From assembly GCA_018818595.1 (NCBI GenBank), contig JAHIRM010000036.1, positions 1 to 64,000 of the forward strand: 64,000 bases of DNA, given 5' to 3'. The notes under the pieces are model-generated. The model was not told the origin of the DNA, did no database searches, and saw nothing but the letters and a program-made list of their open reading frames with translations. Positions 1 to 64,000 of this stretch are shown here, in pieces (the stretch's first letter is position 1; the number at the start of each line of letters is the position of its first letter). A program made the position numbers and the translations under genes. This stretch comes from Bacillota bacterium (GTDB lineage: Bacteria; Bacillota_I; Bacilli_A; Izemoplasmatales; Hujiaoplasmataceae).

Positions 1-815
1 AAATACTCGATTTCTCCATCATTTATGTCAAATAGTTCCAAGATTAGTTTCTGAAGAATTAGTTCTGGGGATTTATTTGGACCTACTATTGCTAATATTT
101 CGCCTTTTGTTAATTTTAAATTTAAATCAAACATGTCTTTGTTCTCTTTAGATAATTGTAAACTCATTTTATTGTTTAAAAAAACAGATTGATCTAAATT
201 ATCTAAATTGCGATATAAATTTATACTTTGAATTAAAGTAGATACCAAACTAGACACATCCGAACTTGTAAAAGTGTCTTTAAATACAAACGGTAAAAAA
301 TAATATTGAATTTCGACATTTTTAATAAACATTTTTAAGATTGTAGATTTCATTTTGTAATCTTTTAAAATCAAATTTTCGATTACTGGCAGTACTTTAT
401 CAACAAGAGATGAAATGCAATGCTCTAATCTGTTATTTTTCAAATCTTCTTTTTCAAGAAACGAATTATAATTTAACATAAGTAATTCTGGATTTAATGA
501 ATAAAGATTATATGAATTAGTGAAGAAAGCGTGTAATAAAACTTCAAGTGAAAAATTTCCTTTTAAATATTGAGTCTGTTTTTCAAAAATATTTAATTGT
601 TCAATGTAGAGATAGTCCATTAATGCATAATATAAATCCAATTTATCATTGAATCGATAATAAAAACTTCCTTTATTTAATCCCGATGTTTTGATAATAT
701 CGTTTAATGATGCAACTTCAAAGCTTTTATGCGCAAATTCACTTAAAGTGGCTATAAATAAGTCTTTATTGTTTTTCAAAAAATATGTTTTATCGTTAAT
801 TTCCATGGTTTTCAT
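1..815 (-). CDS. TetR-type regulator fused to a degenerate ABC ATPase-like domain (partial at left edge)
   Basis: The frame is open from an ATG at 815 to the window edge (271 residues visible). A good AGGAGGT site lies 7 bases upstream. Residues about 17-65 form a TetR-type helix-turn-helix, with the typical GLNKGSFYYRF recognition segment. Residues about 70-200 are helical, like a TetR ligand/dimer domain. From about 218 the chain reads like the start of an ABC transporter ATPase (LNLKLTKGEILAIVGPN, then LFDINDGEIEY). The Walker A is broken: after G245-P246-N247 the usual G-S-G-K-S/T is K-S-P-E-L, so nucleotide binding by this site is doubtful. A tandem operator-like repeat and a promoter precede it, suggesting autoregulation. 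The rest of the ABC domain, if any, is outside the window. The TetR assignment is firm; the ABC-like part rests on about 50 residues. Confidence 0.8.
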   Translation of the reverse strand, partial: MKTMEINDKTYFLKNNKDLFIATLSEFAHKSFEVASLNDIIKTSGLNKGSFYYRFNDKLDLYYALMDYLYIEQLNIFEKQTQYLKGNFSLEVLLHAFFTNSYNLYSLNPELLMLNYNSFLEKEDLKNNRLEHCISSLVDKVLPVIENLILKDYKMKSTILKMFIKNVEIQYYFLPFVFKDTFTSSDVSSLVSTLIQSINLYRNLDNLDQSVFLNNKMSLQLSKENKDMFDLNLKLTKGEILAIVGPNKSPELILQKLILELFDINDGEIEY

Positions 816-833
816 CGCACACACCTCCTTTTT

Positions 834-861
834 GACCATACGGTCTAAACCAAGCAGTCTA
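834..861 (-). promoter_or_regulatory. Tandem 14-bp operator-like repeat for the TetR-type gene
   Basis: On the minus strand two adjacent 14-base units, TAGACTGCTTGGTT (861-848) and TAGACCGTATGGTC (847-834), share the pattern TAGACYGYWTGGTY, and each is an imperfect palindrome. They lie just downstream of the -10 box and just upstream of the ribosome site of the TetR-type gene. That is the usual place for an autorepressor site. Binding is inferred. Confidence 0.65.
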
Positions 862-890
862 ATTGTAATATATTTTTTGAAAAAATGCAA
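862..890 (-). promoter_or_regulatory. Promoter of the TetR-type gene
   Basis: The minus strand carries TTGCAT (890-885), a 17-base spacer and TACAAT (867-862). The start point would fall inside the tandem operator. Confidence 0.65.
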
Positions 891-899
891 TAAGAAAAT

Positions 900-925
900 A
901 AAAAAAACAGACTAAATCAGTCTGT
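900..925 (-). terminator. Terminator after the YcxB-like gene
   Basis: A 7-bp stem ACAGACT/AGTCTGT (907-913 with 919-925) has a 5-base loop and is followed on the minus strand by a run of T (906-900). Confidence 0.75.
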
Positions 926-933
926 TAAAGGTG

Positions 934-1428
934 TTATTTATAAATGGTTGAGTACCTTTCTCTTAAAAAGCTATCTAATAATCCAAAATCATTGGCATGG
1001 TCAAATCCTTTTAAATCAACAATGTATGTCTTCTTTGTTTTTGAAGTAATGATTAAAAATTCTTTTGTTTTCCTTAATTTTGCAATTTCTAAATATGGTA
1101 TAGAAAAGGTGTTCACATTATGAATCGAAATCTCAGTATCTAAGAATTGATAATGCTGCATCACTGGGTTTTCGACTAAAGGACTATTCTTAAGAATCCG
1201 TTTGGTTGAATACCATTGCATGATATAGGTTAATAAAAAATATAGTAACAGAATTGAAAATAAAAGTAATACATAATCCCACCGTTCCAATACAATCATA
1301 TAGATGCTAAATCCAATTGTCACAACCGCCATGATGGAAAAGTTTTTTTGCATAAACGTTTGCAGATAATATTTATTGTACTTTATAATCAATTCCTGAT
1401 TATAAAGAGTTGCATTATGAATGTTCAA
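934..1428 (-). CDS. YcxB-like membrane protein
   Basis: 164 residues. Two membrane segments lie at about 30-47 and 51-70, followed by a soluble domain of about 90 residues with the pattern of YcxB-like proteins: a predicted beta-rich segment with IPYLEIAKLRKTKEFLIIT. The function of this family is unknown. The start is a TTG at 1428, supported by GAGGTGG seven bases upstream. It is the last gene before a clear terminator and lies 15 bases after the PAP2 gene, so it probably ends the thyA-to-here transcript. The family match is by general architecture, so a different small membrane protein is possible. Confidence 0.6.
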   Translation of the reverse strand: MNIHNATLYNQELIIKYNKYYLQTFMQKNFSIMAVVTIGFSIYMIVLERWDYVLLLFSILLLYFLLTYIMQWYSTKRILKNSPLVENPVMQHYQFLDTEISIHNVNTFSIPYLEIAKLRKTKEFLIITSKTKKTYIVDLKGFDHANDFGLLDSFLRERYSTIYK

Positions 1429-1443
1429 TTTTAGTCCACCTCT

Positions 1444-2382
1444 CTAAATATTAAACTTTTTAAATAGGATTGGATATGCTCCAATACCTACAAATACCAT
1501 TGCGAAATATCGAATGAAATCAAATAATAGTGCGATTGAGCTTTGAATATATTGGTCTTGAACTAAATCTTCGGGATTAATAATGAATGAAAACACTGCT
1601 TTCAAAGCCAATCTTATGGCCATAACTACTATTACTCCCCCTACAAACCTAATCACATTTTTCTTAAGTATTTTATGATTTGAAAACATTGTCTTTTTGG
1701 CTTCAAATTTTAAACCGAAAATAAATCCGATAATGGCCCCCATCATTTTGGATACGCCTTCTACATTTGTGTACAAATCTAAAGAGGACTCCGCAGTGAA
1801 TAAGAAATATAAATAACTAAATAAAAAGATCACTACACTTGAAATGAATATAATATTATATATTTTCTTGTGATCTTCATGTTTTTTAAAATAAAAATAA
1901 AATCCAAAAGAAATTCCAATTCCAAATATAGCTCCTACAATTACATCTGATAAGTAATGGACTCCCAAATACATTCTACTTATGGCCACAAGTAAGATAA
2001 TTAGAGACACAGTAATCGTTAACCATCTTTTCTTAATCCATATACCCAAACTTCCAAATGTTGTTGCAGCGCCTTGTGTGTGCCCACTTGGGAAGGAATA
2101 CCCCAAAGAAGTTTTAGGACGAATGTTCTCAATGGTGCTATCCACTAAAAAAGGTCTTGGTCTACTTACTATGACTTTCAGAACACTATTAAACACCAGC
2201 GAAACGAATACCGTTATTCCAATGGTTTCACCAATTTTTTTATCATAACACCAGTACATAAAGCCAAGAATGGCTATAATAAATAATTCTTCACCAAACA
2301 TTGTCCAAAATTGGAAGAAATAATCTAGAAAATCATTTCGAAAACTTTGAAGCCACCTAATAATCTCTAATTCAAATTCCAT
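1444..2382 (-). CDS. PAP2-family membrane phosphatase
   Basis: 312 residues with several membrane helices. All three acid phosphatase motifs of the PAP2 superfamily are visible: KVIVSRPRP, SFPSGHTQGA and SRMYLGVHYLSDVIVG, which carry the Lys/Arg, Ser-Gly-His and Arg-His-Asp active-site residues. Members dephosphorylate phosphatidic acid, diacylglycerol pyrophosphate or undecaprenyl pyrophosphate at the membrane; the substrate here is unknown. A C-terminal extension of about 100 residues with three or four more helices follows the catalytic core. The ATG at 2382 is preferred over the one at 2391 because the TAGGAG site touches the latter. The start overlaps the end of the HAD gene. With PlsC two genes upstream, a phospholipid role is plausible. 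Confidence 0.85.
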   Translation of the reverse strand: MEFELEIIRWLQSFRNDFLDYFFQFWTMFGEELFIIAILGFMYWCYDKKIGETIGITVFVSLVFNSVLKVIVSRPRPFLVDSTIENIRPKTSLGYSFPSGHTQGAATTFGSLGIWIKKRWLTITVSLIILLVAISRMYLGVHYLSDVIVGAIFGIGISFGFYFYFKKHEDHKKIYNIIFISSVVIFLFSYLYFLFTAESSLDLYTNVEGVSKMMGAIIGFIFGLKFEAKKTMFSNHKILKKNVIRFVGGVIVVMAIRLALKAVFSFIINPEDLVQDQYIQSSIALLFDFIRYFAMVFVGIGAYPILFKKFNI

Positions 2383-3202
2383 TAAAATCATCTCCTAGTT
2401 GATTGATATATTGATTCATTATTTCTGATATTCCATCAAGATCATTGGATAAAGTAATAACGTCCGCAATTTCTTTTACGAAAGGTTTTGCATTCCCCAT
2501 CGCAACACTGATTCCAGAAGCTTTTAAAAGTGATATGTCGTTTTCTTCATCTCCAAAAGCCATCGTTTCTGATTTGTCTAGTTTTAATAAAACAAGCAAT
2601 TTCTTGAGTGCATCGCCTTTTGAACCTTTTAAATGTACAAATTCTAACAATTGATTTGAGCTTTTAAAGATATTGTATTGATCATACCAACTGTTTTCAA
2701 TTGTTCCTTTAAACGTATTTAAGATCTTCTCTTCATCATATAACAACACTTTATAAACTGCTTCGTTTTCATCATAAAGATTCATATCAATCTTAACTAC
2801 TGTTTTTTCATAAGCAGTATTATCTAAAAGTAATAATTTAATATCGTTAGAGATATAAACAAAGTGTTCACAGAAAACATGCATTTTCAAATTTGCAGGT
2901 AATACAAGAGAACTTATCTTTTTTACATCTTCTTTGTCCATTAATTTTTTGTCAATGATTTCAAAAGGAAATACTTTCAAAGTAAGAACGCCATTATAAG
3001 CAATAAAGTACGCTCTGTCATATTCGAACAAATCCAAAGGCTGAATGATTTTAGTGATTTCATGATAGGTTCTACCTGAAGCTATCACGATGTATACATG
3101 ATGTTTTTTTAAAAGTTGTATGGTTTCAATTGTTTTAATAGATATTTTACCTTGAGAATTTAAAAGAGTTCCATCTAAGTCAACCGCTACTAATTTTATC
3201 AT
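2372..3202 (-). CDS. HAD-superfamily Cof-type sugar-phosphate phosphatase
   Basis: 276 residues from the ATG at 3202. HAD motif I is VDLDGTLLN near the N-terminus, motif II is IASGRTYHE, and motif IV is FGDEENDISLLKASG followed by GISVAMGNA. This is the Cof/YidA (type IIB cap) arrangement. Such enzymes hydrolyse phosphorylated sugars, FMN or PLP with Mg2+; the substrate cannot be read from sequence. An in-frame TTG at 3220 would add six residues, but the ATG places the DLDGT motif at the usual distance from the start. No convincing ribosome site is seen for either. The stop (TGA) overlaps the PAP2 start, so the two are probably co-translated. Confidence 0.85.
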   Translation of the reverse strand: MIKLVAVDLDGTLLNSQGKISIKTIETIQLLKKHHVYIVIASGRTYHEITKIIQPLDLFEYDRAYFIAYNGVLTLKVFPFEIIDKKLMDKEDVKKISSLVLPANLKMHVFCEHFVYISNDIKLLLLDNTAYEKTVVKIDMNLYDENEAVYKVLLYDEEKILNTFKGTIENSWYDQYNIFKSSNQLLEFVHLKGSKGDALKKLLVLLKLDKSETMAFGDEENDISLLKASGISVAMGNAKPFVKEIADVITLSNDLDGISEIMNQYINQLGDDFNGI

Positions 3203-3261
3203 ATATTCTTGTATAATCAAAACGTCTTTATAAGATGGTTTGATTATTCCCTTCTTTGTGG

Positions 3262-4089
3262 TTAGTCTTCTGGATGCATTTTTTTAAATTCGGTGAGTTG
3301 ATTTGAAATAAGCAATTCAATTCGCTTTGTGATTTCTAATGTGTCTAAATTTTCATATTCTTCAAATGGAATTCTTGGCAAAATATGACAATATCCTTTG
3401 TGGATTTTAATTCTGCCTTTTTTAAAGATTCCATGCATATTATATAAGCAAATCGGACAAATATCCGCTTTAGCTTTCGTAGCTAGTTTCAAAGATCCGG
3501 CTTTAAACGGTGCAATTTCATTTTTATAGGAACGTGTTCCTTCTGGAAATATTCCCATTGGTTGTCCGTTCTTAACGGATTGAATGGCTAAAAGAATGGA
3601 TTGCATTGCTTGTCGGTTGTCTCCTCTGTAAATAGGAATACATCCAGAACTTTTCAAAAGTCTTCTTACAATAGGTACTTTAAATAACGATTCTTTTGAA
3701 ACATATGAAATAGGATAATCGTTAAATACTTGTTTGACATAAATTGGATCTGTATACTCAATGTGATTGGACACGACGACAAAATGATTGTTACTAGGTA
3801 AATTTTCTTTTCCAGAAACTACAATTTTAACTCTTAACAACACATTAAAGATATAAAAACCAATTGTATTGAAAAGCTGATGTTTAAAAAGATTTTTAGG
3901 GTCTGTTTTTGTAAAGAAAAATAAAACAGTAACAAAAAAAAGGAATAATAGGATTATAAATGCAATCATTGCTAAAAGAAATACGCCTATGATGGTTAAA
4001 ATTCCAGTGAAGTTTAATTCATATGTCCCAAAAATCAGAAAAAGGATGGTAAAAAGAACGCTTAACAAAACTTGCAAAAACAAGATCAT
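3262..4089 (-). CDS. plsC: 1-acyl-sn-glycerol-3-phosphate acyltransferase
   Basis: 275 residues. It starts with two hydrophobic helices (about 1-60), followed by the acyltransferase domain: VVVSNHIEYTDPIYV (the NHX4D catalytic motif) and GIFPEGTRSYKNE (the EGTR phosphate-binding motif). It would convert lysophosphatidic acid to phosphatidic acid at the inner face of the membrane. The ATG at 4089 has AGAGG at a suitable distance; the ATG at 4107 overlaps that site. Because the ribosome site lies inside the end of folA, translation of the two is probably coupled. The next genes, a HAD and a PAP2 phosphatase, would suit a phospholipid operon. Confidence 0.9.
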   Translation of the reverse strand: MILFLQVLLSVLFTILFLIFGTYELNFTGILTIIGVFLLAMIAFIILLFLFFVTVLFFFTKTDPKNLFKHQLFNTIGFYIFNVLLRVKIVVSGKENLPSNNHFVVVSNHIEYTDPIYVKQVFNDYPISYVSKESLFKVPIVRRLLKSSGCIPIYRGDNRQAMQSILLAIQSVKNGQPMGIFPEGTRSYKNEIAPFKAGSLKLATKAKADICPICLYNMHGIFKKGRIKIHKGYCHILPRIPFEEYENLDTLEITKRIELLISNQLTEFKKMHPED

Positions 4090-4090
4090 T

Positions 4091-4561
4091 TTAACTTTTC
4101 CTCTCATAGACAGAAAATGTTAATTCGCCTTTGGTTTCTTCTTTCATTAATGAAAAATCAGAAAATGGAATGTTATTTAAATAGACATCCCCTTCATACG
4201 GTTTTGAAATATGAGTAATATAAAGTCTATCTGCATAAGGAAAAGAAAGTTCATAAATCGTTTTTCCACCTATTATAAAAATTTCTTCTGAAGTTGGTTG
4301 TTTTAAAAAAGAAATTAAATCATGAATTACAGTAACGTTGGGATAAGAAAAAGGTTCTAATGAGGCCACTATGGATTTTCGGTTTGGCAAAGGTTTCCCA
4401 ATTCTTGAAACAATGGATTGGAACGTTTCTAATCCCATTAGTACTGTTTTATGAAGGGTTGTTTGCTTGAAATAACTCAAATCTTCGGGATAATTCCATG
4501 GAAGATTATTTGCTTTTCCTATCAAAAAGTGTGGGTCAATGGCGAAAATTAAACTAATCAT
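4091..4561 (-). CDS. folA: Dihydrofolate reductase
   Basis: 156 residues, the normal length. MISLIFAIDPHFLIGKANNLPW at the N-terminus carries the NADPH-loop and LPW motifs, EDLSYFK carries the active-site acidic residue, and IFIIGGKTIYE is the conserved GG motif. It reduces dihydrofolate to tetrahydrofolate with NADPH. An upstream in-frame extension to 4642 lies wholly inside thyA and is not needed. The ATG at 4561 is one base after the thyA stop (TAATATG), and the GGAAAGGTGG site sits in thyA, so thyA and folA are translationally coupled. The pairing is the classical one: ThyA makes the dihydrofolate that FolA recycles. Confidence 0.93.
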   Translation of the reverse strand: MISLIFAIDPHFLIGKANNLPWNYPEDLSYFKQTTLHKTVLMGLETFQSIVSRIGKPLPNRKSIVASLEPFSYPNVTVIHDLISFLKQPTSEEIFIIGGKTIYELSFPYADRLYITHISKPYEGDVYLNNIPFSDFSLMKEETKGELTFSVYERKS

Positions 4562-4562
4562 A

Positions 4563-5441
4563 TTATACGGCCACCTTTCCTTTAATGGAAGGATACGGAT
4601 TATATTCTGAAAGAGAAAAGTCATCAAATTTAAAATCTTCAATGGAAGTGATTTTTCTTAAAAAAGTCATTTTTGGTAAATTTCGTGGAACTCTTGATAA
4701 TTGTAACTGAACTTGATCTAGGTGATTTAAGTAGATGTGAGCATCTCCAAATGTGTGAACAAACTCTCCGTACTCTAACCCCGTGACCTGAGCTACCATC
4801 ATAGTCAATAAAGCGTAAGAGGCGATATTAAAGGGGACTCCAAGAAAGGCATCTGCACTTCGTTGATACATTTGACATGATAGTTTGTTGTTAATAACGT
4901 AAAATTGAAACAATAAATGACATGGAGGTAAAGCCATTTCTTCTAATAAAGGAGGATTCCAAGATGAGACAATAAGTCTTCTGCTATCTGGATTCATTTT
5001 AATATTCTTAATGACAGTATTTAATTGGTCAATCACTTGTTGTTTGCCTTCAAATGCTCTCCATTGCTTTCCATATACTGGACCTAAATTACCGTATTTT
5101 TGTGCAAATACTTCAGAATCCTTTATGTAAGATATGAAATCATCCATCGATTCACCATTATAGTCTTGAGACTGTTTGAATTTAAGATAAGGCCATTCGT
5201 TCCAAATTCTTACACCATTTTGGACTAAATATCGGATGTTTGTATCTCCTTTAATAAACCATAATAATTCATGAATAATCGATTTAACATGAAGTTTTTT
5301 GGTGGTTAAAAGCGGAAATCCTTTGCTTAAATCAAAGCGCATTTGATACCCAAAAGTTGAAAGAGTTCCCGTTCCCGTTCTATCTGTTTTTTCGATTCCA
5401 TTTTTTAAGATATAATTTAAAAAATCTTGATATTCTTTCAT
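4563..5441 (-). CDS. thyA: Thymidylate synthase
   Basis: 292 residues. The N-terminal [12 protein letters not shown] carries the Arg that binds dUMP phosphate, GFPLLTTKK follows, and [12 protein letters not shown] carries the catalytic Cys. [18 protein letters not shown] and [14 protein letters not shown] are further conserved blocks. It methylates dUMP to dTMP using methylene-tetrahydrofolate. The ATG at 5441 has AAGGTG six bases upstream; the GTG at 5450 overlaps that site. It is first in a run of tightly spaced minus-strand genes (thyA, folA, plsC, HAD, PAP2, YcxB-like), ending at the terminator at 900. Confidence 0.95.
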
Positions 5442-5482
5442 GCTTATCACCTTATGTCAAATTATAACATTTATTGGACTTG

Positions 5483-5510
5483 AAAAAAAGAAAAAGATGC
5501 ATTTTGCACC
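5483..5510 (-). terminator. Terminator after ssb
   Basis: On the minus strand GGTGCA-AAA-TGCATC (5510-5496, with one G-T pair) directly follows the stop codon and is followed by a T-rich tract. Confidence 0.6.
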
Positions 5511-5840
5511 TTAGTCTTTATTTGTACTGATGAATGATATTTTTTCTACAATTATTTCAGGATAAGAAAAGATTTTTTTTGATTCAAAAATATATTCTTT
5601 TTGTTGTAACCGTGCCTTTATTCCAACAACGGAACCTTTTTTACAATAATCTACAGTTGCTTCGGCAATTCCACTCCATAGAGTGCAATTCAAGAAATCC
5701 GTTTCATAATCATTTGTTTCACCACTTTTAAAGGGTCTTTGCACTGCAAGTCGAATAGTTGTAACGGTTTTGTTGTCTTCCAATTTTCTTAATTCTGGAT
5801 CGCTTGTTAGTCTTCCGACTAAAATTACTTGATTTAACAT
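5511..5840 (-). CDS. ssb: Short single-stranded DNA-binding protein without acidic tail
   Basis: 109 residues forming one OB fold: MLNQVILVGRLTSDPELR at the N-terminus, then RLAVQRPFK, DFLNCTLWSGIAEA and VVGIKARLQ. It would coat single-stranded DNA. The chain ends at VEKISFISTNKD, so the glycine-rich linker and the acidic C-terminal tip (usually ending DDLPF) that recruits partner proteins are missing. B. subtilis SsbB, the competence-linked paralogue, has the same short form, so this may be a second SSB. AGGAGG precedes the ATG. It appears monocistronic, with its own terminator before thyA. Confidence 0.88.
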   Translation of the reverse strand: MLNQVILVGRLTSDPELRKLEDNKTVTTIRLAVQRPFKSGETNDYETDFLNCTLWSGIAEATVDYCKKGSVVGIKARLQQKEYIFESKKIFSYPEIIVEKISFISTNKD

Positions 5841-5956
5841 AATGCCTCCTTTTGTTTGATAGCATTATCTTAACTTGATCTTTTGTCGATTTCAAATAAC
5901 AAATTTGGTTTCTATTTCTTAAAAAAAAAACAATAATATACTTATTTTTCGAAACA

Positions 5957-5985
5957 TAAAAAAAAACGAATGAAGAATCATTCGT
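5957..5985 (-). terminator. Terminator after lemA
   Basis: A perfect 8-bp stem ACGAATGA/TCATTCGT (5966-5985, 4-base loop) is followed on the minus strand by a T-run (5965-5957). Confidence 0.85.
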
Positions 5986-6029
5986 CTTTTATTTAGGTTG
6001 TGAAAAAGCGAATTAAAGTTGTAGATTTA

Positions 6030-6608
6030 TTAAAATTTAAAATCGACGTCTTGGCGTTTCTTTTCTTCAGCTTCAAAATATGGTTTCTTTTCCATATGAA
6101 TTGCATTTGCGACGATACTTTGTGGGAACGTAACGATTATCGTATTGATGCTTGTTACATTCGCATTATAAAGACGTCTTGCTGCTTGTAGATGTTCTTC
6201 CGTGTTTGCAACACCAGATTGTAATTCAAGAAAGACGGTGTTTGCTTTTAAATCAGGATATTGTTCCACAACGACGTTGATTCCTGAAGCCACTTGATTC
6301 ATTTGCGATAAGAATTCTTCTTTGTCTTTTACCGTTGCACTTTGAGGAATCCCTGAACGCCATTTAACAACTTTTTCTAACGTTTCAGATTCGTGTTTTG
6401 CGTATCCTTTTGTGGTTTCTAACATTTTAGTAAGCATATCAAATCTTTTGGTTAAAGCTACATCAATTCCTGATTCAGCTTCATTTACTTTTAGTTCTAA
6501 TTGACGCAAACGATTCATTGTGCCAATATACCAAAAAATGATGATAAGAATGAGCCCTGCAATGATTAGTAAAATAGTACCGGTTGTTCCAATTCCTAAT
6601 GTAAACAT
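6030..6608 (-). CDS. lemA: LemA-family membrane-anchored protein
   Basis: 192 residues. There is one N-terminal membrane helix (about 10-28), then NRLRQLELKVNEAESGIDVALTKR, the conserved LemA signature at the start of a helical bundle facing the cytoplasm or cell surface. GINVVVEQYPDLKAN and RRLYNANVTSINT are further family blocks. The function of LemA proteins is not established. AGGAGG precedes the ATG. It lies 11 bases after a DUF3137 gene, a frequent LemA neighbour, and the two probably act together at the membrane. Confidence 0.9.
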   Translation of the reverse strand: MFTLGIGTTGTILLIIAGLILIIIFWYIGTMNRLRQLELKVNEAESGIDVALTKRFDMLTKMLETTKGYAKHESETLEKVVKWRSGIPQSATVKDKEEFLSQMNQVASGINVVVEQYPDLKANTVFLELQSGVANTEEHLQAARRLYNANVTSINTIIVTFPQSIVANAIHMEKKPYFEAEEKKRQDVDFKF

Positions 6609-6619
6609 TTTAATTCCTC

Positions 6620-7504
6620 CTATTTTTTAAATAATCTATTGTTTAGTTTCAAAGCGACGATAACATCTTTGACTACTAGTAAATCCTGTTTAAATTCTTC
6701 AACTACTGAATCATCAATTTTGCGAAACATCTTAAGTTCAAAAGTATCCTTGTTGTTGTTTATAGCAATATAAAGCGTTTCGCCTGTAAAGGAAAGTCCG
6801 ATTCGACCAGGATTTCTTTTTTCTAAATTCATGATAGCTTCCATAATGTCAGGCGTAAGTACATAGAATGCACTTAATTCGGTTGTGGAATAGGTTTTAA
6901 ATTTTTTGTTAAAATCGATGGACTCCAATTCAACTTTTTTGAATTTTCGATTGGAAAGTGGTGATCCACTTTCAAGCACTTGAAGATATCCTTCAAATTC
7001 TTTATTAAAAGTAAATTTAAAAATTCTACCTATAAAGTAAGGAACATAATAGACTCTTGTTCCATTTTTTGTATGTTCAACACGTCTTTCTTCTAATCTT
7101 ACATCACTTGATATAAAATCAACATCATCAAGTGTGCCTTTCATTAAGTCTTCTGAATAGAAACGATCCGCTCTTTTTAAGAATTCTCCAGCGTAGACAT
7201 CAAATTGGGATAATCCTTGATCTGGAGAATACTTTATTCCAGGAATAGCTTCTTCAAATACTCCCATTAAAACTTCTGTTTTAAATCGTTTTGAGAGGTT
7301 TTTAAAATCCATGCTTCCTTTTATCAAAAAAACAAAGCCTACGATTCCAACTATAATTCCGATTACTTGGCCTGCTACTGGATCAACGGTAGCGCTAAGT
7401 AAAAAGAAAATAATAATAGCCAATCCTAAAATAACTCCACCTATGATTACGGATTTAGAAGTTTTCTCTTTTTTCGCATTAAATTCCTTGAATTTATCTT
7501 CCAT
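6620..7504 (-). CDS. DUF3137 membrane protein, LemA partner
   Basis: 294 residues. Two adjacent membrane helices (about 18-38 and 43-62) are followed by a soluble domain of about 230 residues with GIKYSPDQGLSQFDVYAGEFL, SSDVRLEERR and VYYVPYFIGRIFKF, the pattern of DUF3137 proteins. The function is unknown; the constant association is with LemA. The ATG at 7504 is chosen because AGAGGTG lies six bases upstream, while the GTG at 7513 and the ATG at 7510 fall on or against that site. A TATAAT box at 7535-7530 (minus strand) could give this pair its own promoter, independent of glpK. Confidence 0.8.
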   Translation of the reverse strand: MEDKFKEFNAKKEKTSKSVIIGGVILGLAIIIFFLLSATVDPVAGQVIGIIVGIVGFVFLIKGSMDFKNLSKRFKTEVLMGVFEEAIPGIKYSPDQGLSQFDVYAGEFLKRADRFYSEDLMKGTLDDVDFISSDVRLEERRVEHTKNGTRVYYVPYFIGRIFKFTFNKEFEGYLQVLESGSPLSNRKFKKVELESIDFNKKFKTYSTTELSAFYVLTPDIMEAIMNLEKRNPGRIGLSFTGETLYIAINNNKDTFELKMFRKIDDSVVEEFKQDLLVVKDVIVALKLNNRLFKK

Positions 7505-7565
7505 ATTCATCACCTCTAGCTTCTTTCATATTATACAACAATTTGCAGAAAAATGCACGTGATAT

Positions 7566-9104
<1,539 letters not shown>

Positions 9105-9154
9105 TTAATGATATAATTGACACAATAGATTAAGTAAAGTTAAGGAGTGAAATA

Positions 9155-10075
9155 ATGCGTAAGGTCATTTTAAAGGATTCAAAGGAAAATCAAATTCATG
9201 TATATCTTTATGAACCAAAAATTGAAATAATCGGCATTGTGCATATTATTCATGGTGCAAGTGAGCACTTCGCAAGATACGGGTTGTTCGCAGAATTTTT
9301 AAACGAACATGGCTTTCTTGTTATAGGATGTGATATCTTAGGTCATGGACTTTCTACATCTACAAATGATTATGTTCACTTTGCAGATAAAAAAGGCGAT
9401 TTATTGGCCTTTGAATCTGTTGAATTAGTAAAAGACTACATTGAAACTCATTACCCGAAAAAAGATGTTTATATATTAGGACATAGTATGGGTTCCTTTT
9501 TAGCAAGAAAAATGATTATCTTGTATCCTGATTTTTATAAAAAAGCGATTATTTCAGGAACAACACATGCTTCGAAAGGATTAACTTTTTTCGGAATTGC
9601 TTTAACTTCAATCTTTCAATGTTTTAAAGGTCCACGACATATATCTAAAACCATTCAAAATTTAGCAATTGATTCAAATCCAAATAAAATGAGAAAAGAC
9701 GGTTTGATTCATGGAATTAATGAAGAATGGCTCACAAAAGATGAAGCCATTCAACAATATTATCATGCTTCGCCCATGTGTGGACAACCTTTTACCGTCA
9801 GTGCTAATCGGAATTTATTTCGATGGTTAAATTTTGTAAATGACAAAAAGAATTTAATGAAGGGCAATATGAAACAACCGATTCTCTTAATATCGGGAGC
9901 AAAAGATCCTTTAAGTAATTATGGAGAGAGAGTTGTATATCTCTATCATTTAATGAAACGTCTTGGGTATGAATCCATCGAATATAAACTATATAATGAA
10001 GATCGTCATGAAATCTTAAATGAATTAGATAAAGCCGTTGTATATCAAGATATTTTGGAATTTTTAGAAAAATAA
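9155..10075 (+). CDS. Alpha/beta hydrolase, monoacylglycerol lipase-like
   Basis: 306 residues of the alpha/beta hydrolase fold. HIIHGASEHFARYGLFAEFL is the oxyanion-hole region, GCDILGHGLS follows, and LGHSMGSFLARK holds the nucleophile Ser (G-H-S-M-G). ISGAKDPLSNYGE and the His in EDRHEILNE complete the Asp-His part of the triad. The arrangement is that of monoacylglycerol lipase/lysophospholipase proteins (serine aminopeptidase S33-like domain). There is no signal peptide. AAGGAG precedes the ATG and TATAAT lies at 9112-9117. Divergent from glpK: released glycerol could feed that kinase, but this is inference from adjacency only. Confidence 0.88.
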   Translation: MRKVILKDSKENQIHVYLYEPKIEIIGIVHIIHGASEHFARYGLFAEFLNEHGFLVIGCDILGHGLSTSTNDYVHFADKKGDLLAFESVELVKDYIETHYPKKDVYILGHSMGSFLARKMIILYPDFYKKAIISGTTHASKGLTFFGIALTSIFQCFKGPRHISKTIQNLAIDSNPNKMRKDGLIHGINEEWLTKDEAIQQYYHASPMCGQPFTVSANRNLFRWLNFVNDKKNLMKGNMKQPILLISGAKDPLSNYGERVVYLYHLMKRLGYESIEYKLYNEDRHEILNELDKAVVYQDILEFLEK

Positions 10076-10088
10076 TTCTTTTTTACCA

Positions 10089-10139
10089 ATAAAACCTCCT
10101 ATCCTTTACGTATATTTAGTAGAAATTAGGAGGTTTTAT
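10089..10139 (+). promoter_or_regulatory. 13-bp inverted repeat covering the ribosome site of the next gene
   Basis: A perfect inverted repeat (10089-10101 with 10127-10139, 25-base loop) has the AGGAGGT ribosome site of the lipoprotein gene in its right arm. In a transcript that contains both arms the site would be paired. There is no T-run after it, so it is not a normal terminator. It could also be a protein-binding site. Confidence 0.65.
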
Positions 10140-10142
10140 AAA

Positions 10143-11090
10143 ATGAAAAAGAAAATATTATTCCCAATCTTACTATTATTTGGATTGCTATCAGTTTTTT
10201 TAATCGGTTGCAATGCAACTGATGAATATTCTTATGTAACAGTAGATATTAACCCAAGCATCGATTTTGTGGTCAATGGAAACAACGTTGTTGAAAGTGT
10301 TTCGGCTCTTAACCAAGATGGTGAAATTCTTCTCTTAAACTTAAGTTTACAAAACAAGAACGTTGACGTAGCTATTGAAGAAGTATTAGATGAAGCTATT
10401 GACTTAGGATTCATTGATGTTAACGCAGATGAAACAATTGTTGAGGTTAGTTCTACTTCTACACAAATGCAAAACAGATTTCAAGAAAGAATCAATGAAC
10501 TTTTCCAAGAAAAAGCAATGTTTGGTAGAGCAATCGCCAAACAAAACACTGATTTAGTAACAGAAGCTACTGAATTAGATGTTGAAGTTGGTTATTTAAG
10601 ATTAGTATATCGCGCATTAGATGCAGAAGATACTTTATTAAAAGAAGATGCTCTTTTACTAACCAATCAAGAATTGATTCAAGTAATAAAAGATAACAAT
10701 GAAGAAATGAATAAAGTTTGTGTCGAACAACAAACAGCTTTTTATGCAGACAGACAAGTAATTCTTGACGAGTATTTACCTCAAATTGAAGCTTTAGAAA
10801 CTGAAATCGCTGCACTAGTTGCAAGCGATGAAGATACTTCAGTTAAACAAGCTGAACTTGACGCTTTACTAGCTACAATGCATGATTTACTTTCTACACT
10901 TCGTAATACTTACTATACTGAAGGAGCTGCAATTCGTGCAACATTTGAAGTTCAAAATCAAAACAAAATTGATGAGAATTTTGCAGCAGTAAATCAATTT
11001 CGTCAAGCACTTCAAACTAGAACTCAAACAATGAGTGACTCAATCAAAGAATATCAAGAAACAGGAATTTTACCAACCGATAAGCAATAA
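10143..11090 (+). CDS. Lipoprotein with RsgI-type extracytoplasmic domain
   Basis: 315 residues. A lipoprotein signal peptide ends in LIGC with Cys at about residue 23. Residues about 30-110 read VTVDINPSIDF, VVESVSALNQDGEILLL and AIEEVLDEAIDLGFI, matching the outer (middle) domain of RsgI-type anti-sigma factors. The cytoplasmic anti-sigma segment and the membrane helix of true RsgI proteins are absent. The remainder (about 115-305) is helical and rich in Glu/Gln, probably coiled coil. It is likely anchored on the outer face of the membrane. No sigma factor gene is nearby, so a signalling role is unproven. The ribosome site lies inside a hairpin. Confidence 0.7.
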   Translation: MKKKILFPILLLFGLLSVFLIGCNATDEYSYVTVDINPSIDFVVNGNNVVESVSALNQDGEILLLNLSLQNKNVDVAIEEVLDEAIDLGFIDVNADETIVEVSSTSTQMQNRFQERINELFQEKAMFGRAIAKQNTDLVTEATELDVEVGYLRLVYRALDAEDTLLKEDALLLTNQELIQVIKDNNEEMNKVCVEQQTAFYADRQVILDEYLPQIEALETEIAALVASDEDTSVKQAELDALLATMHDLLSTLRNTYYTEGAAIRATFEVQNQNKIDENFAAVNQFRQALQTRTQTMSDSIKEYQETGILPTDKQ

Positions 11091-11112
11091 CTAGGAGATA
11101 TCTATTTAAAAT

Positions 11113-11140
11113 AAAAAACACATTTAATTATGTGTTTTTT
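11113..11140. terminator. Bidirectional terminator between the lipoprotein gene and radC
   Basis: An 11-bp stem (11113-11123 with 11130-11140) with a 6-base loop is flanked by A-run and T-run. It serves the plus-strand lipoprotein gene and overlaps the stop codon of minus-strand radC. Confidence 0.85.
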
Positions 11141-11828
11141 ATTTTGTGGTTTTTAAGTAATCCATAATGGATAAATATCGATTTTTCCCAATAATGACAT
11201 GATCGATTAACTTGATTTGCAACATATCTCCTGCTTCTTTAAATATTTTGGTAACTTGAAGATCTTGCATCGAAGGTTCTGGGTCTCCTGAGGGATGATT
11301 ATGTACCATGATAATTTGAAATGCTGAATATTTCACTGCGAATTTAAACACTTCTCGGGGATGAATTAATGATTGATTTAAACTCCCTACAAAAATTTGC
11401 TTTTGAGCAATTAAATTGGTTTTTAAATCTAAAAATAATACGATTAATACTTCTTGCTTTAAGTTCATAAGTTCGTTTTTCAATAAATTAAAGACATCAT
11501 TGGGTGAAGAAATTTTAATGAAATCCATTTTGGGATTTAATACTCTTTTTCCAAGTTCAATGGAAGCTAAAATTGCAATGGCTTTTGCTTTACCTACTCC
11601 TGTTATGTTTGCTAACTCAGTTATGGTTTTTGTTTTCAAATCGCTTAATTCATTCGTCTCATGAAGAATGGATTTTGCCACTTCAATCGCAGATTGATTT
11701 TTACAGCCCACTCTTAAAATGATGGCAAGTAGTTCAAATGTACTTAAGTTTTCTGCTCCATAGGATTCAAGCCTTTCTCTTGGCCTTTCCAATAATGGCA
11801 TGTCTTTGATTGTATAAATAGTTACCAC
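11139..11828 (-). CDS. radC: RadC-family protein (JAB/MPN domain)
   Basis: Up to 229 residues. The N-terminal RPRERLESYGAENLSTFELLAIILRVG and a helix-hairpin-helix (ITGVGKAKAIAI) are followed by the JAB domain, with VHNHPSGDPEPS supplying the metal-binding His-x-His-Pro-Ser-Gly-Asp motif. The name is historical; the biochemical role of RadC is unsettled. The start is uncertain: the GTG at 11828 lies on the AGGTGG site, and the next ATG (11801) would begin at MPLLERPRERL. The stop codon overlaps a bidirectional terminator shared with the convergent lipoprotein gene. Confidence 0.9.
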   Translation of the reverse strand: MVTIYTIKDMPLLERPRERLESYGAENLSTFELLAIILRVGCKNQSAIEVAKSILHETNELSDLKTKTITELANITGVGKAKAIAILASIELGKRVLNPKMDFIKISSPNDVFNLLKNELMNLKQEVLIVLFLDLKTNLIAQKQIFVGSLNQSLIHPREVFKFAVKYSAFQIIMVHNHPSGDPEPSMQDLQVTKIFKEAGDMLQIKLIDHVIIGKNRYLSIMDYLKTTK

Positions 11829-11865
11829 CTCATAAAATACTACGCTTTTACTTCATAATTTCTCT

Positions 11866-11894
11866 AAAAAAAACGGATGAAACTCATCCGTTTT
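11866..11894 (-). terminator. Terminator after folC
   Basis: A stem AACGGATGA/TCATCCGTT (11872-11880 with 11884-11892, 3-base loop) is extended by A/T pairs and followed on the minus strand by a T-run. It touches the folC stop. Confidence 0.8.
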
Positions 11895-13156
11895 TACTTA
11901 ACAATCAATTTTCGTATCTCTGAAATAAAATAAAGTGATCCTGTAACTAACAAAATTTCGTTATCTTTTAAGACAGATAGCTCGTTAAAAGCCTTCTCAA
12001 AATCATGATGAATAAACTTTTTCTCATGAAAACTTTCAAAGAAGAGTTCTTCTGCATCCGCCCGCCTTGGATAAGGGATTTCAGTGAAATGAAATTCATC
12101 GACAACGTTATCTAATTCTGCAATGATTTTTAAATGTTCTTTGTCTTTCATCATGCAAAATAAGCATTTAATATACTTGTTGGGATACATCGCTTCAAGC
12201 GTTTTTTTAAGCGATTCCACTCCACCAATATTGTGGGCTCCATCTAAAATAATCGAATGATGAAAAATTTCAAAACGACCAGGCCATGTAGTCTTTATTA
12301 AACCAGCTTTTATATGATCTACTGTAATTTTCAAATCATTTGACAAATTTAATTCACGAATGGTTTCTATGGCTAAACAAGCATTTTTCACTTGATGAAA
12401 TCCGGGAAGTAGTAACTTATATAATTCGTTATAATATTCAAAAGAAGTAACTTCAGAGACATTTACTTCTTTGATCTGATTAAAATCGATAAAGGTAATT
12501 TTAGAATGATTCTTTGAAGTTATTTCATAAAAAAGTGGAAATAAAGATTCGTTCTCAACGGAAGTGATAAGTGGAATTCCTTCCTTTACAATTCCTAATT
12601 TATTTAAGGCAATGCTTTCAAGCGTATTTCCCAATTGTTTCATATGGTCATATGAAATGTTTGTAATACAACTGACTATGGGTGTAATAATATTTGTCGC
12701 ATCAAGGGTTCCCCCTAAACCAACTTCAATAACTCCATATTCGATTTTTTCATCTTTAAAATAGATAAAACACATTAAAGTGAGCACTTCGAAAAAAGTA
12801 ACGGAATCTCCAGTTTCTAAGAAGATTTTATCCCACAATTCTTTTAAAATGTTTGTATATTTAAGGACATTTTCATCTGATATAAAATCATAATTAATGC
12901 CAATTCTCTCGTTGAATTTGACCACATAGGGCGAAGTATAAATTCCTACTTTATAGCCAGCTTCTATTAAAATATTTTTTATGTAATTAGCCGTAGAACC
13001 TTTTCCATTCGTTCCTGCAATGTGAATGGATTTAAATGCCTTTTCTGGATGCCCTAAAACTTCGCAAGCAATACTCATACGATGTAAATCTAGTTTTTCT
13101 CCAAAACGATGTAAGTTTTCAATCCATTCTTTTGCTTCTAAAAAAGTAGTAAACAT
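11894..13156 (-). CDS. folC: Folylpolyglutamate/dihydrofolate synthase
   Basis: 420 residues. HIAGTNGKGSTANYI is the P-loop of Mur-ligase-like FolC, YTSPYVVKFNERIGI is the following folate-contact block, and LDGAHNIGG lies at the start of the C-terminal domain. It adds glutamate to folates (and possibly to dihydropteroate). The ATG is one base after the valS stop (TAATATG), and AAAGGA lies within the end of valS, so it is translationally coupled to valS and would be under the same T-box. Together with thyA and folA at 4091-5441 it completes a folate-use set in the window. Confidence 0.93.
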   Translation of the reverse strand: MFTTFLEAKEWIENLHRFGEKLDLHRMSIACEVLGHPEKAFKSIHIAGTNGKGSTANYIKNILIEAGYKVGIYTSPYVVKFNERIGINYDFISDENVLKYTNILKELWDKIFLETGDSVTFFEVLTLMCFIYFKDEKIEYGVIEVGLGGTLDATNIITPIVSCITNISYDHMKQLGNTLESIALNKLGIVKEGIPLITSVENESLFPLFYEITSKNHSKITFIDFNQIKEVNVSEVTSFEYYNELYKLLLPGFHQVKNACLAIETIRELNLSNDLKITVDHIKAGLIKTTWPGRFEIFHHSIILDGAHNIGGVESLKKTLEAMYPNKYIKCLFCMMKDKEHLKIIAELDNVVDEFHFTEIPYPRRADAEELFFESFHEKKFIHHDFEKAFNELSVLKDNEILLVTGSLYFISEIRKLIVK

Positions 13157-13157
13157 A

Positions 13158-15740
13158 TTATCCTTTGAGTTCCTCTAGTCTTCTTTTCATCTCTTCATAA
13201 TTTTTTTGATAATTTTCGCTTTTTAATATCTCATCTTGAACTTTTTGGAGTGGTGCTTTTTTAAGAAAGGTTTCATTTGATAGCATGAAAGCACTTCGTT
13301 GCATTTCACTTTCTAATACAATCAGTTCTTTTTCTAGTTTGATAATTTCTTCTGTTAAATCTACTAAAGATCCAAGTGGCACATAAATTGTACAATTTGG
13401 TAAAATAATGGCTATTGCTTTTTCAATTGGAGCTAAAGTTAATGATATTTCAACGGATTTTGGATTTAAAAATTTATTCAAGTAATGTAAATTTTGATTT
13501 AAAAAATCGCTCATACTTTGAAAATCCACTTTAATCAATAAATCAATGGGCTTCGTCCAAGATACACTGTAATCATTTCGTACCGTACGAATGCGTTTAA
13601 TCATTTCAAAGAACCATTCTTTATCAAGCGTTTCTTCAAAAATCAAATCATTATTTCTAGGCCAAGGTGAAATCATAATAGAAGGCTCAATGTGAGGCAT
13701 CATTTGAAAGATTTCTTCAGTAACAAATGGCATAAACGGATGAAGTAATTTGATAATTGCTTCTAATACATAAAGAAGAACAGACTTTGTTTGGTCAATG
13801 TCTTGGTTAATCTTTGTCATTTCAACATACCATGAAGCAAAATCATTCCATGTAAAATTATAGATTAGTTTTGCAGCTTCTCCAAATTCATATGTCTCAA
13901 AATAATGATCGACTTGATCTATGGTTTGATTTAAACGAGTTAAAATCCATTTATCAGCAAAATTCATGTCTCGTTGTTTTAAAATGATGTCTTCAAATTT
14001 CATGTTTTCTGTATTCATCAACACATATCTACTTATATTCCAAAGTTTATTGATGTAATTCCAGCTAGATTCCATTTTTTCTTTATCATAACGAAGATCT
14101 AATCCTGGAGCTGAATTTGTTGAAATAAAATATCGAAGTGCATCTGCACCATATTCGTTTACAACATCGATTGGATCGACACCGTTTCCTAAAGATTTTG
14201 ACATTTTAACACCAAATTCGTCTCGAATTAATCCATGAATTAAACATTCTTTAAATGGCGATTCTTCCGTAAATTCTATTGCTTGAAAGATCATACGTGC
14301 AACCCAAAAGAAAATAATATCATATCCTGTAACGAGTACATCGGTTGGATAGTATCGTTTAAATTCTTCTGTATTGTTCGGCCATCCAAGTGTTGAGAAG
14401 GGCCATAAAGCAGATGAAAACCACGTATCTAAGACATCTTCGTCTTGAGTCCATCCGTCTTCTGTTGGAGGCGTTTTTGAACAATAGATTTCTTCGTTTT
14501 TATACCAAACGGGTATACGGTGTCCCCACCATAATTGTCTTGAAATACACCAATCTTCGATTGAATTCATCCAATGTAAAAATATTTTTTGAAAACGATC
14601 TGGCACAAAAGAAACTTCACTTTGATTGACTGCATTTTTAGCAAGTTCTTCCATTTTAACAAACCATTGTTTAGAAAGTCTTGGTTCCACAATCACTCCG
14701 GTTCTTTCTGAATGACCAACGCTGTGAACGATTGGTTCAATTTTAACCATTAATCCAAGTTTTTGTAAGTCTGATACTACTTGTTTACGGCATTCAAACC
14801 GATCCATATTTTCATATTGAAAAGCTCTATGATTCATCGTACCATCTTCATTCATGCAAAGAGGCATCTCTAAATCATGTCTTCTTCCTACTTGAAAATC
14901 GTTTGGATCATGTGCTGGAGTCACTTTTACGATACCTGTTCCAAAATCTCTATCCACGTAGTCATCTGTGATGACTTTTATTTTAATTTTGGTCGTAGGT
15001 ATGTAGACTTCTTTTCCATGATAGGCAAGAAAACGAGAGTCCAATGGATGAACCATTAACGCAGAATCTCCAAACATGGTTTCAGGTCTAGTTGAGGCCA
15101 CGGTTAATCCTCCCACTTGGTCCACAAAAGGATAAGTGTAGTAATAAAGAGCACCATTTACGTCTTTGTGTTCTATTTCAATATTCGAAAGAGCCGTTTT
15201 CGCTTCAACGTCCCAGTTGATAATGCGCTCGCCTCGATAAATGTAGCCTTTCTCATATAATTTAATAAAGACATGATTAACAGAATCGCTTAATCCTTCA
15301 TCGAGTGTAAATCGTTCTTTTTTATAATCCAAAGAAAGACCAATTGTTTTCCATTGATCTCGTATATGATTTGCATATTCTTCTTTCCATTTCCAGGCAA
15401 CTTCTAAATATTTTTCTCTTCCTAGTTCGTAACGATTGATGCCTTCAAGGCGCAATTTTTGATCTACTTTTGCTTGTGTTGCAATTCCTGCGTGGTCCAT
15501 TCCCGGTAAGTAAAGTGCATCAAATCCTTGCATTCTTTTTCTTCTTATAATCATATCTTGAAGTGTTGTGTCCCAGGTATGACCTAAATGAAGTTTTCCA
15601 GTTACATTGGGAGGTGGAATTACGATAGTAAAAGGCTTTTTACTTAGATCTCCACTTTCAAAAAAGCCATTTTCTAGCCAGAACTCGTATTTTTTGTCTT
15701 CTACTGCAATGTGATCATATTTTGGATTTAATGTCGTCAT
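13158..15740 (-). CDS. valS: Valyl-tRNA synthetase
   Basis: 860 residues. PPPNVTGKLHLGHTWD carries an intact HIGH-type motif (HLGH) and GVKMSKSLGNG the KMSKS loop. The editing domain lies between them (STRPETMFGDSALMVHP). A tRNA-binding helical domain follows, with a C-terminal coiled-coil arm (about 795-860). It charges tRNA-Val. The start overlaps the end of the upstream Nudix gene by 26 bases. The leader ahead of the Nudix gene is a T-box whose specifier reads GTC (Val), so nudix-valS-folC should be induced by uncharged tRNA-Val. Confidence 0.96.
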   Translation of the reverse strand: MTTLNPKYDHIAVEDKKYEFWLENGFFESGDLSKKPFTIVIPPPNVTGKLHLGHTWDTTLQDMIIRRKRMQGFDALYLPGMDHAGIATQAKVDQKLRLEGINRYELGREKYLEVAWKWKEEYANHIRDQWKTIGLSLDYKKERFTLDEGLSDSVNHVFIKLYEKGYIYRGERIINWDVEAKTALSNIEIEHKDVNGALYYYTYPFVDQVGGLTVASTRPETMFGDSALMVHPLDSRFLAYHGKEVYIPTTKIKIKVITDDYVDRDFGTGIVKVTPAHDPNDFQVGRRHDLEMPLCMNEDGTMNHRAFQYENMDRFECRKQVVSDLQKLGLMVKIEPIVHSVGHSERTGVIVEPRLSKQWFVKMEELAKNAVNQSEVSFVPDRFQKIFLHWMNSIEDWCISRQLWWGHRIPVWYKNEEIYCSKTPPTEDGWTQDEDVLDTWFSSALWPFSTLGWPNNTEEFKRYYPTDVLVTGYDIIFFWVARMIFQAIEFTEESPFKECLIHGLIRDEFGVKMSKSLGNGVDPIDVVNEYGADALRYFISTNSAPGLDLRYDKEKMESSWNYINKLWNISRYVLMNTENMKFEDIILKQRDMNFADKWILTRLNQTIDQVDHYFETYEFGEAAKLIYNFTWNDFASWYVEMTKINQDIDQTKSVLLYVLEAIIKLLHPFMPFVTEEIFQMMPHIEPSIMISPWPRNNDLIFEETLDKEWFFEMIKRIRTVRNDYSVSWTKPIDLLIKVDFQSMSDFLNQNLHYLNKFLNPKSVEISLTLAPIEKAIAIILPNCTIYVPLGSLVDLTEEIIKLEKELIVLESEMQRSAFMLSNETFLKKAPLQKVQDEILKSENYQKNYEEMKRRLEELKG

Positions 15741-16218
15741 GATATAACTTCCCTTCCACTAAATTTGACTCTGAATTATAATAAGCAAGTATGGTTTCGA
15801 GATTATCGGGTGAATGAATTTCAGGCAAATGTTCAAGAGAAAAATATTCAAAAGCTAATGATTCGCTGTCGTTTATCCTTAAAGTCCCTCCTGTTATTTT
15901 TCCTTGAAAAGAATAACAAATGACTTTAGCTTTATCTGTAATTCTCCAAGTCATATTGGGATTTGTAAAAATTCCTATAAACTTAGTGAGACACACTTCT
16001 AAATTGGTTTCTTCTAATACTTCTCTTATAGCACATTCTTCAATGGATTCATCTAGCTCCATCAGGCCTCCTGGTAATCCCCACTTGAGATTGTCACTTC
16101 TTTTTTGAAGTAATATTTCGTTCTTTTCATTTGGCAAAACCACACAAGCCGCATTTAGAATGATTTTTTTATCTCCAACCATTTCTCTTAGATAAGAAAT
16201 GTAGTTTTTGTTTTTCAT
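15715..16218 (-). CDS. Nudix hydrolase, first gene of the valS operon
   Basis: 167 residues. The Nudix box is complete: GLPGGLMELDESIEECAIREVLEETNLEV (G-x5-E-x7-R-E-x-x-E-E-x-x-x). Nudix enzymes cleave nucleoside diphosphate derivatives; the substrate is unknown here, although the ILLQKRSDNLKWGLPGG context is like ADP-ribose or general NTP-clearing members. AAGGAGG precedes the ATG. It sits directly after the valine T-box and overlaps valS, so it is co-regulated with valine tRNA charging. Why a Nudix protein is under that control is not evident. Confidence 0.88.
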   Translation of the reverse strand: MKNKNYISYLREMVGDKKIILNAACVVLPNEKNEILLQKRSDNLKWGLPGGLMELDESIEECAIREVLEETNLEVCLTKFIGIFTNPNMTWRITDKAKVICYSFQGKITGGTLRINDSESLAFEYFSLEHLPEIHSPDNLETILAYYNSESNLVEGKLYHDDIKSKI

Positions 16219-16229
16219 AGTTCCTCCTT

Positions 16230-16438
16230 AAAATAAAAAAAACGGCCTTAAAAAAGGACGATTTTATCGCGGTACCACCTTTGTTCTAGATAAATCTAGC
16301 ACTCATTCCATTAACGCTGGGGACGGATAAAACTACTAAAGTTCATTCTATCTACTCCATGGCGACATTCATCAATCCTTTTGGTAAACTTACACCTACC
16401 GTTTACTCTCTTTTTTTCCGGGCTTGACTACTCTTCCA
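16230..16438 (-). promoter_or_regulatory. T-box leader, valine specific
   Basis: On the minus strand the T-box core AGGTGGTACCGCG lies at 16280-16268. It is followed by a terminator hairpin (CGTCCTT/AAGGCCG, about 16260-16243) and a T-run. Stem I shows AGAGAG and a GTC specifier at 16366-16364, in GAATGTCGCC. The UGGU bulge in the core pairs with ACCA of tRNA-Val. The 5' part of Stem I lies inside the coding end of the upstream methyltransferase (stop at 16403). A TACAAT box at 16448-16443 could be the -10 of a promoter within that gene. Confidence 0.9.
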
Positions 16439-17131
16439 CTTCATTGTATTTTGAGAGTATTCTACCAAATTCTCTTCGAATTGTAAAGTACATTCATGAT
16501 AATTTTCAATAATGATGATTCCAACACAAAACGAGATTTTCATAAAACTTAATTTTAATTGAGAATTAACTTTTTGAAGTAATTGATTGAATACATGATA
16601 ATACTCTGATTCATCCCAAATATCAGAGGAAGATTTATAACATCTTTTTTTTGATTCTTCATCTAAAAAGAGAATATCTCCGATATAGATTTTTCCAAAA
16701 GGAGTCAAATAATTTAGCAGGTAATGAATCATATCAACGTATTTATCAATATCCAAATGATGCATGCAAAAAGTAGAAACAATAAAATCAAATTTTTCAT
16801 CTTGAATTTCTTTTGGCAATCCTTGTACAAAGTCATGTAAAAAGAAAGTAGAGCTTGGCAAACGAAGTTTGGCGATTTCTAACATGTTTTTCGAAAAATC
16901 AACTCCGGTAAGTTTTAATAATTCGGGTTTGATTTTTTGATAAAGTTGTCCGGTTCCTATGCCAATATCCAAAATCTTATATTCGTTTAAATGAAGCTGT
17001 GCCATAATTTCTTTGGCAATTCGGTCCATCATTTCCTCATAGCCAGCATAAGGAAATAATTTTAAACGATCAATTTCTTGAATGGCTTGATCATAACTTG
17101 AAGCAATTCGATTAAAGTACTCTGAAAGCAT
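16403..17131 (-). CDS. SAM-dependent methyltransferase (class I)
   Basis: 242 residues. ILDIGIGTGQLYQKI (about 56-70) is the SAM-binding motif I, LTGVDFSKNMLEIAK is motif II and FDFIVSTFCMHHLD is the acidic/hydrophobic motif III region; LTPFGKIYIGDILF follows. The substrate is unknown. AAAAGGTG precedes the ATG. The last dozen codons (KWKSSQARKKRE) are encoded by the 5' half of the valine T-box Stem I, so this C-terminal tail is shaped by RNA structure. It lies 37 bases after engB on the same strand. Confidence 0.82.
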   Translation of the reverse strand: MLSEYFNRIASSYDQAIQEIDRLKLFPYAGYEEMMDRIAKEIMAQLHLNEYKILDIGIGTGQLYQKIKPELLKLTGVDFSKNMLEIAKLRLPSSTFFLHDFVQGLPKEIQDEKFDFIVSTFCMHHLDIDKYVDMIHYLLNYLTPFGKIYIGDILFLDEESKKRCYKSSSDIWDESEYYHVFNQLLQKVNSQLKLSFMKISFCVGIIIIENYHECTLQFEENLVEYSQNTMKWKSSQARKKRE

Positions 17132-17168
17132 ATTATCACCTTTTCTTGCAAAACGTTCTTCTTAAAAT

Positions 17169-17756
17169 TTAAGGAATCAATGAATGTTCAATTTCGTCCC
17201 AAATTAAATCTCGATTTTCTTTGGTTGTAGCGGAAAACATAAAAATCTTTTCAGTAGATTTTGAAGACAATCGTTCTTTAATCAGTTTCATTTGCTTAAA
17301 TCGTTGATTGTTTGATAGTTTATCGGCTTTTGTCAAAATTAATAAAATGTTTAAATTTCGATTTCTAAAATATTCTAACATCATTAAATCATCGTTGGTT
17401 GGAATGTGTCGAATATCAAGTAAAAGAATGGCTGATTGAAGCGTTGGTGAGGATTCTAAATACATTTCAATGGATGTTTGAAAATCCATAAGCATGGTTT
17501 TATTAACATTAGCATATCCATATCCTGGAATATCAACAAAATAAAATAACGAGTTGATGAGAAAGAAATTAATCAATCTTGTTTTACCTGGAGTTTGTGA
17601 TACTTTTGCAATTTTATAGTTGTTTAACATGGCATTAATAAAAGAGGATTTTCCCACATTGCTTCTACCTGATATGACTATTTGAGGTAAATTGTCTTGG
17701 GGATATTGATCTCTTTTTACGGCACTGCCACAAAAATCGATGGATTTAATAATCAT
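17169..17756 (-). CDS. engB: Ribosome biogenesis GTPase EngB/YsxC
   Basis: 195 residues, family length. GRSNVGKSSFINAML is the P-loop (G1), DIPGYGYANV is G3 with the typical YGYA extension, and LTKADKLSNNQ is G4. EngB is an essential GTPase acting late in large-subunit assembly. The ATG has AAAGGA upstream. It follows the RlmI-type rRNA methyltransferase by 12 bases, a fitting partner for ribosome maturation. In many Bacillota engB follows lon; here lon is far away at 55512. Confidence 0.94.
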   Translation of the reverse strand: MIIKSIDFCGSAVKRDQYPQDNLPQIVISGRSNVGKSSFINAMLNNYKIAKVSQTPGKTRLINFFLINSLFYFVDIPGYGYANVNKTMLMDFQTSIEMYLESSPTLQSAILLLDIRHIPTNDDLMMLEYFRNRNLNILLILTKADKLSNNQRFKQMKLIKERLSSKSTEKIFMFSATTKENRDLIWDEIEHSLIP

Positions 17757-17768
17757 AGTATCATTCCT

Positions 17769-18944
17769 TTATTTATCTAAAACTCGCAGTACAACTAACT
17801 TTAAATATAATGTTTCTTCTGATCCTAATAAAGTAGGATGGTCTTTTCCTTGAATTCGAAAATCAATCATTTGACAGGTTTTTTGCGCATCGTTTTCTGC
17901 TTCTTTTAACATTTGCAGAAAAAGTGCTGGGGTCATAAAATGAGAGCAAGAAGCCGTGATTAAATATCCACCATTTGAGATTAACTTCATGGCTTGAAGA
18001 TTGATGTCTTTGTATCCTTTATAGGCACTAGCAATCTTACTTGTTGTTTTTGCAAAAGCAGGTGGGTCTAAAATAATGACATCAAATTTTTTGTTTTCTG
18101 CTTGGTAGTCTCGTAAAAGATGAAATACATTGGCTTGAACGACTTTAATCTCTAATTCATTCAATTTCGCATTCTTTTTGATTCGGTTACAAGCAACTTC
18201 TGATATATCTACAGCGGTAACGTTTTTAGCATTCGCTTTTTTAGCATGAAGCGCAAAACTGCCAATATGTGAAAAACAATCTAATACGTCTTTTTGATTG
18301 ACATAACTTTGAAGTGCGAAATGATTGGCTTGTTGATCAAGAAATGTTCCGGTTTTTTGACCGGATTTTAAATCAACGCTTAAGAAAATTCCATTTTCTT
18401 CAATAAGCACTTCATCAGGAACGTCTCCATAAATAGTTCCTTTAAACAAATCTAGTCCTTCTTTTGTTCTTATAGGGACATCACTTCGTTCATAGATTCC
18501 TTTTGGATGAAACAAAGAGACTAAAATATCAATAAAGATTTGTTTTCGTTTGTCAATTCCTAAAGAAAGTATTTGAATGGATAAATATTCTCCATATTTA
18601 TCCACAATTAATCCTGGCATTCCATCTGCTTCGGCAAAAAGAACTCTATAACTATTTTGAAACCCTAATTCTGTTTTATACTGATTTGCCTTAACAATAA
18701 TTTGGTTGAAAAAATCATAATCAATTTCAACATCTTTTCTGGAAACAATTCTCACAAATATTTTAGATTGAGTATTTAAAAATCCTTTTCCAATAAATTT
18801 GTTTAAGCTAGAATACACATCAACGATATCTCCACTTACAATGTCTCCTTCTAAACGCAAAACTTCATTATTATAAACCCAGGAATGACCCTCTAAAATC
18901 CTTGTCTCTTCCCCAGGAAGTAAATAGACTTTACACTTTGACAT
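17769..18944 (-). CDS. RlmI-type class I rRNA methyltransferase
   Basis: 391 residues. An N-terminal PUA domain (about 1-75; VYLLPGEETRILEGHSWVYNNEV) is followed by a linking domain and a Rossmann methyltransferase domain, with VLDCFSHIGSFALHA (SAM motif), VTAVDISEVACNRI and ILDPPAFAKT (the D-P-P-A motif of m5C enzymes such as RlmI/YccW). It probably methylates a cytosine of 23S rRNA; the exact position is not known. AGAGGTGG precedes the ATG and an extended TGCTATAAT lies at 18973-18965. It starts the run to engB and the methyltransferase. Confidence 0.88.
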   Translation of the reverse strand: MSKCKVYLLPGEETRILEGHSWVYNNEVLRLEGDIVSGDIVDVYSSLNKFIGKGFLNTQSKIFVRIVSRKDVEIDYDFFNQIIVKANQYKTELGFQNSYRVLFAEADGMPGLIVDKYGEYLSIQILSLGIDKRKQIFIDILVSLFHPKGIYERSDVPIRTKEGLDLFKGTIYGDVPDEVLIEENGIFLSVDLKSGQKTGTFLDQQANHFALQSYVNQKDVLDCFSHIGSFALHAKKANAKNVTAVDISEVACNRIKKNAKLNELEIKVVQANVFHLLRDYQAENKKFDVIILDPPAFAKTTSKIASAYKGYKDINLQAMKLISNGGYLITASCSHFMTPALFLQMLKEAENDAQKTCQMIDFRIQGKDHPTLLGSEETLYLKLVVLRVLDK

Positions 18945-18995
18945 ATGCCACCTCTTGATACCCTATTATAGCATGTCAAAAGAGTTAAGACTATT

Positions 18996-19025
18996 AAAAA
19001 AAAAAAAAACCCAAAGAAATTTGGG
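18996..19025 (-). terminator. Terminator after the M16 peptidase pair
   Basis: A 7-bp stem ACCCAAA/TTTGGGT (19008-19025, 4-base loop) is followed on the minus strand by a run of about 12 T. Confidence 0.88.
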
Positions 19026-19041
19026 TAAAAGATAAATCAAA

Positions 19042-20322
19042 TTATTTATGATAATGAATGGACACAATCGCGTTTTCTTGAAAGTAATGAACCATACCAT
19101 ATAAATCATTTTCTGTAATTTTTTCTAAGATGCTTAAAAAAGTAAAAGCGTTCATTCCACGCAAGGCATATTCGGCAATAAAGTTATTGGTTTGGGTAAT
19201 AGAATTAAAGATTTGAACAAATTGTCCAACTAATTTTCGTTTTTGAATGATAAATCGCTTGGAATCAATTTGATAATCTTGTAACAAAGTTAACAAAGAT
19301 TCCATTTCTTTAATGCTCTGTTTCGGTTTTTTTGTTTCTGTATACAAAATGATGTGTCCATAAGTTTCTTCAGAACTTGCAGAATAATCAAAGGTTGAAT
19401 TAATCAATTGTTTTTTGTTTAACTCTTGATAATTTGGAGAACTTTTTCCAAGATAATTATCCAACAATAACAAAAGAGAAATTTCTTCTATTGCCGCTTT
19501 TTGTGGAGAAAGTTTTGCATCTCGATGAATGAGTATTCCAATCATCACTAAATCCGTTACGACATCTTTGATGATTTCAGCTGATTTTTTTTTAGAGGAA
19601 ACAGCTTCTAGCTTATCTGCTTTTATAAAGTCTTGATGTTTTTTAAAGGGAAAAAGAAATTGATAATTCTTGAGAAAGTCAAATACTTCTTCTTGATTCA
19701 CATCACCCGTAATGACAAGCAACGTGTTTTTTGGATGATAAAAAGTGTAAAAAGCATTTCTTAAAAGTTCAGAATGAATCAGTAAAAGGGATTCTTCGCT
19801 TCCGGCAACGTCATTCTTGATGGGGTGATCTTTATACATTTGATGTAAGAGGTCATAATAGAGAGATTGATCTAGATCATCTTGATACATCGTGATTTCC
19901 TTTTGTATAATCGCTTTTTCCTTTAAAATAGCATCTTCATGTAGGGTAGGATTAAAAACGGTGTCAAGAAGCAATTTAAGCGGTTCAACAACTGGATTGG
20001 TTGTTGAGAAATAGTAACTCGTTCGGTTTGAGGTCGTATACGCATTCACAGAAGCCCCAAGCAATGAAAAAGCTTTTGAAACGTCATTTTGTTCGTTTTC
20101 AAAAATCATATGTTCTAAAAAATGGGCTGTTCCTTCATAAAATTCCTTTTGTTCTTTCGTTTTCTTTAATGTTATAAATTGATCGGTAGATCCAAATTTG
20201 ATTTGTAAAGAAACCGCAACTCGACTAAAATCTTTTTTTGGTAAAAAGATTACTCTCATTCCTGAAGAAAGAGTCGTTTCTATTAATGTTTCTTGTATGG
20301 GAGAATAAGTGGTTGTCTTCAT
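19042..20322 (-). CDS. M16 metallopeptidase, YmfH-like catalytic subunit
   Basis: 426 residues. TAHFLEHMIFE contains the inverted zinc motif H-x-x-E-H at about residues 68-72, and KEKAIIQKEITMYQDD about 75 residues later supplies the third ligand Glu. The two-lobed M16B fold is completed by the C-terminal half. The start overlaps the end of the gene before it by four bases (ATGA), so the two are translationally coupled. In Bacilli the equivalent pair is YmfF/YmfH, where only YmfH has the zinc site; the same split is seen here. The substrate is unknown. Confidence 0.87.
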   Translation of the reverse strand: MKTTTYSPIQETLIETTLSSGMRVIFLPKKDFSRVAVSLQIKFGSTDQFITLKKTKEQKEFYEGTAHFLEHMIFENEQNDVSKAFSLLGASVNAYTTSNRTSYYFSTTNPVVEPLKLLLDTVFNPTLHEDAILKEKAIIQKEITMYQDDLDQSLYYDLLHQMYKDHPIKNDVAGSEESLLLIHSELLRNAFYTFYHPKNTLLVITGDVNQEEVFDFLKNYQFLFPFKKHQDFIKADKLEAVSSKKKSAEIIKDVVTDLVMIGILIHRDAKLSPQKAAIEEISLLLLLDNYLGKSSPNYQELNKKQLINSTFDYSASSEETYGHIILYTETKKPKQSIKEMESLLTLLQDYQIDSKRFIIQKRKLVGQFVQIFNSITQTNNFIAEYALRGMNAFTFLSILEKITENDLYGMVHYFQENAIVSIHYHK

Positions 20323-21596
20323 AGATTCATCCCTTCTTTTGTATACGTATGAACGGTGTCAAGTCGAAGAGATTTCCCTGCTTTGAGAACTTCATCTTTC
20401 GTAACCAACAAAATTTGAGAAATGATTTCTTCAACATCGTAAGCTTTTTGATAAAGTTTTTGATAAATAAAAACTCGATTAATCAAACTTCCCATAGAAT
20501 CATTACTAAGTCTGACTCGATGAATTAAGTTTTCTTTTGCTAAAAATAAAGCTTCTTCAGATATTTCACCTTGAATTAATTGATGTAATGAATCAAAAAT
20601 CAAATTACATGCCTCATCTTCTTTTCCGGGATCGATTCCTGCAAAAACGGATAAAAACCCTTTGTTTGGGTTGTAACTTGAAGAAATGTAGTAACATAAT
20701 TGATGCGTTTCACGCACGACTTGAAATAATATTGATTGATCAGACTCACCAAAAATTGAGTTAAATAAAACCATAGCATAATATAATTTATCGGTAGAAC
20801 GTATAAAAGTACGATAGCCAATATTAATTCTTGCTTGCTTTAAATCGGCTGTTTCAGTAATATAAGTTGGATTCATAAATTCTTTTGATTGTGTGTCAAG
20901 CCATGTGAAATTCATTTTACTTTTTGGAAAATGAAAATATGTTTTAACCGTATTTTCAATGTCTTCAAATTCAAAATCTCCTACAACAAACATCGATACG
21001 TCATCTTCTTGAATCATTGTTTCATAATAGTGAAAAAGATTCTCAGAAGTGATTTCATCAAGAGAGTCATAAATACCTCTTGATGAAAACTTAAAAAGTT
21101 CGTTTGAAAACATTTCTTTTTTGAATTGTTGGTAACTATATTCGAATTTATCATGATAATCTGCTTCAATGTCTTCTTTTAACATACGAATTTCATTGTT
21201 AACGATGCTTTTTTTAAACCCATTTTTAGTCGTTTTAGGATGAAAAATAATTTCACTTAAAAGAGAAAAAGCAAGAGGAGTTAATTTAACTTTTTCTTGA
21301 AGAAATTGATCGTTTACTACCATTACATCAAAGGAAATAACACTTTGTAATCCTATTTTTTGAGTAGATGTAGATAATTCTGTGCCATACAAGGCGTCAA
21401 ACTCATTTTGAATGTATTGTAATCCTGGATATTTTTTACAAGCTTCTGTTAAGACTTCTGGTAGCAAAGAACGAGCATTAATGGTAGATTCCTGAAAAGA
21501 ATTGACAAATTTAAGTGAAATTCCAATGGTCTTGAATTTCTTTAATTTTATCAAATATAACGTTAACCCATTTTGTTTTAACATTCTAGTTTCCAT
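20319..21596 (-). CDS. M16 peptidase-like protein, YmfF-like, no zinc site
   Basis: 425 residues with the M16 two-lobe pattern (RSLLPEVLTEACKKYPG, where the active lobe would carry H-x-x-E-H), but no HxxEH motif anywhere. It is therefore the non-catalytic partner of the gene that follows and overlaps it. In M16 heterodimers the inactive subunit helps form the closed chamber and bind substrate. FVVGDFEFEDIENTVKTYF and QARINIGYRTF are typical M16 blocks. The start ATG at 21596 follows deoD by 51 bases. Confidence 0.83.
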   Translation of the reverse strand: METRMLKQNGLTLYLIKLKKFKTIGISLKFVNSFQESTINARSLLPEVLTEACKKYPGLQYIQNEFDALYGTELSTSTQKIGLQSVISFDVMVVNDQFLQEKVKLTPLAFSLLSEIIFHPKTTKNGFKKSIVNNEIRMLKEDIEADYHDKFEYSYQQFKKEMFSNELFKFSSRGIYDSLDEITSENLFHYYETMIQEDDVSMFVVGDFEFEDIENTVKTYFHFPKSKMNFTWLDTQSKEFMNPTYITETADLKQARINIGYRTFIRSTDKLYYAMVLFNSIFGESDQSILFQVVRETHQLCYYISSSYNPNKGFLSVFAGIDPGKEDEACNLIFDSLHQLIQGEISEEALFLAKENLIHRVRLSNDSMGSLINRVFIYQKLYQKAYDVEEIISQILLVTKDEVLKAGKSLRLDTVHTYTKEGMNL

Positions 21597-21647
21597 TTGT
21601 GCTCCTTCAAAAAGAATGGATGTTCCCTATCGAACCATCCATTTTGT

Positions 21648-22352
21648 TTATGCTAATTCAAGTGCAATTTTCATCATGTTTGTGAAAGCAGATTGCCTTT
21701 CCTCTGGAGAGGTTTCTTCGTGAGTTGTTAAAGAATCAGAGATTGTTAACAAACAAGCGGCTTGTTTGTTAAGAATATTTGCGGTATGAAATAAAGCAAA
21801 TGATTCCATTTCAACGGCTAAACAGTTATGTTTTTCAAAGTACTCTTGAGGGGAAAGACCCGTTTCGCGGTAAAAGACATCGCTTGAATGAATTCTGCCT
21901 TTTACAATTGAAATATGAATCTTCTTAGCTGCTTGAATGATTTCTTTGTTTAGTTCTTTCGAAGATTTTAAAATGTGTCTTTTTTCTCCGTTTTGCGATT
22001 TTGCAAAATTAGATTCACTAAAAGCTTCTGTTACAAGTAATGTATCAAACAGTTTAAGTTTCGGAGAATAAGAGCCTGCTGACCCAATTCGTATAATTCT
22101 TTCTACTCCTAGAAAACGAAATAATTCATAGGCATAAATTCCAATAGAAGGCATTCCCATTCCTGAGCCCATCACGGAAATTCGTTTTCCTTTGTAGAAT
22201 CCAGTATAGCCAAACATATTTCTTACCGAATTAAAAAGAGTGACGTTTTCTAAGAAATTTTCTGCAATGTACTTGGCTCTTAGAGGGTCTCCTGGCATTA
22301 AAACGGTTGATGCAATTTCGCCAATTTCAGCGCTGTTATGTGGTGTTCCCAT
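21648..22352 (-). CDS. deoD: Purine nucleoside phosphorylase, DeoD type
   Basis: 234 residues. MGTPHNSAEIGEIASTVLMPG and GDPLRAKYIAENF start the trimeric/hexameric PNP fold; GSGMGMPSIGIYAYEL, IRIGSAGS and VEMESFALF are the hallmark phosphate- and nucleoside-binding motifs. It cleaves purine (deoxy)nucleosides with phosphate to base and (deoxy)ribose 1-phosphate. With deoC on the same strand just upstream and deoB at 42555, the window has the three enzymes that route deoxynucleosides into glycolysis. AAGGA precedes the ATG. Confidence 0.94.
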   Translation of the reverse strand: MGTPHNSAEIGEIASTVLMPGDPLRAKYIAENFLENVTLFNSVRNMFGYTGFYKGKRISVMGSGMGMPSIGIYAYELFRFLGVERIIRIGSAGSYSPKLKLFDTLLVTEAFSESNFAKSQNGEKRHILKSSKELNKEIIQAAKKIHISIVKGRIHSSDVFYRETGLSPQEYFEKHNCLAVEMESFALFHTANILNKQAACLLTISDSLTTHEETSPEERQSAFTNMMKIALELA

Positions 22353-22355
22353 AAA

Positions 22356-22940
22356 TTACACGTCCTTTTCTTCTTCTTTGATATATGATTTAAGTAGTGT
22401 AATCACTTCTTGATTATTCACTACCAATAACTGATATTCTGTATCCATAAGAATTCCTTTAAAACTGACAAGTGGCAAATCTTCTTCTGTTACTTCTTTT
22501 AAGATAAAATCTTTCCCGTAAGAAACCGTGATACTATCTTTTGGTTTGAAGGAAAAAGCATTAGAATGATACGCTTCTAAATAAAGTCGATTGTTTTCAA
22601 TAAACAATGAAGATTTTTTTAAATATACTTGCTTATGATTGACTTCAAGCATCGAAATAAATAAAGTCATTTTTGGTTTTTTACCTTTTAAATAGTTTAA
22701 TTGATCGCTTAACATTTTCGTATTTTGATATTTCATAAAATATTCTTTTAATAAACAGTAGACAAAAGAGATTCCTACAATAAGTGGACCGCTAATCCAA
22801 TTAATAGAAATCTGTCCAATTAAAAATACGCTTATGACAAAAACCGAAAAAACTGTTGTACTAACAAGAACGCGGCTGAATCGAAAAGAAATCATTTCTT
22901 TTTTGGTTCGATTGAGAATGTCTGTTTGTAAGTCAATCAT
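22356..22940 (-). CDS. Membrane protein of unknown function between deoC and deoD
   Basis: 194 residues. Two membrane segments (about 25-45 and 47-65) are followed by a soluble domain of about 125 residues, predicted beta-rich, ending in a Glu/Lys-rich tail. The layout resembles the YcxB-like protein at 934, but I see no motif that proves relationship. It overlaps the deoC stop by one base and ends three bases before deoD starts, so it is part of the same translation-coupled operon. No function is proposed. Confidence 0.7.
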   Translation of the reverse strand: MIDLQTDILNRTKKEMISFRFSRVLVSTTVFSVFVISVFLIGQISINWISGPLIVGISFVYCLLKEYFMKYQNTKMLSDQLNYLKGKKPKMTLFISMLEVNHKQVYLKKSSLFIENNRLYLEAYHSNAFSFKPKDSITVSYGKDFILKEVTEEDLPLVSFKGILMDTEYQLLVVNNQEVITLLKSYIKEEEKDV

Positions 22941-23596
22941 TAATATTCAGATCCGGTTTCATTTTTTAACAGCGCAATGCCGTTACTTGTGCCAATTCTT
23001 GTTGCACCCGCTTCGATCATTTTTACAAAGTCTTCTTTTGTTCTCACTCCGCCTGCAGCTTTCACTTCTTTCCCATTTCCATTTGCTTTCATGATGGCTA
23101 CATTTTCAGGTGTTGCGCCTTGCGTTCCAAATCCAGTTGAAGTTTTAATAAAAGTTGCATCTGTATTTCCAATGAGTTGACTCACTTTTATAATTTCATC
23201 CTCGGTTAGATAACACGTTTCAATAATAACTTTAACGGTTAATCCATGAGCTGCTTTTACTACTTGAGTTACTTCATTTTTAATATAATCATAATGGCCT
23301 GATTTTAATTCGCCAATGTTTAGAACCATATCGATTTCATCTGCGCCATTGGCAACCGCATTTAGCGTTTCAAACACTTTTGTTTCAATCGTGTTTGCTC
23401 CCAAAGGAAAGCCTATGACTGTACAAACTAAAACGTCTGTATTTTCTAAAGCTTTTTTGCAATGTGCAACAAACGCAGGGTTAACACATACGCTTTTAAA
23501 ATGAAACATTTTTGCTTCTTCTAGTAAAACATCAATTTCTTTTGTGGTTCCTATTGCTTTTAAATAGGTATGATCAATCATTTTATTTAGTTCCAT
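22940..23596 (-). CDS. deoC: Deoxyribose-phosphate aldolase
   Basis: 218 residues. IDHTYLKAIGTTKEID opens the TIM barrel, ADEIDMVLNIGELKSG has the conserved acid, TFIKTSTGFG carries the Schiff-base Lys (about residue 151) and EVKAAGGVRT the second Lys (about 179). It splits deoxyribose 5-phosphate into acetaldehyde and glyceraldehyde 3-phosphate. AAGGAG precedes the ATG, which lies inside the end of the upstream YczE-type gene. It works with DeoD and DeoB in deoxynucleoside catabolism. Confidence 0.95.
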   Translation of the reverse strand: MELNKMIDHTYLKAIGTTKEIDVLLEEAKMFHFKSVCVNPAFVAHCKKALENTDVLVCTVIGFPLGANTIETKVFETLNAVANGADEIDMVLNIGELKSGHYDYIKNEVTQVVKAAHGLTVKVIIETCYLTEDEIIKVSQLIGNTDATFIKTSTGFGTQGATPENVAIMKANGNGKEVKAAGGVRTKEDFVKMIEAGATRIGTSNGIALLKNETGSEY

Positions 23597-24233
23597 AAAT
23601 ATTTCTCCTTTTATGATTCAATTTCTCAAATCCAAATATATAAAACTTTAATAAGTATCCAATGGATAAAGCATAAACAATCGTTCCATAGTACACTGTT
23701 CCAAACCCGTTTTTTGTTAATAAACTAATTGAAACAGCAATTAACACAATCGCCATTTCGTTAAACGTTCTAGACACACCTAATTTTAATTTTGTGTGTC
23801 GATACGTGAGAAACATTAACTCATCATATAATCCCGCGGGGTAAGTAGATTTTATCATTAACATTCCTCCAAATGGGAGGATGAAAACAGATGCTGCAAA
23901 AACAATCCAAGTCATTGCTCCAAGAGGCATATAGTCTTTTAAAATCACTAAATCCCAAAAATCAAGCATGGGTGAAAACACGATTACTTGAACAAATAGA
24001 AACAGAAATTTAAAATTTTTATAATAAAGGATTAAAACAATAATAAAGAATGTCGATACAAGAAATGCGGCTGTTCCTAAAGAAATATGTGTCGTTTTAG
24101 AGATAATTCCTGTAAGGTTATCAGCTGGAGTTGCTCCAAATCCTGTTCGAAAAGAAAGAATAACCGAAAAAGATATTAACGCAATTCCTAAAAAATACAT
24201 AATTGAATTGGTTAAATTAATTCTAACTTTCAC
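23583..24233 (-). CDS. YczE/YitT-type membrane protein
   Basis: 216 residues with about six membrane segments. The first segment has GIALISFSVILSFRTGFGATPADNL, the pattern of YczE/YyaS/YitT proteins (Gly-rich first helix, then a polar G-x-x-P/S-x-D turn). The function is unknown. The start is a GTG at 24233 with GGAGG six bases upstream. It leads the deoC-deoD operon from a strong promoter. A second family member lies at 53473. Whether it moves nucleosides or something else cannot be read from sequence. Confidence 0.72.
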   Translation of the reverse strand: MKVRINLTNSIMYFLGIALISFSVILSFRTGFGATPADNLTGIISKTTHISLGTAAFLVSTFFIIVLILYYKNFKFLFLFVQVIVFSPMLDFWDLVILKDYMPLGAMTWIVFAASVFILPFGGMLMIKSTYPAGLYDELMFLTYRHTKLKLGVSRTFNEMAIVLIAVSISLLTKNGFGTVYYGTIVYALSIGYLLKFYIFGFEKLNHKRRNIYGTK

Positions 24234-24259
24234 GGGATTCCTCCATTTATTTCATAGAT

Positions 24260-24288
24260 ATTATACTTTTTTTCCGCCAAAAAGTCAA
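24260..24288 (-). promoter_or_regulatory. Promoter of the YczE-deoC-deoD-M16 operon
   Basis: TTGACT (24288-24283), a 17-base spacer and TATAAT (24265-24260) on the minus strand, with the GTG start 27 bases further on. Confidence 0.82.
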
Positions 24289-24304
24289 TGTAAAAGGGAT
24301 ATAA

Positions 24305-24334
24305 AAGCCGATTGAAGACATGCTTCATCGGCTT
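24305..24334 (-). terminator. Terminator after ileS
   Basis: AAGCCGAT and ATCGGCTT ends with an inner GAAG/CTTC stem (one bulged base) form a long hairpin, followed on the minus strand by TTTTATAT. Confidence 0.7.
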
Positions 24335-24338
24335 ATTA

Positions 24339-27077
24339 TTACATGGCTACAATCTTTTGACAACGAGAGCATAATCCGTCTTCATTAACGTCATCTACTA
24401 CTTGCCAACACCTAGCACAAGTCGTGCCACTTGCTGCAAGTACATCTATTGATACATCTTCTGCTTTAAATGAACCGTATCCTTCGTTTTTGATATCTAG
24501 TTTTGAAACGATGAACACTTGTGCTAAATTTAATTTACATTTTTCAAGTAAGAGTTGAATTTTAGCTTTTGGATAAATAATCAAATGAGCATTTAAACTC
24601 TTACCAATTATTTTTTCTTCTCTTGCGGTTTCTAATGCTTTTAAGACCACTTCTCTAAATTCCATAAACTCATCATATGTTTCTTCAATCGTCGTATCAT
24701 AGGATTGGATTTTTGGCATATCTAGTAGATAGACATCTTCTTCTTTATTAGAAGATAGGTATTGATATGCTTCGGACGTAGTGTGAGGAATAAGTGGAGT
24801 TAGTACACGAAGTAAGGAATCAAGAATGGTATAAAATACGGTTTGAATTTTTCGTCTTTCTGGGCTATTTATTTTTTCGATGTAAAGAATATCTTTTGTA
24901 AAATCTAAGTAAAATGAGGATACAAATGTCACAAAATTTGTTACTTTACGATAGACATCATCAAAACGGAAATCTTCATAAGCATCTTTTACTTCTTTAA
25001 CAAGATTATTCGTTTTTATCATGATGTATTGATCTATTTCAGACAACTCTGAATAGGCAAGTACGTCTAAAGTAAAATCAAAATCTGCTAAATTTCCAAG
25101 TAAGAATTTAAAGGTATTTCGAATTTTACGATAGGATTCTGATACTTGTTTGATTAAATCGTCTGACAGCCTTACATCAGCTTGATAATCAACACTTGAT
25201 ACCCATAAACGGAAGATATCCGCTCCTAGCGTATCAGCTATTTTATTAGGATCGACTACATTTCCAAGAGATTTAGACATTTTTCTGCCTTCACCATCTA
25301 GGATAAATCCATGACTTACAAGAGTTTTATAAGGGCTTTGACCCATCGTTGCCACACCTGTAATTAAACTCGAATTAAACCATCCGCGATATTGATCTGA
25401 TCCTTCAAGATATAAATCAGCAGGATAAGGAAGTCCTCTTGTTAATAAAGCTCCATGATGACTTGTCCCAGAATCAAACCACACATCCATGATATCAGTT
25501 TCTTTTGTAAAGAGATTGTTTGGTGAATCTTTATGGGTATACCCAACAGGTAGTAACTCTTTTGCACTTCGGATAAACCAAGCATTTGATCCTTCTTTTT
25601 CAACGATTTTTGCGAAGTGTTCGATTAATTCTTTCTCAAGAATTGGTGTTTTATTTTCAGTGTAAAAAGCAGGAATTGGGACGCCCCAAGTTCTTTGTCT
25701 CGATACACACCAAGATCCTCGATCTTTAATCATATTACCTAATCGGACATCTCCCCATGATGGGTACCACTTTACTGTTTGAATTGCTTTTAAGATATCT
25801 TGTTTTAAGATATCGATGGACGCAAACCATTGTGGGGTTGCACGGAAAATTACTGGTTTTTTTGTACGCCAATCGTGTGGGTAACTATGAACGATTGATA
25901 ACACTTTTAGTAAAGCATTTGTTTCTTGTAAAGCTTTTATAACTTCAAGATTACAGTCATCGACAAATAATCCTTCAAATCGTTTTCCAGCCGATTCCAT
26001 CATATTTCCTTTGGAATCAACAGGACAAAATACTTCTAAATTGTATTTTTGACCGACGATAAAATCGTCTTCTCCATGCCCTGGAGCAGTATGAACTAAT
26101 CCAGTACCATCTTCGGTTGTCACATGTTCTCCTAAAATAAGAGGACAAACTCGGTTGTAAAGTGGATGAACGTAAGTCATTCCTTCTAGTTCCCAACCAA
26201 AAACGGTGGTTTGAATGTCCATTTTCTCGCATTCTAACATTTCTTTCATCACTTCAATTCTAGCTTTCGCTAGCACAAAGTGACGACCGGTTTCCGTTTT
26301 AACAAGACTGTATTCTATTTCTGGCCCTGCACAAATCGCAAGATTTGCAGGAATCGTCCAAGGAGTCGTTGTCCAAATTAAAAACTCAGTATTTTTAGGA
26401 AACAACCCGTTCGTGAATTTTGAAGGCATTGCAACATAAATTGAAGGTGAAGTAACATCATAATATTCTATTTCTGCTTCTGCTAATGCCGATTCAGAAG
26501 AAGGAGACCAATACACTGGTTTTAATCCTTTATATACGAGTCCTTTTTCAACCATTTCACCAAACAGTCTAATTTGGGCTGCTTCATAGGATTTATCAAG
26601 AGTAATATAAGGGTTATCCCACTCTCCTAGTATTCCAAGTCTTTTAAATTGTTGTTTTTGAATTTCAACTTGTTCTAAGGCAAAGTCTTTGCATAATTCT
26701 CTAAATTTAGGAACATCCATTTCTTTTCGATTTACTTTTTTGTCTTTGGATAATGCGTTTTCAATTGGCAAACCATGAGTATCCCATCCAGGAAGATAAG
26801 GTGCCTGAAAGCCAGACATGTTCTTGTAACGTAAAACGAAGTCTTTTAATGTTTTATTTAAAGCCGTTCCTGCATGAATGGATCCATTCGCATAAGGAGG
26901 CCCATCATGTAAAACATACATTGATCTCAATGCATTTTTTTTAAGTATTTTATTGTAAAGATCTATTTTCTCCCAATTCGCTTGAATGATATGTTCGTTT
27001 TGGCCAAGATTTCCTCTCATTGGGAAATCTGTTTTGGGCATTAATAACGTATCTTTGAAATTTTTCTTTGTTTCCAT
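24339..27077 (-). CDS. ileS: Isoleucyl-tRNA synthetase
   Basis: 912 residues. HDGPPYANGSIHAGTALNK (about 57-75) is the HIGH region; the motif here reads HAGT, so the second His is Thr. GRKMSKSLGNV is the KMSKS loop. The editing domain (FLIWTTTPWTIPANLAI) and a C-terminal zinc finger (CARCWQ, then CSRCQ) are present, as in typical bacterial IleRS of the shorter type. It charges tRNA-Ile. It is transcribed alone, from a promoter at 27351-27324 through an isoleucine T-box, and ends at a terminator. Confidence 0.95.
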   Translation of the reverse strand: METKKNFKDTLLMPKTDFPMRGNLGQNEHIIQANWEKIDLYNKILKKNALRSMYVLHDGPPYANGSIHAGTALNKTLKDFVLRYKNMSGFQAPYLPGWDTHGLPIENALSKDKKVNRKEMDVPKFRELCKDFALEQVEIQKQQFKRLGILGEWDNPYITLDKSYEAAQIRLFGEMVEKGLVYKGLKPVYWSPSSESALAEAEIEYYDVTSPSIYVAMPSKFTNGLFPKNTEFLIWTTTPWTIPANLAICAGPEIEYSLVKTETGRHFVLAKARIEVMKEMLECEKMDIQTTVFGWELEGMTYVHPLYNRVCPLILGEHVTTEDGTGLVHTAPGHGEDDFIVGQKYNLEVFCPVDSKGNMMESAGKRFEGLFVDDCNLEVIKALQETNALLKVLSIVHSYPHDWRTKKPVIFRATPQWFASIDILKQDILKAIQTVKWYPSWGDVRLGNMIKDRGSWCVSRQRTWGVPIPAFYTENKTPILEKELIEHFAKIVEKEGSNAWFIRSAKELLPVGYTHKDSPNNLFTKETDIMDVWFDSGTSHHGALLTRGLPYPADLYLEGSDQYRGWFNSSLITGVATMGQSPYKTLVSHGFILDGEGRKMSKSLGNVVDPNKIADTLGADIFRLWVSSVDYQADVRLSDDLIKQVSESYRKIRNTFKFLLGNLADFDFTLDVLAYSELSEIDQYIMIKTNNLVKEVKDAYEDFRFDDVYRKVTNFVTFVSSFYLDFTKDILYIEKINSPERRKIQTVFYTILDSLLRVLTPLIPHTTSEAYQYLSSNKEEDVYLLDMPKIQSYDTTIEETYDEFMEFREVVLKALETAREEKIIGKSLNAHLIIYPKAKIQLLLEKCKLNLAQVFIVSKLDIKNEGYGSFKAEDVSIDVLAASGTTCARCWQVVDDVNEDGLCSRCQKIVAM

Positions 27078-27084
27078 TTTGTTA

Positions 27085-27317
27085 TCCTCCTAAAAAAAAA
27101 CGCCCTCAAAAATAAGGACGATTATTACCGCGGTACCACCTTTGTTCTAGAAAACTAGCGCTTGAGTCGTTAACGCCGACTTACGAAGTTATTTACGTTT
27201 GTTCAATAACTCTCTCCTAGGTGATAAACCACTTTCTGTTTCCTTGTTTGCACCAAATACAAGGTCTCTTAAAAACAGTGAAAGTGATATTTGTCCTAAT
27301 CATCGATTTATATATGT
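27085..27317 (-). promoter_or_regulatory. T-box leader, isoleucine specific
   Basis: The core AGGTGGTACCGCG lies at 27141-27129 (minus strand). It is followed by a terminator hairpin CGTCCT/AGGGCG (27120-27101) and nine T. A specifier ATC (Ile) lies at 27225-27223 in TTTATCACC, the same context as GTC in the valine leader. Uncharged tRNA-Ile should stabilise the antiterminator and allow ileS transcription. Confidence 0.92.
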
Positions 27318-27323
27318 TAATTC

Positions 27324-27351
27324 ATTATAACAAATTTTTCAGTTTTATCAA
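27324..27351 (-). promoter_or_regulatory. Promoter of the ileS T-box leader
   Basis: TTGATA (27351-27346), a 16-base spacer and TATAAT (27329-27324) on the minus strand. The start point would be near 27317. Confidence 0.82.
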
Positions 27352-27369
27352 GAAAAACAGTGAATTTAA

Positions 27370-27636
27370 TTAAAAAATCGCTCTTGAAATAATACTTAAA
27401 AGGATTTGGTAAAGGATTAGTCCAAGCATTGGCGTAAAATCCATATTTCCAACGACGATCCATCCTCGAAAGATGTTTAAATAGGGAGCACAGATTTTTT
27501 GAAGGATCAAATAAAATTTTGAGTTTGCAATGGGAGTCCAACTCAAGATAATTGTCACAATCATGATATAAAAATAAATTCTAAGAACATAAAAACTATA
27601 GTATAAAAGTAGGTATAAATAATCGTTGATTGTCAT
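27370..27636 (-). CDS. yggT: YggT-family membrane protein
   Basis: 88 residues with two hydrophobic helices (about 8-30 and 63-85) and the YggT signature IILSWTPIANSKFYLILQKICAPYLNIFRG between them. It belongs to the YggT/YlmG family, often encoded beside sepF and yggS in the division cluster. The start shares one base with the sepF stop (TAATG). The order yggS-sepF-yggT matches the B. subtilis ylmE-ylmF-ylmG order. Its role in division or osmotic tolerance is not settled. Confidence 0.88.
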   Translation of the reverse strand: MTINDYLYLLLYYSFYVLRIYFYIMIVTIILSWTPIANSKFYLILQKICAPYLNIFRGWIVVGNMDFTPMLGLILYQILLSIISRAIF

Positions 27637-27962
27637 TATTTTTTCTTTTGAAATTCACTGACAAATCGCTTTAATGTAGGCCCATTTAAATCCGTTTTTT
27701 GAGCAAGCAAATAAATTTTGTCTTGAATTTTTACGATTTCTCCATCGCAAGCAAATAAAACTCCTGTTAAAAATAAGAGAACTTCGTTTGCTTCTGGGAT
27801 TAAACAATTATCAAAATTTAACACGATGGGAGTTCGATGCATGATAATCTCTGCATATTCATAAATCCCAGAACTATCTTGGATTCGAAAGAATTTTACA
27901 TCTTCTAAATCAACATCTGTAGATACCATTTGATCTTTTTTCTTAAACATTCCCAAAATCAT
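27636..27962 (-). CDS. sepF: SepF cell division protein
   Basis: 108 residues. The N-terminus (GMFKKKDQ) is short but fits the membrane-targeting helix of SepF. The core, residues about 28-105, has YEYAEIIMHRTPIVLNFDNC and RFVSEF, typical of the DUF552/SepF fold. SepF polymerises, binds the FtsZ C-terminal peptide and tethers FtsZ to the membrane. FtsA was not found in the window, so SepF may be the main tether. The start is either the ATG at 27962, inside the yggS end, or the one at 27950. Confidence 0.87.
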   Translation of the reverse strand: MILGMFKKKDQMVSTDVDLEDVKFFRIQDSSGIYEYAEIIMHRTPIVLNFDNCLIPEANEVLLFLTGVLFACDGEIVKIQDKIYLLAQKTDLNGPTLKRFVSEFQKKK

Positions 27963-28606
27963 CCCTCATTTCTAAATAGAATTCTTCCTAATCGCAAATG
28001 GGTTGCATTGCATTTAACTGCAATTTGGTAATCATTTGACATACCCATTGACAAGTAAGATTGCTTTACGTTTGGTAATTGAAGCTTTTTTATTTTATTT
28101 GATAACTTCTTAAGTGATAAAAATTCGCTTTCGATTTGTACTTTGTCTTCTGTATTTGAAGCCATACCCATTAAACCTACTACCTCTATTTTATCATATA
28201 TTTCAATTTTTTTGATAAAATCAATTACTTCTTTATTATCTATTCCAGATTTAGATACTTCTTTCGAAATATGGACTTCTATGAAACACTTTAATGGCGT
28301 TATTCGATATTTCTGAATTTCTAAAGCAAGACTAAGTCGGTCTAATGAATGCAGATAATCAATTTTGTTAATAATTTTTTTTACTTTGTTTGTTTGTAAA
28401 GATCCTATAAAATGCCAAGTAATCTTTTCCTTTTCAAACGTCTCGTATTTTTCTAAAAAGGACTCCGCTCGGTTTTCTCCAAAATGATTGATTCCAAGGA
28501 GTAAAAGTTCTTTCATCTTGGAAGAGTCAACGTATTTTGTCGCAGCTATAATCGTTTGTTGAGTCAAGTGTGATTTGATTGAATCTAAATTTTCTAATAA
28601 AGCCAA
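27959..28606 (-). CDS. yggS: PLP homeostasis protein YggS
   Basis: 215 residues from a TTG at 28606. AATKYVDSSKMKELLL carries the PLP-binding Lys, GINHFGENRAESF, WHFIGSLQTNKVK and SMGMSNDY are the other family blocks. It binds pyridoxal phosphate and affects vitamin B6 and amino-acid balance without a known reaction. The TTG is chosen because AGAGGTG lies eight bases upstream; an in-frame TTG at 28636 has no site. The ribosome site overlaps the stop of the small membrane protein before it. Confidence 0.9.
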   Translation of the reverse strand: MALLENLDSIKSHLTQQTIIAATKYVDSSKMKELLLLGINHFGENRAESFLEKYETFEKEKITWHFIGSLQTNKVKKIINKIDYLHSLDRLSLALEIQKYRITPLKCFIEVHISKEVSKSGIDNKEVIDFIKKIEIYDKIEVVGLMGMASNTEDKVQIESEFLSLKKLSNKIKKLQLPNVKQSYLSMGMSNDYQIAVKCNATHLRLGRILFRNEG

Positions 28607-28613
28607 TGAAACT

Positions 28614-28787
28614 TCACCTCTTTTTTCTAGATGCAAACGAAAAAAAGCCAGACAAAATCATAATATAGATGGCAAGCAAAATTGAAACAAATGTATTTTG
28701 GATTACAAAAGCAATCAAAAGCACAACTGTTATCAAGTTCACAAGATAAAACAATAGAAAATAAATGTATTTCTTTTTTTTAATCAA
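28614..28787 (-). CDS. Small membrane protein, 57 residues
   Basis: A 57-codon frame starts at a TTG (28787) with AAGGTGG six bases upstream and ends at TGA (28614). It reads MIKKKKYIYFLLFYLVNLIT at the N-terminus, then two hydrophobic helices (about 7-28 and 32-50) and a basic end (ASRKKR). The start lies inside the end of surE in another frame and the stop overlaps the ribosome site of yggS, so it fits tightly into the operon. Positive N- and C-termini suggest a helical hairpin with both ends inside the cell. No family recognised. Confidence 0.65.
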   Translation of the reverse strand: MIKKKKYIYFLLFYLVNLITVVLLIAFVIQNTFVSILLAIYIMILSGFFSFASRKKR

Positions 28788-29508
28788 GTTGCCCCACCTT
28801 CTCTTTACATTCTTTCAGTCCTTTGGAAGTTTGATTGGCAAATTTCAAAGGGGTTATTGAGATGTAACCTTGATTAGCAGCCCATAAATCTGTGCCTTCT
28901 TCAAAATGAAATGGCAAGAATTTTCGATGGTTTTTATAGGTTCCATCGTCGCTTCTTAAGTAAAAATGTTCTGTAGGTCGAAATCCTAAATCTGTGATAC
29001 GTATGCCTTTCGAAGTGGCAAAAGCTTTGGAAACAAAATTTACATTTAACAAATATTCTTTTGATAATAATTTATGAAATAAGATATAATCCATGACTTT
29101 TTCAAATTCGTCTTCTGCAGGTTTAAAGTAATCATAATCTGCGGAAAACGCTATGGCTTTTAAATTAGCCTTTAAAGCTTCCATTCCAGCTCCAACCGTT
29201 CCAGAATAGACTGTATCCGCTCCAACATTAAAGCCGTTGTTTATCCCTGAAACTACTAAATCTGGTTGTAAATTCAAGCCATGAATGGCAAAAGCAACCG
29301 CATCAGCAGGAGTTCCTTCCACGCTATAGATTGTAGGGGAATGTTCATAGACTTTGGCTTCATCCCAAAACACTCTTGAAACAGAAGCTCCACTCATGTG
29401 AAAATGTGGCGCAACTAAAGTCACTTCGCCATATTTTTGAAGTTTTGCATAGAGAATTTGAATTCCTGTTGCGTTGTACCCATCATCATTGGTAAGTAAT
29501 ATTTTCAT
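28780..29508 (-). CDS. surE: 5'/3'-nucleotidase SurE
   Basis: 242 residues. MKILLTNDDGYNATGI carries the D-D metal ligands (residues 8-9), VVSGINNGFNVGADTVYSGTVGAGMEA the Ser-Gly-x-N-x-G site. It removes phosphate from nucleoside monophosphates and is linked to stationary-phase survival in other bacteria. The start shares the last base of the yhbY stop. With deoB, deoC and deoD in the window it could feed nucleosides into salvage; that link is inference. Confidence 0.93.
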   Translation of the reverse strand: MKILLTNDDGYNATGIQILYAKLQKYGEVTLVAPHFHMSGASVSRVFWDEAKVYEHSPTIYSVEGTPADAVAFAIHGLNLQPDLVVSGINNGFNVGADTVYSGTVGAGMEALKANLKAIAFSADYDYFKPAEDEFEKVMDYILFHKLLSKEYLLNVNFVSKAFATSKGIRITDLGFRPTEHFYLRSDDGTYKNHRKFLPFHFEEGTDLWAANQGYISITPLKFANQTSKGLKECKEKVGQLD

Positions 29509-29804
29509 TAAAGTGGCAACTCAATTCGATTAATTAAAGCAAGGTTTTCTTTGTACAAAACCATCACTTTTCCAATTTTTTGAATTACTTGAATGTCTGC
29601 TTCTTGAAGAGATTGTTCTAATGCAATGATTGGGGTTGTGCAGTTATTTAAAACGGTGATTTTCCCTAGTTCATATTTCGTCAAATAATCTAATAAATTA
29701 GTTTTAATTTGCGCAGTTAATCCTTCTTTTCCAATTTGAAATGCTGATTTTTTGGTTTGCGCTAAACTTCTTAATACGCGTTTTTGTTTTCCGGTTAGAT
29801 TCAT
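29508..29804 (-). CDS. yhbY: YhbY-family RNA-binding protein (CRM domain)
   Basis: 98 residues. LTGKQKRVLRSLAQTKKSAFQIGKEGLTAQI is the N-terminal signature of the CRM fold, with the G-K-x-G-L-T loop that binds RNA. YhbY associates with pre-50S ribosomal particles. The ATG has no clear ribosome site. It is the first gene of yhbY-surE-small ORF-yggS-sepF-yggT, and a promoter lies about 150 bases upstream, leaving a long untranslated leader. Confidence 0.9.
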   Translation of the reverse strand: MNLTGKQKRVLRSLAQTKKSAFQIGKEGLTAQIKTNLLDYLTKYELGKITVLNNCTTPIIALEQSLQEADIQVIQKIGKVMVLYKENLALINRIELPL

Positions 29805-29952
29805 ATGTTTATCAAATATAATATAATTTTCCTAAATATTATATATCCCTTTCGTCTTTTTTTGCAGTGGATGTTAGGTCATCCAATTTTTGTTTTTAGA
29901 TAGGTGTTTCTTCATTTTATTTCTATGAATTTCATGTAATGGTTTCTAAAAA

Positions 29953-29981
29953 ATTGTATCACTTTTTGACTGAAAATACAA
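29953..29981 (-). promoter_or_regulatory. Promoter of the yhbY-surE-yggS-sepF-yggT operon
   Basis: TTGTAT (29981-29976), a 17-base spacer and TACAAT (29958-29953) on the minus strand, just after the ftsZ terminator. The leader to yhbY (about 29945-29805) contains a small hairpin GGATG/CATCC and a possible 13-codon ORF (MKKHLSKNKNWMT), neither with a known role. Confidence 0.68.
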
Positions 29982-29994
29982 TGTTATCTTAAAG

Positions 29995-30020
29995 AAAAAA
30001 GGTGGGCAAGCCCAACCTTT
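29995..30020 (-). terminator. Terminator after ftsZ
   Basis: On the minus strand AAAGGTTGGGC-TT-GCCCACCTTT (one bulged base) is followed by a T-rich tract. It begins two bases after the ftsZ stop. Confidence 0.75.
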
Positions 30021-30021
30021 G

Positions 30022-31194
30022 TTATTTTTTAAATCGTTCTTTTAACCAAGATGGAATTTGAATATCTTCTTTTTCTTCTTGTGTTTCTTTTGGAATTTCA
30101 ATTTGTTCCTTTTGCTTTTTTAATTTTTTCTTATTTTCTTTTCTGGAAGGCGTGTTTTGTTTTTCAAACACATTATCCATAGAAGGTACATCAATTGGTT
30201 TTTCTTCAGCGTGTTGGAACGTGTTATCTCTAAATAGAGGATCTTCACTAAATCCAGTAGCTATAACGGTTACGATAATTTCATCTTCAAGGTCTGAATT
30301 AATAGCAGAACCATAGATTACGTTAATGTCGGTAGTAGAAGATTTTTGAATTTCTTCAATGATTTCGTTGATTTCATATAGAGATGCATCATATCCTGAA
30401 GTAATATTCACAATGGCATCTGTTGCGCCATTGATAGAAGTTTCTAATAATGGACTTCTAATGGCGGCTCTTGCGGCTTCAACTGCACGATTTTCGCCTT
30501 CTGCAATTCCGATTCCCATTAAAGCAGTTCCTTTGTCTTTCATAACTGTTTTGACATCGGCAAAATCGACATTGACCACTCCAGGGACAGCTATAATTTC
30601 TGTGATACCTTGTACACCTTGTCTTAATACATTATCTGCTTCTCTAAATGCATCAAGATATGGTGTGTTTTTATCAACAATATATAAGAGTTTATCATTT
30701 GGGATCACAATTAAAGTATCCACAAATGGTTTTAATTCTTCTAATCCTTGCATGGCTACGCTTGCACGTTTTCTTCCTTCAAATCCAAAAGGTTTTGTGA
30801 CGATTCCTATGGTCAAACAGCCCATTTCTCTTGCAATGCGCGCAATAACTGGCGCAGCACCTGTTCCAGTTCCTCCGCCCATACCAGCAGTAATAAAAAC
30901 CATATCGGTTTCAGCTAATAAATCGCGGATTTCGTCTTCGGATTCAAGTGCAGCTTGTCTTCCAACATCTGGACTGGCGCCTGCGCCAAGTCCGCGTGTT
31001 AGCATTTTTCCTAATTGTACTCTCACATCGGCTTTAGAAAGTTTTAATACTTGTGCATCGGTATTCATTGCTACAAATTCGACACCTTGAACATCATTTT
31101 CAATCATGCGGTTGATTGCAGATCCTCCGCCACCACCGACACCTATGACTTTAATGTTGGGTTTTTGATTAAATTTATCGTTTAAATCAAACAT
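30022..31194 (-). CDS. ftsZ: Cell division GTPase FtsZ
   Basis: 390 residues. [15 protein letters not shown] opens the fold, [14 protein letters not shown] is the tubulin signature GTP motif and [11 protein letters not shown] the T7 loop. A Lys/Glu-rich linker (about 320-375) leads to a conserved C-terminal peptide, [13 protein letters not shown], the docking site for SepF-type tethers. It forms the Z ring. It appears monocistronic from a good promoter, with an untranslated leader of about 90 bases, rather than sitting beside ftsA and mur genes. Confidence 0.96.
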
Positions 31195-31292
31195 ACGATA
31201 CCTCCCAAGTCAATCATTAAATATATGTTATCATAAAAGAACATATAAATAAAGTTGTTTTAAATATTTCGGTGAAAAGTTCTTCTACTTCT

Positions 31293-31321
31293 ATTATACG
31301 TAATTAGCGCTTTGTTTTCAA
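31293..31321 (-). promoter_or_regulatory. Promoter of ftsZ
   Basis: TTGAAA (31321-31316), a 17-base spacer and TATAAT (31298-31293) on the minus strand, about 100 bases before the ATG. Nothing else is recognised in 31195-31384. Confidence 0.8.
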
Positions 31322-31384
31322 TAATATTATATCGTGAACAGAACTTTTTTTTGCTATTTTATATCCTTTTGTAAAAATCGATTT

Positions 31385-32500
<1,116 letters not shown>

Positions 32501-33073
32501 TTAAAGGATTTGTCCGTAAACGATGCCGTTTATTGCTGCAGCATTGCCTTCATCTGTATCGATATGCATTGCGGAAGCAAAATCATCCCGAACACGAATG
32601 ACTACGTCTCCAAAAACAAGGGATCGATCTAGTGTTTCGACTTTTACTAAAACGATTTGTTTATCTTTTAAATCAAAAGCTAACGCGTCTTTTGGAGTCA
32701 AATGAATATGTCTTTTCGCAATAATAACGCCTTCTAATACCTCAATTTCTCCAACGGGTCCAACAATTTTACATGGAGCACTTTTAAAAGTGTCTCCTGA
32801 TTCTCGAATAGGAGCAACGACACCTATCGATCTTGCATCCGTTAAAGATATTTCAATTTGAGTATTTTTCCTTACAGGACCTAGAATAGACACTCCTGTA
32901 ATTTCCTTTTTTGGTCCAACAACTGTAACGCGTTCTTCTGCCGCAAATTGCCCTGGTTGAGACAACATTTTTTTTATTGTAAGTTCATGATTTTTTCCAA
33001 ATAAAATCTCTAAATCTTTTTGGCTCAAATGAACATGTCTTGCTGATACTTCTACTAATACATTTCGTTCCAT
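32501..33073 (-). CDS. pduL: Phosphate acyltransferase, PduL type
   Basis: 190 residues from an ATG at 33073, which has AGGAGG at good spacing; upstream in-frame codons to 33103 are not needed. Two PduL repeats are visible: VEVSARHVHLSQKDLEILFG and VIIAKRHIHLTPKDALAF, each with the zinc-binding His pair. It interconverts acyl-CoA and acyl phosphate, and in organisms without Pta it serves as the phosphotransacetylase for ATP formation through acetate kinase. There is no microcompartment gene around, so that housekeeping role is more likely. Its place inside a queuosine cluster seems fortuitous. Confidence 0.9.
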   Translation of the reverse strand: MERNVLVEVSARHVHLSQKDLEILFGKNHELTIKKMLSQPGQFAAEERVTVVGPKKEITGVSILGPVRKNTQIEISLTDARSIGVVAPIRESGDTFKSAPCKIVGPVGEIEVLEGVIIAKRHIHLTPKDALAFDLKDKQIVLVKVETLDRSLVFGDVVIRVRDDFASAMHIDTDEGNAAAINGIVYGQIL

Positions 33074-33107
33074 ATAGTCCTCCTTCACAAGCATCGTAAT
33101 CATTCAT

Positions 33108-33136
33108 ATTCTACTACTTTTGCACATTTTTCGCAA
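33108..33136 (-). promoter_or_regulatory. Promoter of pduL-tgt
   Basis: TTGCGA (33136-33131), a 17-base spacer and TAGAAT (33113-33108) on the minus strand, divergent from the transporter promoter. Confidence 0.6.
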
Positions 33137-33153
33137 TTCAAATCTGCTTTTAA

Positions 33154-33181
33154 TTGTATTTTTTCGAGAATTTGATATAAT
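33154..33181 (+). promoter_or_regulatory. Promoter of the queuosine precursor transporter gene
   Basis: TTGTAT (33154-33159), a 16-base spacer and TATAAT (33176-33181). The start point near 33188 would put the preQ1 riboswitch at the very 5' end of the mRNA. Confidence 0.78.
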
Positions 33182-33192
33182 GGTATCGCATT

Positions 33193-33231
33193 CGCAGTTC
33201 GAAACCATCCTGCGTAATCAAAACTAGGAGG
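33193..33231 (+). promoter_or_regulatory. preQ1-I riboswitch
   Basis: P1 is CGCAG (33193-33197) with CTGCG (33210-33214). The loop begins TTCGAAACC, and the A-rich tail AATCAAAACTAGGAGG follows. This is the small H-type pseudoknot layout of class I preQ1 riboswitches, in which loop C residues pair with G residues of the tail. Here the tail is the AGGAGG ribosome site itself, so ligand binding should block translation of the transporter gene. The fit is by eye; the downstream gene strongly supports it. Confidence 0.8.
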
Positions 33232-33237
33232 ATTTAT

Positions 33238-33918
33238 ATGAGTAATGAATTGTTATGGTTTATCTTTGCCATTGTTAATTTTTTGTTATTAATGGGATTG
33301 TATAAACTATTTGGAAAAACTGGTATTTTTGTTTGGGTAGGTATTGCAACGTTACTTGCCAACATTCAAGTAACAAAGAACATCTCTTTGTTTGGAATCA
33401 ATGCAACTCTTGGAAACATTATGTATGGTACTATTTTTTTAGCAACCGATGCTTTAAATGAAATTTTTGATAAAAAAGCTGCTAAAAAGGCTGTTTATCT
33501 TGGGTTTTATGTGTTGTTATCTTCTCTTATTGTAATGCAACTTGCATTGACTTTTATTCCCAATGAGAACGATATATCTCAAACTGCATTAGAAACTATT
33601 TTTGGTTTTTTACCACGAATTGCTTTAGGTAGTTTAATTGCGTTTTTCATTAGTCAGCAATTGGATGTGAATTTATTTCAAAAAATAAAACACAAATGGC
33701 CAAGTGATAAATGGTTATGGGTAAGAAACAATGGATCAACATTTATAAGCCAATTCGTTGACAGCATTATTTTTGTTCCGATTGCTTTTTTAGGAGTTTA
33801 TGATTTAACTGTAGTCATTGAAATTTTTATTTCAACTTATGTCATTAAACTTGTCGTTGCTTTTTTAGATACTCCGTTCTTATATTTAATGAAAAAAATT
33901 AAACCACTTGATAATTAA
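33238..33918 (+). CDS. Queuosine precursor transporter (YhhQ/VUT family)
   Basis: 226 residues with about six membrane helices. NIMYGTIFLATDALNEIFDKKAAKKAVY is the family signature (the D-x-L-N-E loop) and GSTFISQFVDSIIFVPIAFL the second conserved block. YhhQ-type proteins take up preQ0/preQ1 or related bases. The strong AGGAGG site is inside a preQ1-I riboswitch, matching the function. With Tgt and QueA on either side, and no preQ0 synthesis genes in view, the cell probably salvages the precursor. Ends at a bidirectional terminator shared with queA. Confidence 0.92.
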   Translation: MSNELLWFIFAIVNFLLLMGLYKLFGKTGIFVWVGIATLLANIQVTKNISLFGINATLGNIMYGTIFLATDALNEIFDKKAAKKAVYLGFYVLLSSLIVMQLALTFIPNENDISQTALETIFGFLPRIALGSLIAFFISQQLDVNLFQKIKHKWPSDKWLWVRNNGSTFISQFVDSIIFVPIAFLGVYDLTVVIEIFISTYVIKLVVAFLDTPFLYLMKKIKPLDN

Positions 33919-33925
33919 TCAAAAG

Positions 33926-33956
33926 AAAAAGGCTAAAATTAGCCTTTTTTATTTTT
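33926..33956. terminator. Bidirectional terminator between the transporter gene and queA
   Basis: An AAAAAGGCTAA/TTAGCCTTTTT stem (33926-33936 with 33939-33949) has T-runs in both directions. It overlaps the queA stop. Confidence 0.88.
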
Positions 33957-34980
33957 TTGGTAGTAAAAACATGGAATCTCCAAATGAGAAAAAACGGTAC
34001 TTTTCTTTGATGGCTTCCATGTATGCATTCATTATAATCTCTTTTGATGAGAAAGCAGATACTAACATGACCAAAGTGGATTTCGGTAAATGAAAGTTGG
34101 TAATTAAGCCATCGATTGCTTGAAATGAAAATCCAGGATAAATGAAAATATCAGTAAATCCACTTTCACCTATGAACTGGTGATGTTTTTGATAAATAGA
34201 CTCAAGGGTTCTTGTGGTAGTTGTTCCAACCGCAATAATCCTTCTGTTTTCTTTTTTTGCTTGATTTAGCTTATTTGCTACTTCTATGTCAAATGAATAA
34301 AACTCAGAATGCATATGATGTTTTGAAACATCATCCACGCTTACAGGACGAAAGGTTCCAAGTCCCACGTGAAGTGTAAGAAAATAGATTTCAACTCCAA
34401 TTTGTTGTAGCGTGTTTAACAACTCTTTGGTAAAGTGTAATCCCGCTGTTGGAGACGCTGCACTTCCAATTACTTTTGAGTACACGGTTTGGTATCTATC
34501 TTGTTCTTTTAGTTTTTCATGAATATATGGAGGCAATGGCATTTCGCCAAGTTGATCCAGGATTTCTAAGAAAATTCCTTGATAGATCATCTTGAAGAGT
34601 CGAATTCCTTCTTCTTTTACACCAATACATTTTGCTTTTAATAATCCTCCAAAAGTTATAACAGTACCTAATTTTACTCTTCTAGCTGGTTTAGATAGTG
34701 TTTCCCATACATCAAGTTCTAATGATTTAAGTAAAAGTATTTCAATGGATGCATGTGTTTTCTCTTTGGTTCCAATTAACCTTGCAGGCAGCACTTTGGT
34801 ATCGTTTAAGACTAATACATCTCCTTTTTTTAAATAGGAAGGAAGATGATGAAACAAATCATGTGTTACTTCAAAATTATCTCTGTGACAAAGTAGTAGT
34901 CTAGAGGAATCACGATTTAAAAGTGGAGTTTGTGCAATTAATTCTTCTGGTAATTTATAGTCAAAGTCATCTGTTTTCAT
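33949..34980 (-). CDS. queA: S-adenosylmethionine:tRNA ribosyltransferase-isomerase
   Basis: 343 residues, normal length. [25 protein letters not shown] at the start, [29 protein letters not shown] and [11 protein letters not shown] are the hallmark blocks. QueA transfers the ribosyl part of SAM to preQ1 in tRNA, making epoxyqueuosine. It lies one base downstream of ruvB on the same strand, so ruvB-queA is a unit; ruvB-queA-tgt adjacency is common in bacteria and is kept here except for the inserted transporter gene and pduL. Confidence 0.96.
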
Positions 34981-34981
34981 T

Positions 34982-35986
34982 CTAGAACATACTACCTTGG
35001 TAGCCCTTTTTTAAATGTTTGTAAGCTTTTTCTGTTACTACTCTACCTCTTGGTGTTCGACTAATAAATCCTTGTTGAATCAAGAAAGGTTCATAAACAT
35101 CTTCTAATGTTTGTGGATCTTCACTAATCGATGTTGCAATGGTTTCAAGTCCAACTGGCCCACCATGATATTTTTCTATAATTCCTAGAAGATATTCTCG
35201 ATCTTTTCGATCAAGTCCGCTTTCATCAATTTTTAATTTATCAAGTGCAATTTTTGTAATATCGATGGTAATGGTTCCATCTCCTAAAATATCTGCGAAG
35301 TCTCTAACTCTACGAAATAACCGATTTACAATTCTTGGAGTTCCTCTTGATCGCTTAGCAAGTTCACACACAGCTTCAGGAGAAATAACACATTCATAAA
35401 TTGCTGCAGTACGAATACAGATGGCTTCTAATTCTTTATCTGTATAAAAATCAAGTTTATGTACAATTCCAAATCTCTCTCTTAAAGGGCCTGTTAAATC
35501 ACCAAATCTTGTAGTAGCTCCAATCAAGGTAAACGGCGGTAAATCAACACGAATGGACTTTGCGCCTGAGTCTCTTCCTACAACAATGTCAATAATAAAA
35601 TCTTCCATGGACGAATATAAAATTTCTTCTACAATTTTAGGAAGGCGGTGAATTTCATCAATAAATAAAACATCTCCTGGTTCAAGCGAAGTAACGATTG
35701 CTGCTAAGTCCCCTGTTCTTTCTATGGTTGGTCCGCTGCATACTTTAATATGAACGCCTAATTCATTTGCAATGACTTGTGCTAGTGTGGTTTTTCCTAA
35801 CCCAGGAGGTCCATATAAAAGTACATGATCTAGCGATTCTGAGCGCTTCTTAGCCGCCTCAACCGCTATCTCAATCATTTCTTTTACATTGGTCTGTCCA
35901 ATATACTCTCCAAAGTATTTTGGGCGTAACGTTGCTTCGATTTCGTCATCGATTAATAAGTTATTACTGATGATTCGTTTATCCAT
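34982..35986 (-). CDS. ruvB: Holliday junction branch migration ATPase RuvB
   Basis: 334 residues. [18 protein letters not shown] is the Walker [11 protein letters not shown] the Walker B and [19 protein letters not shown] the sensor/arginine-finger region; the C-terminal winged helix contains [17 protein letters not shown]. It drives branch migration with RuvA, whose gene is not adjacent here. The ATG at 35986 has GAGG eight bases upstream; the GTG at 35995 overlaps that site. An extended -10 (TGGTATAAT) lies at 36013-36005, back-to-back with the promoter of the coiled-coil genes. Confidence 0.96.
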
Positions 35987-36054
35987 ATTACACACCTCGT
36001 TATTATTATACCAAATTTAAGATAAAAATCATCAGAATTATTTCTCTTGTTTTA

Positions 36055-36083
36055 TTGAATTAAAGTACTATCTATATTATAAT
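36055..36083 (+). promoter_or_regulatory. Promoter of the two coiled-coil genes
   Basis: TTGAAT (36055-36060), a 17-base spacer and TATAAT (36078-36083), 31 bases before the first ATG. It is divergent from the ruvB promoter. Confidence 0.8.
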
Positions 36084-36114
36084 ATCTTTATGAGGGAAAG
36101 TTGAGGTGAACGAA

Positions 36115-39100
36115 ATGGCAAAAAATCGCGATATCATTTCATATGTGCTGAATAGATTTCCAGCTTTTTTTAACGACCATAAGACCGTTCAAACCGCCAT
36201 TGATCTTGAACTTTCTCAAGTATTAGAAAATTACAAGTACGAAATTGAACGGATTAGACAAAACTATGAATCATTTGAAGCGGATCATTTTAATGAATTT
36301 ATTTTAACTGAAATGAATTTCCATAAATCCATTGATTTCGTAAATGAAGAATATCATGAATTATTTCAGAATATTGAAGAAGATATTTTTAATCACGAAG
36401 AAGTCGTAAAACAATCTATAAATGAAGAAAATGATTATTTTAATTCTGCTTTGCAATCAATTGAACAACTTAAACATGACGCATACTTGCAATTTCTGGA
36501 ATTAACCAAAAATTCAGATGAAGCCATTGATAAAGAAATGAAAGTTCATCATGATTTCTTAAAATTAGAACAAAAGAAATATGATTCACTTCAAAATGAC
36601 TATCAAGAAATTAATTCCGAACAAGCAAACATTCTTTTGTGGACAATTGAGAAATCTAAAAATGCTTTGATTGCGCTTAAAAAACAATTGAATAAAGATT
36701 CATCCAACCAAGCACAATTTATGAACGAATCCGTACTTCAAGTGATTGAAGCGTTAAGAAACACTAAAAATAAGATGAATGCTTTGTTTAAAAGCTCTTC
36801 TGACATCTATACTCGTCAGAAAGCAAGAATTGAAGGACTTAGTCACCAAAGACAAAAGCCTCATTCTTTAATTAATCAAACGATTATTCATCAATTTGTC
36901 AAACAAATCAAAGATGTCAACCAAAAGAAAAATTCTTTTGAAAAGTTAATTCAAAAAGAATATAAAGAAACAAAAGAAATCATTGGAAGAAAAATCATTG
37001 AGTCAGATAAAAATGGTCAATCACGCTTGACTGAAAAATATATTATGCAATATGAGATTATTCAAAATAAAGCAAATTATTTACTGAAAAGAAATCAATC
37101 GATGGCTGATTTATTAATTTCTAAATATCAAAATGAGATCAAAAAAATTAAAATTGATTCTTTTAAACGTGTAGAAGAGATAAAACTTGCTTATTATATG
37201 CCTGCAGCTTTTTTCCAAAACAGTATTAATTTATATAGTAATTTTGCTTTTTACGTAAATGAATCTTTTGATGAATTAGATAATATTTTAGCTGAATTCA
37301 TTCAATTTAATCAACAAATTACTGAAATGGAAAGCAATTACATCACGCAAAGCGCTAAAACGCTTGAAGATTATAAAATTAATGTAATGGTTCGAGTCAA
37401 CAACATTACTTCTACTTTGACCGATTTAATTACTCAAATCGATTTCTTCAGTAAAGAAATTGTGACACTTGAATCAAACAATCAACTCGAAGTGGCTTCC
37501 ATTCGAAAACGTATGGAAAACACTGATATATCTGGAGATTATAATAAATATCTCGCTGAATTAAAAGAAGATGAATTTTTTGCCAAATACCAACATGACA
37601 TTAACCTAAAGAAAATCGAATCAGAATCCAACCTTCAAAATGGTTTGATTTCGATTCACAAAGAAAGTACTTTCTTGCATTTGGCAAAACAACATAATCT
37701 TGTTAGAAAAGATTATTTGTTGAATCTAAATCAAGTCGAAAAGAAAATTCATGAATTAGCCTATGATAAAGACCTTGCCTATGCAAAAGCAGTCTTTGAA
37801 AGAGCAAAAGCTTTAGATATTCACCAAATGAAATATAATAAATCGATGATAAGCTATGAAATCAATCGGTTAAATTATCAATATGCTATCGCTTTTGAAA
37901 ATTACAAAAAACAATTTTCACTTTTCCAACAAGAAGGAAGCAATAAAATTGTAGACTTCGTTCATCAAAAACAATTGTTAATTGATCAAATTGAAGCAGA
38001 TAAAGTGCATGTTTCTTTTTTCGTTGAAAATTCAAAAGAAGATCGAACTTATGCTTATTATCTTGAAACATTACGCTATAAATTAATTCATGAATTTGAT
38101 CAACAAACAAGTAAAAAAACAGCTTTAGCACACAAGGACATTCAAACCATTCATCACGAATTTAGAACAATAATAAAGAGCATACATACAAAAATCGATT
38201 TATTTATGAATCCATGGAAAACTCAATTACTTCATCAAGATAAATTATCTGATCAAACTATTATTTTGCCTTTTATGAATAGCAGATCTCAAATGCACTC
38301 CGTCGTTAACATTTTGAATGCTATCATGAATGATTGTTTACAATTGACTCAAAAATACAATTACCTCAACTTGAACCAATCATTGTCAAAATGGATGGAT
38401 CAAAACATTATAGAATACGTTATTAATGCTTCTTCTGCTCAACATTTTCTTCAAAAAAACACACTCAAACCAGTAAAACAAAATACTATTTATAAAGAAT
38501 ATTTAATTGAATCGATTATTCTCTTTAAAAAAATTTATTTTAAATTGTACAACGTTCTTGACTCTACTGAGTTGCTTGCGATTAAAAACGATGTATTGTT
38601 TGTAAGCCAGATTTATGATAAAGCAAGCGAAACGAAGAATATTATTAACAATCAATACGACCGTTTAGTTTATGAAGCTGTCAAATCTGGTAAGAATCGA
38701 GCTAAACAATTACAAAAAATTAAACAAGATTCCTTTTTACTGGAAACAAAACTCAAAGATCAAGTGATTGAAATGAATAAAGCCTTTGAGCGCTCTACTA
38801 GGATTGATTCTGATGAATACGAATACTTAGAAACTAAAATTAATCAAATCATTCAAAAAAATCAAAAATTATTGAAACACAAAATTCTATTATATGATAA
38901 ATCTCATAAACGCAGTTTCAATACCATTGACAATCGATTTCATATGTTTGAAACAGCATATCAACGTCTAAAATCTCAAATAGAACTTGATTTCCATTTG
39001 GAAAATGAGTATATTGAATCCTTAGCAATAAATGATGATCAAATATCTTCTCGTAGTCTTTCAAAATTAGAACAAGAAATCTCTATTCTTCCCATAACTT

Positions 39101-39576
39101 CTAAAGAAGTCACTTCTAGTTTAGAAGCAACCAAACTAACTCTTATTCAAGAGCGTAGGTTAACCTTACTTCAAGAATTTGCTCATATTGAGGAAACTAA
39201 ATTTGTCTCTAGGCCTCAATTTTTACTTGAAATTGAAGATGTAAAGAAACGACTTCCTAGTGACTATTTAGAAATTTATAAAAAAATTCAATTAGCAGAA
39301 GAAACTTTTTTAAAACAATACACTCAATCGAATCAAGATCATTTAAATGATTACTTGCAATTTTATGATGCCCAAAGTGATTATCATAAAATTATTGAAG
39401 AAGGAAACTTAATTAATCTTCCTTTTGACAAATATTATTCCCTTCAAGAATCTCTTTATAAAAAATCAATCGATGCCTATAAAGACACTCTTACCAAAGC
39501 TAAAAACACAAAAGATGCAATAACACTTGAGGAAACCAAATCTAGTCAAAAACAAGATCGCATCATAAACGTGTAG
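36115..39576 (+). CDS. Giant coiled-coil protein A, unknown function
   Basis: 1153 residues, almost entirely predicted helix with long stretches of heptad-like spacing, rich in Glu, Lys, Gln, Asn, Ile, Tyr and His. Pro and Gly are rare and only one Cys is seen. There is no signal peptide, no membrane segment, no P-loop or other enzyme motif. Residues about 720-790 (around NPWKTQLLHQDK to NLNQSLSKWMDQN) look less coiled and may be a small helical domain. The ATG at 36115 has GAGGTG six bases upstream; the GTG at 36106 overlaps that site. It is followed 13 bases later by a second protein of the same type. A structural or scaffold role is inferred from composition only. Confidence 0.8.
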   Translation: MAKNRDIISYVLNRFPAFFNDHKTVQTAIDLELSQVLENYKYEIERIRQNYESFEADHFNEFILTEMNFHKSIDFVNEEYHELFQNIEEDIFNHEEVVKQSINEENDYFNSALQSIEQLKHDAYLQFLELTKNSDEAIDKEMKVHHDFLKLEQKKYDSLQNDYQEINSEQANILLWTIEKSKNALIALKKQLNKDSSNQAQFMNESVLQVIEALRNTKNKMNALFKSSSDIYTRQKARIEGLSHQRQKPHSLINQTIIHQFVKQIKDVNQKKNSFEKLIQKEYKETKEIIGRKIIESDKNGQSRLTEKYIMQYEIIQNKANYLLKRNQSMADLLISKYQNEIKKIKIDSFKRVEEIKLAYYMPAAFFQNSINLYSNFAFYVNESFDELDNILAEFIQFNQQITEMESNYITQSAKTLEDYKINVMVRVNNITSTLTDLITQIDFFSKEIVTLESNNQLEVASIRKRMENTDISGDYNKYLAELKEDEFFAKYQHDINLKKIESESNLQNGLISIHKESTFLHLAKQHNLVRKDYLLNLNQVEKKIHELAYDKDLAYAKAVFERAKALDIHQMKYNKSMISYEINRLNYQYAIAFENYKKQFSLFQQEGSNKIVDFVHQKQLLIDQIEADKVHVSFFVENSKEDRTYAYYLETLRYKLIHEFDQQTSKKTALAHKDIQTIHHEFRTIIKSIHTKIDLFMNPWKTQLLHQDKLSDQTIILPFMNSRSQMHSVVNILNAIMNDCLQLTQKYNYLNLNQSLSKWMDQNIIEYVINASSAQHFLQKNTLKPVKQNTIYKEYLIESIILFKKIYFKLYNVLDSTELLAIKNDVLFVSQIYDKASETKNIINNQYDRLVYEAVKSGKNRAKQLQKIKQDSFLLETKLKDQVIEMNKAFERSTRIDSDEYEYLETKINQIIQKNQKLLKHKILLYDKSHKRSFNTIDNRFHMFETAYQRLKSQIELDFHLENEYIESLAINDDQISSRSLSKLEQEISILPITSKEVTSSLEATKLTLIQERRLTLLQEFAHIEETKFVSRPQFLLEIEDVKKRLPSDYLEIYKKIQLAEETFLKQYTQSNQDHLNDYLQFYDAQSDYHKIIEEGNLINLPFDKYYSLQESLYKKSIDAYKDTLTKAKNTKDAITLEETKSSQKQDRIINV

Positions 39577-39589
39577 AAAGGAGTTCAAG

Positions 39590-42523
39590 GTGGCTCAATC
39601 TGAAACCAAATTGCAAAAAGACATCCATAATCAAAAAATTTATGAAGAATCGTTAAAAACTTCTTTTACCGATGAAATGAAATTTTATGATGAGTTCTTT
39701 CATAAAATATCTGCTCATGCGTCTACTCATAGACAAATCACCTTGAATAACCTAAATGATGCAGAAGAACGTTTAGACCAATTAAAAATTGAAGCTTCAA
39801 ATTTAAAAGAAGCTCTTTTTTATCATGACGAAACCGCCATTGTAGATCGTCAAGAGATTATTTCCGAAACCGAAGCTAGTGTTCACGAACAAAACGAAGT
39901 CTTACTTCATCACGATCGATTGGAAGCCTCAGAAATATTAGATACAATCGATTATCTAAATAAAGCATTAATCCAAGTTAAATCTTCGTTTTTTGAAACC
40001 TATCAAAGAACGTATTTAAATAATCTTTATAATACTGATAAATTCTTTGATTTCTTTACCGAGCAATCTTCTCGTTTTCAAAAAGTGTTAGATCAACATC
40101 AAGAAGAAATAATGGATTTGTTCTTAAGCTTAAACGAAGAAATTAAAGGGATGGATTCTACTATTTCCGAAATCATTCAAAAAAAGAATCAATTTGTAAA
40201 ACAAATTAACCGTTTTTATGAACAAGAAACAAAACATTATGTTGATAATCAATTGTTGTTTAGCGCGGAAGACGATCCGACGTCTATTGACATTCAAGCA
40301 CTTGTTTCCGATAAGATTAATCAATTTGAAGCTTTTAAAAAACATCTATTTGAACAAGATTTGAAGATTGAACAGCTTTTAGTTCAAGATTATAAGAGAC
40401 TATATCAAAACATTTATGAGCGATTACTCAATCGAAAATCAAATTTAATGACAGGAGACATCCACTTCTTTAAAAACCCTGAAAAAAACATTTTAGAGCT
40501 AAAAGAAGCAATTCTGAATGCTCGAAATAATAAAAATTTTACTTTATTAAAAAAATTAATTTCTCAATATGATGAAGTGAAGCATTATCATAATAGCATG
40601 TTATCATGCCAAGCGAAAGCAAAAAAATTAGTAAAAAAGAATCAAAAAGAAAAAAGAGAATATCTCCTTTTATATCGTTTTGAATCTAATAAAATGTTAA
40701 ATCAACTAGAAGAATACTTAGTTTTATACCAAAGATTAATGACGTTCGATCCTTTTTTAGCTCAAACAATTGGAGAATTTTCATCAAAAATCATTAAGGA
40801 TGAATTAACTCACTTATCCATACTTGAAGTGAATAAAGAGTTAAAAACAAACATCAATTACGATATTGAATCTTTAAAAGTTAAAAATAAAATTAATGAA
40901 ATTGAACAAAAGTTGATTTACGAAGTTAAGAAACATCTTCTTCTTCAAGAAATAAAACTTTTAGATATTATTAATCAAATTCAATTCTTTCTAATTGACC
41001 GTAAAATAATTTTCTATAAATCAAAACAATCTATTACGAAAGAACGTTTTTTGATAGAACGTTTAGATGCTGCAATGAATTATCATTTAGAGTATTTACA
41101 AGAATCTGGAAATATTAACCGAAAATGGCAATCACTCGTATCTTTAAAATTAATCCAACAAATTAGAAATGATGAAACGCACAATATTCATGTTGTGGAA
41201 GCCGCTTCAAAAGTGAAACTGGCTTTGAAAGAATACGATATGACTGCTCTTCATTTTAAAACGATGCATGAAACCGAAATGGCTTATTTGATTATGCAAT
41301 CTTCAAGAGTTGAGGAAGAAACAAAAATACATCATGAGTTCATCTTAACTACATATTTGAATCAAATGAGATTTTCCAAAGAACAAATAGAGTTAGCAGA
41401 ATCGGAGTATCGAATTCGTGTAGAATCTTTGATGCAAATTATCGATGAAGAAAAATCATATTTTGAGGATATCATTCAAAATACAACTCTTAAAGCGTCG
41501 AAAATGCAAAAGCAAATTGAGGATGAATATCAAGCTTTACTTTATAAAAACACTCATTTTTTATCTGAAAATACAGACGTTAAAATCAGTAAATTAATTC
41601 ACAAGGAAATGGAAAAAATTTCCAAGCAACAAACCGATGCAATTAATAAAATCCACCAAGATTTAGCGAAGAACGAAACCATTCTTACTTCAAAAAGAAA
41701 AATACAAGAACTCGACGTTCATCTAGACGATGCATTAAAAGACGCTGAAAATTTGCGAAATGATACCATTCAAGAAATGACAGATAGTTATCAAGATGCA
41801 AAGAATCATTATGAAGCACTAAAACCTTATCTTGAGAGCAAAGTCAATATTTTAGATCCAAGTTTTTACAATACCTTAGAAAAAATGAATGATCGTTATC
41901 ATTATAAACTCAAAGTGGCAGAAATTGAAATAGACGTTGCCTCAAAAGATTTATTAGATCAATACTTATCGGTTTACTTTGAGGATCAACCTATTCACAA
42001 CCAGGCACAACTTCTTGCTCAAATCGATGAAATTACGCTTTCAAGAGACACTTGCAGAACTGAGTATGCTCAAAAAATGCAAAAACTTGAAGATGGATAT
42101 AAGGTGAGCTTTTTACCTTTAGATGAAGAAATTAAAGCAATCGATGCGGATGCTTCTTTGTTAAAGGAAACCGCTAAAATAAAGGAAGAAGCGACAGTTC
42201 ACTCGATTCAATATGAATTAACACAATTGGAAAAAAGTTATCTTATTCTTGTAGATAAACATCAAATTGCTTTGTCAAATCAAATTGATGCCCTTACAAA
42301 TGAGTACAAAGCTGCTCTAGTGAATAATCAAAAGTATACTTCAAATTTATCATCTGAGTTTGAAAAACTACTGCATAGTTATAAACCATATCTTACTCTT
42401 TCCAAAAAGAATCCAACTGTTTCTAAACTGTTTAAAGAAGTTCATATGGCTTTTAAAGCAAAACAAAAATGGACCAAAAAACAATCCATCTTAAAATATA
42501 AAAACAAAATTACTTTTAATTAA
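39590..42523 (+). CDS. Giant coiled-coil protein B, unknown function
   Basis: 977 residues from a GTG with AAAGGAG six bases upstream. It resembles protein A in composition: long charged helices, few Pro or Gly, two Cys, no signal peptide, membrane helix or nucleotide-binding motif. Segments such as DAINKIHQDLAKNETILTSK and KIQELDVHLDDALKDAENLR are good coiled-coil candidates. The C-terminus (about 925-977) is basic, ending KQSILKYKNKITFN, with a short NPTVSKLFKEV segment before it. It is co-transcribed with protein A and ends at a terminator. The two may form a heteromeric filament or scaffold; I recognise no relative. Confidence 0.8.
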   Translation: MAQSETKLQKDIHNQKIYEESLKTSFTDEMKFYDEFFHKISAHASTHRQITLNNLNDAEERLDQLKIEASNLKEALFYHDETAIVDRQEIISETEASVHEQNEVLLHHDRLEASEILDTIDYLNKALIQVKSSFFETYQRTYLNNLYNTDKFFDFFTEQSSRFQKVLDQHQEEIMDLFLSLNEEIKGMDSTISEIIQKKNQFVKQINRFYEQETKHYVDNQLLFSAEDDPTSIDIQALVSDKINQFEAFKKHLFEQDLKIEQLLVQDYKRLYQNIYERLLNRKSNLMTGDIHFFKNPEKNILELKEAILNARNNKNFTLLKKLISQYDEVKHYHNSMLSCQAKAKKLVKKNQKEKREYLLLYRFESNKMLNQLEEYLVLYQRLMTFDPFLAQTIGEFSSKIIKDELTHLSILEVNKELKTNINYDIESLKVKNKINEIEQKLIYEVKKHLLLQEIKLLDIINQIQFFLIDRKIIFYKSKQSITKERFLIERLDAAMNYHLEYLQESGNINRKWQSLVSLKLIQQIRNDETHNIHVVEAASKVKLALKEYDMTALHFKTMHETEMAYLIMQSSRVEEETKIHHEFILTTYLNQMRFSKEQIELAESEYRIRVESLMQIIDEEKSYFEDIIQNTTLKASKMQKQIEDEYQALLYKNTHFLSENTDVKISKLIHKEMEKISKQQTDAINKIHQDLAKNETILTSKRKIQELDVHLDDALKDAENLRNDTIQEMTDSYQDAKNHYEALKPYLESKVNILDPSFYNTLEKMNDRYHYKLKVAEIEIDVASKDLLDQYLSVYFEDQPIHNQAQLLAQIDEITLSRDTCRTEYAQKMQKLEDGYKVSFLPLDEEIKAIDADASLLKETAKIKEEATVHSIQYELTQLEKSYLILVDKHQIALSNQIDALTNEYKAALVNNQKYTSNLSSEFEKLLHSYKPYLTLSKKNPTVSKLFKEVHMAFKAKQKWTKKQSILKYKNKITFN

Positions 42524-42527
42524 AAAC

Positions 42528-42556
42528 TGTATCCTTGTAAAGGACACATTTTTTTT
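42528..42556. terminator. Bidirectional terminator between coiled-coil gene B and deoB
   Basis: TGTATCCTT/AAGGACACA (42528-42536 with 42540-42548, one mismatch) is followed by eight T on the plus strand and TTTTT on the minus strand. Confidence 0.75.
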
Positions 42557-43733
42557 ATTGAAGCTGTCTTAATAAACTTTTTCCATATTTGGTTTTACTG
42601 ACATTAAAATTTTCGGCAATGGTAGCTGAGATATCCGCAAACGTTTTTGAAATTGGAAGAAAACTTCCATTTAAATCACGATTGTAAATAAACAAAGGAA
42701 TGTATTCTCTTGTATGATCGGTTCCTCTAAAAGTAGGATCGTTTCCGTGATCTGCTGTGATGATTAACAAATCATTGGAATCTAATTCTTTCAAAAGCGT
42801 TGTTAAGTCTTGATCAAATTCTTCTAAAGCGGCTTTGTATCCAACAGCGTCGCGTCGATGTCCATACAGTGCATCAAAATCAACTAAATTGATAAAGGCA
42901 AGCCCAGTAAAGTCACCTTTTGCAAGATCTATCGTTTTTATCATTCCATCGTGATTTGAAACGATAGAATAATGATCTGTAATTCCAGATCCATTAAAGA
43001 TGTCTTTGATTTTTCCAACTGAAATAACATCATACTTTTCATCTTCTAAATAATTTAAAACCGTTTTCCCAGATGGAGATAAAGCATAATCGTGTCGATT
43101 TGGCGTTCTTTTAAATCCATCTTTTGGATTACCTAGGTAAGGTCTTGCAATTACTCTTCCCACTTTCCATTCGGGTTTTAAAGTTATCTTTCTTGCTTTA
43201 CGACAAATATCATAGAGTTCATTTAATGGAATAATTTCTTCATGAGCCGCAATTTGTAAAACGGAATCTGCAGAAGTGTACACGATTAAATCCCCCGTTT
43301 CCATTTGATGAGGTCCAAGTAAATCTAAGATTTCTGTTCCGGAGGCAGCCATGTTTCCAACTATTTTTCTGCCGGTTGCTTTTTCAAGTTCTAAAATTAA
43401 TTCTTTAGGAAACCCGTGTTCGGTAAAGGTTTGAAACGGAACTTCCGTTTTAAGTCCCATGATTTCCCAGTGACCTGTCATGGTATCTTTTCCATTACTA
43501 ATTTCAATCATTTTTGTCGTATTAGCTTTTGGATGATTTACAGGAGCGACTCCTAGAATATCCGTTAAATTTCCATACCCAAACGATTCAAGCATAGGTA
43601 AAGTAATACCATTTGTTGCTTTTGCAAGGTTTCCTATGGTATTTGATCCAACATCATTATATTTTGCGGCATCAGGTAGTTCTCCTACTCCAACGGAATC
43701 AATGACGATTAAAAATATGCGTTTGTATTTCAT
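42555..43733 (-). CDS. deoB: Phosphopentomutase
   Basis: 392 residues of the alkaline-phosphatase fold. [21 protein letters not shown] carries the first metal-binding Asp, SNTIGNLA and [12 protein letters not shown] follow (the Thr nucleophile region), and [23 protein letters not shown] gives the distal metal ligands. It converts (deoxy)ribose 1-phosphate to the 5-phosphate, the step between DeoD and DeoC. The start overlaps the xerD-like gene by four bases. It is far from deoC/deoD (22-23.6 kb), so the deo genes are split between two operons. Confidence 0.95.
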
Positions 43734-44647
43734 GCTTTGTCCTCTTTTCTATTTGCACGGGGGTGTGCAGATTCATAGGCATCTTGAAGATGCTTTTTAC
43801 TAATATGTGTATAATTCTCTGTTGTCAAGATATCTTCGTGCCCTAACAGTTCTTGGACTGATTTTAAATCCGCACCGTTCTCTAGCAAATGTGTTGCAAA
43901 AGAGTGTCTTAAGGTATGAGGTGAAATTTGTTTTTCGATGTTCGCTTTTTTGGCAAGAGTTTGAATCATCTTGTAAAATCCGATTCGACTCAAGCGAGCG
44001 CCTGATTTATTGACAAACAGCACTTCAGCTTGAATGGGATGTAAAAAAGGTCTGCCTTCGACGATGTATTTTCGAAGGGCTTTCACACTTTCATCACCAA
44101 GTGGAACAATTCTTTCTTTGTTCCCTTTACCTATTATTTTAACTAAATTCACATTTAAATGCAAATCAGATAACTTTAAATCCACCAATTCGGATACTCT
44201 AAGTCCTGCTCCATATGCAATTTCAATCATTGCAGTGTTACGTAAATCCAGTGGAGTTTCTTTTCCATGAGAACAAGTAATCAGTCGTTCGGTTTCCTCG
44301 ATGTTTAAAACGACTGGCAACAATTTTTGCGTTTTGGGCTTCGGTATTTTTTTTACGATATTATCGTCAATAATTTTTTCGAAAAGTAAGTATTGATGAA
44401 AAGAACGAATGGATGATAATTTTCTTGTGATGCTTTTTGAAACCATATTCTTTCTTTTTAAACGAATAACATAATTTAAAATGTGTTGTTTTTCAACCAA
44501 ATCCATCGTTTTAATATGATAATTTTCTTCCAAAAAAATCAAATAATCTAAAATATCATGTTCATAACAAATAATCGTGTTTTTAGATAGATTTTTAGTG
44601 ATTCGCAAGTAATAGGTATATTCTTTTAAATAAGATTGTAACATCAT
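43730..44647 (-). CDS. Tyrosine recombinase, XerC/XerD family
   Basis: 305 residues (the second ATG at 44644 has better spacing to the GGAG site). The N-terminal SAM-like domain is followed by a catalytic domain with [13 protein letters not shown] (first Arg), [30 protein letters not shown] (His-x-x-Arg and His) and [13 protein letters not shown] (Tyr nucleophile). It is the length and type of Xer proteins that resolve chromosome dimers at dif. No integrase-like cargo or att site is near, so a housekeeping XerD/XerC role is likely; which one it is cannot be told. It is coupled to hemW and deoB. Confidence 0.9.
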
Positions 44648-44655
44648 TTCTCCTT

Positions 44656-45768
44656 CTAAAACAGACTCAAAAATACTTGGTTAGACAAAAGCATTCCTTT
44701 TTTGGTCAAATACAACCGATCGTTTTTCATTTCTAAGAGTCCATTTGATAAATGGTTTTCTAATTCAGGATATTTTTGGAAAACAGAACCATTAAATTTT
44801 TGATTAAAATCCGATAGAGAAATTCCTTCTGTTTTTCGTAATCCAAGCAAGATTGTTTCTTGAATGGGATTAAAATCTTCAAAGACTTGTATTCCTTTAT
44901 TGTTTTTTGATACAAGTTCAAGGTAAGACTTATAGGTAGAGGCGTTTTTAAAACGAACTTCTTCTATTTGAGAGGCTGCCCCAAGTCCTATTCCAAGGTA
45001 TTCTTCTAAATTCCACACAATTAAATTATGTAGACATTGTCTGTTTTGAAGTGAATAATTGCTAAATTCGTATTGATAGTATCCTTTTGATTCTAAATAA
45101 GTTGTCATGTAGTTTGACATTTGTTCTTCTGTTTCTTCCAAGACAAGTTCTAATTTTCCTTTTTTTACATCGTAATCAAATTTCGTTTTGGGTTCAAGGA
45201 TTAAAGAGTATACAGAAAGATGACTTGGGTTAAGAGAAACGGCTATCGATAAATCATGTTTGAATTGTTCTAGTGATTGATAAGGTATCGAATACATTAA
45301 ATCAAAATTAATATTATCAAAGTGGTGATTGTGAAGTATGGTTACTGCGCTGATTACATCTTGAGGTAAATGATTTCTTCCTAAGACAGATAAAAGTTTT
45401 TCATCAAATGTTTGAACTCCAATGCTTATTCGATTCACTTGGTATTTTTGAATCAATTTTACAAAGCTTGGAGTAATGTCTTTTGGATTTGATTCTATTG
45501 AAAACTCTTTGACTAAAGACATATCTATTTGAAGATGTATTTGTTTAAAGAGAAGTTCAAGTAAAGATTCATCAAGAAAAGAAGGCGTACCTCCGCCGAT
45601 GTAAATCGTTTGAATCTGAGAGAGTTGTTTTCCATAAAATGTTAATTCTTGTAAAAGAGATGTCACATATTTTATGTGATATTCTTTTGAAGCTACCATT
45701 TTTGCAAAGTCACAATAATGACAAATTTTCTCGCAAAATGGCAAATGAATGTATAGTCCTTTAATCAA
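44656..45768 (-). CDS. hemW: HemW-like radical SAM protein
   Basis: 370 residues. LYIHLPFCEKICHYCDF contains the C-x3-C-x2-C cluster motif at the N-terminus with the extra His/Tyr spacing of HemW/HemN-like proteins; IYIGGGTPSFLDE is the GGGTP motif. HemW is thought to be a heme chaperone rather than the coproporphyrinogen dehydrogenase HemN. The TTG at 45768 is preferred because GTGGTGAT lies about five bases upstream; two GTG codons at 45780 and 45777 overlap that site. A perfect 16-base palindrome lies just before it (45782-45797). Confidence 0.87.
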   Translation of the reverse strand: MIKGLYIHLPFCEKICHYCDFAKMVASKEYHIKYVTSLLQELTFYGKQLSQIQTIYIGGGTPSFLDESLLELLFKQIHLQIDMSLVKEFSIESNPKDITPSFVKLIQKYQVNRISIGVQTFDEKLLSVLGRNHLPQDVISAVTILHNHHFDNINFDLMYSIPYQSLEQFKHDLSIAVSLNPSHLSVYSLILEPKTKFDYDVKKGKLELVLEETEEQMSNYMTTYLESKGYYQYEFSNYSLQNRQCLHNLIVWNLEEYLGIGLGAASQIEEVRFKNASTYKSYLELVSKNNKGIQVFEDFNPIQETILLGLRKTEGISLSDFNQKFNGSVFQKYPELENHLSNGLLEMKNDRLYLTKKGMLLSNQVFLSLF

Positions 45769-45781
45769 AGTAATCACCACT

Positions 45782-45797
45782 ATTATGTTAACATAAT
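45782..45797. repeat. Perfect 16-bp palindrome before hemW
   Basis: ATTATGTTAACATAAT is its own reverse complement and lies between a possible -10 box (TATACT, 45813-45808 on the minus strand) and the hemW ribosome site. It may be an operator; no regulator is identified. Confidence 0.6.
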
Positions 45798-45865
45798 CTT
45801 TTTATAAAGTATAGCGATATACATGAAAAACACGTGATTCACCTTGATAAACGATTCTTGTTATT

Positions 45866-45895
45866 AAAAAAGCAACCAATAATCGATTGGTTGCT
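45866..45895. terminator. Terminator after lepA
   Basis: A perfect 10-bp stem AGCAACCAAT/ATTGGTTGCT (45871-45880 with 45886-45895) has a 5-base loop and A/T runs on both sides. Confidence 0.85.
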
Positions 45896-45909
45896 TTTAT
45901 TTAAGAATA

Positions 45910-47739
45910 TTATTTATCAGATTCAAGCGATAGAACCGACATAAAGGCTGCTTGAGGTATTTCAACGGATCCAACAGATTTCATACGTTTCTTTCCCTTT
46001 TTTTGCTTCTCTAAGAGCTTTTTCTTTCGAGAGATATCTCCACCATAACATTTAGCTAAAACATCTTTACGCATGGCTTTAATGTTAGTACGAGCTATTA
46101 CTTTGGTTCCGATGGCGGCTTGAACTGGGATTTCGAATAGTTGTCTTGGAATTAACTCTTTTAATTTTTGACAAATCTTGTTTCCACGTTCATAAGCGAA
46201 GTCTTGATGAACAAGAAATGCTAACGCATCCACGGGTTCGCTATTTAGTAAAATATCAATTTTGATTAGTTTTCCTGGACGATAGCCAATAAGTTCGTAA
46301 TCAAAAGAAGCGTATCCTCTCGTATTTGATTTTAAACGATTGAAAAAATCAAAGATGATTTCATTTAAAGGCATTTCATAAATAATTTCAACTCGAATAT
46401 CGCTGATATAGGTCATGTCTTTAAAGATTCCACGTTTGTATTGACAAAGTTCCATAATATTTCCAACGTATTCACTTGGTGAAATGATGGTAGCTTTGAC
46501 AAACGGTTCTTCGATAGACTTAATTCGTTGAATCAAAGGCATCATTGCTGGATTATCGATTTCTATGGTTGTGTTATCCGTTAAATTAACTTTGTAATTA
46601 ACGCTTGGAGCAGTCGCAATAACATTTTGTTGGAATTCTCTTTCAATTCGCTCTTGAAAAATCTCCATATGGAGCATTCCTAAAAAGCCAATTCGAAAAC
46701 CAAACCCTAACGCTTGAGACGATTCCGGTTCAAAAATCAAGGAAGCATCGCTCAATTTAAGTTTTTCAAGGGAATCTTTTAAATCTTCATAATCGTCTGC
46801 ATCCACTGGGTAAATTCCAGAATAAACCATGGGTGTTAATTTTCTATATCCTGGAAGAGGGTGTAACGCTCTACTAACAGAATGGGTGATGGTATCTCCT
46901 ACGTGAACTTTTTCGATATTTTTAATGGTAGCACTAAGCCAACCAACATCTCCTGCTGCAAGGTAGTCTCTTGTTTCTTCTTTTGGAGTATAAACTCCTA
47001 AATCAGTCACTTCAAAGATGCCACTTGTGGCCATCATTTGAATGGAATCTCCTTTTTGAATGATTCCGTTCACAATTCGGACCAAAGGAATAACTCCTCG
47101 ATATGCATCATAATATGAATCAAAGATTAATGCTTGAAGAGGTTCATCGATGTTTCCTCTAGGAATAGGAACTTTTTTTACAATGGCTTCTAAAATATCA
47201 TAGATGCCAATGCCTTCTTTTGCGGAAGCAAGTATTGCATCCTTTGCATCAAGTCCTATGGTATCTTCTATTTCTTTTTTTACTTTTTCTGGGTTGGCAC
47301 TTGGCAAATCAATTTTATTGATAACGGTAATAATTTCTAAATCATTATCTAAAGCAAGATAGACATTGGCAAGTGTTTGAGCTTCAATACCTTGAGAGGC
47401 ATCTACTACTAAAATAGCTCCTTCACAAGCCGCAAGAGATCTTGATACTTCATAAGTAAAATCGACATGTCCTGGCGTGTCAATTAAATGAAAAATATAT
47501 TCGATGTTATCTTTTGCAAGATATTTTAATTCAACGGAATTTAGTTTGATGGTGATGCCTCGTTCTCTTTCTAAATCCATTGAATCTAAAATTTGATTTT
47601 TCATATCTCGCATGGAAACGGAATTGGTCATTTCTAAGATTCGATCCGCTAAAGTCGATTTGCCATGATCGATATGTGCGATAATCGAAAAATTGCGGAT
47701 TCTTTTTTGCCTTTGCTTTAATTCATCAATTGGAATCAC
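45910..47739 (-). CDS. lepA: Elongation factor 4 (LepA)
   Basis: 609 residues, normal length. [18 protein letters not shown] is the P-loop, [11 protein letters not shown] the switch I/G2 block, [17 protein letters not shown]3 and VINKIDLP G4. The C-terminal domain ends with [34 protein letters not shown], the LepA-specific tail. It is a ribosome-bound GTPase affecting initiation or back-translocation. The GTG start at 47739 has AAGGAGG upstream. It has its own promoter and terminator. Confidence 0.97.
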
Positions 47740-47771
47740 TTCAGCAAACCTCCTTTTATATTGGTGATATT

Positions 47772-47800
47772 ATTGTACTATATTATGTCGTTTCTTTCAA
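47772..47800 (-). promoter_or_regulatory. Promoter of lepA
   Basis: TTGAAA (47800-47795), a 17-base spacer and TACAAT (47777-47772) on the minus strand, about 30 bases before the GTG. Confidence 0.75.
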
Positions 47801-47812
47801 CTAAAAACGGCT

Positions 47813-47986
47813 TTATTCCTCGTTTGATTTGATTTGAATTTCAATATTCTTCAAAGCTGAAATAAATGCTAACTCGTGAAAAACAATTACTGTTTCATTT
47901 ATGTCAAAAATCATCATTTTTTTATCCAAAAGATGTCTTTCAATAATGATTGATTCGCATTTTGAAGAAAAAAAAGCATATATCAT
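47813..47986 (-). CDS. Possible 57-residue protein starting inside the rnpB terminator
   Basis: An ATG at 47986 opens a 57-codon frame ending in TAA at 47813. It reads MIYAFFSSKCESIIIERHLL at the start and ends ISALKNIEIQIKSNEE, a credible mix of hydrophobic and charged residues without low-complexity runs. Against it: no ribosome site, and the ATG lies in the loop of the rnpB terminator, so its transcript would have to read through. It fills the otherwise empty 47813-47966 interval. No family recognised. Weak call. Confidence 0.3.
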   Translation of the reverse strand: MIYAFFSSKCESIIIERHLLDKKMMIFDINETVIVFHELAFISALKNIEIQIKSNEE

Positions 47987-47999
47987 CTATATGCTTTTT
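47967..47999. terminator. Terminator after RNase P RNA
   Basis: A perfect 12-bp stem AAAAAGCATATA/TATATGCTTTTT (47971-47982 with 47988-47999) has a 5-base loop, followed on the minus strand by a T-run to 47967. Confidence 0.88.
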
Positions 48000-48351
48000 A
48001 AAATCAAACCATCTATAAGCCATGTTCTGTCCGTATAAATACGTGGCAATCATTTATCTCCGGTTTCCCGTCAGTCGATTAGATTCATTTATCCATCAAC
48101 CGTTCCCCTACCAAAATTTGGGTTTCTAGCTTGTGGGGTTTACCTCGTTTCATTCATATATATTTTATATGAGTCGTCTCTGTGGCACTTTATGAATACT
48201 TTGGCCTTTAACATCCATTTCTTCGCCGTCACCTTTTAAGGGTGCCTAAACTTATTGGTTTGTTTAGCGCAATCACTACAAGCATCTCAGCCTGTGCTAG
48301 CATGGACTTTCCTAACAGTTTCCTGCTCGATTACCCGATGGTTTGATTATT
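48000..48351 (-). ncRNA. rnpB: RNase P RNA, bacterial type B
   Basis: On the minus strand the conserved 5' part reads ATCGGGTAATCG, then GGAAAGTCCATGCTAGCAC and GGCTGAGATGCTTGTAGTG, as in Bacillus RNase P RNA. The 3' part ends ACAGAACATGGCTTATAGATG. The outer helix P1 pairs 48338-48349 with 48002-48013 (ATCAAACCATC against GATGGTTTGAT). It is the catalytic RNA that trims tRNA 5' ends. It begins about six bases after the pnp stop, with no clear promoter between, and is followed by a strong terminator. Confidence 0.95.
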
Positions 48352-48356
48352 TCTAT

Positions 48357-50480
48357 TTAATTTTTTATGTCTTCTAAAACAGCTTTTCTTGATAAATCTA
48401 CTCTGCCTTTGTCATCGACACCGATTACTTTAACGGTAATTGAATCGCCAAGTTTTACAATGTCTTCTACGTTATTTACACGTTCTTTTGCAAGTTTAGA
48501 AATATGAACTAAGCCTTCTTGGCCTGGCCATAATTCAACGAAGCATCCAAACTTTTCAACTCTTGTTACGGTACCTGTATAGACTTCGCCAATTTCAACT
48601 TCACGAATAATGGCTTCAATCATTTTAATGGCTTTGTCAATAAAGAAACTATTTTCATGCATTAAAATAACGCGGCCTGTTTGTTCGATATCAATTTTAA
48701 CATCTCCACATTGTTCGATGATTGCGGTAATGGTTTTTCCACCACTTCCGATAATTTCACGAATTTTATCTGGAGAAACCATCATCATTTTAACTTTAGG
48801 AGCGTAAACCGAAAGTTCAGTACGAGCTTTTGGTATTGCTTTCAGCATGGTTTCAAGTATTTCAAGTCTTGCTTTTTTTGCTTGAAGCAATGCTTCTTTA
48901 AAGATTTCTTTGGTGATTCCAGAAATTTTAATGTCCATTTGCAAAGCCGTGATTCCATCTTTTGTTCCAGCAACTTTAAAGTCCATATCGCCAAAATGAT
49001 CTTCAAGACCTTGAATATCTGTTAATATTGTGTAGTTTTTGTCTTCTTTAACAAGTCCCATTGCAATTCCTGCCACTGCAGATTTTAAAGGAACTCCTGC
49101 AGCCATTAATGCCATAGTACCTGCACAAATAGTTGCTTGAGAAGATGATCCATTGGATTCTAGAATTTCTGATACAACTCGAATCGTATAAGGGAATTCT
49201 TCTTCGGAAGGAATGACTTGAAGTAAGGCTCTTTCTCCTAAAGCTCCATGGCCGATTTCACGTCGTCCTGGTCCACTATATCTTCCTGTTGATCCAACAG
49301 AAAATTGTGGAAAGTTATAATGCAACATAAAGCGTTTGCCATCTTCAATGGAAACACCATCAATGATTTGAGCTTCTCTTAAAGCCCCTAATGTAACGGT
49401 AGCTAAGGCTTGGGTTTGTCCTCTTTGAAATAAAGAAGAACCATGTGTTCTTTCAAACAAATCAACTTCAGCTTCTAAAGGTCTAATTTCATCTGCTTTT
49501 CTACCATCTGGGCGAATTTTATCGACTGTAATTAAACGTCTTACTTCTTTAACTAAAATCTCTTCTAAAACTTTATCAACGAATTTAAGTTGTTCTTTGA
49601 CTTCGTCTTTGTCTAAACCATCTTTTTTAAATTTGATTGCTAAAGTGTCTCTTATTTCATCTTCAATCGCTTGAATTGCTTCTTGTCTTGCGATTTTTTC
49701 ATGAACGGAAATGGCAGCAATAATTCTTTTATCTTCTAATTGATAGACTTGAGAACGAATGTCTTCTGGAACAGAAACCAGTTCAATTTCCATTCTTGGT
49801 TTTCCCATTTCTTTAATGATTTCTTCTTGGAAAGAAACGAGTTCTTGTACTTTAGAATGCCCAAACATTATGGCGTCTAGCATTACATCTTCATCTACTT
49901 CTTTTGCGCCAGCTTCTACCATGTTTATCGCATTTTTAGTTCCTGCGACGGTTAAATCAAGCGTCGAAGCATTTAGTTGTTCTGCCGTTGGGTTACAAAT
50001 AAACTCTCCATCAATTAATCCTACAATAACGCCAGCTACTGGGCCATTAAATGGAACTCCACCAAGTCCTAAGGACAAAGAAGAACCAAATAAAGCAGTC
50101 ATAACTGGAGAATGATCTGGGTTAACGGACATTACGGTATTGATTATTTGAACTTCGGTTCTAAAGTCATCATCAAATAAAGGGCGAATTGGTCTGTCAA
50201 TCCCTCTTGAAGCTAATGTTTCTGCTTCAGTTGGTCTACCTTCTCTTCTTAAAAATCCTCCTGGGATTTTACCGACGGAATACAATTTTTCTTGATACAT
50301 TACCATTAAGGGAAAATAATCTAAGGTAGTTGCTTCTTTTCCAACAACACATACGGATAAGACAGCAGTGTCTTCAAACCGCACAAGTGCAGCTCCAGTA
50401 GCTTGTTTGGCAAGTTGTCCAACTTCGACAATTAATTTTCTTCCACAAAATTCTCTTTCAAATACTCTTTTTTCACTCAT
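48357..50480 (-). CDS. pnp: Polynucleotide phosphorylase
   Basis: 707 residues from an ATG at 50480, with AGAGGT eight bases upstream; an in-frame extension to 50516 is not supported. Two RNase PH-like domains ([20 protein letters not shown] in the first; [30 protein letters not shown] in the second) flank a helical linker. A KH domain ([15 protein letters not shown]) and an S1 domain ([20 protein letters not shown]) follow. It degrades RNA 3'-5' with phosphate. rpsO lies upstream, the classical rpsO-pnp order. An extended -10 (TGGTATAAT) lies at 50529-50521. Confidence 0.97.
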
Positions 50481-50569
50481 ATATATACCTCTTTCATAAT
50501 TTATGGGATTATTCAATGTAATTATACCATAATTTTAATCGTTTTTTTAAACTTTATTCTCAAAGAATA

Positions 50570-50591
50570 AGCACCCAAAAGATTGGGTGCT
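50570..50591 (-). terminator. Terminator or hairpin between rpsO and pnp
   Basis: A perfect 9-bp stem AGCACCCAA/TTGGGTGCT (50570-50578 with 50583-50591), but the following T tract (TTATTCTTT) is weak, so some read-through into pnp is likely. Confidence 0.65.
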
Positions 50592-50600
50592 TCGAGTTAG

Positions 50601-50870
50601 CTATCGACGTAATCCAAGTTTTTGAATAAGCACTTGATATCTTTCAAGCGATACGGATTGTAAATATTTCAGTAAGCTACGGCGCTTACCTACTTTCATT
50701 AAAAGACCGCGTCTTGAATGGAAATCATGTTTGTGTACTTTTAAATGCTCATTTAGAACTTGAATTTCTTCTGTTAAAAGTGCAACTTGGATTTCAGGAG
50801 AACCAGTGTCCCCTTCTTTGAATCCATATTCTTTAACAATTTCCTTTGTTCTTTCTTTTGTTAATGCCAT
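50601..50870 (-). CDS. rpsO: 30S ribosomal protein S15
   Basis: 89 residues, exact family length. [44 protein letters not shown] and [14 protein letters not shown] are textbook S15. It binds 16S rRNA at the h20-h22 junction early in 30S assembly. AGGAGG precedes the ATG. The leader of about 80 bases includes GCGACACTCCGACAC and could hold an S15 autoregulatory fold, as known in other bacteria; this is not proven here. Confidence 0.98.
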
Positions 50871-50954
50871 TTTTGTTTCCTCCTTTGTTTTAACTTACCT
50901 ACATCCAAAAATAGTGTCGGAGTGTCGCTAATTTTAGGTCTAGGCGCGAAAATT

Positions 50955-50983
50955 ATTATAACATATTTACTTTAAAGATGCAA
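50955..50983 (-). promoter_or_regulatory. Promoter of rpsO
   Basis: TTGCAT (50983-50978), a 17-base spacer and TATAAT (50960-50955) on the minus strand, giving a leader of about 80 bases. Confidence 0.78.
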
Positions 50984-50990
50984 GAATTAT

Positions 50991-52784
50991 TTACTTTAGC
51001 ATTTTTTTGATTCCTTCTAGGATTGAAAACATCGATAAGGTATCTTGTTTGCAATAATTCAAAAGATTTTTAATTGTTTGTTTTTTATCTTTTTCGGATA
51101 ATAATGGCAGAAGGGCATAATTGGTATAAGCTAATACGCCATTATTAATTGGTAAAGTATCATAGTAAGGTTTGTCAAATAATGGTAGGACTTTTTTTAA
51201 AGAATAGTTTCCTGAAAGCAAAGGATGATAATAATTATATCTTTCAGCTTCTTCTTTTGAAAACCCAAGACCAATGTAAAAATCGATGTCTGTTTTTAAG
51301 ACTTTAAGAAGGTCAAACAATCTCGAACTAATTTCTAGTAGCCTATCTTTCTGTTTTGGAAAAAGGAGGGAAAGTTCCAAAAGACGTCCTCTTTCAAACG
51401 TTTCATTATACACAATGATATTTGAATTTCCTTTTGGAATCGAAAGTAGTAATTGATCCACAAGTTCTTCTCGATGATCGGCATCATCTTTTGACAAAAA
51501 TTCATGATGAATCAATAAATTTTTGTCTTTGATGGATGGATCATTTTGGATATGAATTGAAAATTGAAATACACTTTGGGTATAGGGTGTTTCTCCGTAA
51601 AATCTTGGGAGCAAAGAGGGGTAAGCCTCAAAGTCTAGAAAGATAAGTGGATATTTCAATGTTTTAATATAAGCTGTTATTTTTTTCTTATTTAAATAAG
51701 TATATTCGTTTTCAACACAATAACGTTGCATCAAGTTTTTTTCTCTTTGAAGCCAAGATATTGGAATATCTAACATATCAACGACGCCTTCGTTGATTAA
51801 GTCGTAAGTATCATGAAGAATATCACTTTTATGAGGTCCTTCTTTAAAACCTACATGTTGACTAAAATAGGCAAACAAGGAATTGGTTTCTGGAACATGA
51901 GAGAAACAATAATCCACGAATTCACACTGAAATGAAGTTCCTTTTAAACATTCGTTTTTCACTAGTAAACAACGTGAATCGTCTCTTAATTCAATGTGAT
52001 TAATCATCCGATACAAATCGGATTCCATTTTTTCTTGCATGGAATTTATGACTTCGGTGAAATCAAATAATTTGACGAAATCAAGTGTATAATCATTCCC
52101 ATCATATACGTAATCCGAATGGACTAAAATAAGATATTGATTCATTAATGTATTTGGATACAATCGCTTCAAAACAAATTGTTTAAACGCCAAGTCATAT
52201 ACCATTCTTCCTAAATCGGTATGTCTGTTTGTAATTTTTTTAAATTTATCATAGTAATTTGTGAGATCATCTGTATTGATTATCGGCATAGATACATGAT
52301 ATATCCCTTGATTATCTTGATAAAACAAATTGCTTTTTTTCTTATTTATATGATACTTTAGTTTTAAAAATTCTGTCGATGAAGACATGCTAAGGGTTAA
52401 AAAACGAGATAAATGTGCGGTTTCAATCTTAAAATCCATATGGATAGAAAGGGTGATATCGTTTCGAAATGAAAATTCATAGTCTTGTTCGGTTGATAAC
52501 ACTTCATTTGTATATTTCTGTTTTAAAAGGGTTTGTACAATTTGATAATATTTTAAATAAGTAGCAGATAACGTAAAATGATTGGATTCTTTTTCCTCGT
52601 TTGAATTTAATAGTTCTTCTTCAGGTTCAATGACGGGGTAAAAAGAATTTATTTTATTTTGGGTAAAAGAGTCTTTTTTGGTTTCATTAGAATTAGTGGT
52701 CTGATTTAATCTTCTTATTGAATCTAAAGCTGCAAATCTTCTGCACCTTAGATAATTCAATAAATCAAAAGTTCTAAGAATCAT
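50991..52784 (-). CDS. DUF2779 protein, predicted DEDD-type nuclease
   Basis: 597 residues from an ATG at 52784 with GAGGAG seven bases upstream. The N-terminus (LRTFDLLNYLRCRRFAALD) and the middle Cys-rich stretch (GTSFQCEFVDYC) resemble the RecB/Cas4-like nuclease part seen in DUF2779 proteins. From about residue 370 comes a DnaQ-like exonuclease fold: FLDFEAY (Asp-x-Glu), VYNETFERGRL and YCKQDTLSMFSIL (the late Asp). The family is predicted to act on nucleic acid; no substrate is known. It is convergent with nothing and has no partner gene nearby. Confidence 0.83.
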   Translation of the reverse strand: MILRTFDLLNYLRCRRFAALDSIRRLNQTTNSNETKKDSFTQNKINSFYPVIEPEEELLNSNEEKESNHFTLSATYLKYYQIVQTLLKQKYTNEVLSTEQDYEFSFRNDITLSIHMDFKIETAHLSRFLTLSMSSSTEFLKLKYHINKKKSNLFYQDNQGIYHVSMPIINTDDLTNYYDKFKKITNRHTDLGRMVYDLAFKQFVLKRLYPNTLMNQYLILVHSDYVYDGNDYTLDFVKLFDFTEVINSMQEKMESDLYRMINHIELRDDSRCLLVKNECLKGTSFQCEFVDYCFSHVPETNSLFAYFSQHVGFKEGPHKSDILHDTYDLINEGVVDMLDIPISWLQREKNLMQRYCVENEYTYLNKKKITAYIKTLKYPLIFLDFEAYPSLLPRFYGETPYTQSVFQFSIHIQNDPSIKDKNLLIHHEFLSKDDADHREELVDQLLLSIPKGNSNIIVYNETFERGRLLELSLLFPKQKDRLLEISSRLFDLLKVLKTDIDFYIGLGFSKEEAERYNYYHPLLSGNYSLKKVLPLFDKPYYDTLPINNGVLAYTNYALLPLLSEKDKKQTIKNLLNYCKQDTLSMFSILEGIKKMLK

Positions 52785-52847
52785 AAGGGTACTCCTCACA
52801 TGATGGTTAAATACAAAATCATTATATCATATTTTTAGATTGAAGAC

Positions 52848-52875
52848 AAAAAAAACTCCTAAAACTTTAGGAGTT
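52848..52875 (-). terminator. Terminator after the Nudix gene
   Basis: A near-perfect stem AACTCCTAA/TTAGGAGTT (52854-52875) is followed on the minus strand by a T-run. It overlaps the Nudix stop. Confidence 0.82.
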
Positions 52876-53353
52876 AAATGCTATTCATTAAACCGATAAA
52901 TTCACGCGATAAAATGTTTTGTCCATATAAATTGGTGCTTTCATAAGAATCAAACAGAAAAAGCGCATCAATGCTTGAAATCCATGATAATTCTTGACCG
53001 TTTTTCATTTCTTCTTTTGTTAGGTTTAGTTCGTCTTGTTGTTCTGAGGCAAGTGAACATAAGAAATAGTGATTTTCCCAAGTGGAATCGATAAAGTATT
53101 CATAAACGGTTACGGTTGGCCTAATGATATCTACATGATATCCCGTTTCTTCCAATACTTCTCTTTTTAAGCACTCTTCTAATGTTTCGTTTGGTTCAAG
53201 TCCACCACCAGGCAAGGTATAAATATCTAATTTGTTCACATATTCAAGTAAAATCAAATCTTTATTTTGAATAATCGCTCTACAACCAACTCGATAGGTT
53301 TCTTTGTTTATATCTCTTCTTTGCATTCCATCTGAAAAAATTTCAATTTTCAT
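52874..53353 (-). CDS. Nudix hydrolase
   Basis: 159 residues from the second ATG (53353), better placed relative to AAGGAG. The Nudix box GGGLEPNETLEECLKREVLEETGYHVD is complete. The rest (CRAIIQNKDLILLEYVNKLDIYTLPGG) is a plain single-domain Nudix fold. The substrate is unknown. It has its own promoter and terminator, so it is a single-gene unit, distinct from the Nudix gene of the valS operon at 15715, to which it shows no special similarity outside the box. Confidence 0.87.
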   Translation of the reverse strand: MKIEIFSDGMQRRDINKETYRVGCRAIIQNKDLILLEYVNKLDIYTLPGGGLEPNETLEECLKREVLEETGYHVDIIRPTVTVYEYFIDSTWENHYFLCSLASEQQDELNLTKEEMKNGQELSWISSIDALFLFDSYESTNLYGQNILSREFIGLMNSI

Positions 53354-53434
53354 CATATTCTCCTTAAAAAAATATTTTAATTATCCTAATGTTCATCAAG
53401 ATAAATAAAACATTTTCAAAATTACTTTATTCTT

Positions 53435-53463
53435 ATTATAATACTTAATGATCACTTTGCCAA
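53435..53463 (-). promoter_or_regulatory. Promoter of the Nudix gene
   Basis: TTGGCA (53463-53458), a 17-base spacer and TATAAT (53440-53435) on the minus strand. Confidence 0.75.
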
Positions 53464-53472
53464 ATAGAAAAG

Positions 53473-54120
53473 CTAAGCAAAGAGTTTTGTTTTAATTAAA
53501 AGCGCAATTCGATGAAACAAATCAACCATATATCCAATTAACAAGGCAAAGATGATTGTGGTTGGTCCAATATAAAACCAAACTGAATAGTGAGAAAACA
53601 ATATTCCAACAATAATCGTCAGTGTTAAGGCAATTCCTTCACCAATTAGTTTTCCTTTTCCGAAGGTTGTGTGTAAGCGTTGACTAATGCCTAAGCAAAG
53701 TTCATCTAAGGCAGGTAGTGGATATTTGCAATATAAAATTAAATTTAATCCTATGGCACAAACAATTAAAGCAGCTGCTAAATACCCAAGGTTCCATAAA
53801 ACACTTGCCTCTGTAACGCTTGGAACAACTAACAATAACGTATCAATGACTACTCCCACATAAAAACTTATCACAAGTGGAAACAGCATCCATAAACTCG
53901 CTTTTCGTTTTTGAAGCAAGTAGGCAAAGGTAATTAAAAAAACAGACACAATGGGATTTAAGTATTTATATTCTAAAGGGATTCCAACGTATAGATTACG
54001 ATAAAAGGCATCCCAAGTACTCATTCCAAGATTAGTCTGTTGAATTAACGTTACGCAAACACCAAGTAAAGTCAATCCAATTAAGTATAATAGCGTTTTT
54101 TTAACAGTTAATTTTTTCAT
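53473..54120 (-). CDS. YczE/YitT-type membrane protein (second copy)
   Basis: 215 residues and about six membrane helices. The opening LIGLTLLGVCVTLIQQTNLGMSTWDAF matches the first helix and polar turn of the YczE/YyaS family, and LPALDELCLGISQRLH is the second conserved loop. It is a paralogue in type of the protein at 23583, with low identity by eye. The ATG overlaps the end of the GltD-like gene by four bases, so the two are coupled; a joint role is suggested but not known. Confidence 0.73.
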   Translation of the reverse strand: MKKLTVKKTLLYLIGLTLLGVCVTLIQQTNLGMSTWDAFYRNLYVGIPLEYKYLNPIVSVFLITFAYLLQKRKASLWMLFPLVISFYVGVVIDTLLLVVPSVTEASVLWNLGYLAAALIVCAIGLNLILYCKYPLPALDELCLGISQRLHTTFGKGKLIGEGIALTLTIIVGILFSHYSVWFYIGPTTIIFALLIGYMVDLFHRIALLIKTKLFA

Positions 54121-55352
54121 GAATCTCCTTTAATGATTTTCGCAACTTCAAGTCCAGAAACCATTGCATCAACAATTCTTTTAAATTCATTCACCCGATC
54201 TCCGCCTACAAATATGTTTTCATAATTTGTAAAATAAGGACCTTTCAAAGGGTCAAGCAACAATTTTGAACCTCTAAATACGGTATCACTACTCATTTGT
54301 CCGGTTGCAAAAATTAACTCATCAAGTTCAAATTGAACTTTCTCATTTGGAAGAACAACTACTTTACTTCTATTCGATTTCAAATCTTTAATTAAACAGG
54401 TTTTATCGCAATCTAGGATTTTTGTTTGAGGTCCTTTTTTAAAGGAAATTGGTCCAAATAATTCATGAATCATTACCCCTTCACTTATCGCTTGTAAAAC
54501 TTCTTTTCTTGTTGCTGGTGCTTCTTCTAATGTTCTACGGTAAATAATATGCACTTCTTTTTCAAGACGTGCTAGCGTTCTTGCCATATCAACCGCAACA
54601 TCACCAAGTCCAATAATTCCGATTTTATGACCTAACCCATTTTTTAAGTCTTCATATTGATAGAGTTCTTTGTTTAATAATTCAATGGCATAATAAATCC
54701 TGACATCTTCTTGTTCTATATCGACTTCAAAAGGTAAATCAAGTCCAGCAGATATAAAAATCGAATCGTATTGTTTCATTAAATCTTCTAAAAAGATGTC
54801 TTTTCCAACCATTGTATTATACTGAACATTAATCTGTAACTCTTTAAAACGAGTCATATAATTTTTAAGAATGGTTTGATTAAAGCGAAAATCAGGAACA
54901 AATTTATAAATGGCTCCTCCCAAGGAATCATCTGCGTCGATGGCATCAACAATGTATCCGTATTCTGCCATTTTTAATGCGTTCGCAATTCCTGCAGGTC
55001 CAAGACCAATCACTAAATGTCGATGATTGATTTTTCTTAAAGGAATATCAACTTTATCTTTAAATAACAAAGCTATTTCTTTTTCAAGCCAACCGATTCG
55101 AAGTGGTTTGTTCAATTTTTCAAGTGTGCAATGTCCTTCGCAAAGAGATTCATGCGGGCAAAGAATTCCACAAATTTCAGGTAAATTTGAAGTAGTATGC
55201 CATAAATCTCTTGCTCCTTCAAAATCTTCAATTTGAATTTTTTTCATAAATTCAGGTATCGGATTATGAGCAGGACAAGCTTCAACACAAGGTTTGTGTT
55301 TGCAATTTAAGCAACGTTTTGCCTCAGCGATAAATTCTTCTTTTAGAACCAT
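54117..55352 (-). CDS. GltD-like NAD(P)-dependent flavin oxidoreductase
   Basis: 411 residues. The N-terminal Fe-S domain has CLNCKHKPCVEACPAHNPIPE and CGILCPHESLCEGHC, the two cysteine blocks of GltD and dihydropyrimidine dehydrogenase domain I. GLGPAGIANALKMAEYG is the FAD-binding Rossmann motif, and GIIGLGDVAVDMARTLARL the NAD(P)H-binding one; LIFATGQMSSDTVF is the ATG motif. It is like the small subunit of glutamate synthase but no gltB is near, so it may serve another acceptor. It overlaps the YczE-type gene by four bases. Confidence 0.85.
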   Translation of the reverse strand: MVLKEEFIAEAKRCLNCKHKPCVEACPAHNPIPEFMKKIQIEDFEGARDLWHTTSNLPEICGILCPHESLCEGHCTLEKLNKPLRIGWLEKEIALLFKDKVDIPLRKINHRHLVIGLGPAGIANALKMAEYGYIVDAIDADDSLGGAIYKFVPDFRFNQTILKNYMTRFKELQINVQYNTMVGKDIFLEDLMKQYDSIFISAGLDLPFEVDIEQEDVRIYYAIELLNKELYQYEDLKNGLGHKIGIIGLGDVAVDMARTLARLEKEVHIIYRRTLEEAPATRKEVLQAISEGVMIHELFGPISFKKGPQTKILDCDKTCLIKDLKSNRSKVVVLPNEKVQFELDELIFATGQMSSDTVFRGSKLLLDPLKGPYFTNYENIFVGGDRVNEFKRIVDAMVSGLEVAKIIKGDS

Positions 55353-55476
55353 TTTTATTGCTCCTTCTTTGAATTTATATTATTATATCATGCTTTATAA
55401 GAGATAGAAAGAAATAACTCTAAAAGTTTTTATTTGAAAATATTATGTTTTTAAACTCTCTTATAATTTCTCTAAA

Positions 55477-55506
55477 GAAAAGAGCCATCCTTGAAAATGG
55501 ATGGCT
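55477..55506 (-). terminator. Terminator after lon
   Basis: An 8-bp stem AGCCATCC/GGATGGCT (55483-55490 with 55499-55506) is followed on the minus strand by a T-rich tract. Confidence 0.75.
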
Positions 55507-55511
55507 TATTT

Positions 55512-57833
55512 TTAGGACTTTAATGCAACTTTTAAAACATCATCGAGTGTCTCAGCAAAGTCTATTTCTAAAACATCTCTTACTTCTTTTGGAATATCAT
55601 CAATGTCTTTTTCATTTCCTTTTGGTATGACTATTTTTTTAAGACCACTTCTAGAAGCAGCAATGGCTTTCTCTTTTAATCCACCAATTGGTAATACTCT
55701 TCCTTTTAAAGTAATTTCACCTGTCATTCCTACAAAGCGATCAACTTTTCGGTTAGATAGTACCGATATCAAAGCAGTAGCTATCGTAACGCCTGCGGAA
55801 GGTCCGTCTTTTGGAATGGCACCTTCTGGGACGTGGATATGAATATCGGCTTTATCAAATGTATTTTGTTCGATGTGAAGCATTTCAGCATTGCTTCGAA
55901 CGTAAGATAGAGCCGCCATAGCAGATTCTTTCATAACGTTTCCTAGGTTACCAGTTAATACTAGATTGTTTTTCCCTTCATAGAAGGTAGCTTCAACGTC
56001 TAAAGTATCTCCACCAGCCATCGTGTAAGCCAAGCCGGTTACCACTCCAATCATATCTTCTTTTTGAATTTGATTGTTATGAAATAAAGGCTTTCCTAAA
56101 AAATTGGGAATCGTTTCTTTATCTATTTGAACAGATTTTAGTTTATTTACTAAGATTTCTTTAATAGCTTTTCTGACAATAGAGCCAAATAAACGCTCAA
56201 GTTGTCTCACACCAGCTTCTCTTGTATATTCTTTTATCATAATATGAATGGCTTCATCAGTGATAATTAATTTACTTGGATCGAGTCCGTGTCCTTCTAT
56301 TTGTTTTGTTATTAAGAATTTTCTTGCAATATAAAATTTTTCTATTTCAGTATAAGAACTTAATTCAATAATTTCCATACGATCTCGAAGAGGTGCAGGA
56401 ACGTTTTCTAAATAGTTTGCAGTTGCGATAAAAATTACTTTGGATAAATCATAATCTTCTTCGACGTAATGGTCGCTAAAAAATTGATTTTGTTCCGGAT
56501 CTAGCACTTCTAAAAGTGCTGAAGATGGATCGTTTCTTTCGTTCATGACAAGTTTGTCAATTTCATCAATCAAGAAGATAGGGTTAGCCACTTTCGCTTT
56601 AATCATTCCATTAATAATTCTTCCTGGAAGGGCTCCAACGTATGTTCTTCTATGTCCTCTTATCTCTGCTTCATCGTGTACACCACCAAGGCTTGTTTTA
56701 ACAAACTGACGATTTAATGCGTTGGCAATTGATTTAGCTAAACTTGTTTTACCTACTCCTGGAGGACCAGATAAACACAAAATAGTTTGTGGATTTTTCC
56801 CTGTTAACATTTTTACGGATAGATATTCAATAATTCGTTCTTTTACTTTGTCAAGTCCGTAGTGGGAAGCTTCCAATTTATCAATGGCAACGTTTATGTC
56901 TTTTTCATCATCAGTTACTTTTTGCCATGGAATAGAAATCAAGGTTTCTAAATAGGTTCTTACAACGCTAGATTCACTAGAATTAGCGGATAAATATTCA
57001 TAACGTTTTAATTCTTTTAACGCTTTGTCTTTTACGTGATCTGGCATATCTGAATCGTTTATTTGTTGCAATAGTTTTTGAGCATCGTCTTGTTTGGAAT
57101 CTCCAAGTTCTTCTTGAATCGCTCTCATTTTTTCGCGTAAATAGTATTCTTTTTGATTTTGATCTGCTGATTTACGAACACTTTCATTGATTTTGGATTC
57201 GATGGTTTGTAAATTCTTTTCTTTTTCAATGTCTTGCAAAATGTATTGAAGACGTTTGTTTATGGAAATGGTTCTCAAATATTTGATGCGTTCGCTTTCG
57301 GAAATGCGAAGTTCTGAAGCAATTAAATCACATAGTTTATCACTTGTAATTCCACCTTGCATTGCATCCAATACTTTTTTAGAATCGCGAAACAAAAAGG
57401 TTGCGTTTTCAAGGGCTTCTTTGGAAACCATTTTTAGAAGAACTTGTTCTTCATCTAAATTTTCATTTCTTAAAACCAAAGATGTAAAATCGATTAAATA
57501 AAAAGGTTCTTTAACAATCAAATCGTTTAACGTGACTCTTGTGATTGGTTCAAATTTAATTTTAAAGTTTCCATTTGGAAGTTTAATTTTAACTGAAATG
57601 CGTGCTAAAAGTCCGACTTCGATGAAGTCTTCAAATTCAGGTTCTAGAATTTCTGGATCTTCTTGAAAGACTAAAAGAACGTAGCCATCTCGGTTACTTT
57701 CAGCTTCAAAAATTGCGTTTTTGGAAAAATCTCGTCCTACTTCAACTCGAACATCTGACCCAGGTAAAAAAATCACACCTCTTACTGGGACTACTGGGAG
57801 TCTATCGGAAAAAATTGTATTGGCTTCGTACAT
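55512..57833 (-). CDS. lon: ATP-dependent protease Lon
   Basis: 773 residues. The N-terminal domain (LPVVPVRGVIFLPGSDVRVEV) is followed by a coiled-coil part, the AAA+ module (CLSGPPGVGKTSLAKSIA; FLIDEIDKL) and the protease domain with PKDGPSAGVTIATALIS (catalytic Ser) and GGLKEKAIAASRSG (catalytic Lys). It degrades misfolded and regulatory proteins. AGAGGTG precedes the ATG. It stands alone between terminators; no CIRCE or HrcA-type operator is seen in its promoter region. Confidence 0.97.
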   Translation of the reverse strand: MYEANTIFSDRLPVVPVRGVIFLPGSDVRVEVGRDFSKNAIFEAESNRDGYVLLVFQEDPEILEPEFEDFIEVGLLARISVKIKLPNGNFKIKFEPITRVTLNDLIVKEPFYLIDFTSLVLRNENLDEEQVLLKMVSKEALENATFLFRDSKKVLDAMQGGITSDKLCDLIASELRISESERIKYLRTISINKRLQYILQDIEKEKNLQTIESKINESVRKSADQNQKEYYLREKMRAIQEELGDSKQDDAQKLLQQINDSDMPDHVKDKALKELKRYEYLSANSSESSVVRTYLETLISIPWQKVTDDEKDINVAIDKLEASHYGLDKVKERIIEYLSVKMLTGKNPQTILCLSGPPGVGKTSLAKSIANALNRQFVKTSLGGVHDEAEIRGHRRTYVGALPGRIINGMIKAKVANPIFLIDEIDKLVMNERNDPSSALLEVLDPEQNQFFSDHYVEEDYDLSKVIFIATANYLENVPAPLRDRMEIIELSSYTEIEKFYIARKFLITKQIEGHGLDPSKLIITDEAIHIMIKEYTREAGVRQLERLFGSIVRKAIKEILVNKLKSVQIDKETIPNFLGKPLFHNNQIQKEDMIGVVTGLAYTMAGGDTLDVEATFYEGKNNLVLTGNLGNVMKESAMAALSYVRSNAEMLHIEQNTFDKADIHIHVPEGAIPKDGPSAGVTIATALISVLSNRKVDRFVGMTGEITLKGRVLPIGGLKEKAIAASRSGLKKIVIPKGNEKDIDDIPKEVRDVLEIDFAETLDDVLKVALKS

Positions 57834-57896
57834 GTCTTCACCTCTTTTATACTTATGAATGTCTAAAAATCAATATCTTTTTTGTTGTTCTTTACT

Positions 57897-57925
57897 ATTT
57901 TATCATAGTTTTCAATATTCTACAA
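57897..57925 (-). promoter_or_regulatory. Promoter of lon
   Basis: TTGTAG (57925-57920), a 17-base spacer and TAAAAT (57902-57897) on the minus strand. Confidence 0.62.
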
Positions 57926-57950
57926 AAAAAATGACTGTTTTTCGGTTAGA

Positions 57951-58005
57951 AAAAAATCCTAAATCATTGATAAAAGTAGGTACTTTCATTCTGAATCAGG
58001 ATTTT
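57951..58005 (-). terminator. Terminator after tig
   Basis: A long hairpin on the minus strand: outer AAAATCCT/AGGATTTT (58005-57998 with 57960-57953), an internal loop, and inner TGAAAGTA/TACTTTTA, then a T-run. Confidence 0.65.
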
Positions 58006-58022
58006 ATATATTAAGCTAAGAA

Positions 58023-59318
58023 TTATTCAACAATTTTTGCGTTATCTACAAGAAAATCAATTGCTTTTTTATAAACAACTTCTTCTTTGATTGCTGATTC
58101 AGGAATCGCAGCTTTTGCTTGCTCTAACGTTACATTTTGACTTTTGTATTGTTCAACTATTTCTTCATATTTTTGATTGATTTCTTCTTTTGTTACTTCA
58201 AGATTTTCTTTTTTTCCTATGGCTTCAATGACCAATTGTTGACGAAGTGTTCTTAAAGCTTCTTTGGCAATTTCTTCATCATAAACTTCTTTTGTTTTAC
58301 CCATGTATTGTAAGTAGGTATCAAAATCTAGTCCATATTGTTTGATTTGCTTTTCTGCATTTTCATGCATACGATGTGCTTCTTCTTTTACCATTTCTTC
58401 TGGAACGTCAAACGTTGCATTCTCTGCAGCTTTATCAATAACAACTGAAATTAAATTGTTTTTGTTTTGTTGTTTTTTACTTGTTTCAATGTTTTCTTTT
58501 AGATGATTTTTGTATTCTTCAACCGTAGAAACCTTTTCAATGTTTAATTCTTTTACAAAGTCTTCATCTAACGTTGGAAGCTTTCTTTGTTTAATTTCAT
58601 GTAATTTTACTTGAAAAGTAGCTTCTTTTCCAGCTAAACTTTTTTCTTGATATTCTTCAGGAAATGTTACAATGATATCTTTTTCTTCTTCTGGTTTCAT
58701 CCCTACCATTTGATCTTCAAATCCAGGAATAAATTGGTTTGATCCTATTACTAATTCGTGATTTTCGGCAGTTCCACCAGGAAATTTTTCTCCATCGACT
58801 GACCCTGAAAAATCAAAAACAGCTGTATTGGTAAGTTCAAGTATTCCATCTTCTTTTAAAACCATTTCCGCATTTTTTTCTAATGCTTTATCGATTTCAG
58901 AAAGAATTTCAGCTTCTGTTGCTTCTTCACTTATTTTCTTCACTTCAAGTCCAACGTAGTCGCCTAAAACGATTTCTGGTTTTACAGCTACCGTAACTTT
59001 AAACGTGAAATCTTCTCCTCGTTTTACTGAGTTGAAATCTAAATCAATTTTAGGCTGAGCTACCACTTCAAGATTGTTTTCGGTAATCGCTTCATAATAA
59101 CTATCTTGTAATGCATGATTTACTGCTTCTTCGTAAAGAGACTCTACTCCGAATTTTGCTTCATACACTTCGCGAGGTGCTTTTCCTTTTCTAAATCCTT
59201 TTATTTCTGTTTTTAGGTTTATTTCTTCGAATGCGTGGTCTAAAGCATGTTCAAATAACTCTTTTGATACGGTTACTTCAAAGTAAACTCTCGATCCACT
59301 TAATTTGTCTATAATCAT
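58023..59318 (-). CDS. tig: Trigger factor
   Basis: 431 residues. The ribosome-binding domain carries the GFRKGKAPREVYE signature (about 41-53), a PPIase FKBP-like domain follows (about 160-245; FIPGFEDQMVGMKPEEEKDI), and the C-terminal helical chaperone arms complete the protein. It receives nascent chains at the ribosome exit. GGAGG precedes the ATG. It lies upstream of lon on the same strand, a common pairing (the order tig-clpX-lon in Bacillota), but clpX is not here. Confidence 0.96.
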   Translation of the reverse strand: MIIDKLSGSRVYFEVTVSKELFEHALDHAFEEINLKTEIKGFRKGKAPREVYEAKFGVESLYEEAVNHALQDSYYEAITENNLEVVAQPKIDLDFNSVKRGEDFTFKVTVAVKPEIVLGDYVGLEVKKISEEATEAEILSEIDKALEKNAEMVLKEDGILELTNTAVFDFSGSVDGEKFPGGTAENHELVIGSNQFIPGFEDQMVGMKPEEEKDIIVTFPEEYQEKSLAGKEATFQVKLHEIKQRKLPTLDEDFVKELNIEKVSTVEEYKNHLKENIETSKKQQNKNNLISVVIDKAAENATFDVPEEMVKEEAHRMHENAEKQIKQYGLDFDTYLQYMGKTKEVYDEEIAKEALRTLRQQLVIEAIGKKENLEVTKEEINQKYEEIVEQYKSQNVTLEQAKAAIPESAIKEEVVYKKAIDFLVDNAKIVE

Positions 59319-59351
59319 TACTATCCTCCATGTTTTTTATTCACTTTTTCT

Positions 59352-59380
59352 ATTATAACAAAGTGAAGTAGATAAATCAA
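59352..59380 (-). promoter_or_regulatory. Promoter of tig
   Basis: TTGATT (59380-59375), a 17-base spacer and TATAAT (59357-59352) on the minus strand. Confidence 0.78.
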
Positions 59381-59392
59381 TCTTTTTGCTAC

Positions 59393-60307
59393 CTAAAAGA
59401 CTTTTTCAAAAAGTGTTTTAAATCTTTTTGGAAGTTTTTTAACGGATTCTGCTAAAACACTTGGAAGTAATAAAACGGCCTCAGCAAATGCCATTTTGCG
59501 AATTTGGCTTTTTGAAACGCCTTTTAAATTCATGAACAAGTAATTTCGGCAAATGATTCCAACTCTTAAAGAAAGTAGCGCATTCCCAACTCCTTGAGCA
59601 AAAGAGCCAATGATGGTCTTAAGGAATGGAATTTCAGCAAGAGCATTGAGCCCTTTTGAAGGGAAAATTTCATTGAAATTAATGTCTTCTAAACTTTCCG
59701 CAATCACTGCTGAAGTTAAAACATTAAAGGACAATCTGCCTAAAGAGGAATAACTTGGTCTAAATCCGCATTTTAATACCAGTTCTTTTATCAACTTCAG
59801 ATTAATTGTAATAACTGCTAAAGAATCTAATCTTCCGTTTTGACTTATCGCTGTAGAAAGAAAAACCGTTTCTGCATGTTTCACGATTAATTTATTCAAC
59901 TCTTTTTTAATGGTTTTATCAAAAACAATGCTAAGAGACTGCTTTAAGGCAAGTGGATCATTTAAAGAATCTGTGATGGATGCTTTTTCATCATCAGATA
60001 AAAACGTGTCGTTTACTAAATTCATGGACACCTTTTTATACATCGAAAAATTCTTTTTTGCATTTTGTTCTTCGGTAAACAAACTATCCATTGAGAAGGT
60101 AGGTGAAAAGACGATAAGTGAAATTGGTCTTAAAATTAATAGAAAGAACAAAATTCCAGAAATTCCATAAAAGGCATAAGCTAAATATGGCGTAATGGTT
60201 GCCAGTCTTTCTCCAAGTTGTAATACGCTACTCAGTATAATAAGTATGATAAAGAATAGTGATCCAAGTCCTAATGTAATCCAAAAAGCTTTTCCAATTT
60301 TTTTCAT
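59393..60307 (-). CDS. DUF697-type membrane protein
   Basis: 304 residues. Two N-terminal membrane helices (about 8-30 and 38-65) precede a soluble region; from about residue 145 comes AETVFLSTAISQNGRLDSLAVITINLKLIKEL and GFRPSYSSLGRLSFNVLTSAVIAE, which match the DUF697/YcjF pattern (ala-rich start, long helices and a Gly-Arg-Pro turn). The function is unknown; relatives include membrane proteins linked to GTPases. GAGGT precedes the ATG. It follows ribF by five bases. Confidence 0.72.
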   Translation of the reverse strand: MKKIGKAFWITLGLGSLFFIILIILSSVLQLGERLATITPYLAYAFYGISGILFFLLILRPISLIVFSPTFSMDSLFTEEQNAKKNFSMYKKVSMNLVNDTFLSDDEKASITDSLNDPLALKQSLSIVFDKTIKKELNKLIVKHAETVFLSTAISQNGRLDSLAVITINLKLIKELVLKCGFRPSYSSLGRLSFNVLTSAVIAESLEDINFNEIFPSKGLNALAEIPFLKTIIGSFAQGVGNALLSLRVGIICRNYLFMNLKGVSKSQIRKMAFAEAVLLLPSVLAESVKKLPKRFKTLFEKVF

Positions 60308-60312
60308 TTTAT

Positions 60313-61236
60313 TTACCTCGTTTTTAGTTTTTCTTTAGTTTTTAGTTTTTCTTTAATTTGATATTCATCTTGTATCATTTGTTGAATCAAGTCTTCTTTA
60401 GAGGAAAAACAAAGTTCTTCTCGAAAAAATTCTTTAAAAATTATTGTGATTTTTTTTCCATAAAGAGAATCATCGATTCCAAAAATATGTGTTTCTAATG
60501 TAAGAAGTCGATCGAAAAATGTTGGGTTATCGCCTACATTAGTCATCGCTTGGTATCGCTTTCCTTCAAGAATTGCTTCTGTTATATAAACGCCCATTTT
60601 AGGTAATACATAAAATTCATAATTCAAATTTGCTGTGGGATATCCTAAAAGTCTTCCTCTTTCTTTTCCTTTGACTATTTCTCCTTGAATCTGATAGGGT
60701 CTTCCTAACAATGTATTTGCGTAATGTAATTTGCCATCTTCTAATAGATTTTTAATCCGAGATGACCCCACTTTTTTTCTATAATAATCCAGTTCAGGGA
60801 CAATGATGGTCTCAAATTGGTCTTGATTTTTCAGAAGGTTAACATTCCCTTTTCCAAATTTACCAAACGTGTAATCATATCCTACAACAACGTAAACTGC
60901 GTTTTTCAAAAAACGAGAGATAAATTCCGTCGGGGTTAACGAAATTAGTGAATCATTGACTTCTAAAATATAAAAATAATCAAATCCTTGGCTTTCTGCA
61001 ATTTCAATTTTATCTTCGGTGGATGTTAAATAGTAAAACGGTGTTTCTAAGATATAAGATAAAATATGAGTTGAAAAAGTTAAAAGTCCCGTTTTTTTCT
61101 TTTTGGTTTTACCTAAAGATAGTGTTTGGTTAAATAATAATTGATGGGCGATGTGCATTCCATCAAAAAAACCTAGACATAAAATCAAATCTTGTTCTTC
61201 TATGGTTTGGTTATAACTTAATTTTATGACTTTCAT
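60313..61236 (-). CDS. ribF: Bifunctional riboflavin kinase/FAD synthetase
   Basis: 307 residues. The N-terminal nucleotidyltransferase domain has CLGFFDGMHIAHQLL (the G-x-F-D-G-x-H-x-x-H type motif, here with Met and Ala) and VVGYDYTFGKFGKGN; the C-terminal kinase domain has GRPYQIQGEIVKGKERGRLLGYPTANL (the PTAN motif). It makes FMN and FAD from riboflavin. The C-terminus carries an exact 18-base tandem duplication (60320-60355) coding a repeated EKLKTK unit. It follows truB directly (stop touches ATG), the standard truB-ribF order. Confidence 0.94.
   Translation of the reverse strand: MKVIKLSYNQTIEEQDLILCLGFFDGMHIAHQLLFNQTLSLGKTKKKKTGLLTFSTHILSYILETPFYYLTSTEDKIEIAESQGFDYFYILEVNDSLISLTPTEFISRFLKNAVYVVVGYDYTFGKFGKGNVNLLKNQDQFETIIVPELDYYRKKVGSSRIKNLLEDGKLHYANTLLGRPYQIQGEIVKGKERGRLLGYPTANLNYEFYVLPKMGVYITEAILEGKRYQAMTNVGDNPTFFDRLLTLETHIFGIDDSLYGKKITIIFKEFFREELCFSSKEDLIQQMIQDEYQIKEKLKTKEKLKTR
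60320..60355. repeat. 18-bp perfect tandem duplication at the ribF 3' end
   Basis: Two identical 18-base units (60320-60337 and 60338-60355) add six codons to the end of ribF. It looks like a recent slippage event. Confidence 0.85.
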
Positions 61237-62109
61237 TTATAATTTCACCGACATTCTCATGACGTTTTTTTCTGAATCATAGCGATAAATTGCTAAAGGA
61301 TGATTCACAGAATCATACAAAATTGTGTCTTCTAATTTTAAAAATAGATTTGTAGGTAAAAAAACTCCATTTTCAACTTGCTTAACATTTTGATCATCTA
61401 GCACTAGATTTTCCATATTTAAGTAAGGTAACGCATCAAGCAAATGAGTTCTTTGAAGCTTTAAATCTTCAACTGTGAAAGAATCTTCGATATGAAATTG
61501 ACCTACCTTAGTTCTTCTTAAAGATGAAAGTGTTCCTACAACACCTAGTTTAAGGCCAATATCTCTTGCAAGTGCTCTAATATAAGTTCCTTTTGAACAG
61601 GAAATCGTTGCTTGAAACGCAAACGTATTTTGAGAAGAATTGACACCTTTAATATCTGAAATATCATATATCTCGATATCTCTTGGCAAAACAGTAGGCA
61701 TCTTTTGTTCTTTTCGAGCAAATTCATATAATTTTTTTCCACCTACTTTGATAGCAGAATAGGATGGTGGAATTTGTAATTGTTTTTTGGTAAACGTTTT
61801 TAAAACTTGTATCACTTGGTCTAACTGAATCTGTGAAGAATCAATTTCGCGGATTGTTTTTCCGGTGATATCATCCGTATCGGTTTGAACGCCAAGTAAA
61901 ATGGTCGCAATATATGTCTTATCATGATTTACAAAATATTTAGCTAATTTAGTAGCTTTTCCAACACATAAAACTAAAACTCCAGTAGCCATTGGATCTA
62001 AAGTGCCTGTGTGTCCTATTGTTTTCATACTTAAAGATTTTCTTGCGATGTTTACAATATCATGACTTGTAAATCCTGTTGGTTTATCTATTAACAATAG
62101 TCCATCCAT
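61237..62109 (-). CDS. truB: tRNA pseudouridine-55 synthase
   Basis: 290 residues. DGLLLIDKPTGFTSHDIV opens the fold, GHTGTLDPMATGVLVLCVGKATKL carries the catalytic Asp in the G-x-L-D-P motif, and SCSKGTYIRALARDIG the RNA-binding block. It converts U55 of the T-loop to pseudouridine. GAGGTG precedes the ATG. It sits 24 bases after the thioredoxin gene and directly before ribF. Confidence 0.96.
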   Translation of the reverse strand: MDGLLLIDKPTGFTSHDIVNIARKSLSMKTIGHTGTLDPMATGVLVLCVGKATKLAKYFVNHDKTYIATILLGVQTDTDDITGKTIREIDSSQIQLDQVIQVLKTFTKKQLQIPPSYSAIKVGGKKLYEFARKEQKMPTVLPRDIEIYDISDIKGVNSSQNTFAFQATISCSKGTYIRALARDIGLKLGVVGTLSSLRRTKVGQFHIEDSFTVEDLKLQRTHLLDALPYLNMENLVLDDQNVKQVENGVFLPTNLFLKLEDTILYDSVNHPLAIYRYDSEKNVMRMSVKL

Positions 62110-62133
62110 TTTTTCACCTCGAAACCCATGATT

Positions 62134-62442
62134 TTATTCTTTGATTATTACTTTATGAAACCACATATTAAATTCTTCTTCATCTAGAGAACCACTAATT
62201 CTCGAGATTTCTTTCCCGTTTACAAGATACAAAAGAACGGGAATTCCTTTAATATTAAACTTCTTCGCCAAATCGGTGTGTTCTTCTACATCGATTTGAA
62301 TTACTTTCAAAAAAACATCTTTTTCAACTTCTAAAAGTGTTCTGTTTACTTTACGGCAAGTCCCGCACCATTTTGCACTAAATTCGACTAAATAAGATCC
62401 ATGGTCTAAGTCAAAATTTGAATTTTTAGAATATTTTTCCAT
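62134..62442 (-). CDS. Thioredoxin-like protein, WCGTC active site
   Basis: 102 residues. The fold is thioredoxin: FSAKWCGTCRKVNRTL carries the redox Cys pair, KKFNIKGIPVLLYLVNGK the cis-Pro loop. The active site is CGTC rather than the usual CGPC, a change that tends to raise the redox potential in the family. It would reduce disulfides in the cytosol. AAGGAG precedes the ATG. It lies nine bases after mutS2. Whether it is the main thioredoxin or a side form cannot be told. Confidence 0.85.
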   Translation of the reverse strand: MEKYSKNSNFDLDHGSYLVEFSAKWCGTCRKVNRTLLEVEKDVFLKVIQIDVEEHTDLAKKFNIKGIPVLLYLVNGKEISRISGSLDEEEFNMWFHKVIIKE

Positions 62443-62451
62443 AAATACTCC

Positions 62452-64000
62452 TTAATTAAAATAAATAACGGTGACTCCAGACCCGCCTTCGTTCATACCG
62501 CCAGGTCTAAAACTTTTAATTTGTTTGTATTTTTTTACAGCTTCCTGAACGCCCTTGCGTAGAGCTCCTGTTCCATATCCATGGATAATATATGCAAATT
62601 CTAAATTATTAACTAAACAATCATCGATGTATTTATCCAAAGAATCCATCGCTTCTTCAAATCTTTTTCCACGTAAATCCAATTCGACTCTTGCTATACT
62701 TTCTTTGTGAATCGATACATGCGATTTTTTTTCTGATTTTGGACTGTTTTCGATAAATTCTAATTGATTTTCAGAAAAAACAGAAGAAAGGGCGCCCATT
62801 TGAATTTCGTATTCTTGACTTCCTCGTTTTTTCATAACAATGCCAGATCTTTGATAAGGAACAACATTTACAATATCGCCAACACTTATCTTTTTGGTGT
62901 TTAATTTTTGATAGTTAATAGCAGGCGTATTTAAATTTTTAACATCATGTTTTAATTTAGCTAATTCATGTTCTTTAAAATTCGCTGTTTTTTTCAATTC
63001 ATCTAATTCATTAATCAGTTCATATGCTTGTTTTTGAGCTTCTTCAATTGCCACTCTTTTTTCATGCTCTAAGTCTTTTATTAATTGATTTTGTTTGATT
63101 TTTGTCGAAGCAATTAATTGATCCACTTGATCATTTTTTTCTTTAACTTTTTGTTTTTCTTCTTTGTATTGTTTAATTTCATCATGAAGTTCTATGCTTT
63201 GACGTTCCAATTTCTTTATCAAATTAGACGTTTCATTATCAAAGGATAAAGAAATCGTTCTAGCTTTTTCAATAATTTCTTTTTCTAGCCCAAGTCTTAA
63301 AGCGATATCAAGTGCGTTAGAAGTTCCAGGAATTCCAATTTGAAGTCGATAGGTAGGTTTCAAAGAATCAATATCAAATTCCACAGAAGCATTTACAGTG
63401 TCTTCTAAATCATAAGCATATACTTTAAGCTCTGGGTAGTGAGTCGTTACCATACTAAAGACACTTTTCTTTCGAATATAGTCTAAAATACTTATCGCTA
63501 AAGAAGCTCCTTCTTTGGGGTCGGTTCCTGAACCAAGTTCATCGAGTAAAATTAAAGAATTTTTGCTTAATTTGCGTAAGATATATATGATCTTAGTAAT
63601 ATGAGATGAAAAAGTAGAAAGAGATTGTTCAATCGATTGTTCGTCTCCAATATCTGCAAATATATTCGAAAATACCATCGTTTTTGAACCGATGTCTACT
63701 GGAATAAGCAATCCTGCTTGAACCATGATAGAAAGCAATCCAAGTGTTTTTAATGCTACCGTTTTACCACCTGTATTTGGTCCCGTAATAACAATGGTAT
63801 GATATTTATGAAAATGTATGGTATTAGCCACAACCTCTTCTCTTGGAATTAATGGGTGCCTTGCATTGATTAATTCGATGGTTGATGAAGTGATGTCAAC
63901 GGATTCACAATCATTTTGAAGTGCATATTTTGCTTTACCAAAAATGATGTCAAGGGTCGTAAATATCAGTAAATTTTCTTCTAATGTTGAAGCTTCATTT
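62452..64000 (-). CDS. mutS2: MutS2, ATPase/Smr protein (partial, 5' end beyond the right edge)
   Basis: 515 C-terminal residues are visible. The frame stays open to the window edge, with INARHPLIPREEVVANTI ahead of the ATPase, so the gene starts beyond 64000 and the GTG at 63831 is internal. ITGPNTGGKTVALKTLGLL is the Walker A, LILLDELGSGTDPKEGASLA the Walker B/signature region. A long coiled coil follows, then the C-terminal Smr nuclease-like domain (VELDLRGKRFEEA; HGYGTGALRKGVQ). MutS2 acts on recombination intermediates and, in Bacillus, collided ribosomes, rather than in mismatch repair. Confidence 0.95.
   Translation of the reverse strand, partial: NEASTLEENLLIFTTLDIIFGKAKYALQNDCESVDITSSTIELINARHPLIPREEVVANTIHFHKYHTIVITGPNTGGKTVALKTLGLLSIMVQAGLLIPVDIGSKTMVFSNIFADIGDEQSIEQSLSTFSSHITKIIYILRKLSKNSLILLDELGSGTDPKEGASLAISILDYIRKKSVFSMVTTHYPELKVYAYDLEDTVNASVEFDIDSLKPTYRLQIGIPGTSNALDIALRLGLEKEIIEKARTISLSFDNETSNLIKKLERQSIELHDEIKQYKEEKQKVKEKNDQVDQLIASTKIKQNQLIKDLEHEKRVAIEEAQKQAYELINELDELKKTANFKEHELAKLKHDVKNLNTPAINYQKLNTKKISVGDIVNVVPYQRSGIVMKKRGSQEYEIQMGALSSVFSENQLEFIENSPKSEKKSHVSIHKESIARVELDLRGKRFEEAMDSLDKYIDDCLVNNLEFAYIIHGYGTGALRKGVQEAVKKYKQIKSFRPGGMNEGGSGVTVIYFN

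Follow-up and report, generated by a model that had tools for sequence, protein, structure and literature searches.

Soluble ligands are the usual signals of TetR proteins, and ABC ATPases provide the energy for transport. The TetR/AcrR regulators MtrR, CmeR and QacR, often tied to efflux pumps, possess a helix-turn-helix (HTH) head that acts on palindromic operators, and they stop after the ligand-binding domain, without any ATPase-derived domain. Connections between ABC transporters and gene regulation are found in other systems. BceAB-BceRS signals via a two-component system, and its ATPase is active. Its ABC transporter serves in drug sensing as well as in resistance (PMC7828314). In E. 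coli, the regulator MalT is anchored to the membrane by MalK while no maltose is being transported, so that the transport state governs the membrane tethering of a transcription factor by an ABC ATPase subunit (PMC10427625). In that pair, MalK is an active importer ATPase, MalT is a separate STAND activator, and their contact is non-covalent. Finally, operons composed of a TetR gene, a DrrA/NodI-type ABC ATPase gene and ABC-2 permease genes (e.g., C36:65944-68959) encode unfused proteins, with intact ATPase motifs and two permeases.

Here, we describe a gene at the edge of a 64,000-nucleotide stretch of DNA from a Bacillota bacterium of the Izemoplasmatales (hereafter the window), in which a TetR regulator continues, within a single reading frame, into an ABC ATPase-like domain. 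The locus resembles the DrrA/NodI-type operons in its gene order and protein families, and MtrR, CmeR and QacR in its HTH head and putative palindromic operators; however, it differs from the former by being fused and from the latter by the ATPase-derived extension. The use of an ABC transporter in sensing would be shared with BceAB-BceRS, which differs by its two-component signalling and active ATPase, and the principle that we propose for the fusion is that of MalK and MalT, except that regulator and ATPase are covalently linked and the contact with the permease is only predicted. A search of openly accessible papers found no description of a TetR/ABC fusion or of a TetR-linked pseudo-ATPase.

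The N-terminal 271 codons of the gene form a single open frame at positions 3-815 of the window (minus strand), which runs off the contig, base 1 of contig C36 being base 1 of the window. The ATG at position 815, just behind an AGGAGG ribosome-binding site, is the likely start; the TTG at 890 chosen by the ORF finder was rejected, as it sits inside the -35 box. The initial annotation had read this uninterrupted frame as a TetR head followed by an ABC ATPase-like stretch, and profile searches agree with it. Pfam TetR_N (PF00440) matches residues 22-64 (positions 624-752, minus strand) with an E-value of 1.1e-7 and 31.9 bits against a cut-off of 24, and the fusion gene scores 35.3 bits in the genome-level search; the NKGSFYYR residues of the recognition-helix region are invariant across the family. 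Positions 183-623 (minus strand) code for the TetR ligand-binding/dimerisation helices plus a linker, a segment that is helical in the model of a relative (L064), in which the helices of this domain reach residue 195. With an HTH head and, judging from this model, a helical C-terminal ligand/dimerisation domain of about 150 residues, the protein has the anatomy of a TetR/AcrR regulator, and its sequence matches in the PDB include MtrR and CmeR. The remaining part (positions 3-182, minus strand), assigned from an ABC_tran match and homolog alignment, corresponds to the first 60 or so residues of an ABC ATPase-like (pseudo-ATPase) domain, and the residue order LTKGEILAIVGPN...GEIEY is present as annotated. 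Here, ABC_tran aligns over residues 230-269 and profile positions 3-42 with an E-value of 0.17, a weak match explained by the truncation of the domain at the contig end.

Such a weak match, in a frame ending at a contig edge, might be produced by a TetR gene reading into unrelated DNA, by chance or through misassembly. We consider the probability of this to be negligible and rejected the explanation, since the fusion is present in 24 other genomes, including the single-contig genomes G018 and G025, and the missing half was located in the same genome. The remaining 219 residues are encoded outside the window, on contig C9 (G000:C9:2-661, plus strand). When the genome was searched with a full-length relative, the match on this contig (G000:C9:5-655) started at residue 273 of the relative, and the window piece ends at residue 270. 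Contig C9 opens in frame, the junction of ...GAG TAT TT in the window with A AAT AAG preserving the reading frame, and the joined protein would have 491 residues, compared with 490 in the relative L029. The C9 half alone exceeds the ABC_tran cut-off (37.9 bits against 25) over profile positions 53-134, complementary to those matched by the window piece, and is collinear with the full-length relatives. The contigs abut with zero overlapping bases, and it is from these data that we infer that the two pieces form one protein. Furthermore, homologs align from end to end across the TetR-ABC junction, a full-length relative combines ABC_tran (3.9e-24) and TetR_N within one 490-residue protein, and ABC_tran reaches 86 bits in the relative L064/L029. 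The initial observation of a fusion is confirmed. An end of the frame soon after base 1, or a lack of ABC homology or fold, had been named in the initial annotation as arguing against it; neither occurred, and it is the contig, not the gene, that ends at base 1.

With regard to the ATPase domain, the Walker A motif of the window copy reads GPNKSPEL (positions 60-83, minus strand), at the place where the unfused paralog of the same genome carries GPSGAGKS, so that the P-loop is indeed broken. The subsequent motifs, all on C9, are equally degenerate, with LSNSS at the signature, MIFDN at Walker B (LFLDE in the paralog) and LLDRH at the H-loop (ITTH in the paralog). Walker A (GxxxxGK[ST]), signature, catalytic Glu and H-loop His are therefore all missing from this copy, and the best reading of its sequence is a catalytically dead ABC domain, consistent with the non-hydrolysing domain initially proposed. 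Among the aligned long fused forms, the signature is lost in all, as is the His at the aligned H-loop site (a His is found one position further in the window copy, L026 and L036), and the catalytic Glu is replaced in all but L039. Six relatives retain GxxxxGK[ST], and eighteen rows of the alignment, the window copy included, have lost it; parsimony places three to five changes for this loss on bootstrap trees, although the starred branches force only one. The six relatives could still bind ATP. Sensing of the nucleotide state, another early suggestion, may thus be possible for these six, but is unlikely for the window copy, whose P-loop lacks the Lys-Ser/Thr pair, and it is also an improbable shared function given the loss of the P-loop in many lineages.

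For the long form L064, a relative that carries a P-loop, AlphaFold predicts a complete ABC fold (pLDDT 82), which matches single ATPases, LptB and TM_1403 among them, with TM-scores by target of 0.64-0.71 and E-values of 1e-13 to 1e-11. Thirteen relatives have a shortened C-terminus (forms of about 430-450 residues), one of them in the complete genome of strain zrk2 (CP076020). The one short form scanned gave no Pfam ABC match, but hhalign relates the short tails to those of the long fusions (E 1e-10), and they are tied to ABC proteins only via these long forms. The short-form model (pLDDT 82, pTM 0.46) retrieves TetR structures first, resembling 3nrg and FadR; of its 50 best matches, a single weak one is to an ABC protein.

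Unfused relatives throw light on the origin of the gene. The same genome carries, 2 kb to the right of the window, an unfused paralogous operon (G000:C36:65944-68959; L060 1944-4959) in which TetR, ABC and two permease genes, in this order, overlap or abut. At five loci (L044, L045, L098, L099 and L125; the genomes concerned are G035, G045, G054, G024 and G067, of which G067 lies outside the order), unfused TetR and ABC genes share a reading frame, and one stop codon is all that separates them. The ABC proteins of L125, L044 and L045, where the whole ABC could be read (in the three genomes G035, G054 and G067), are intact, with GPSGAGKST, a YSKGMK signature, a Walker B with its Glu and an H-loop, and two ABC-2 permeases belong to the L125 operon in G067. 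A TetR - ABC ATPase - ABC-2 permease - ABC-2 permease operon is therefore the likely ancestral type, and the simplest origin of the fusion would be a lost stop codon. The permease of the fused loci is related to permease 1 of the unfused operons (E down to 1e-18) and not to permease 2, which is absent at the fused loci.

The fusion was found in 25 of the 34 genomes of the GTDB family of the window, at one syntenic locus, with DHFR-plsC-HAD-PAP2-YcxB-like genes upstream and the permease downstream. The YcxB-like membrane protein cluster gene (positions 934-1428, minus strand) is not thought to be part of the system, but its conserved position indicates vertical inheritance of the locus. In the tree, all TetR heads of fusions fall into a single fully supported clade (100/100), and a single origin is therefore probable. 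In the 395 genomes sampled from the class and the 392 from the phylum, stop-free fusions were confined to this family, and no ABC gene was seen just downstream of the clostridial and Evansella TetR relatives (L082-L097). Plasmid records contained no place covering 80% of a full-length relative, and spread by plasmids was accordingly rejected. Elsewhere in the window, we noticed two adjacent large proteins of 1156 and 977 residues (36106-39576 and 39590-42523, plus strand) with no Pfam/NCBIfam match at the thresholds used, a class B RNase P RNA (48011-48342, minus strand; Rfam 259 bits), and T-box leaders upstream of valS and ileS (16251-16453 and 27111-27312, minus strand).

The region preceding the fusion gene contains a promoter-like TTGCAT - 17 bp - TACAAT (positions 862-890, minus strand) as read from the sequence, and directly after the -10 box a tandem palindrome of the TetR type, TAGACTGCTTGGTTTAGACCGTATGGTCAA (positions 832-861, minus strand), the sole copy in the genome at the strictness scanned. 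Conservation of this operator-like site is observed directly: at each of the 25 loci examined, the 30-bp tandem palindrome, of consensus TAnACnAnnTAGTnTAnACnAnnTGGTATA, is located immediately behind the -10 box, a count made with a regular expression that fixes some invariant columns, the independent evidence being the locus comparison and the genome-wide scan. In the latter, each family genome having the operator showed a match only at the fusion promoter, and one unrelated match was obtained in another family. We predict that the palindrome is the TetR operator; its arrangement is that expected of an autoregulated TetR gene, which would point to repression. A terminator-like hairpin followed by a T run was noticed by eye on the minus strand (positions 902-927), between the upstream 164-residue gene and the fusion promoter.

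On the other side of the fusion, the adjacent ABC permease whose presence the initial annotation left to be checked does exist. On C9, the gene order is that of the relatives, i.e., ABC-2 permease, NagK-like kinase, GH36 and GH2, and the reading frame of the 239-residue permease overlaps that of the fusion by 8 bases. This linkage is general, as the permease is present at every fusion locus with a continuing contig, the genes mostly overlapping or nearly abutting. The NagK-like BcrAD kinase, GH36 alpha-galactosidase and GH2 glycosidase (L059, on G000:C9, 1405-7103) lie on the strand of the permease with overlaps or short gaps, and probably form one operon with it under the TetR-type operator. 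Because the loci of genus g11 retain fusion and permease without GH36 and GH2, the GH genes are optional cargo; in some species, these galactosidase-type genes are a hint of a glycan-related signal. Further downstream are a trypsin-like protease on the opposite strand (L059 7128-8018, minus) and a giant repetitive protein extending past the stretch (L059 8191-12000, plus), a right flank also present in relatives.

Does the extension still serve the protein, or is the TetR head alone functional, with the ABC tail and the permease as decaying passengers? The repeated loss of the P-loop and the thirteen shortened tails are in keeping with decay, as are the tail evolving faster than the head in L035/L042 and the weak constraint on the ABC part of the long pair L031/L040 (dN/dS 0.46). 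Nevertheless, in many genera and in every member whose contig does not stop short, the frame of the tail stays open to its very end. The permease, too, is kept at every locus, and in L035/L042 it is better conserved than the tail. Furthermore, short-form pairs show dN of 0.15-0.43 against dS of 1.1 to saturated, and for L041/L043 the tail has a dN of 0.185 with synonymous sites saturated. The dN/dS ratios are 0.19-0.46 for the other measurable fusion segments and about 0.1 for the permease. Tail and permease are therefore under purifying selection, the tail being less constrained than the permease. We therefore regard decay of mere passengers as quite improbable.

ABC-2 permeases function through contact with their ATPase. 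Given that a dead ATPase is kept together with a permease and joined to a DNA-binding head, an adaptor role is the simplest one, and we favour, with reasonable though not high confidence, the view that an exporter ATPase, its catalysis lost, became an adaptor or sensor domain within its own autoregulated TetR repressor. The fused domain probably docks on the remaining permease; a conserved permease gene that overlaps the fusion agrees with the early suggestion of binding to the controlled transporter, the binding itself being our prediction. A complete ABC-2 exporter operon needs an ATPase and two permeases, or a homodimer; the fusion locus has one permease, which possibly acts as a homodimer. 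A working exporter may be imagined, in which the degenerate fused nucleotide-binding domain (NBD) pairs with an active ATPase in trans (e.g., the NBD of the paralogous operon, C36:67462-68325), transport being reported by the TetR head. ABC transporters are known in which only one of the two NBDs is degenerate, over thirty ABC matches are present in the genome, a close and intact paralog among them, and the permease is well conserved. However, every catalytic motif is gone in the window copy rather than one site, no second NBD adjoins the fusion at any locus, one permease was lost, and a TetR dimer would pair two dead NBDs, which makes a trans-acting ATPase unlikely.

For the dead-adaptor reading, we propose the following scheme, in which repression, docking, signal and loss of transport are all inferred. 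The first two genes of an ancestral TetR - ABC ATPase - ABC-2 permease - ABC-2 permease operon would have been fused when the stop codon of TetR was lost; the second permease would have disappeared and the ATPase shed its catalytic motifs. Repression of the operon would come from TetR dimers sitting on the tandem operator next to the promoter, while their dead ABC domains would still have the docking surface for the remaining permease, on its cytoplasmic side. If the permease (or the TetR pocket) senses a ligand or a state of the membrane, this signal could be transmitted across the ABC-permease contact, releasing or sequestering the DNA-binding heads, and derepression would allow expression of the permease gene, along with the kinase, GH36 and GH2 genes where these lie downstream. 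Alternatively, the ABC domain may serve to hold the TetR head at the membrane. At the extreme, the exporter would have been wholly turned into a transcription receptor, with the permease as receptor, the dead ATPase as transducer and the TetR head as output, the regulator being membrane-tethered through a pseudo-transporter, a version that we put forward tentatively.

In this family, TetR and ABC are thus united in a single protein, and catalysis has been discarded stepwise across one bacterial family, with permease and operator retained. Unfused, fused with a P-loop, fused without it, and shortened forms are all extant, and constitute a natural series from an exporter operon to an apparent sensor, in which the proposed change from transporter to signalling receptor is open to direct testing.

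Follow-up and report, generated by a model that had tools for sequence, protein, structure and literature searches.

Occlusion of the ribosome-binding site (RBS) guards the transposase gene of IS10/Tn10 against outside transcription, which is referred to as fold-back inhibition; to our knowledge, this mobile element has no alternative-sigma promoter in the loop. In the literature examined, the term was not found for IS10. Genes e (lysozyme), soc, 49 and I-TevI of phage T4 are described as genes whose RBS is hidden in read-through RNA and whose late promoter is located inside the structure, and related phages with similar leaders are also described there (PMC3014915, PMC2988022). For sigG (spoIIIG) of Bacillus subtilis, a large hairpin has been proposed that blocks the translation of spoIIGA-sigE read-through RNA and that cannot form in RNA from sigG’s own promoter (PMC5942855).

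The locus considered here belongs to the window, i.e., the whole analysed stretch of 64,000 nucleotides, from a draft genome of 1.87 Mb in 60 contigs; those of its relatives that bear names are labelled as Acholeplasmataceae or Bacilli MAGs. The gene of an alpha/beta hydrolase of 306 aa (9155–10075, forward strand; Hydrolase_4, E 5.2e-34) is followed on the same strand by the gene of a lipoprotein of 315 aa (10143–11090), containing an RsgI_M domain (residues 29–153, E 1.7e-23). The stop codon of the hydrolase gene lies only 13 nt before the left arm of a hairpin, and therefore there is no room for a separate terminator between the two genes. A site resembling a sigma-A-type promoter, TTTAAA-16-TATAAT with TG (9090–9117, forward strand), precedes the hydrolase gene as a consensus match only (10/12), the count of such sites in the region not exceeding that in shuffled sequences; it is a possible origin of read-through RNA.

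The original prediction had placed a perfect 13-bp inverted repeat over the Shine–Dalgarno sequence (SD) of the RsgI_M lipoprotein gene, and a repeat search confirmed it with exact coordinates. The single inverted repeat found in 9900–10400 has arms of 13 nt, 100% complementary and 25 nt apart, and consists of a left, anti-SD arm (10089–10101), a loop (10102–10126) and a right arm (10127–10139), all on the forward strand. The right arm, also recovered in the predicted fold, includes the SD AGGAGG (10128–10133), separated by nine bases from the ATG at 10143. The predicted fold of RNA 10076–10180 has an energy of -27.8 kcal/mol vs a mean of -10.86 for shuffled sequences (z -6.49), and none of the 200 shuffles was as stable. 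A weaker outer helix, U-rich on one side and A-rich on the other, is seen in the predicted fold only; its 5' strand (10076–10085, forward strand) pairs with 10144–10153, and it includes two start-codon bases and the next codons. The SD-covering 13-bp repeat far exceeds chance.

The location of the SD within a stem is also what an RNA thermosensor, opening at growth temperature, would show, and the original prediction had named this alternative together with a check, the folding of the leader at several temperatures. However, the SD of read-through RNA stays shut in the predictions, with an opening of 0.0001 at 37 °C and 0.0026 (0.26%) at 75 °C, and RNA from the gene’s own promoter should be without the left arm; a thermosensor is exceedingly improbable.

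The ECF-type promoter of the lipoprotein gene was recognized by a motif common to the upstream regions of its orthologs, namely, CCAATAA and CGTATA with 15–16 nt between them. The -35 element, CCAATAA, occupies 10086–10092 and is overlapped, together with the spacer, by the left arm; the -10 element, CGTATA, is located within the hairpin loop, at 10109–10114 (both on the forward strand). In the own genome, CCAATAA-N14-17-CGTATA gave six matches vs none for the reversed control, and the motif was found in 32 of the 34 genomes of the family. At 113 distinct motif places, gathered from fetched loci, the spacing is 15 nt in 95 cases, 16 in 14, 17 in three and 14 in one. A gene of an ECF sigma factor, identified by a short signature, is next downstream at 23 of these places, and a 24th candidate, one residue off the signature, is found behind the motif in locus L060. 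Genes of lipoproteins or secreted-type proteins, with N-termini labelled by eye, are located downstream of many others. The ECF sigma gene behind the motif in the own genome is on contig C13 and encodes Sigma70_r2 and r4. Two elements at a fixed spacing are present both before the sigma gene itself and before the regulon, as for ECF promoters, and the distribution of the motif looks like that of an autoregulated ECF regulon. On contig C2, another ECF sigma gene, accompanied by an RsgI_M-type anti-sigma factor, lies behind the variant CCAACAA ... TGTTTA; either of the two sigma factors, C13 or C2, could serve the promoter of the window gene. Among the papers listed in a literature search, none dealt with an ECF promoter of the CCAATAA/CGTATA kind in Acholeplasma-like bacteria.

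Each of the two ECF sigma genes of the own genome (L043:4698–6111 on C2 and L044:4018–7073 on C13) is followed by a likely anti-sigma gene, and their promoter motifs are alike, not identical. The window lipoprotein (10143–11090) matches the C2 anti-sigma factor (L043:5230–6111) at 26% over 134 aa, and the lipoprotein of locus L125 (3634–4653) matches the product of the gene located after the sigma gene of this locus (2516–3565) at 32% over 134 aa. The lipoproteins of the regulon resemble the outer part of anti-sigma factors; acting as soluble versions of this sensor domain, they could exert feedback on the sigma factor and its anti-sigma partner.

The hairpin is likely to act as a fold-back insulator. 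In this mechanism, the DNA at and between the -35 and -10 elements would double as the code for the anti-SD arm. Read-through RNA from the hydrolase gene would contain the left arm and form the 13-bp stem over the SD, with the outer helix over part of the AUG, and when folded in this way would give little lipoprotein. RNA synthesized by the ECF holoenzyme would start in the loop, at about 10116–10124, because of the position of the -10 element, and would be without the left arm, because this arm overlies the -35 element and the spacer; such RNA would be translatable. Only hydrolase read-through RNA would fold, since only this RNA has both arms, and the output of lipoprotein would follow mainly the activity of the ECF sigma factor. 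What the sequences show directly is the repeat, the location of a promoter motif that is family-wide, pairing that covaries, and recurrence at a second gene; the start in the loop, the existence of read-through and the strength of the translational block we infer. The earlier proposal that read-through RNA would be silenced, and RNA started in the loop would not, gains support from the position of the ECF-type promoter and from compensating changes in relatives, while its mechanism is putative.

In the window gene, read-through RNA has a predicted SD opening of 0.0001, vs 0.23–0.87 for loop-started RNA, where the value varies with the start point and length assumed. Counting against the insulator, loop-started RNA of locus L138 with at least 60 nt of coding sequence has a predicted SD opening of 0.00–0.01, the SD of the longer RNA pairing with its own coding region. 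Longer RNA lowers the predicted SD opening generally over 77 promoters (median 0.34 vs 0.51), and at L084 and L049, where the upstream genes are divergent, it also falls, to 0.00 and 0.04, respectively. SD opening was dropped as a general discriminator, as it is not specific across the 77 promoters, and the argument rests on perfect stems and covariation rather than on it.

Sixteen orthologs of the lipoprotein gene were included in the stem test, from which L011, cut by a contig end, and more distant relatives were left out; the hydrolase gene was searched for in 19 loci, three of which are repeats. One sequence region is covered by both L003 and L033, and each of the sets L004/L047/L138, L005/L048/L139 and L125/L140/L166 represents a single place. 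The promoter, in a relaxed form, is present in all 16 orthologs. The hydrolase gene is found upstream in four of them, namely, in the own genome, G007, G015 and G022; for L010, the search covered only 578 nt upstream, and its absence there is provisional. Perfect stems of 13, 11 and 12 bp are present in three of the four hydrolase-preceded orthologs, and the stem is no longer than 5 bp in the other twelve, in which no hydrolase gene was found upstream. In G022, the hydrolase gene and the promoter are kept, and there is no stem; CCTCC is absent from the spacer.

Compensating changes in relatives, the comparison suggested by the original prediction, were found at three pair positions beside the CCTCC/GGAGG core, altered on both sides among the three orthologs: A-U, C-G and U-A at position -1, A-U, A-U and U-A at -2, and A-U, U-A and U-A at +2. 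These changes indicate that the pairing is kept by selection; the absence of the stem from G022 counts against the insulator. The same comparison bears on the reading of the palindrome as an operator bound by a repressor, likewise raised in the original prediction, to which the perfect two-fold symmetry about the -10 region would correspond. The arms of the orthologs, however, diverge in sequence with complementarity kept, which is unexpected for a protein operator, and no second copy of the arm pair is present in the own genome, so that an operator is highly improbable.

A perfect 15-bp stem in the same register, with a loop of 24 nt, was found in genome G013 (genus g6; L125/L140) before a different lipoprotein gene, which sits behind a sigma/anti-sigma-like pair. 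Its product shows no similarity to the window lipoprotein beyond a signal-peptide match and is related, at 32% identity, to the lipoprotein encoded after the sigma operon of C13. Since the two proteins are unrelated beyond the signal peptide, the spacer-SD device most likely arose at least twice in this bacterial family. We lean slightly towards repeated recruitment of the -35/-10 spacer of ECF promoters as an anti-SD arm, with at least two origins and possibly with weaker versions as intermediates; the stems of L126 and L082, which have 8–9 bp including a single G-U, could represent such intermediate steps. If this is true, a built-in translational insulator lets stress-regulated lipoprotein genes directly follow other expressed genes, with no space left for a terminator, and remain unexpressed as long as the ECF sigma factor is inactive.

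For the statistics over motif promoters, 77 of the 113 motif places were used, at which a start codon with an SD is no more than 60 nt away, and 36 were dropped, either because no SD-bearing start was found or because the start was less than 12 or more than 60 nt from the -10 element. Spacer-SD stems scoring at least 26 were found in 4 of the 77 promoters vs 0.09 expected when each spacer is matched with SDs from elsewhere in the set, the CCTCC spacers being included in this null. At a score of at least 22, the permutation p for a count as high as observed is 1.5e-4. The strong stems, scoring at least 26, are present in 4 of 14 promoters with a codirectional stop 0–20 nt before the -35 element, a limit set after the data were seen, and in none of the 63 others (Fisher p 7e-4); these p values are generous, as the three orthologs are not independent. 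In the four strong-stem cases, the upstream stop is located 6–13 nt before the -35 element. Over all promoters, the stem score showed no significant relation to a codirectional gene within 60 nt (Mann–Whitney p 0.47). Of the 14 promoters whose codirectional neighbour is close, ten, among them L126 and L082, are without a long stem, which counts against the insulator; among ECF-motif promoters with a close upstream gene, the hairpin is optional.

Perfect SD-covering stems of at least 8 bp were found in the 80 nt upstream of 4 of 74 ECF-motif genes and of none of 265 others, a set of 339 distinct genes (SD and ORF of at least 100 aa, from the window and the fetched loci) drawn largely around motif hits and not a genome-wide census; shuffled upstream DNA gave 0.2 such stems per 339 genes. 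A spacer that matches the SD merely by chance would agree with the small share of promoters that show a strong stem, and with G022, where there is none. Against it are the expectation of 0.09 from mismatched pairings, the lack of such stems in motif-less genes and the compensating changes in the orthologs, and we find chance scarcely credible.

In the ECF-motif gene L112 (G012:C241, motif at 1628), an AAATTCC/GGAATTT inverted repeat is located beside the SD and would persist in RNA from the gene’s own promoter; its spacer also contains a 9-bp match with one G-U.

Outside the family, the promoter-in-loop layout appears to be rare. The pattern ACCTCCT..CGTA..AGGAGGT was found in 5 of 392 genomes of the phylum draw, including the own genome, and the genomes listed belong to its own family, order or class. 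The loop of G308 (L149) holds CGTATA, with no clear -35 element seen. Within the order, CCTCC is present in the spacer in 5 of 90 genomes, the fifth of which (G001) pairs only 5 bp.

Across the class, hairpins of the ACCTCCT...AGGAGGT type before ATG (L141–L170) were found in 54 of 395 genomes, the control giving few matches, and several of them start just past the upstream gene and are followed by a T-run. They were not counted as instances of the window layout, because several look like a terminator that overlaps an RBS or like a palindrome separating two divergent genes. An SD-covering hairpin with a T-run is located before genes of proteins of 210–211 aa in three genera (L164, G000:C2:34318–34366; L163, G007:C252; L167, G009:C4) and looks like a terminator overlapping the ribosome site.

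The T-run after many class-wide SD hairpins agrees with another reading of the window hairpin, mainly as the intrinsic terminator of the hydrolase gene, with the SD located by chance in its 3' arm and read-through blocked at RNA synthesis; an A-tract, a GC core and a T-tract are present here in this order (AAAACCTCC...GGAGGTTTT). The loop, however, is 24–25 nt in all four strong-stem cases, a scan with loops of 3–8 nt does not report the hairpin, and L139 has AATATTTT instead of the T-run beside the GC core, with SD pairing intact. A compact stem-loop with a free U-run was not found, the U-run being largely within the right arm. We regard a terminator as unlikely. The 13 nt between the hydrolase stop and the left arm would fit translational coupling, in which the ribosome ending the hydrolase gene opens the stem, so that lipoprotein synthesis keeps pace with that of the hydrolase. 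The leading edge of this ribosome, given the usual footprint size, would reach only about 10088, leaving the CCTCC core at 10095–10099 uncovered, and coupling would make a dedicated ECF promoter in the loop superfluous, which renders it very unlikely.

The insulator would represent a chromosomal alternative-sigma instance of RBS-hiding control of read-through, with comparative evidence from compensating changes and a probable second origin, in which a freely varying promoter spacer can bear a second, RNA-level function. Operon predictions and RNA-seq coverage of such gene pairs would overstate the expression of the downstream gene. The family-wide ECF motif is also supplied for lineages with sparse regulatory annotation.

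The window hairpin has the sequence-level features of the T4 gene e and B. subtilis sigG type: an SD-hiding stem in the upstream RNA, by sequence and predicted fold; an own promoter motif placed so that its RNA would lack the stem’s 5' strand; and a codirectional upstream gene, with no space for a terminator of its own. As in T4 gene e, the long upstream RNA hides the SD and AUG in a helix, and RNA initiated at a promoter of another sigma factor does not include the 5' half of this helix, the start at our locus being predicted from the motif. The two differ in that a phage late sigma factor and the timing of lysis or of a homing endonuclease are involved in T4, whereas here a bacterial chromosomal gene has an ECF-type promoter and is not known to be timed in such a way. 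The similarity to IS10/Tn10 is that the element shields its own gene from outside transcription by RBS occlusion. With B. subtilis sigG, the locus shares a chromosomal gene behind another gene and an alternative-sigma promoter. Unlike here, in sigG, sporulation sigma factors are reported to be involved, the hairpin has at least 20 pairs and a small RBS hairpin is left in the short RNA. The stem described here is 11–15 bp, its arm lies over the ECF -35 element and spacer, its pairs covary among orthologs, and the device most likely arose a second time.
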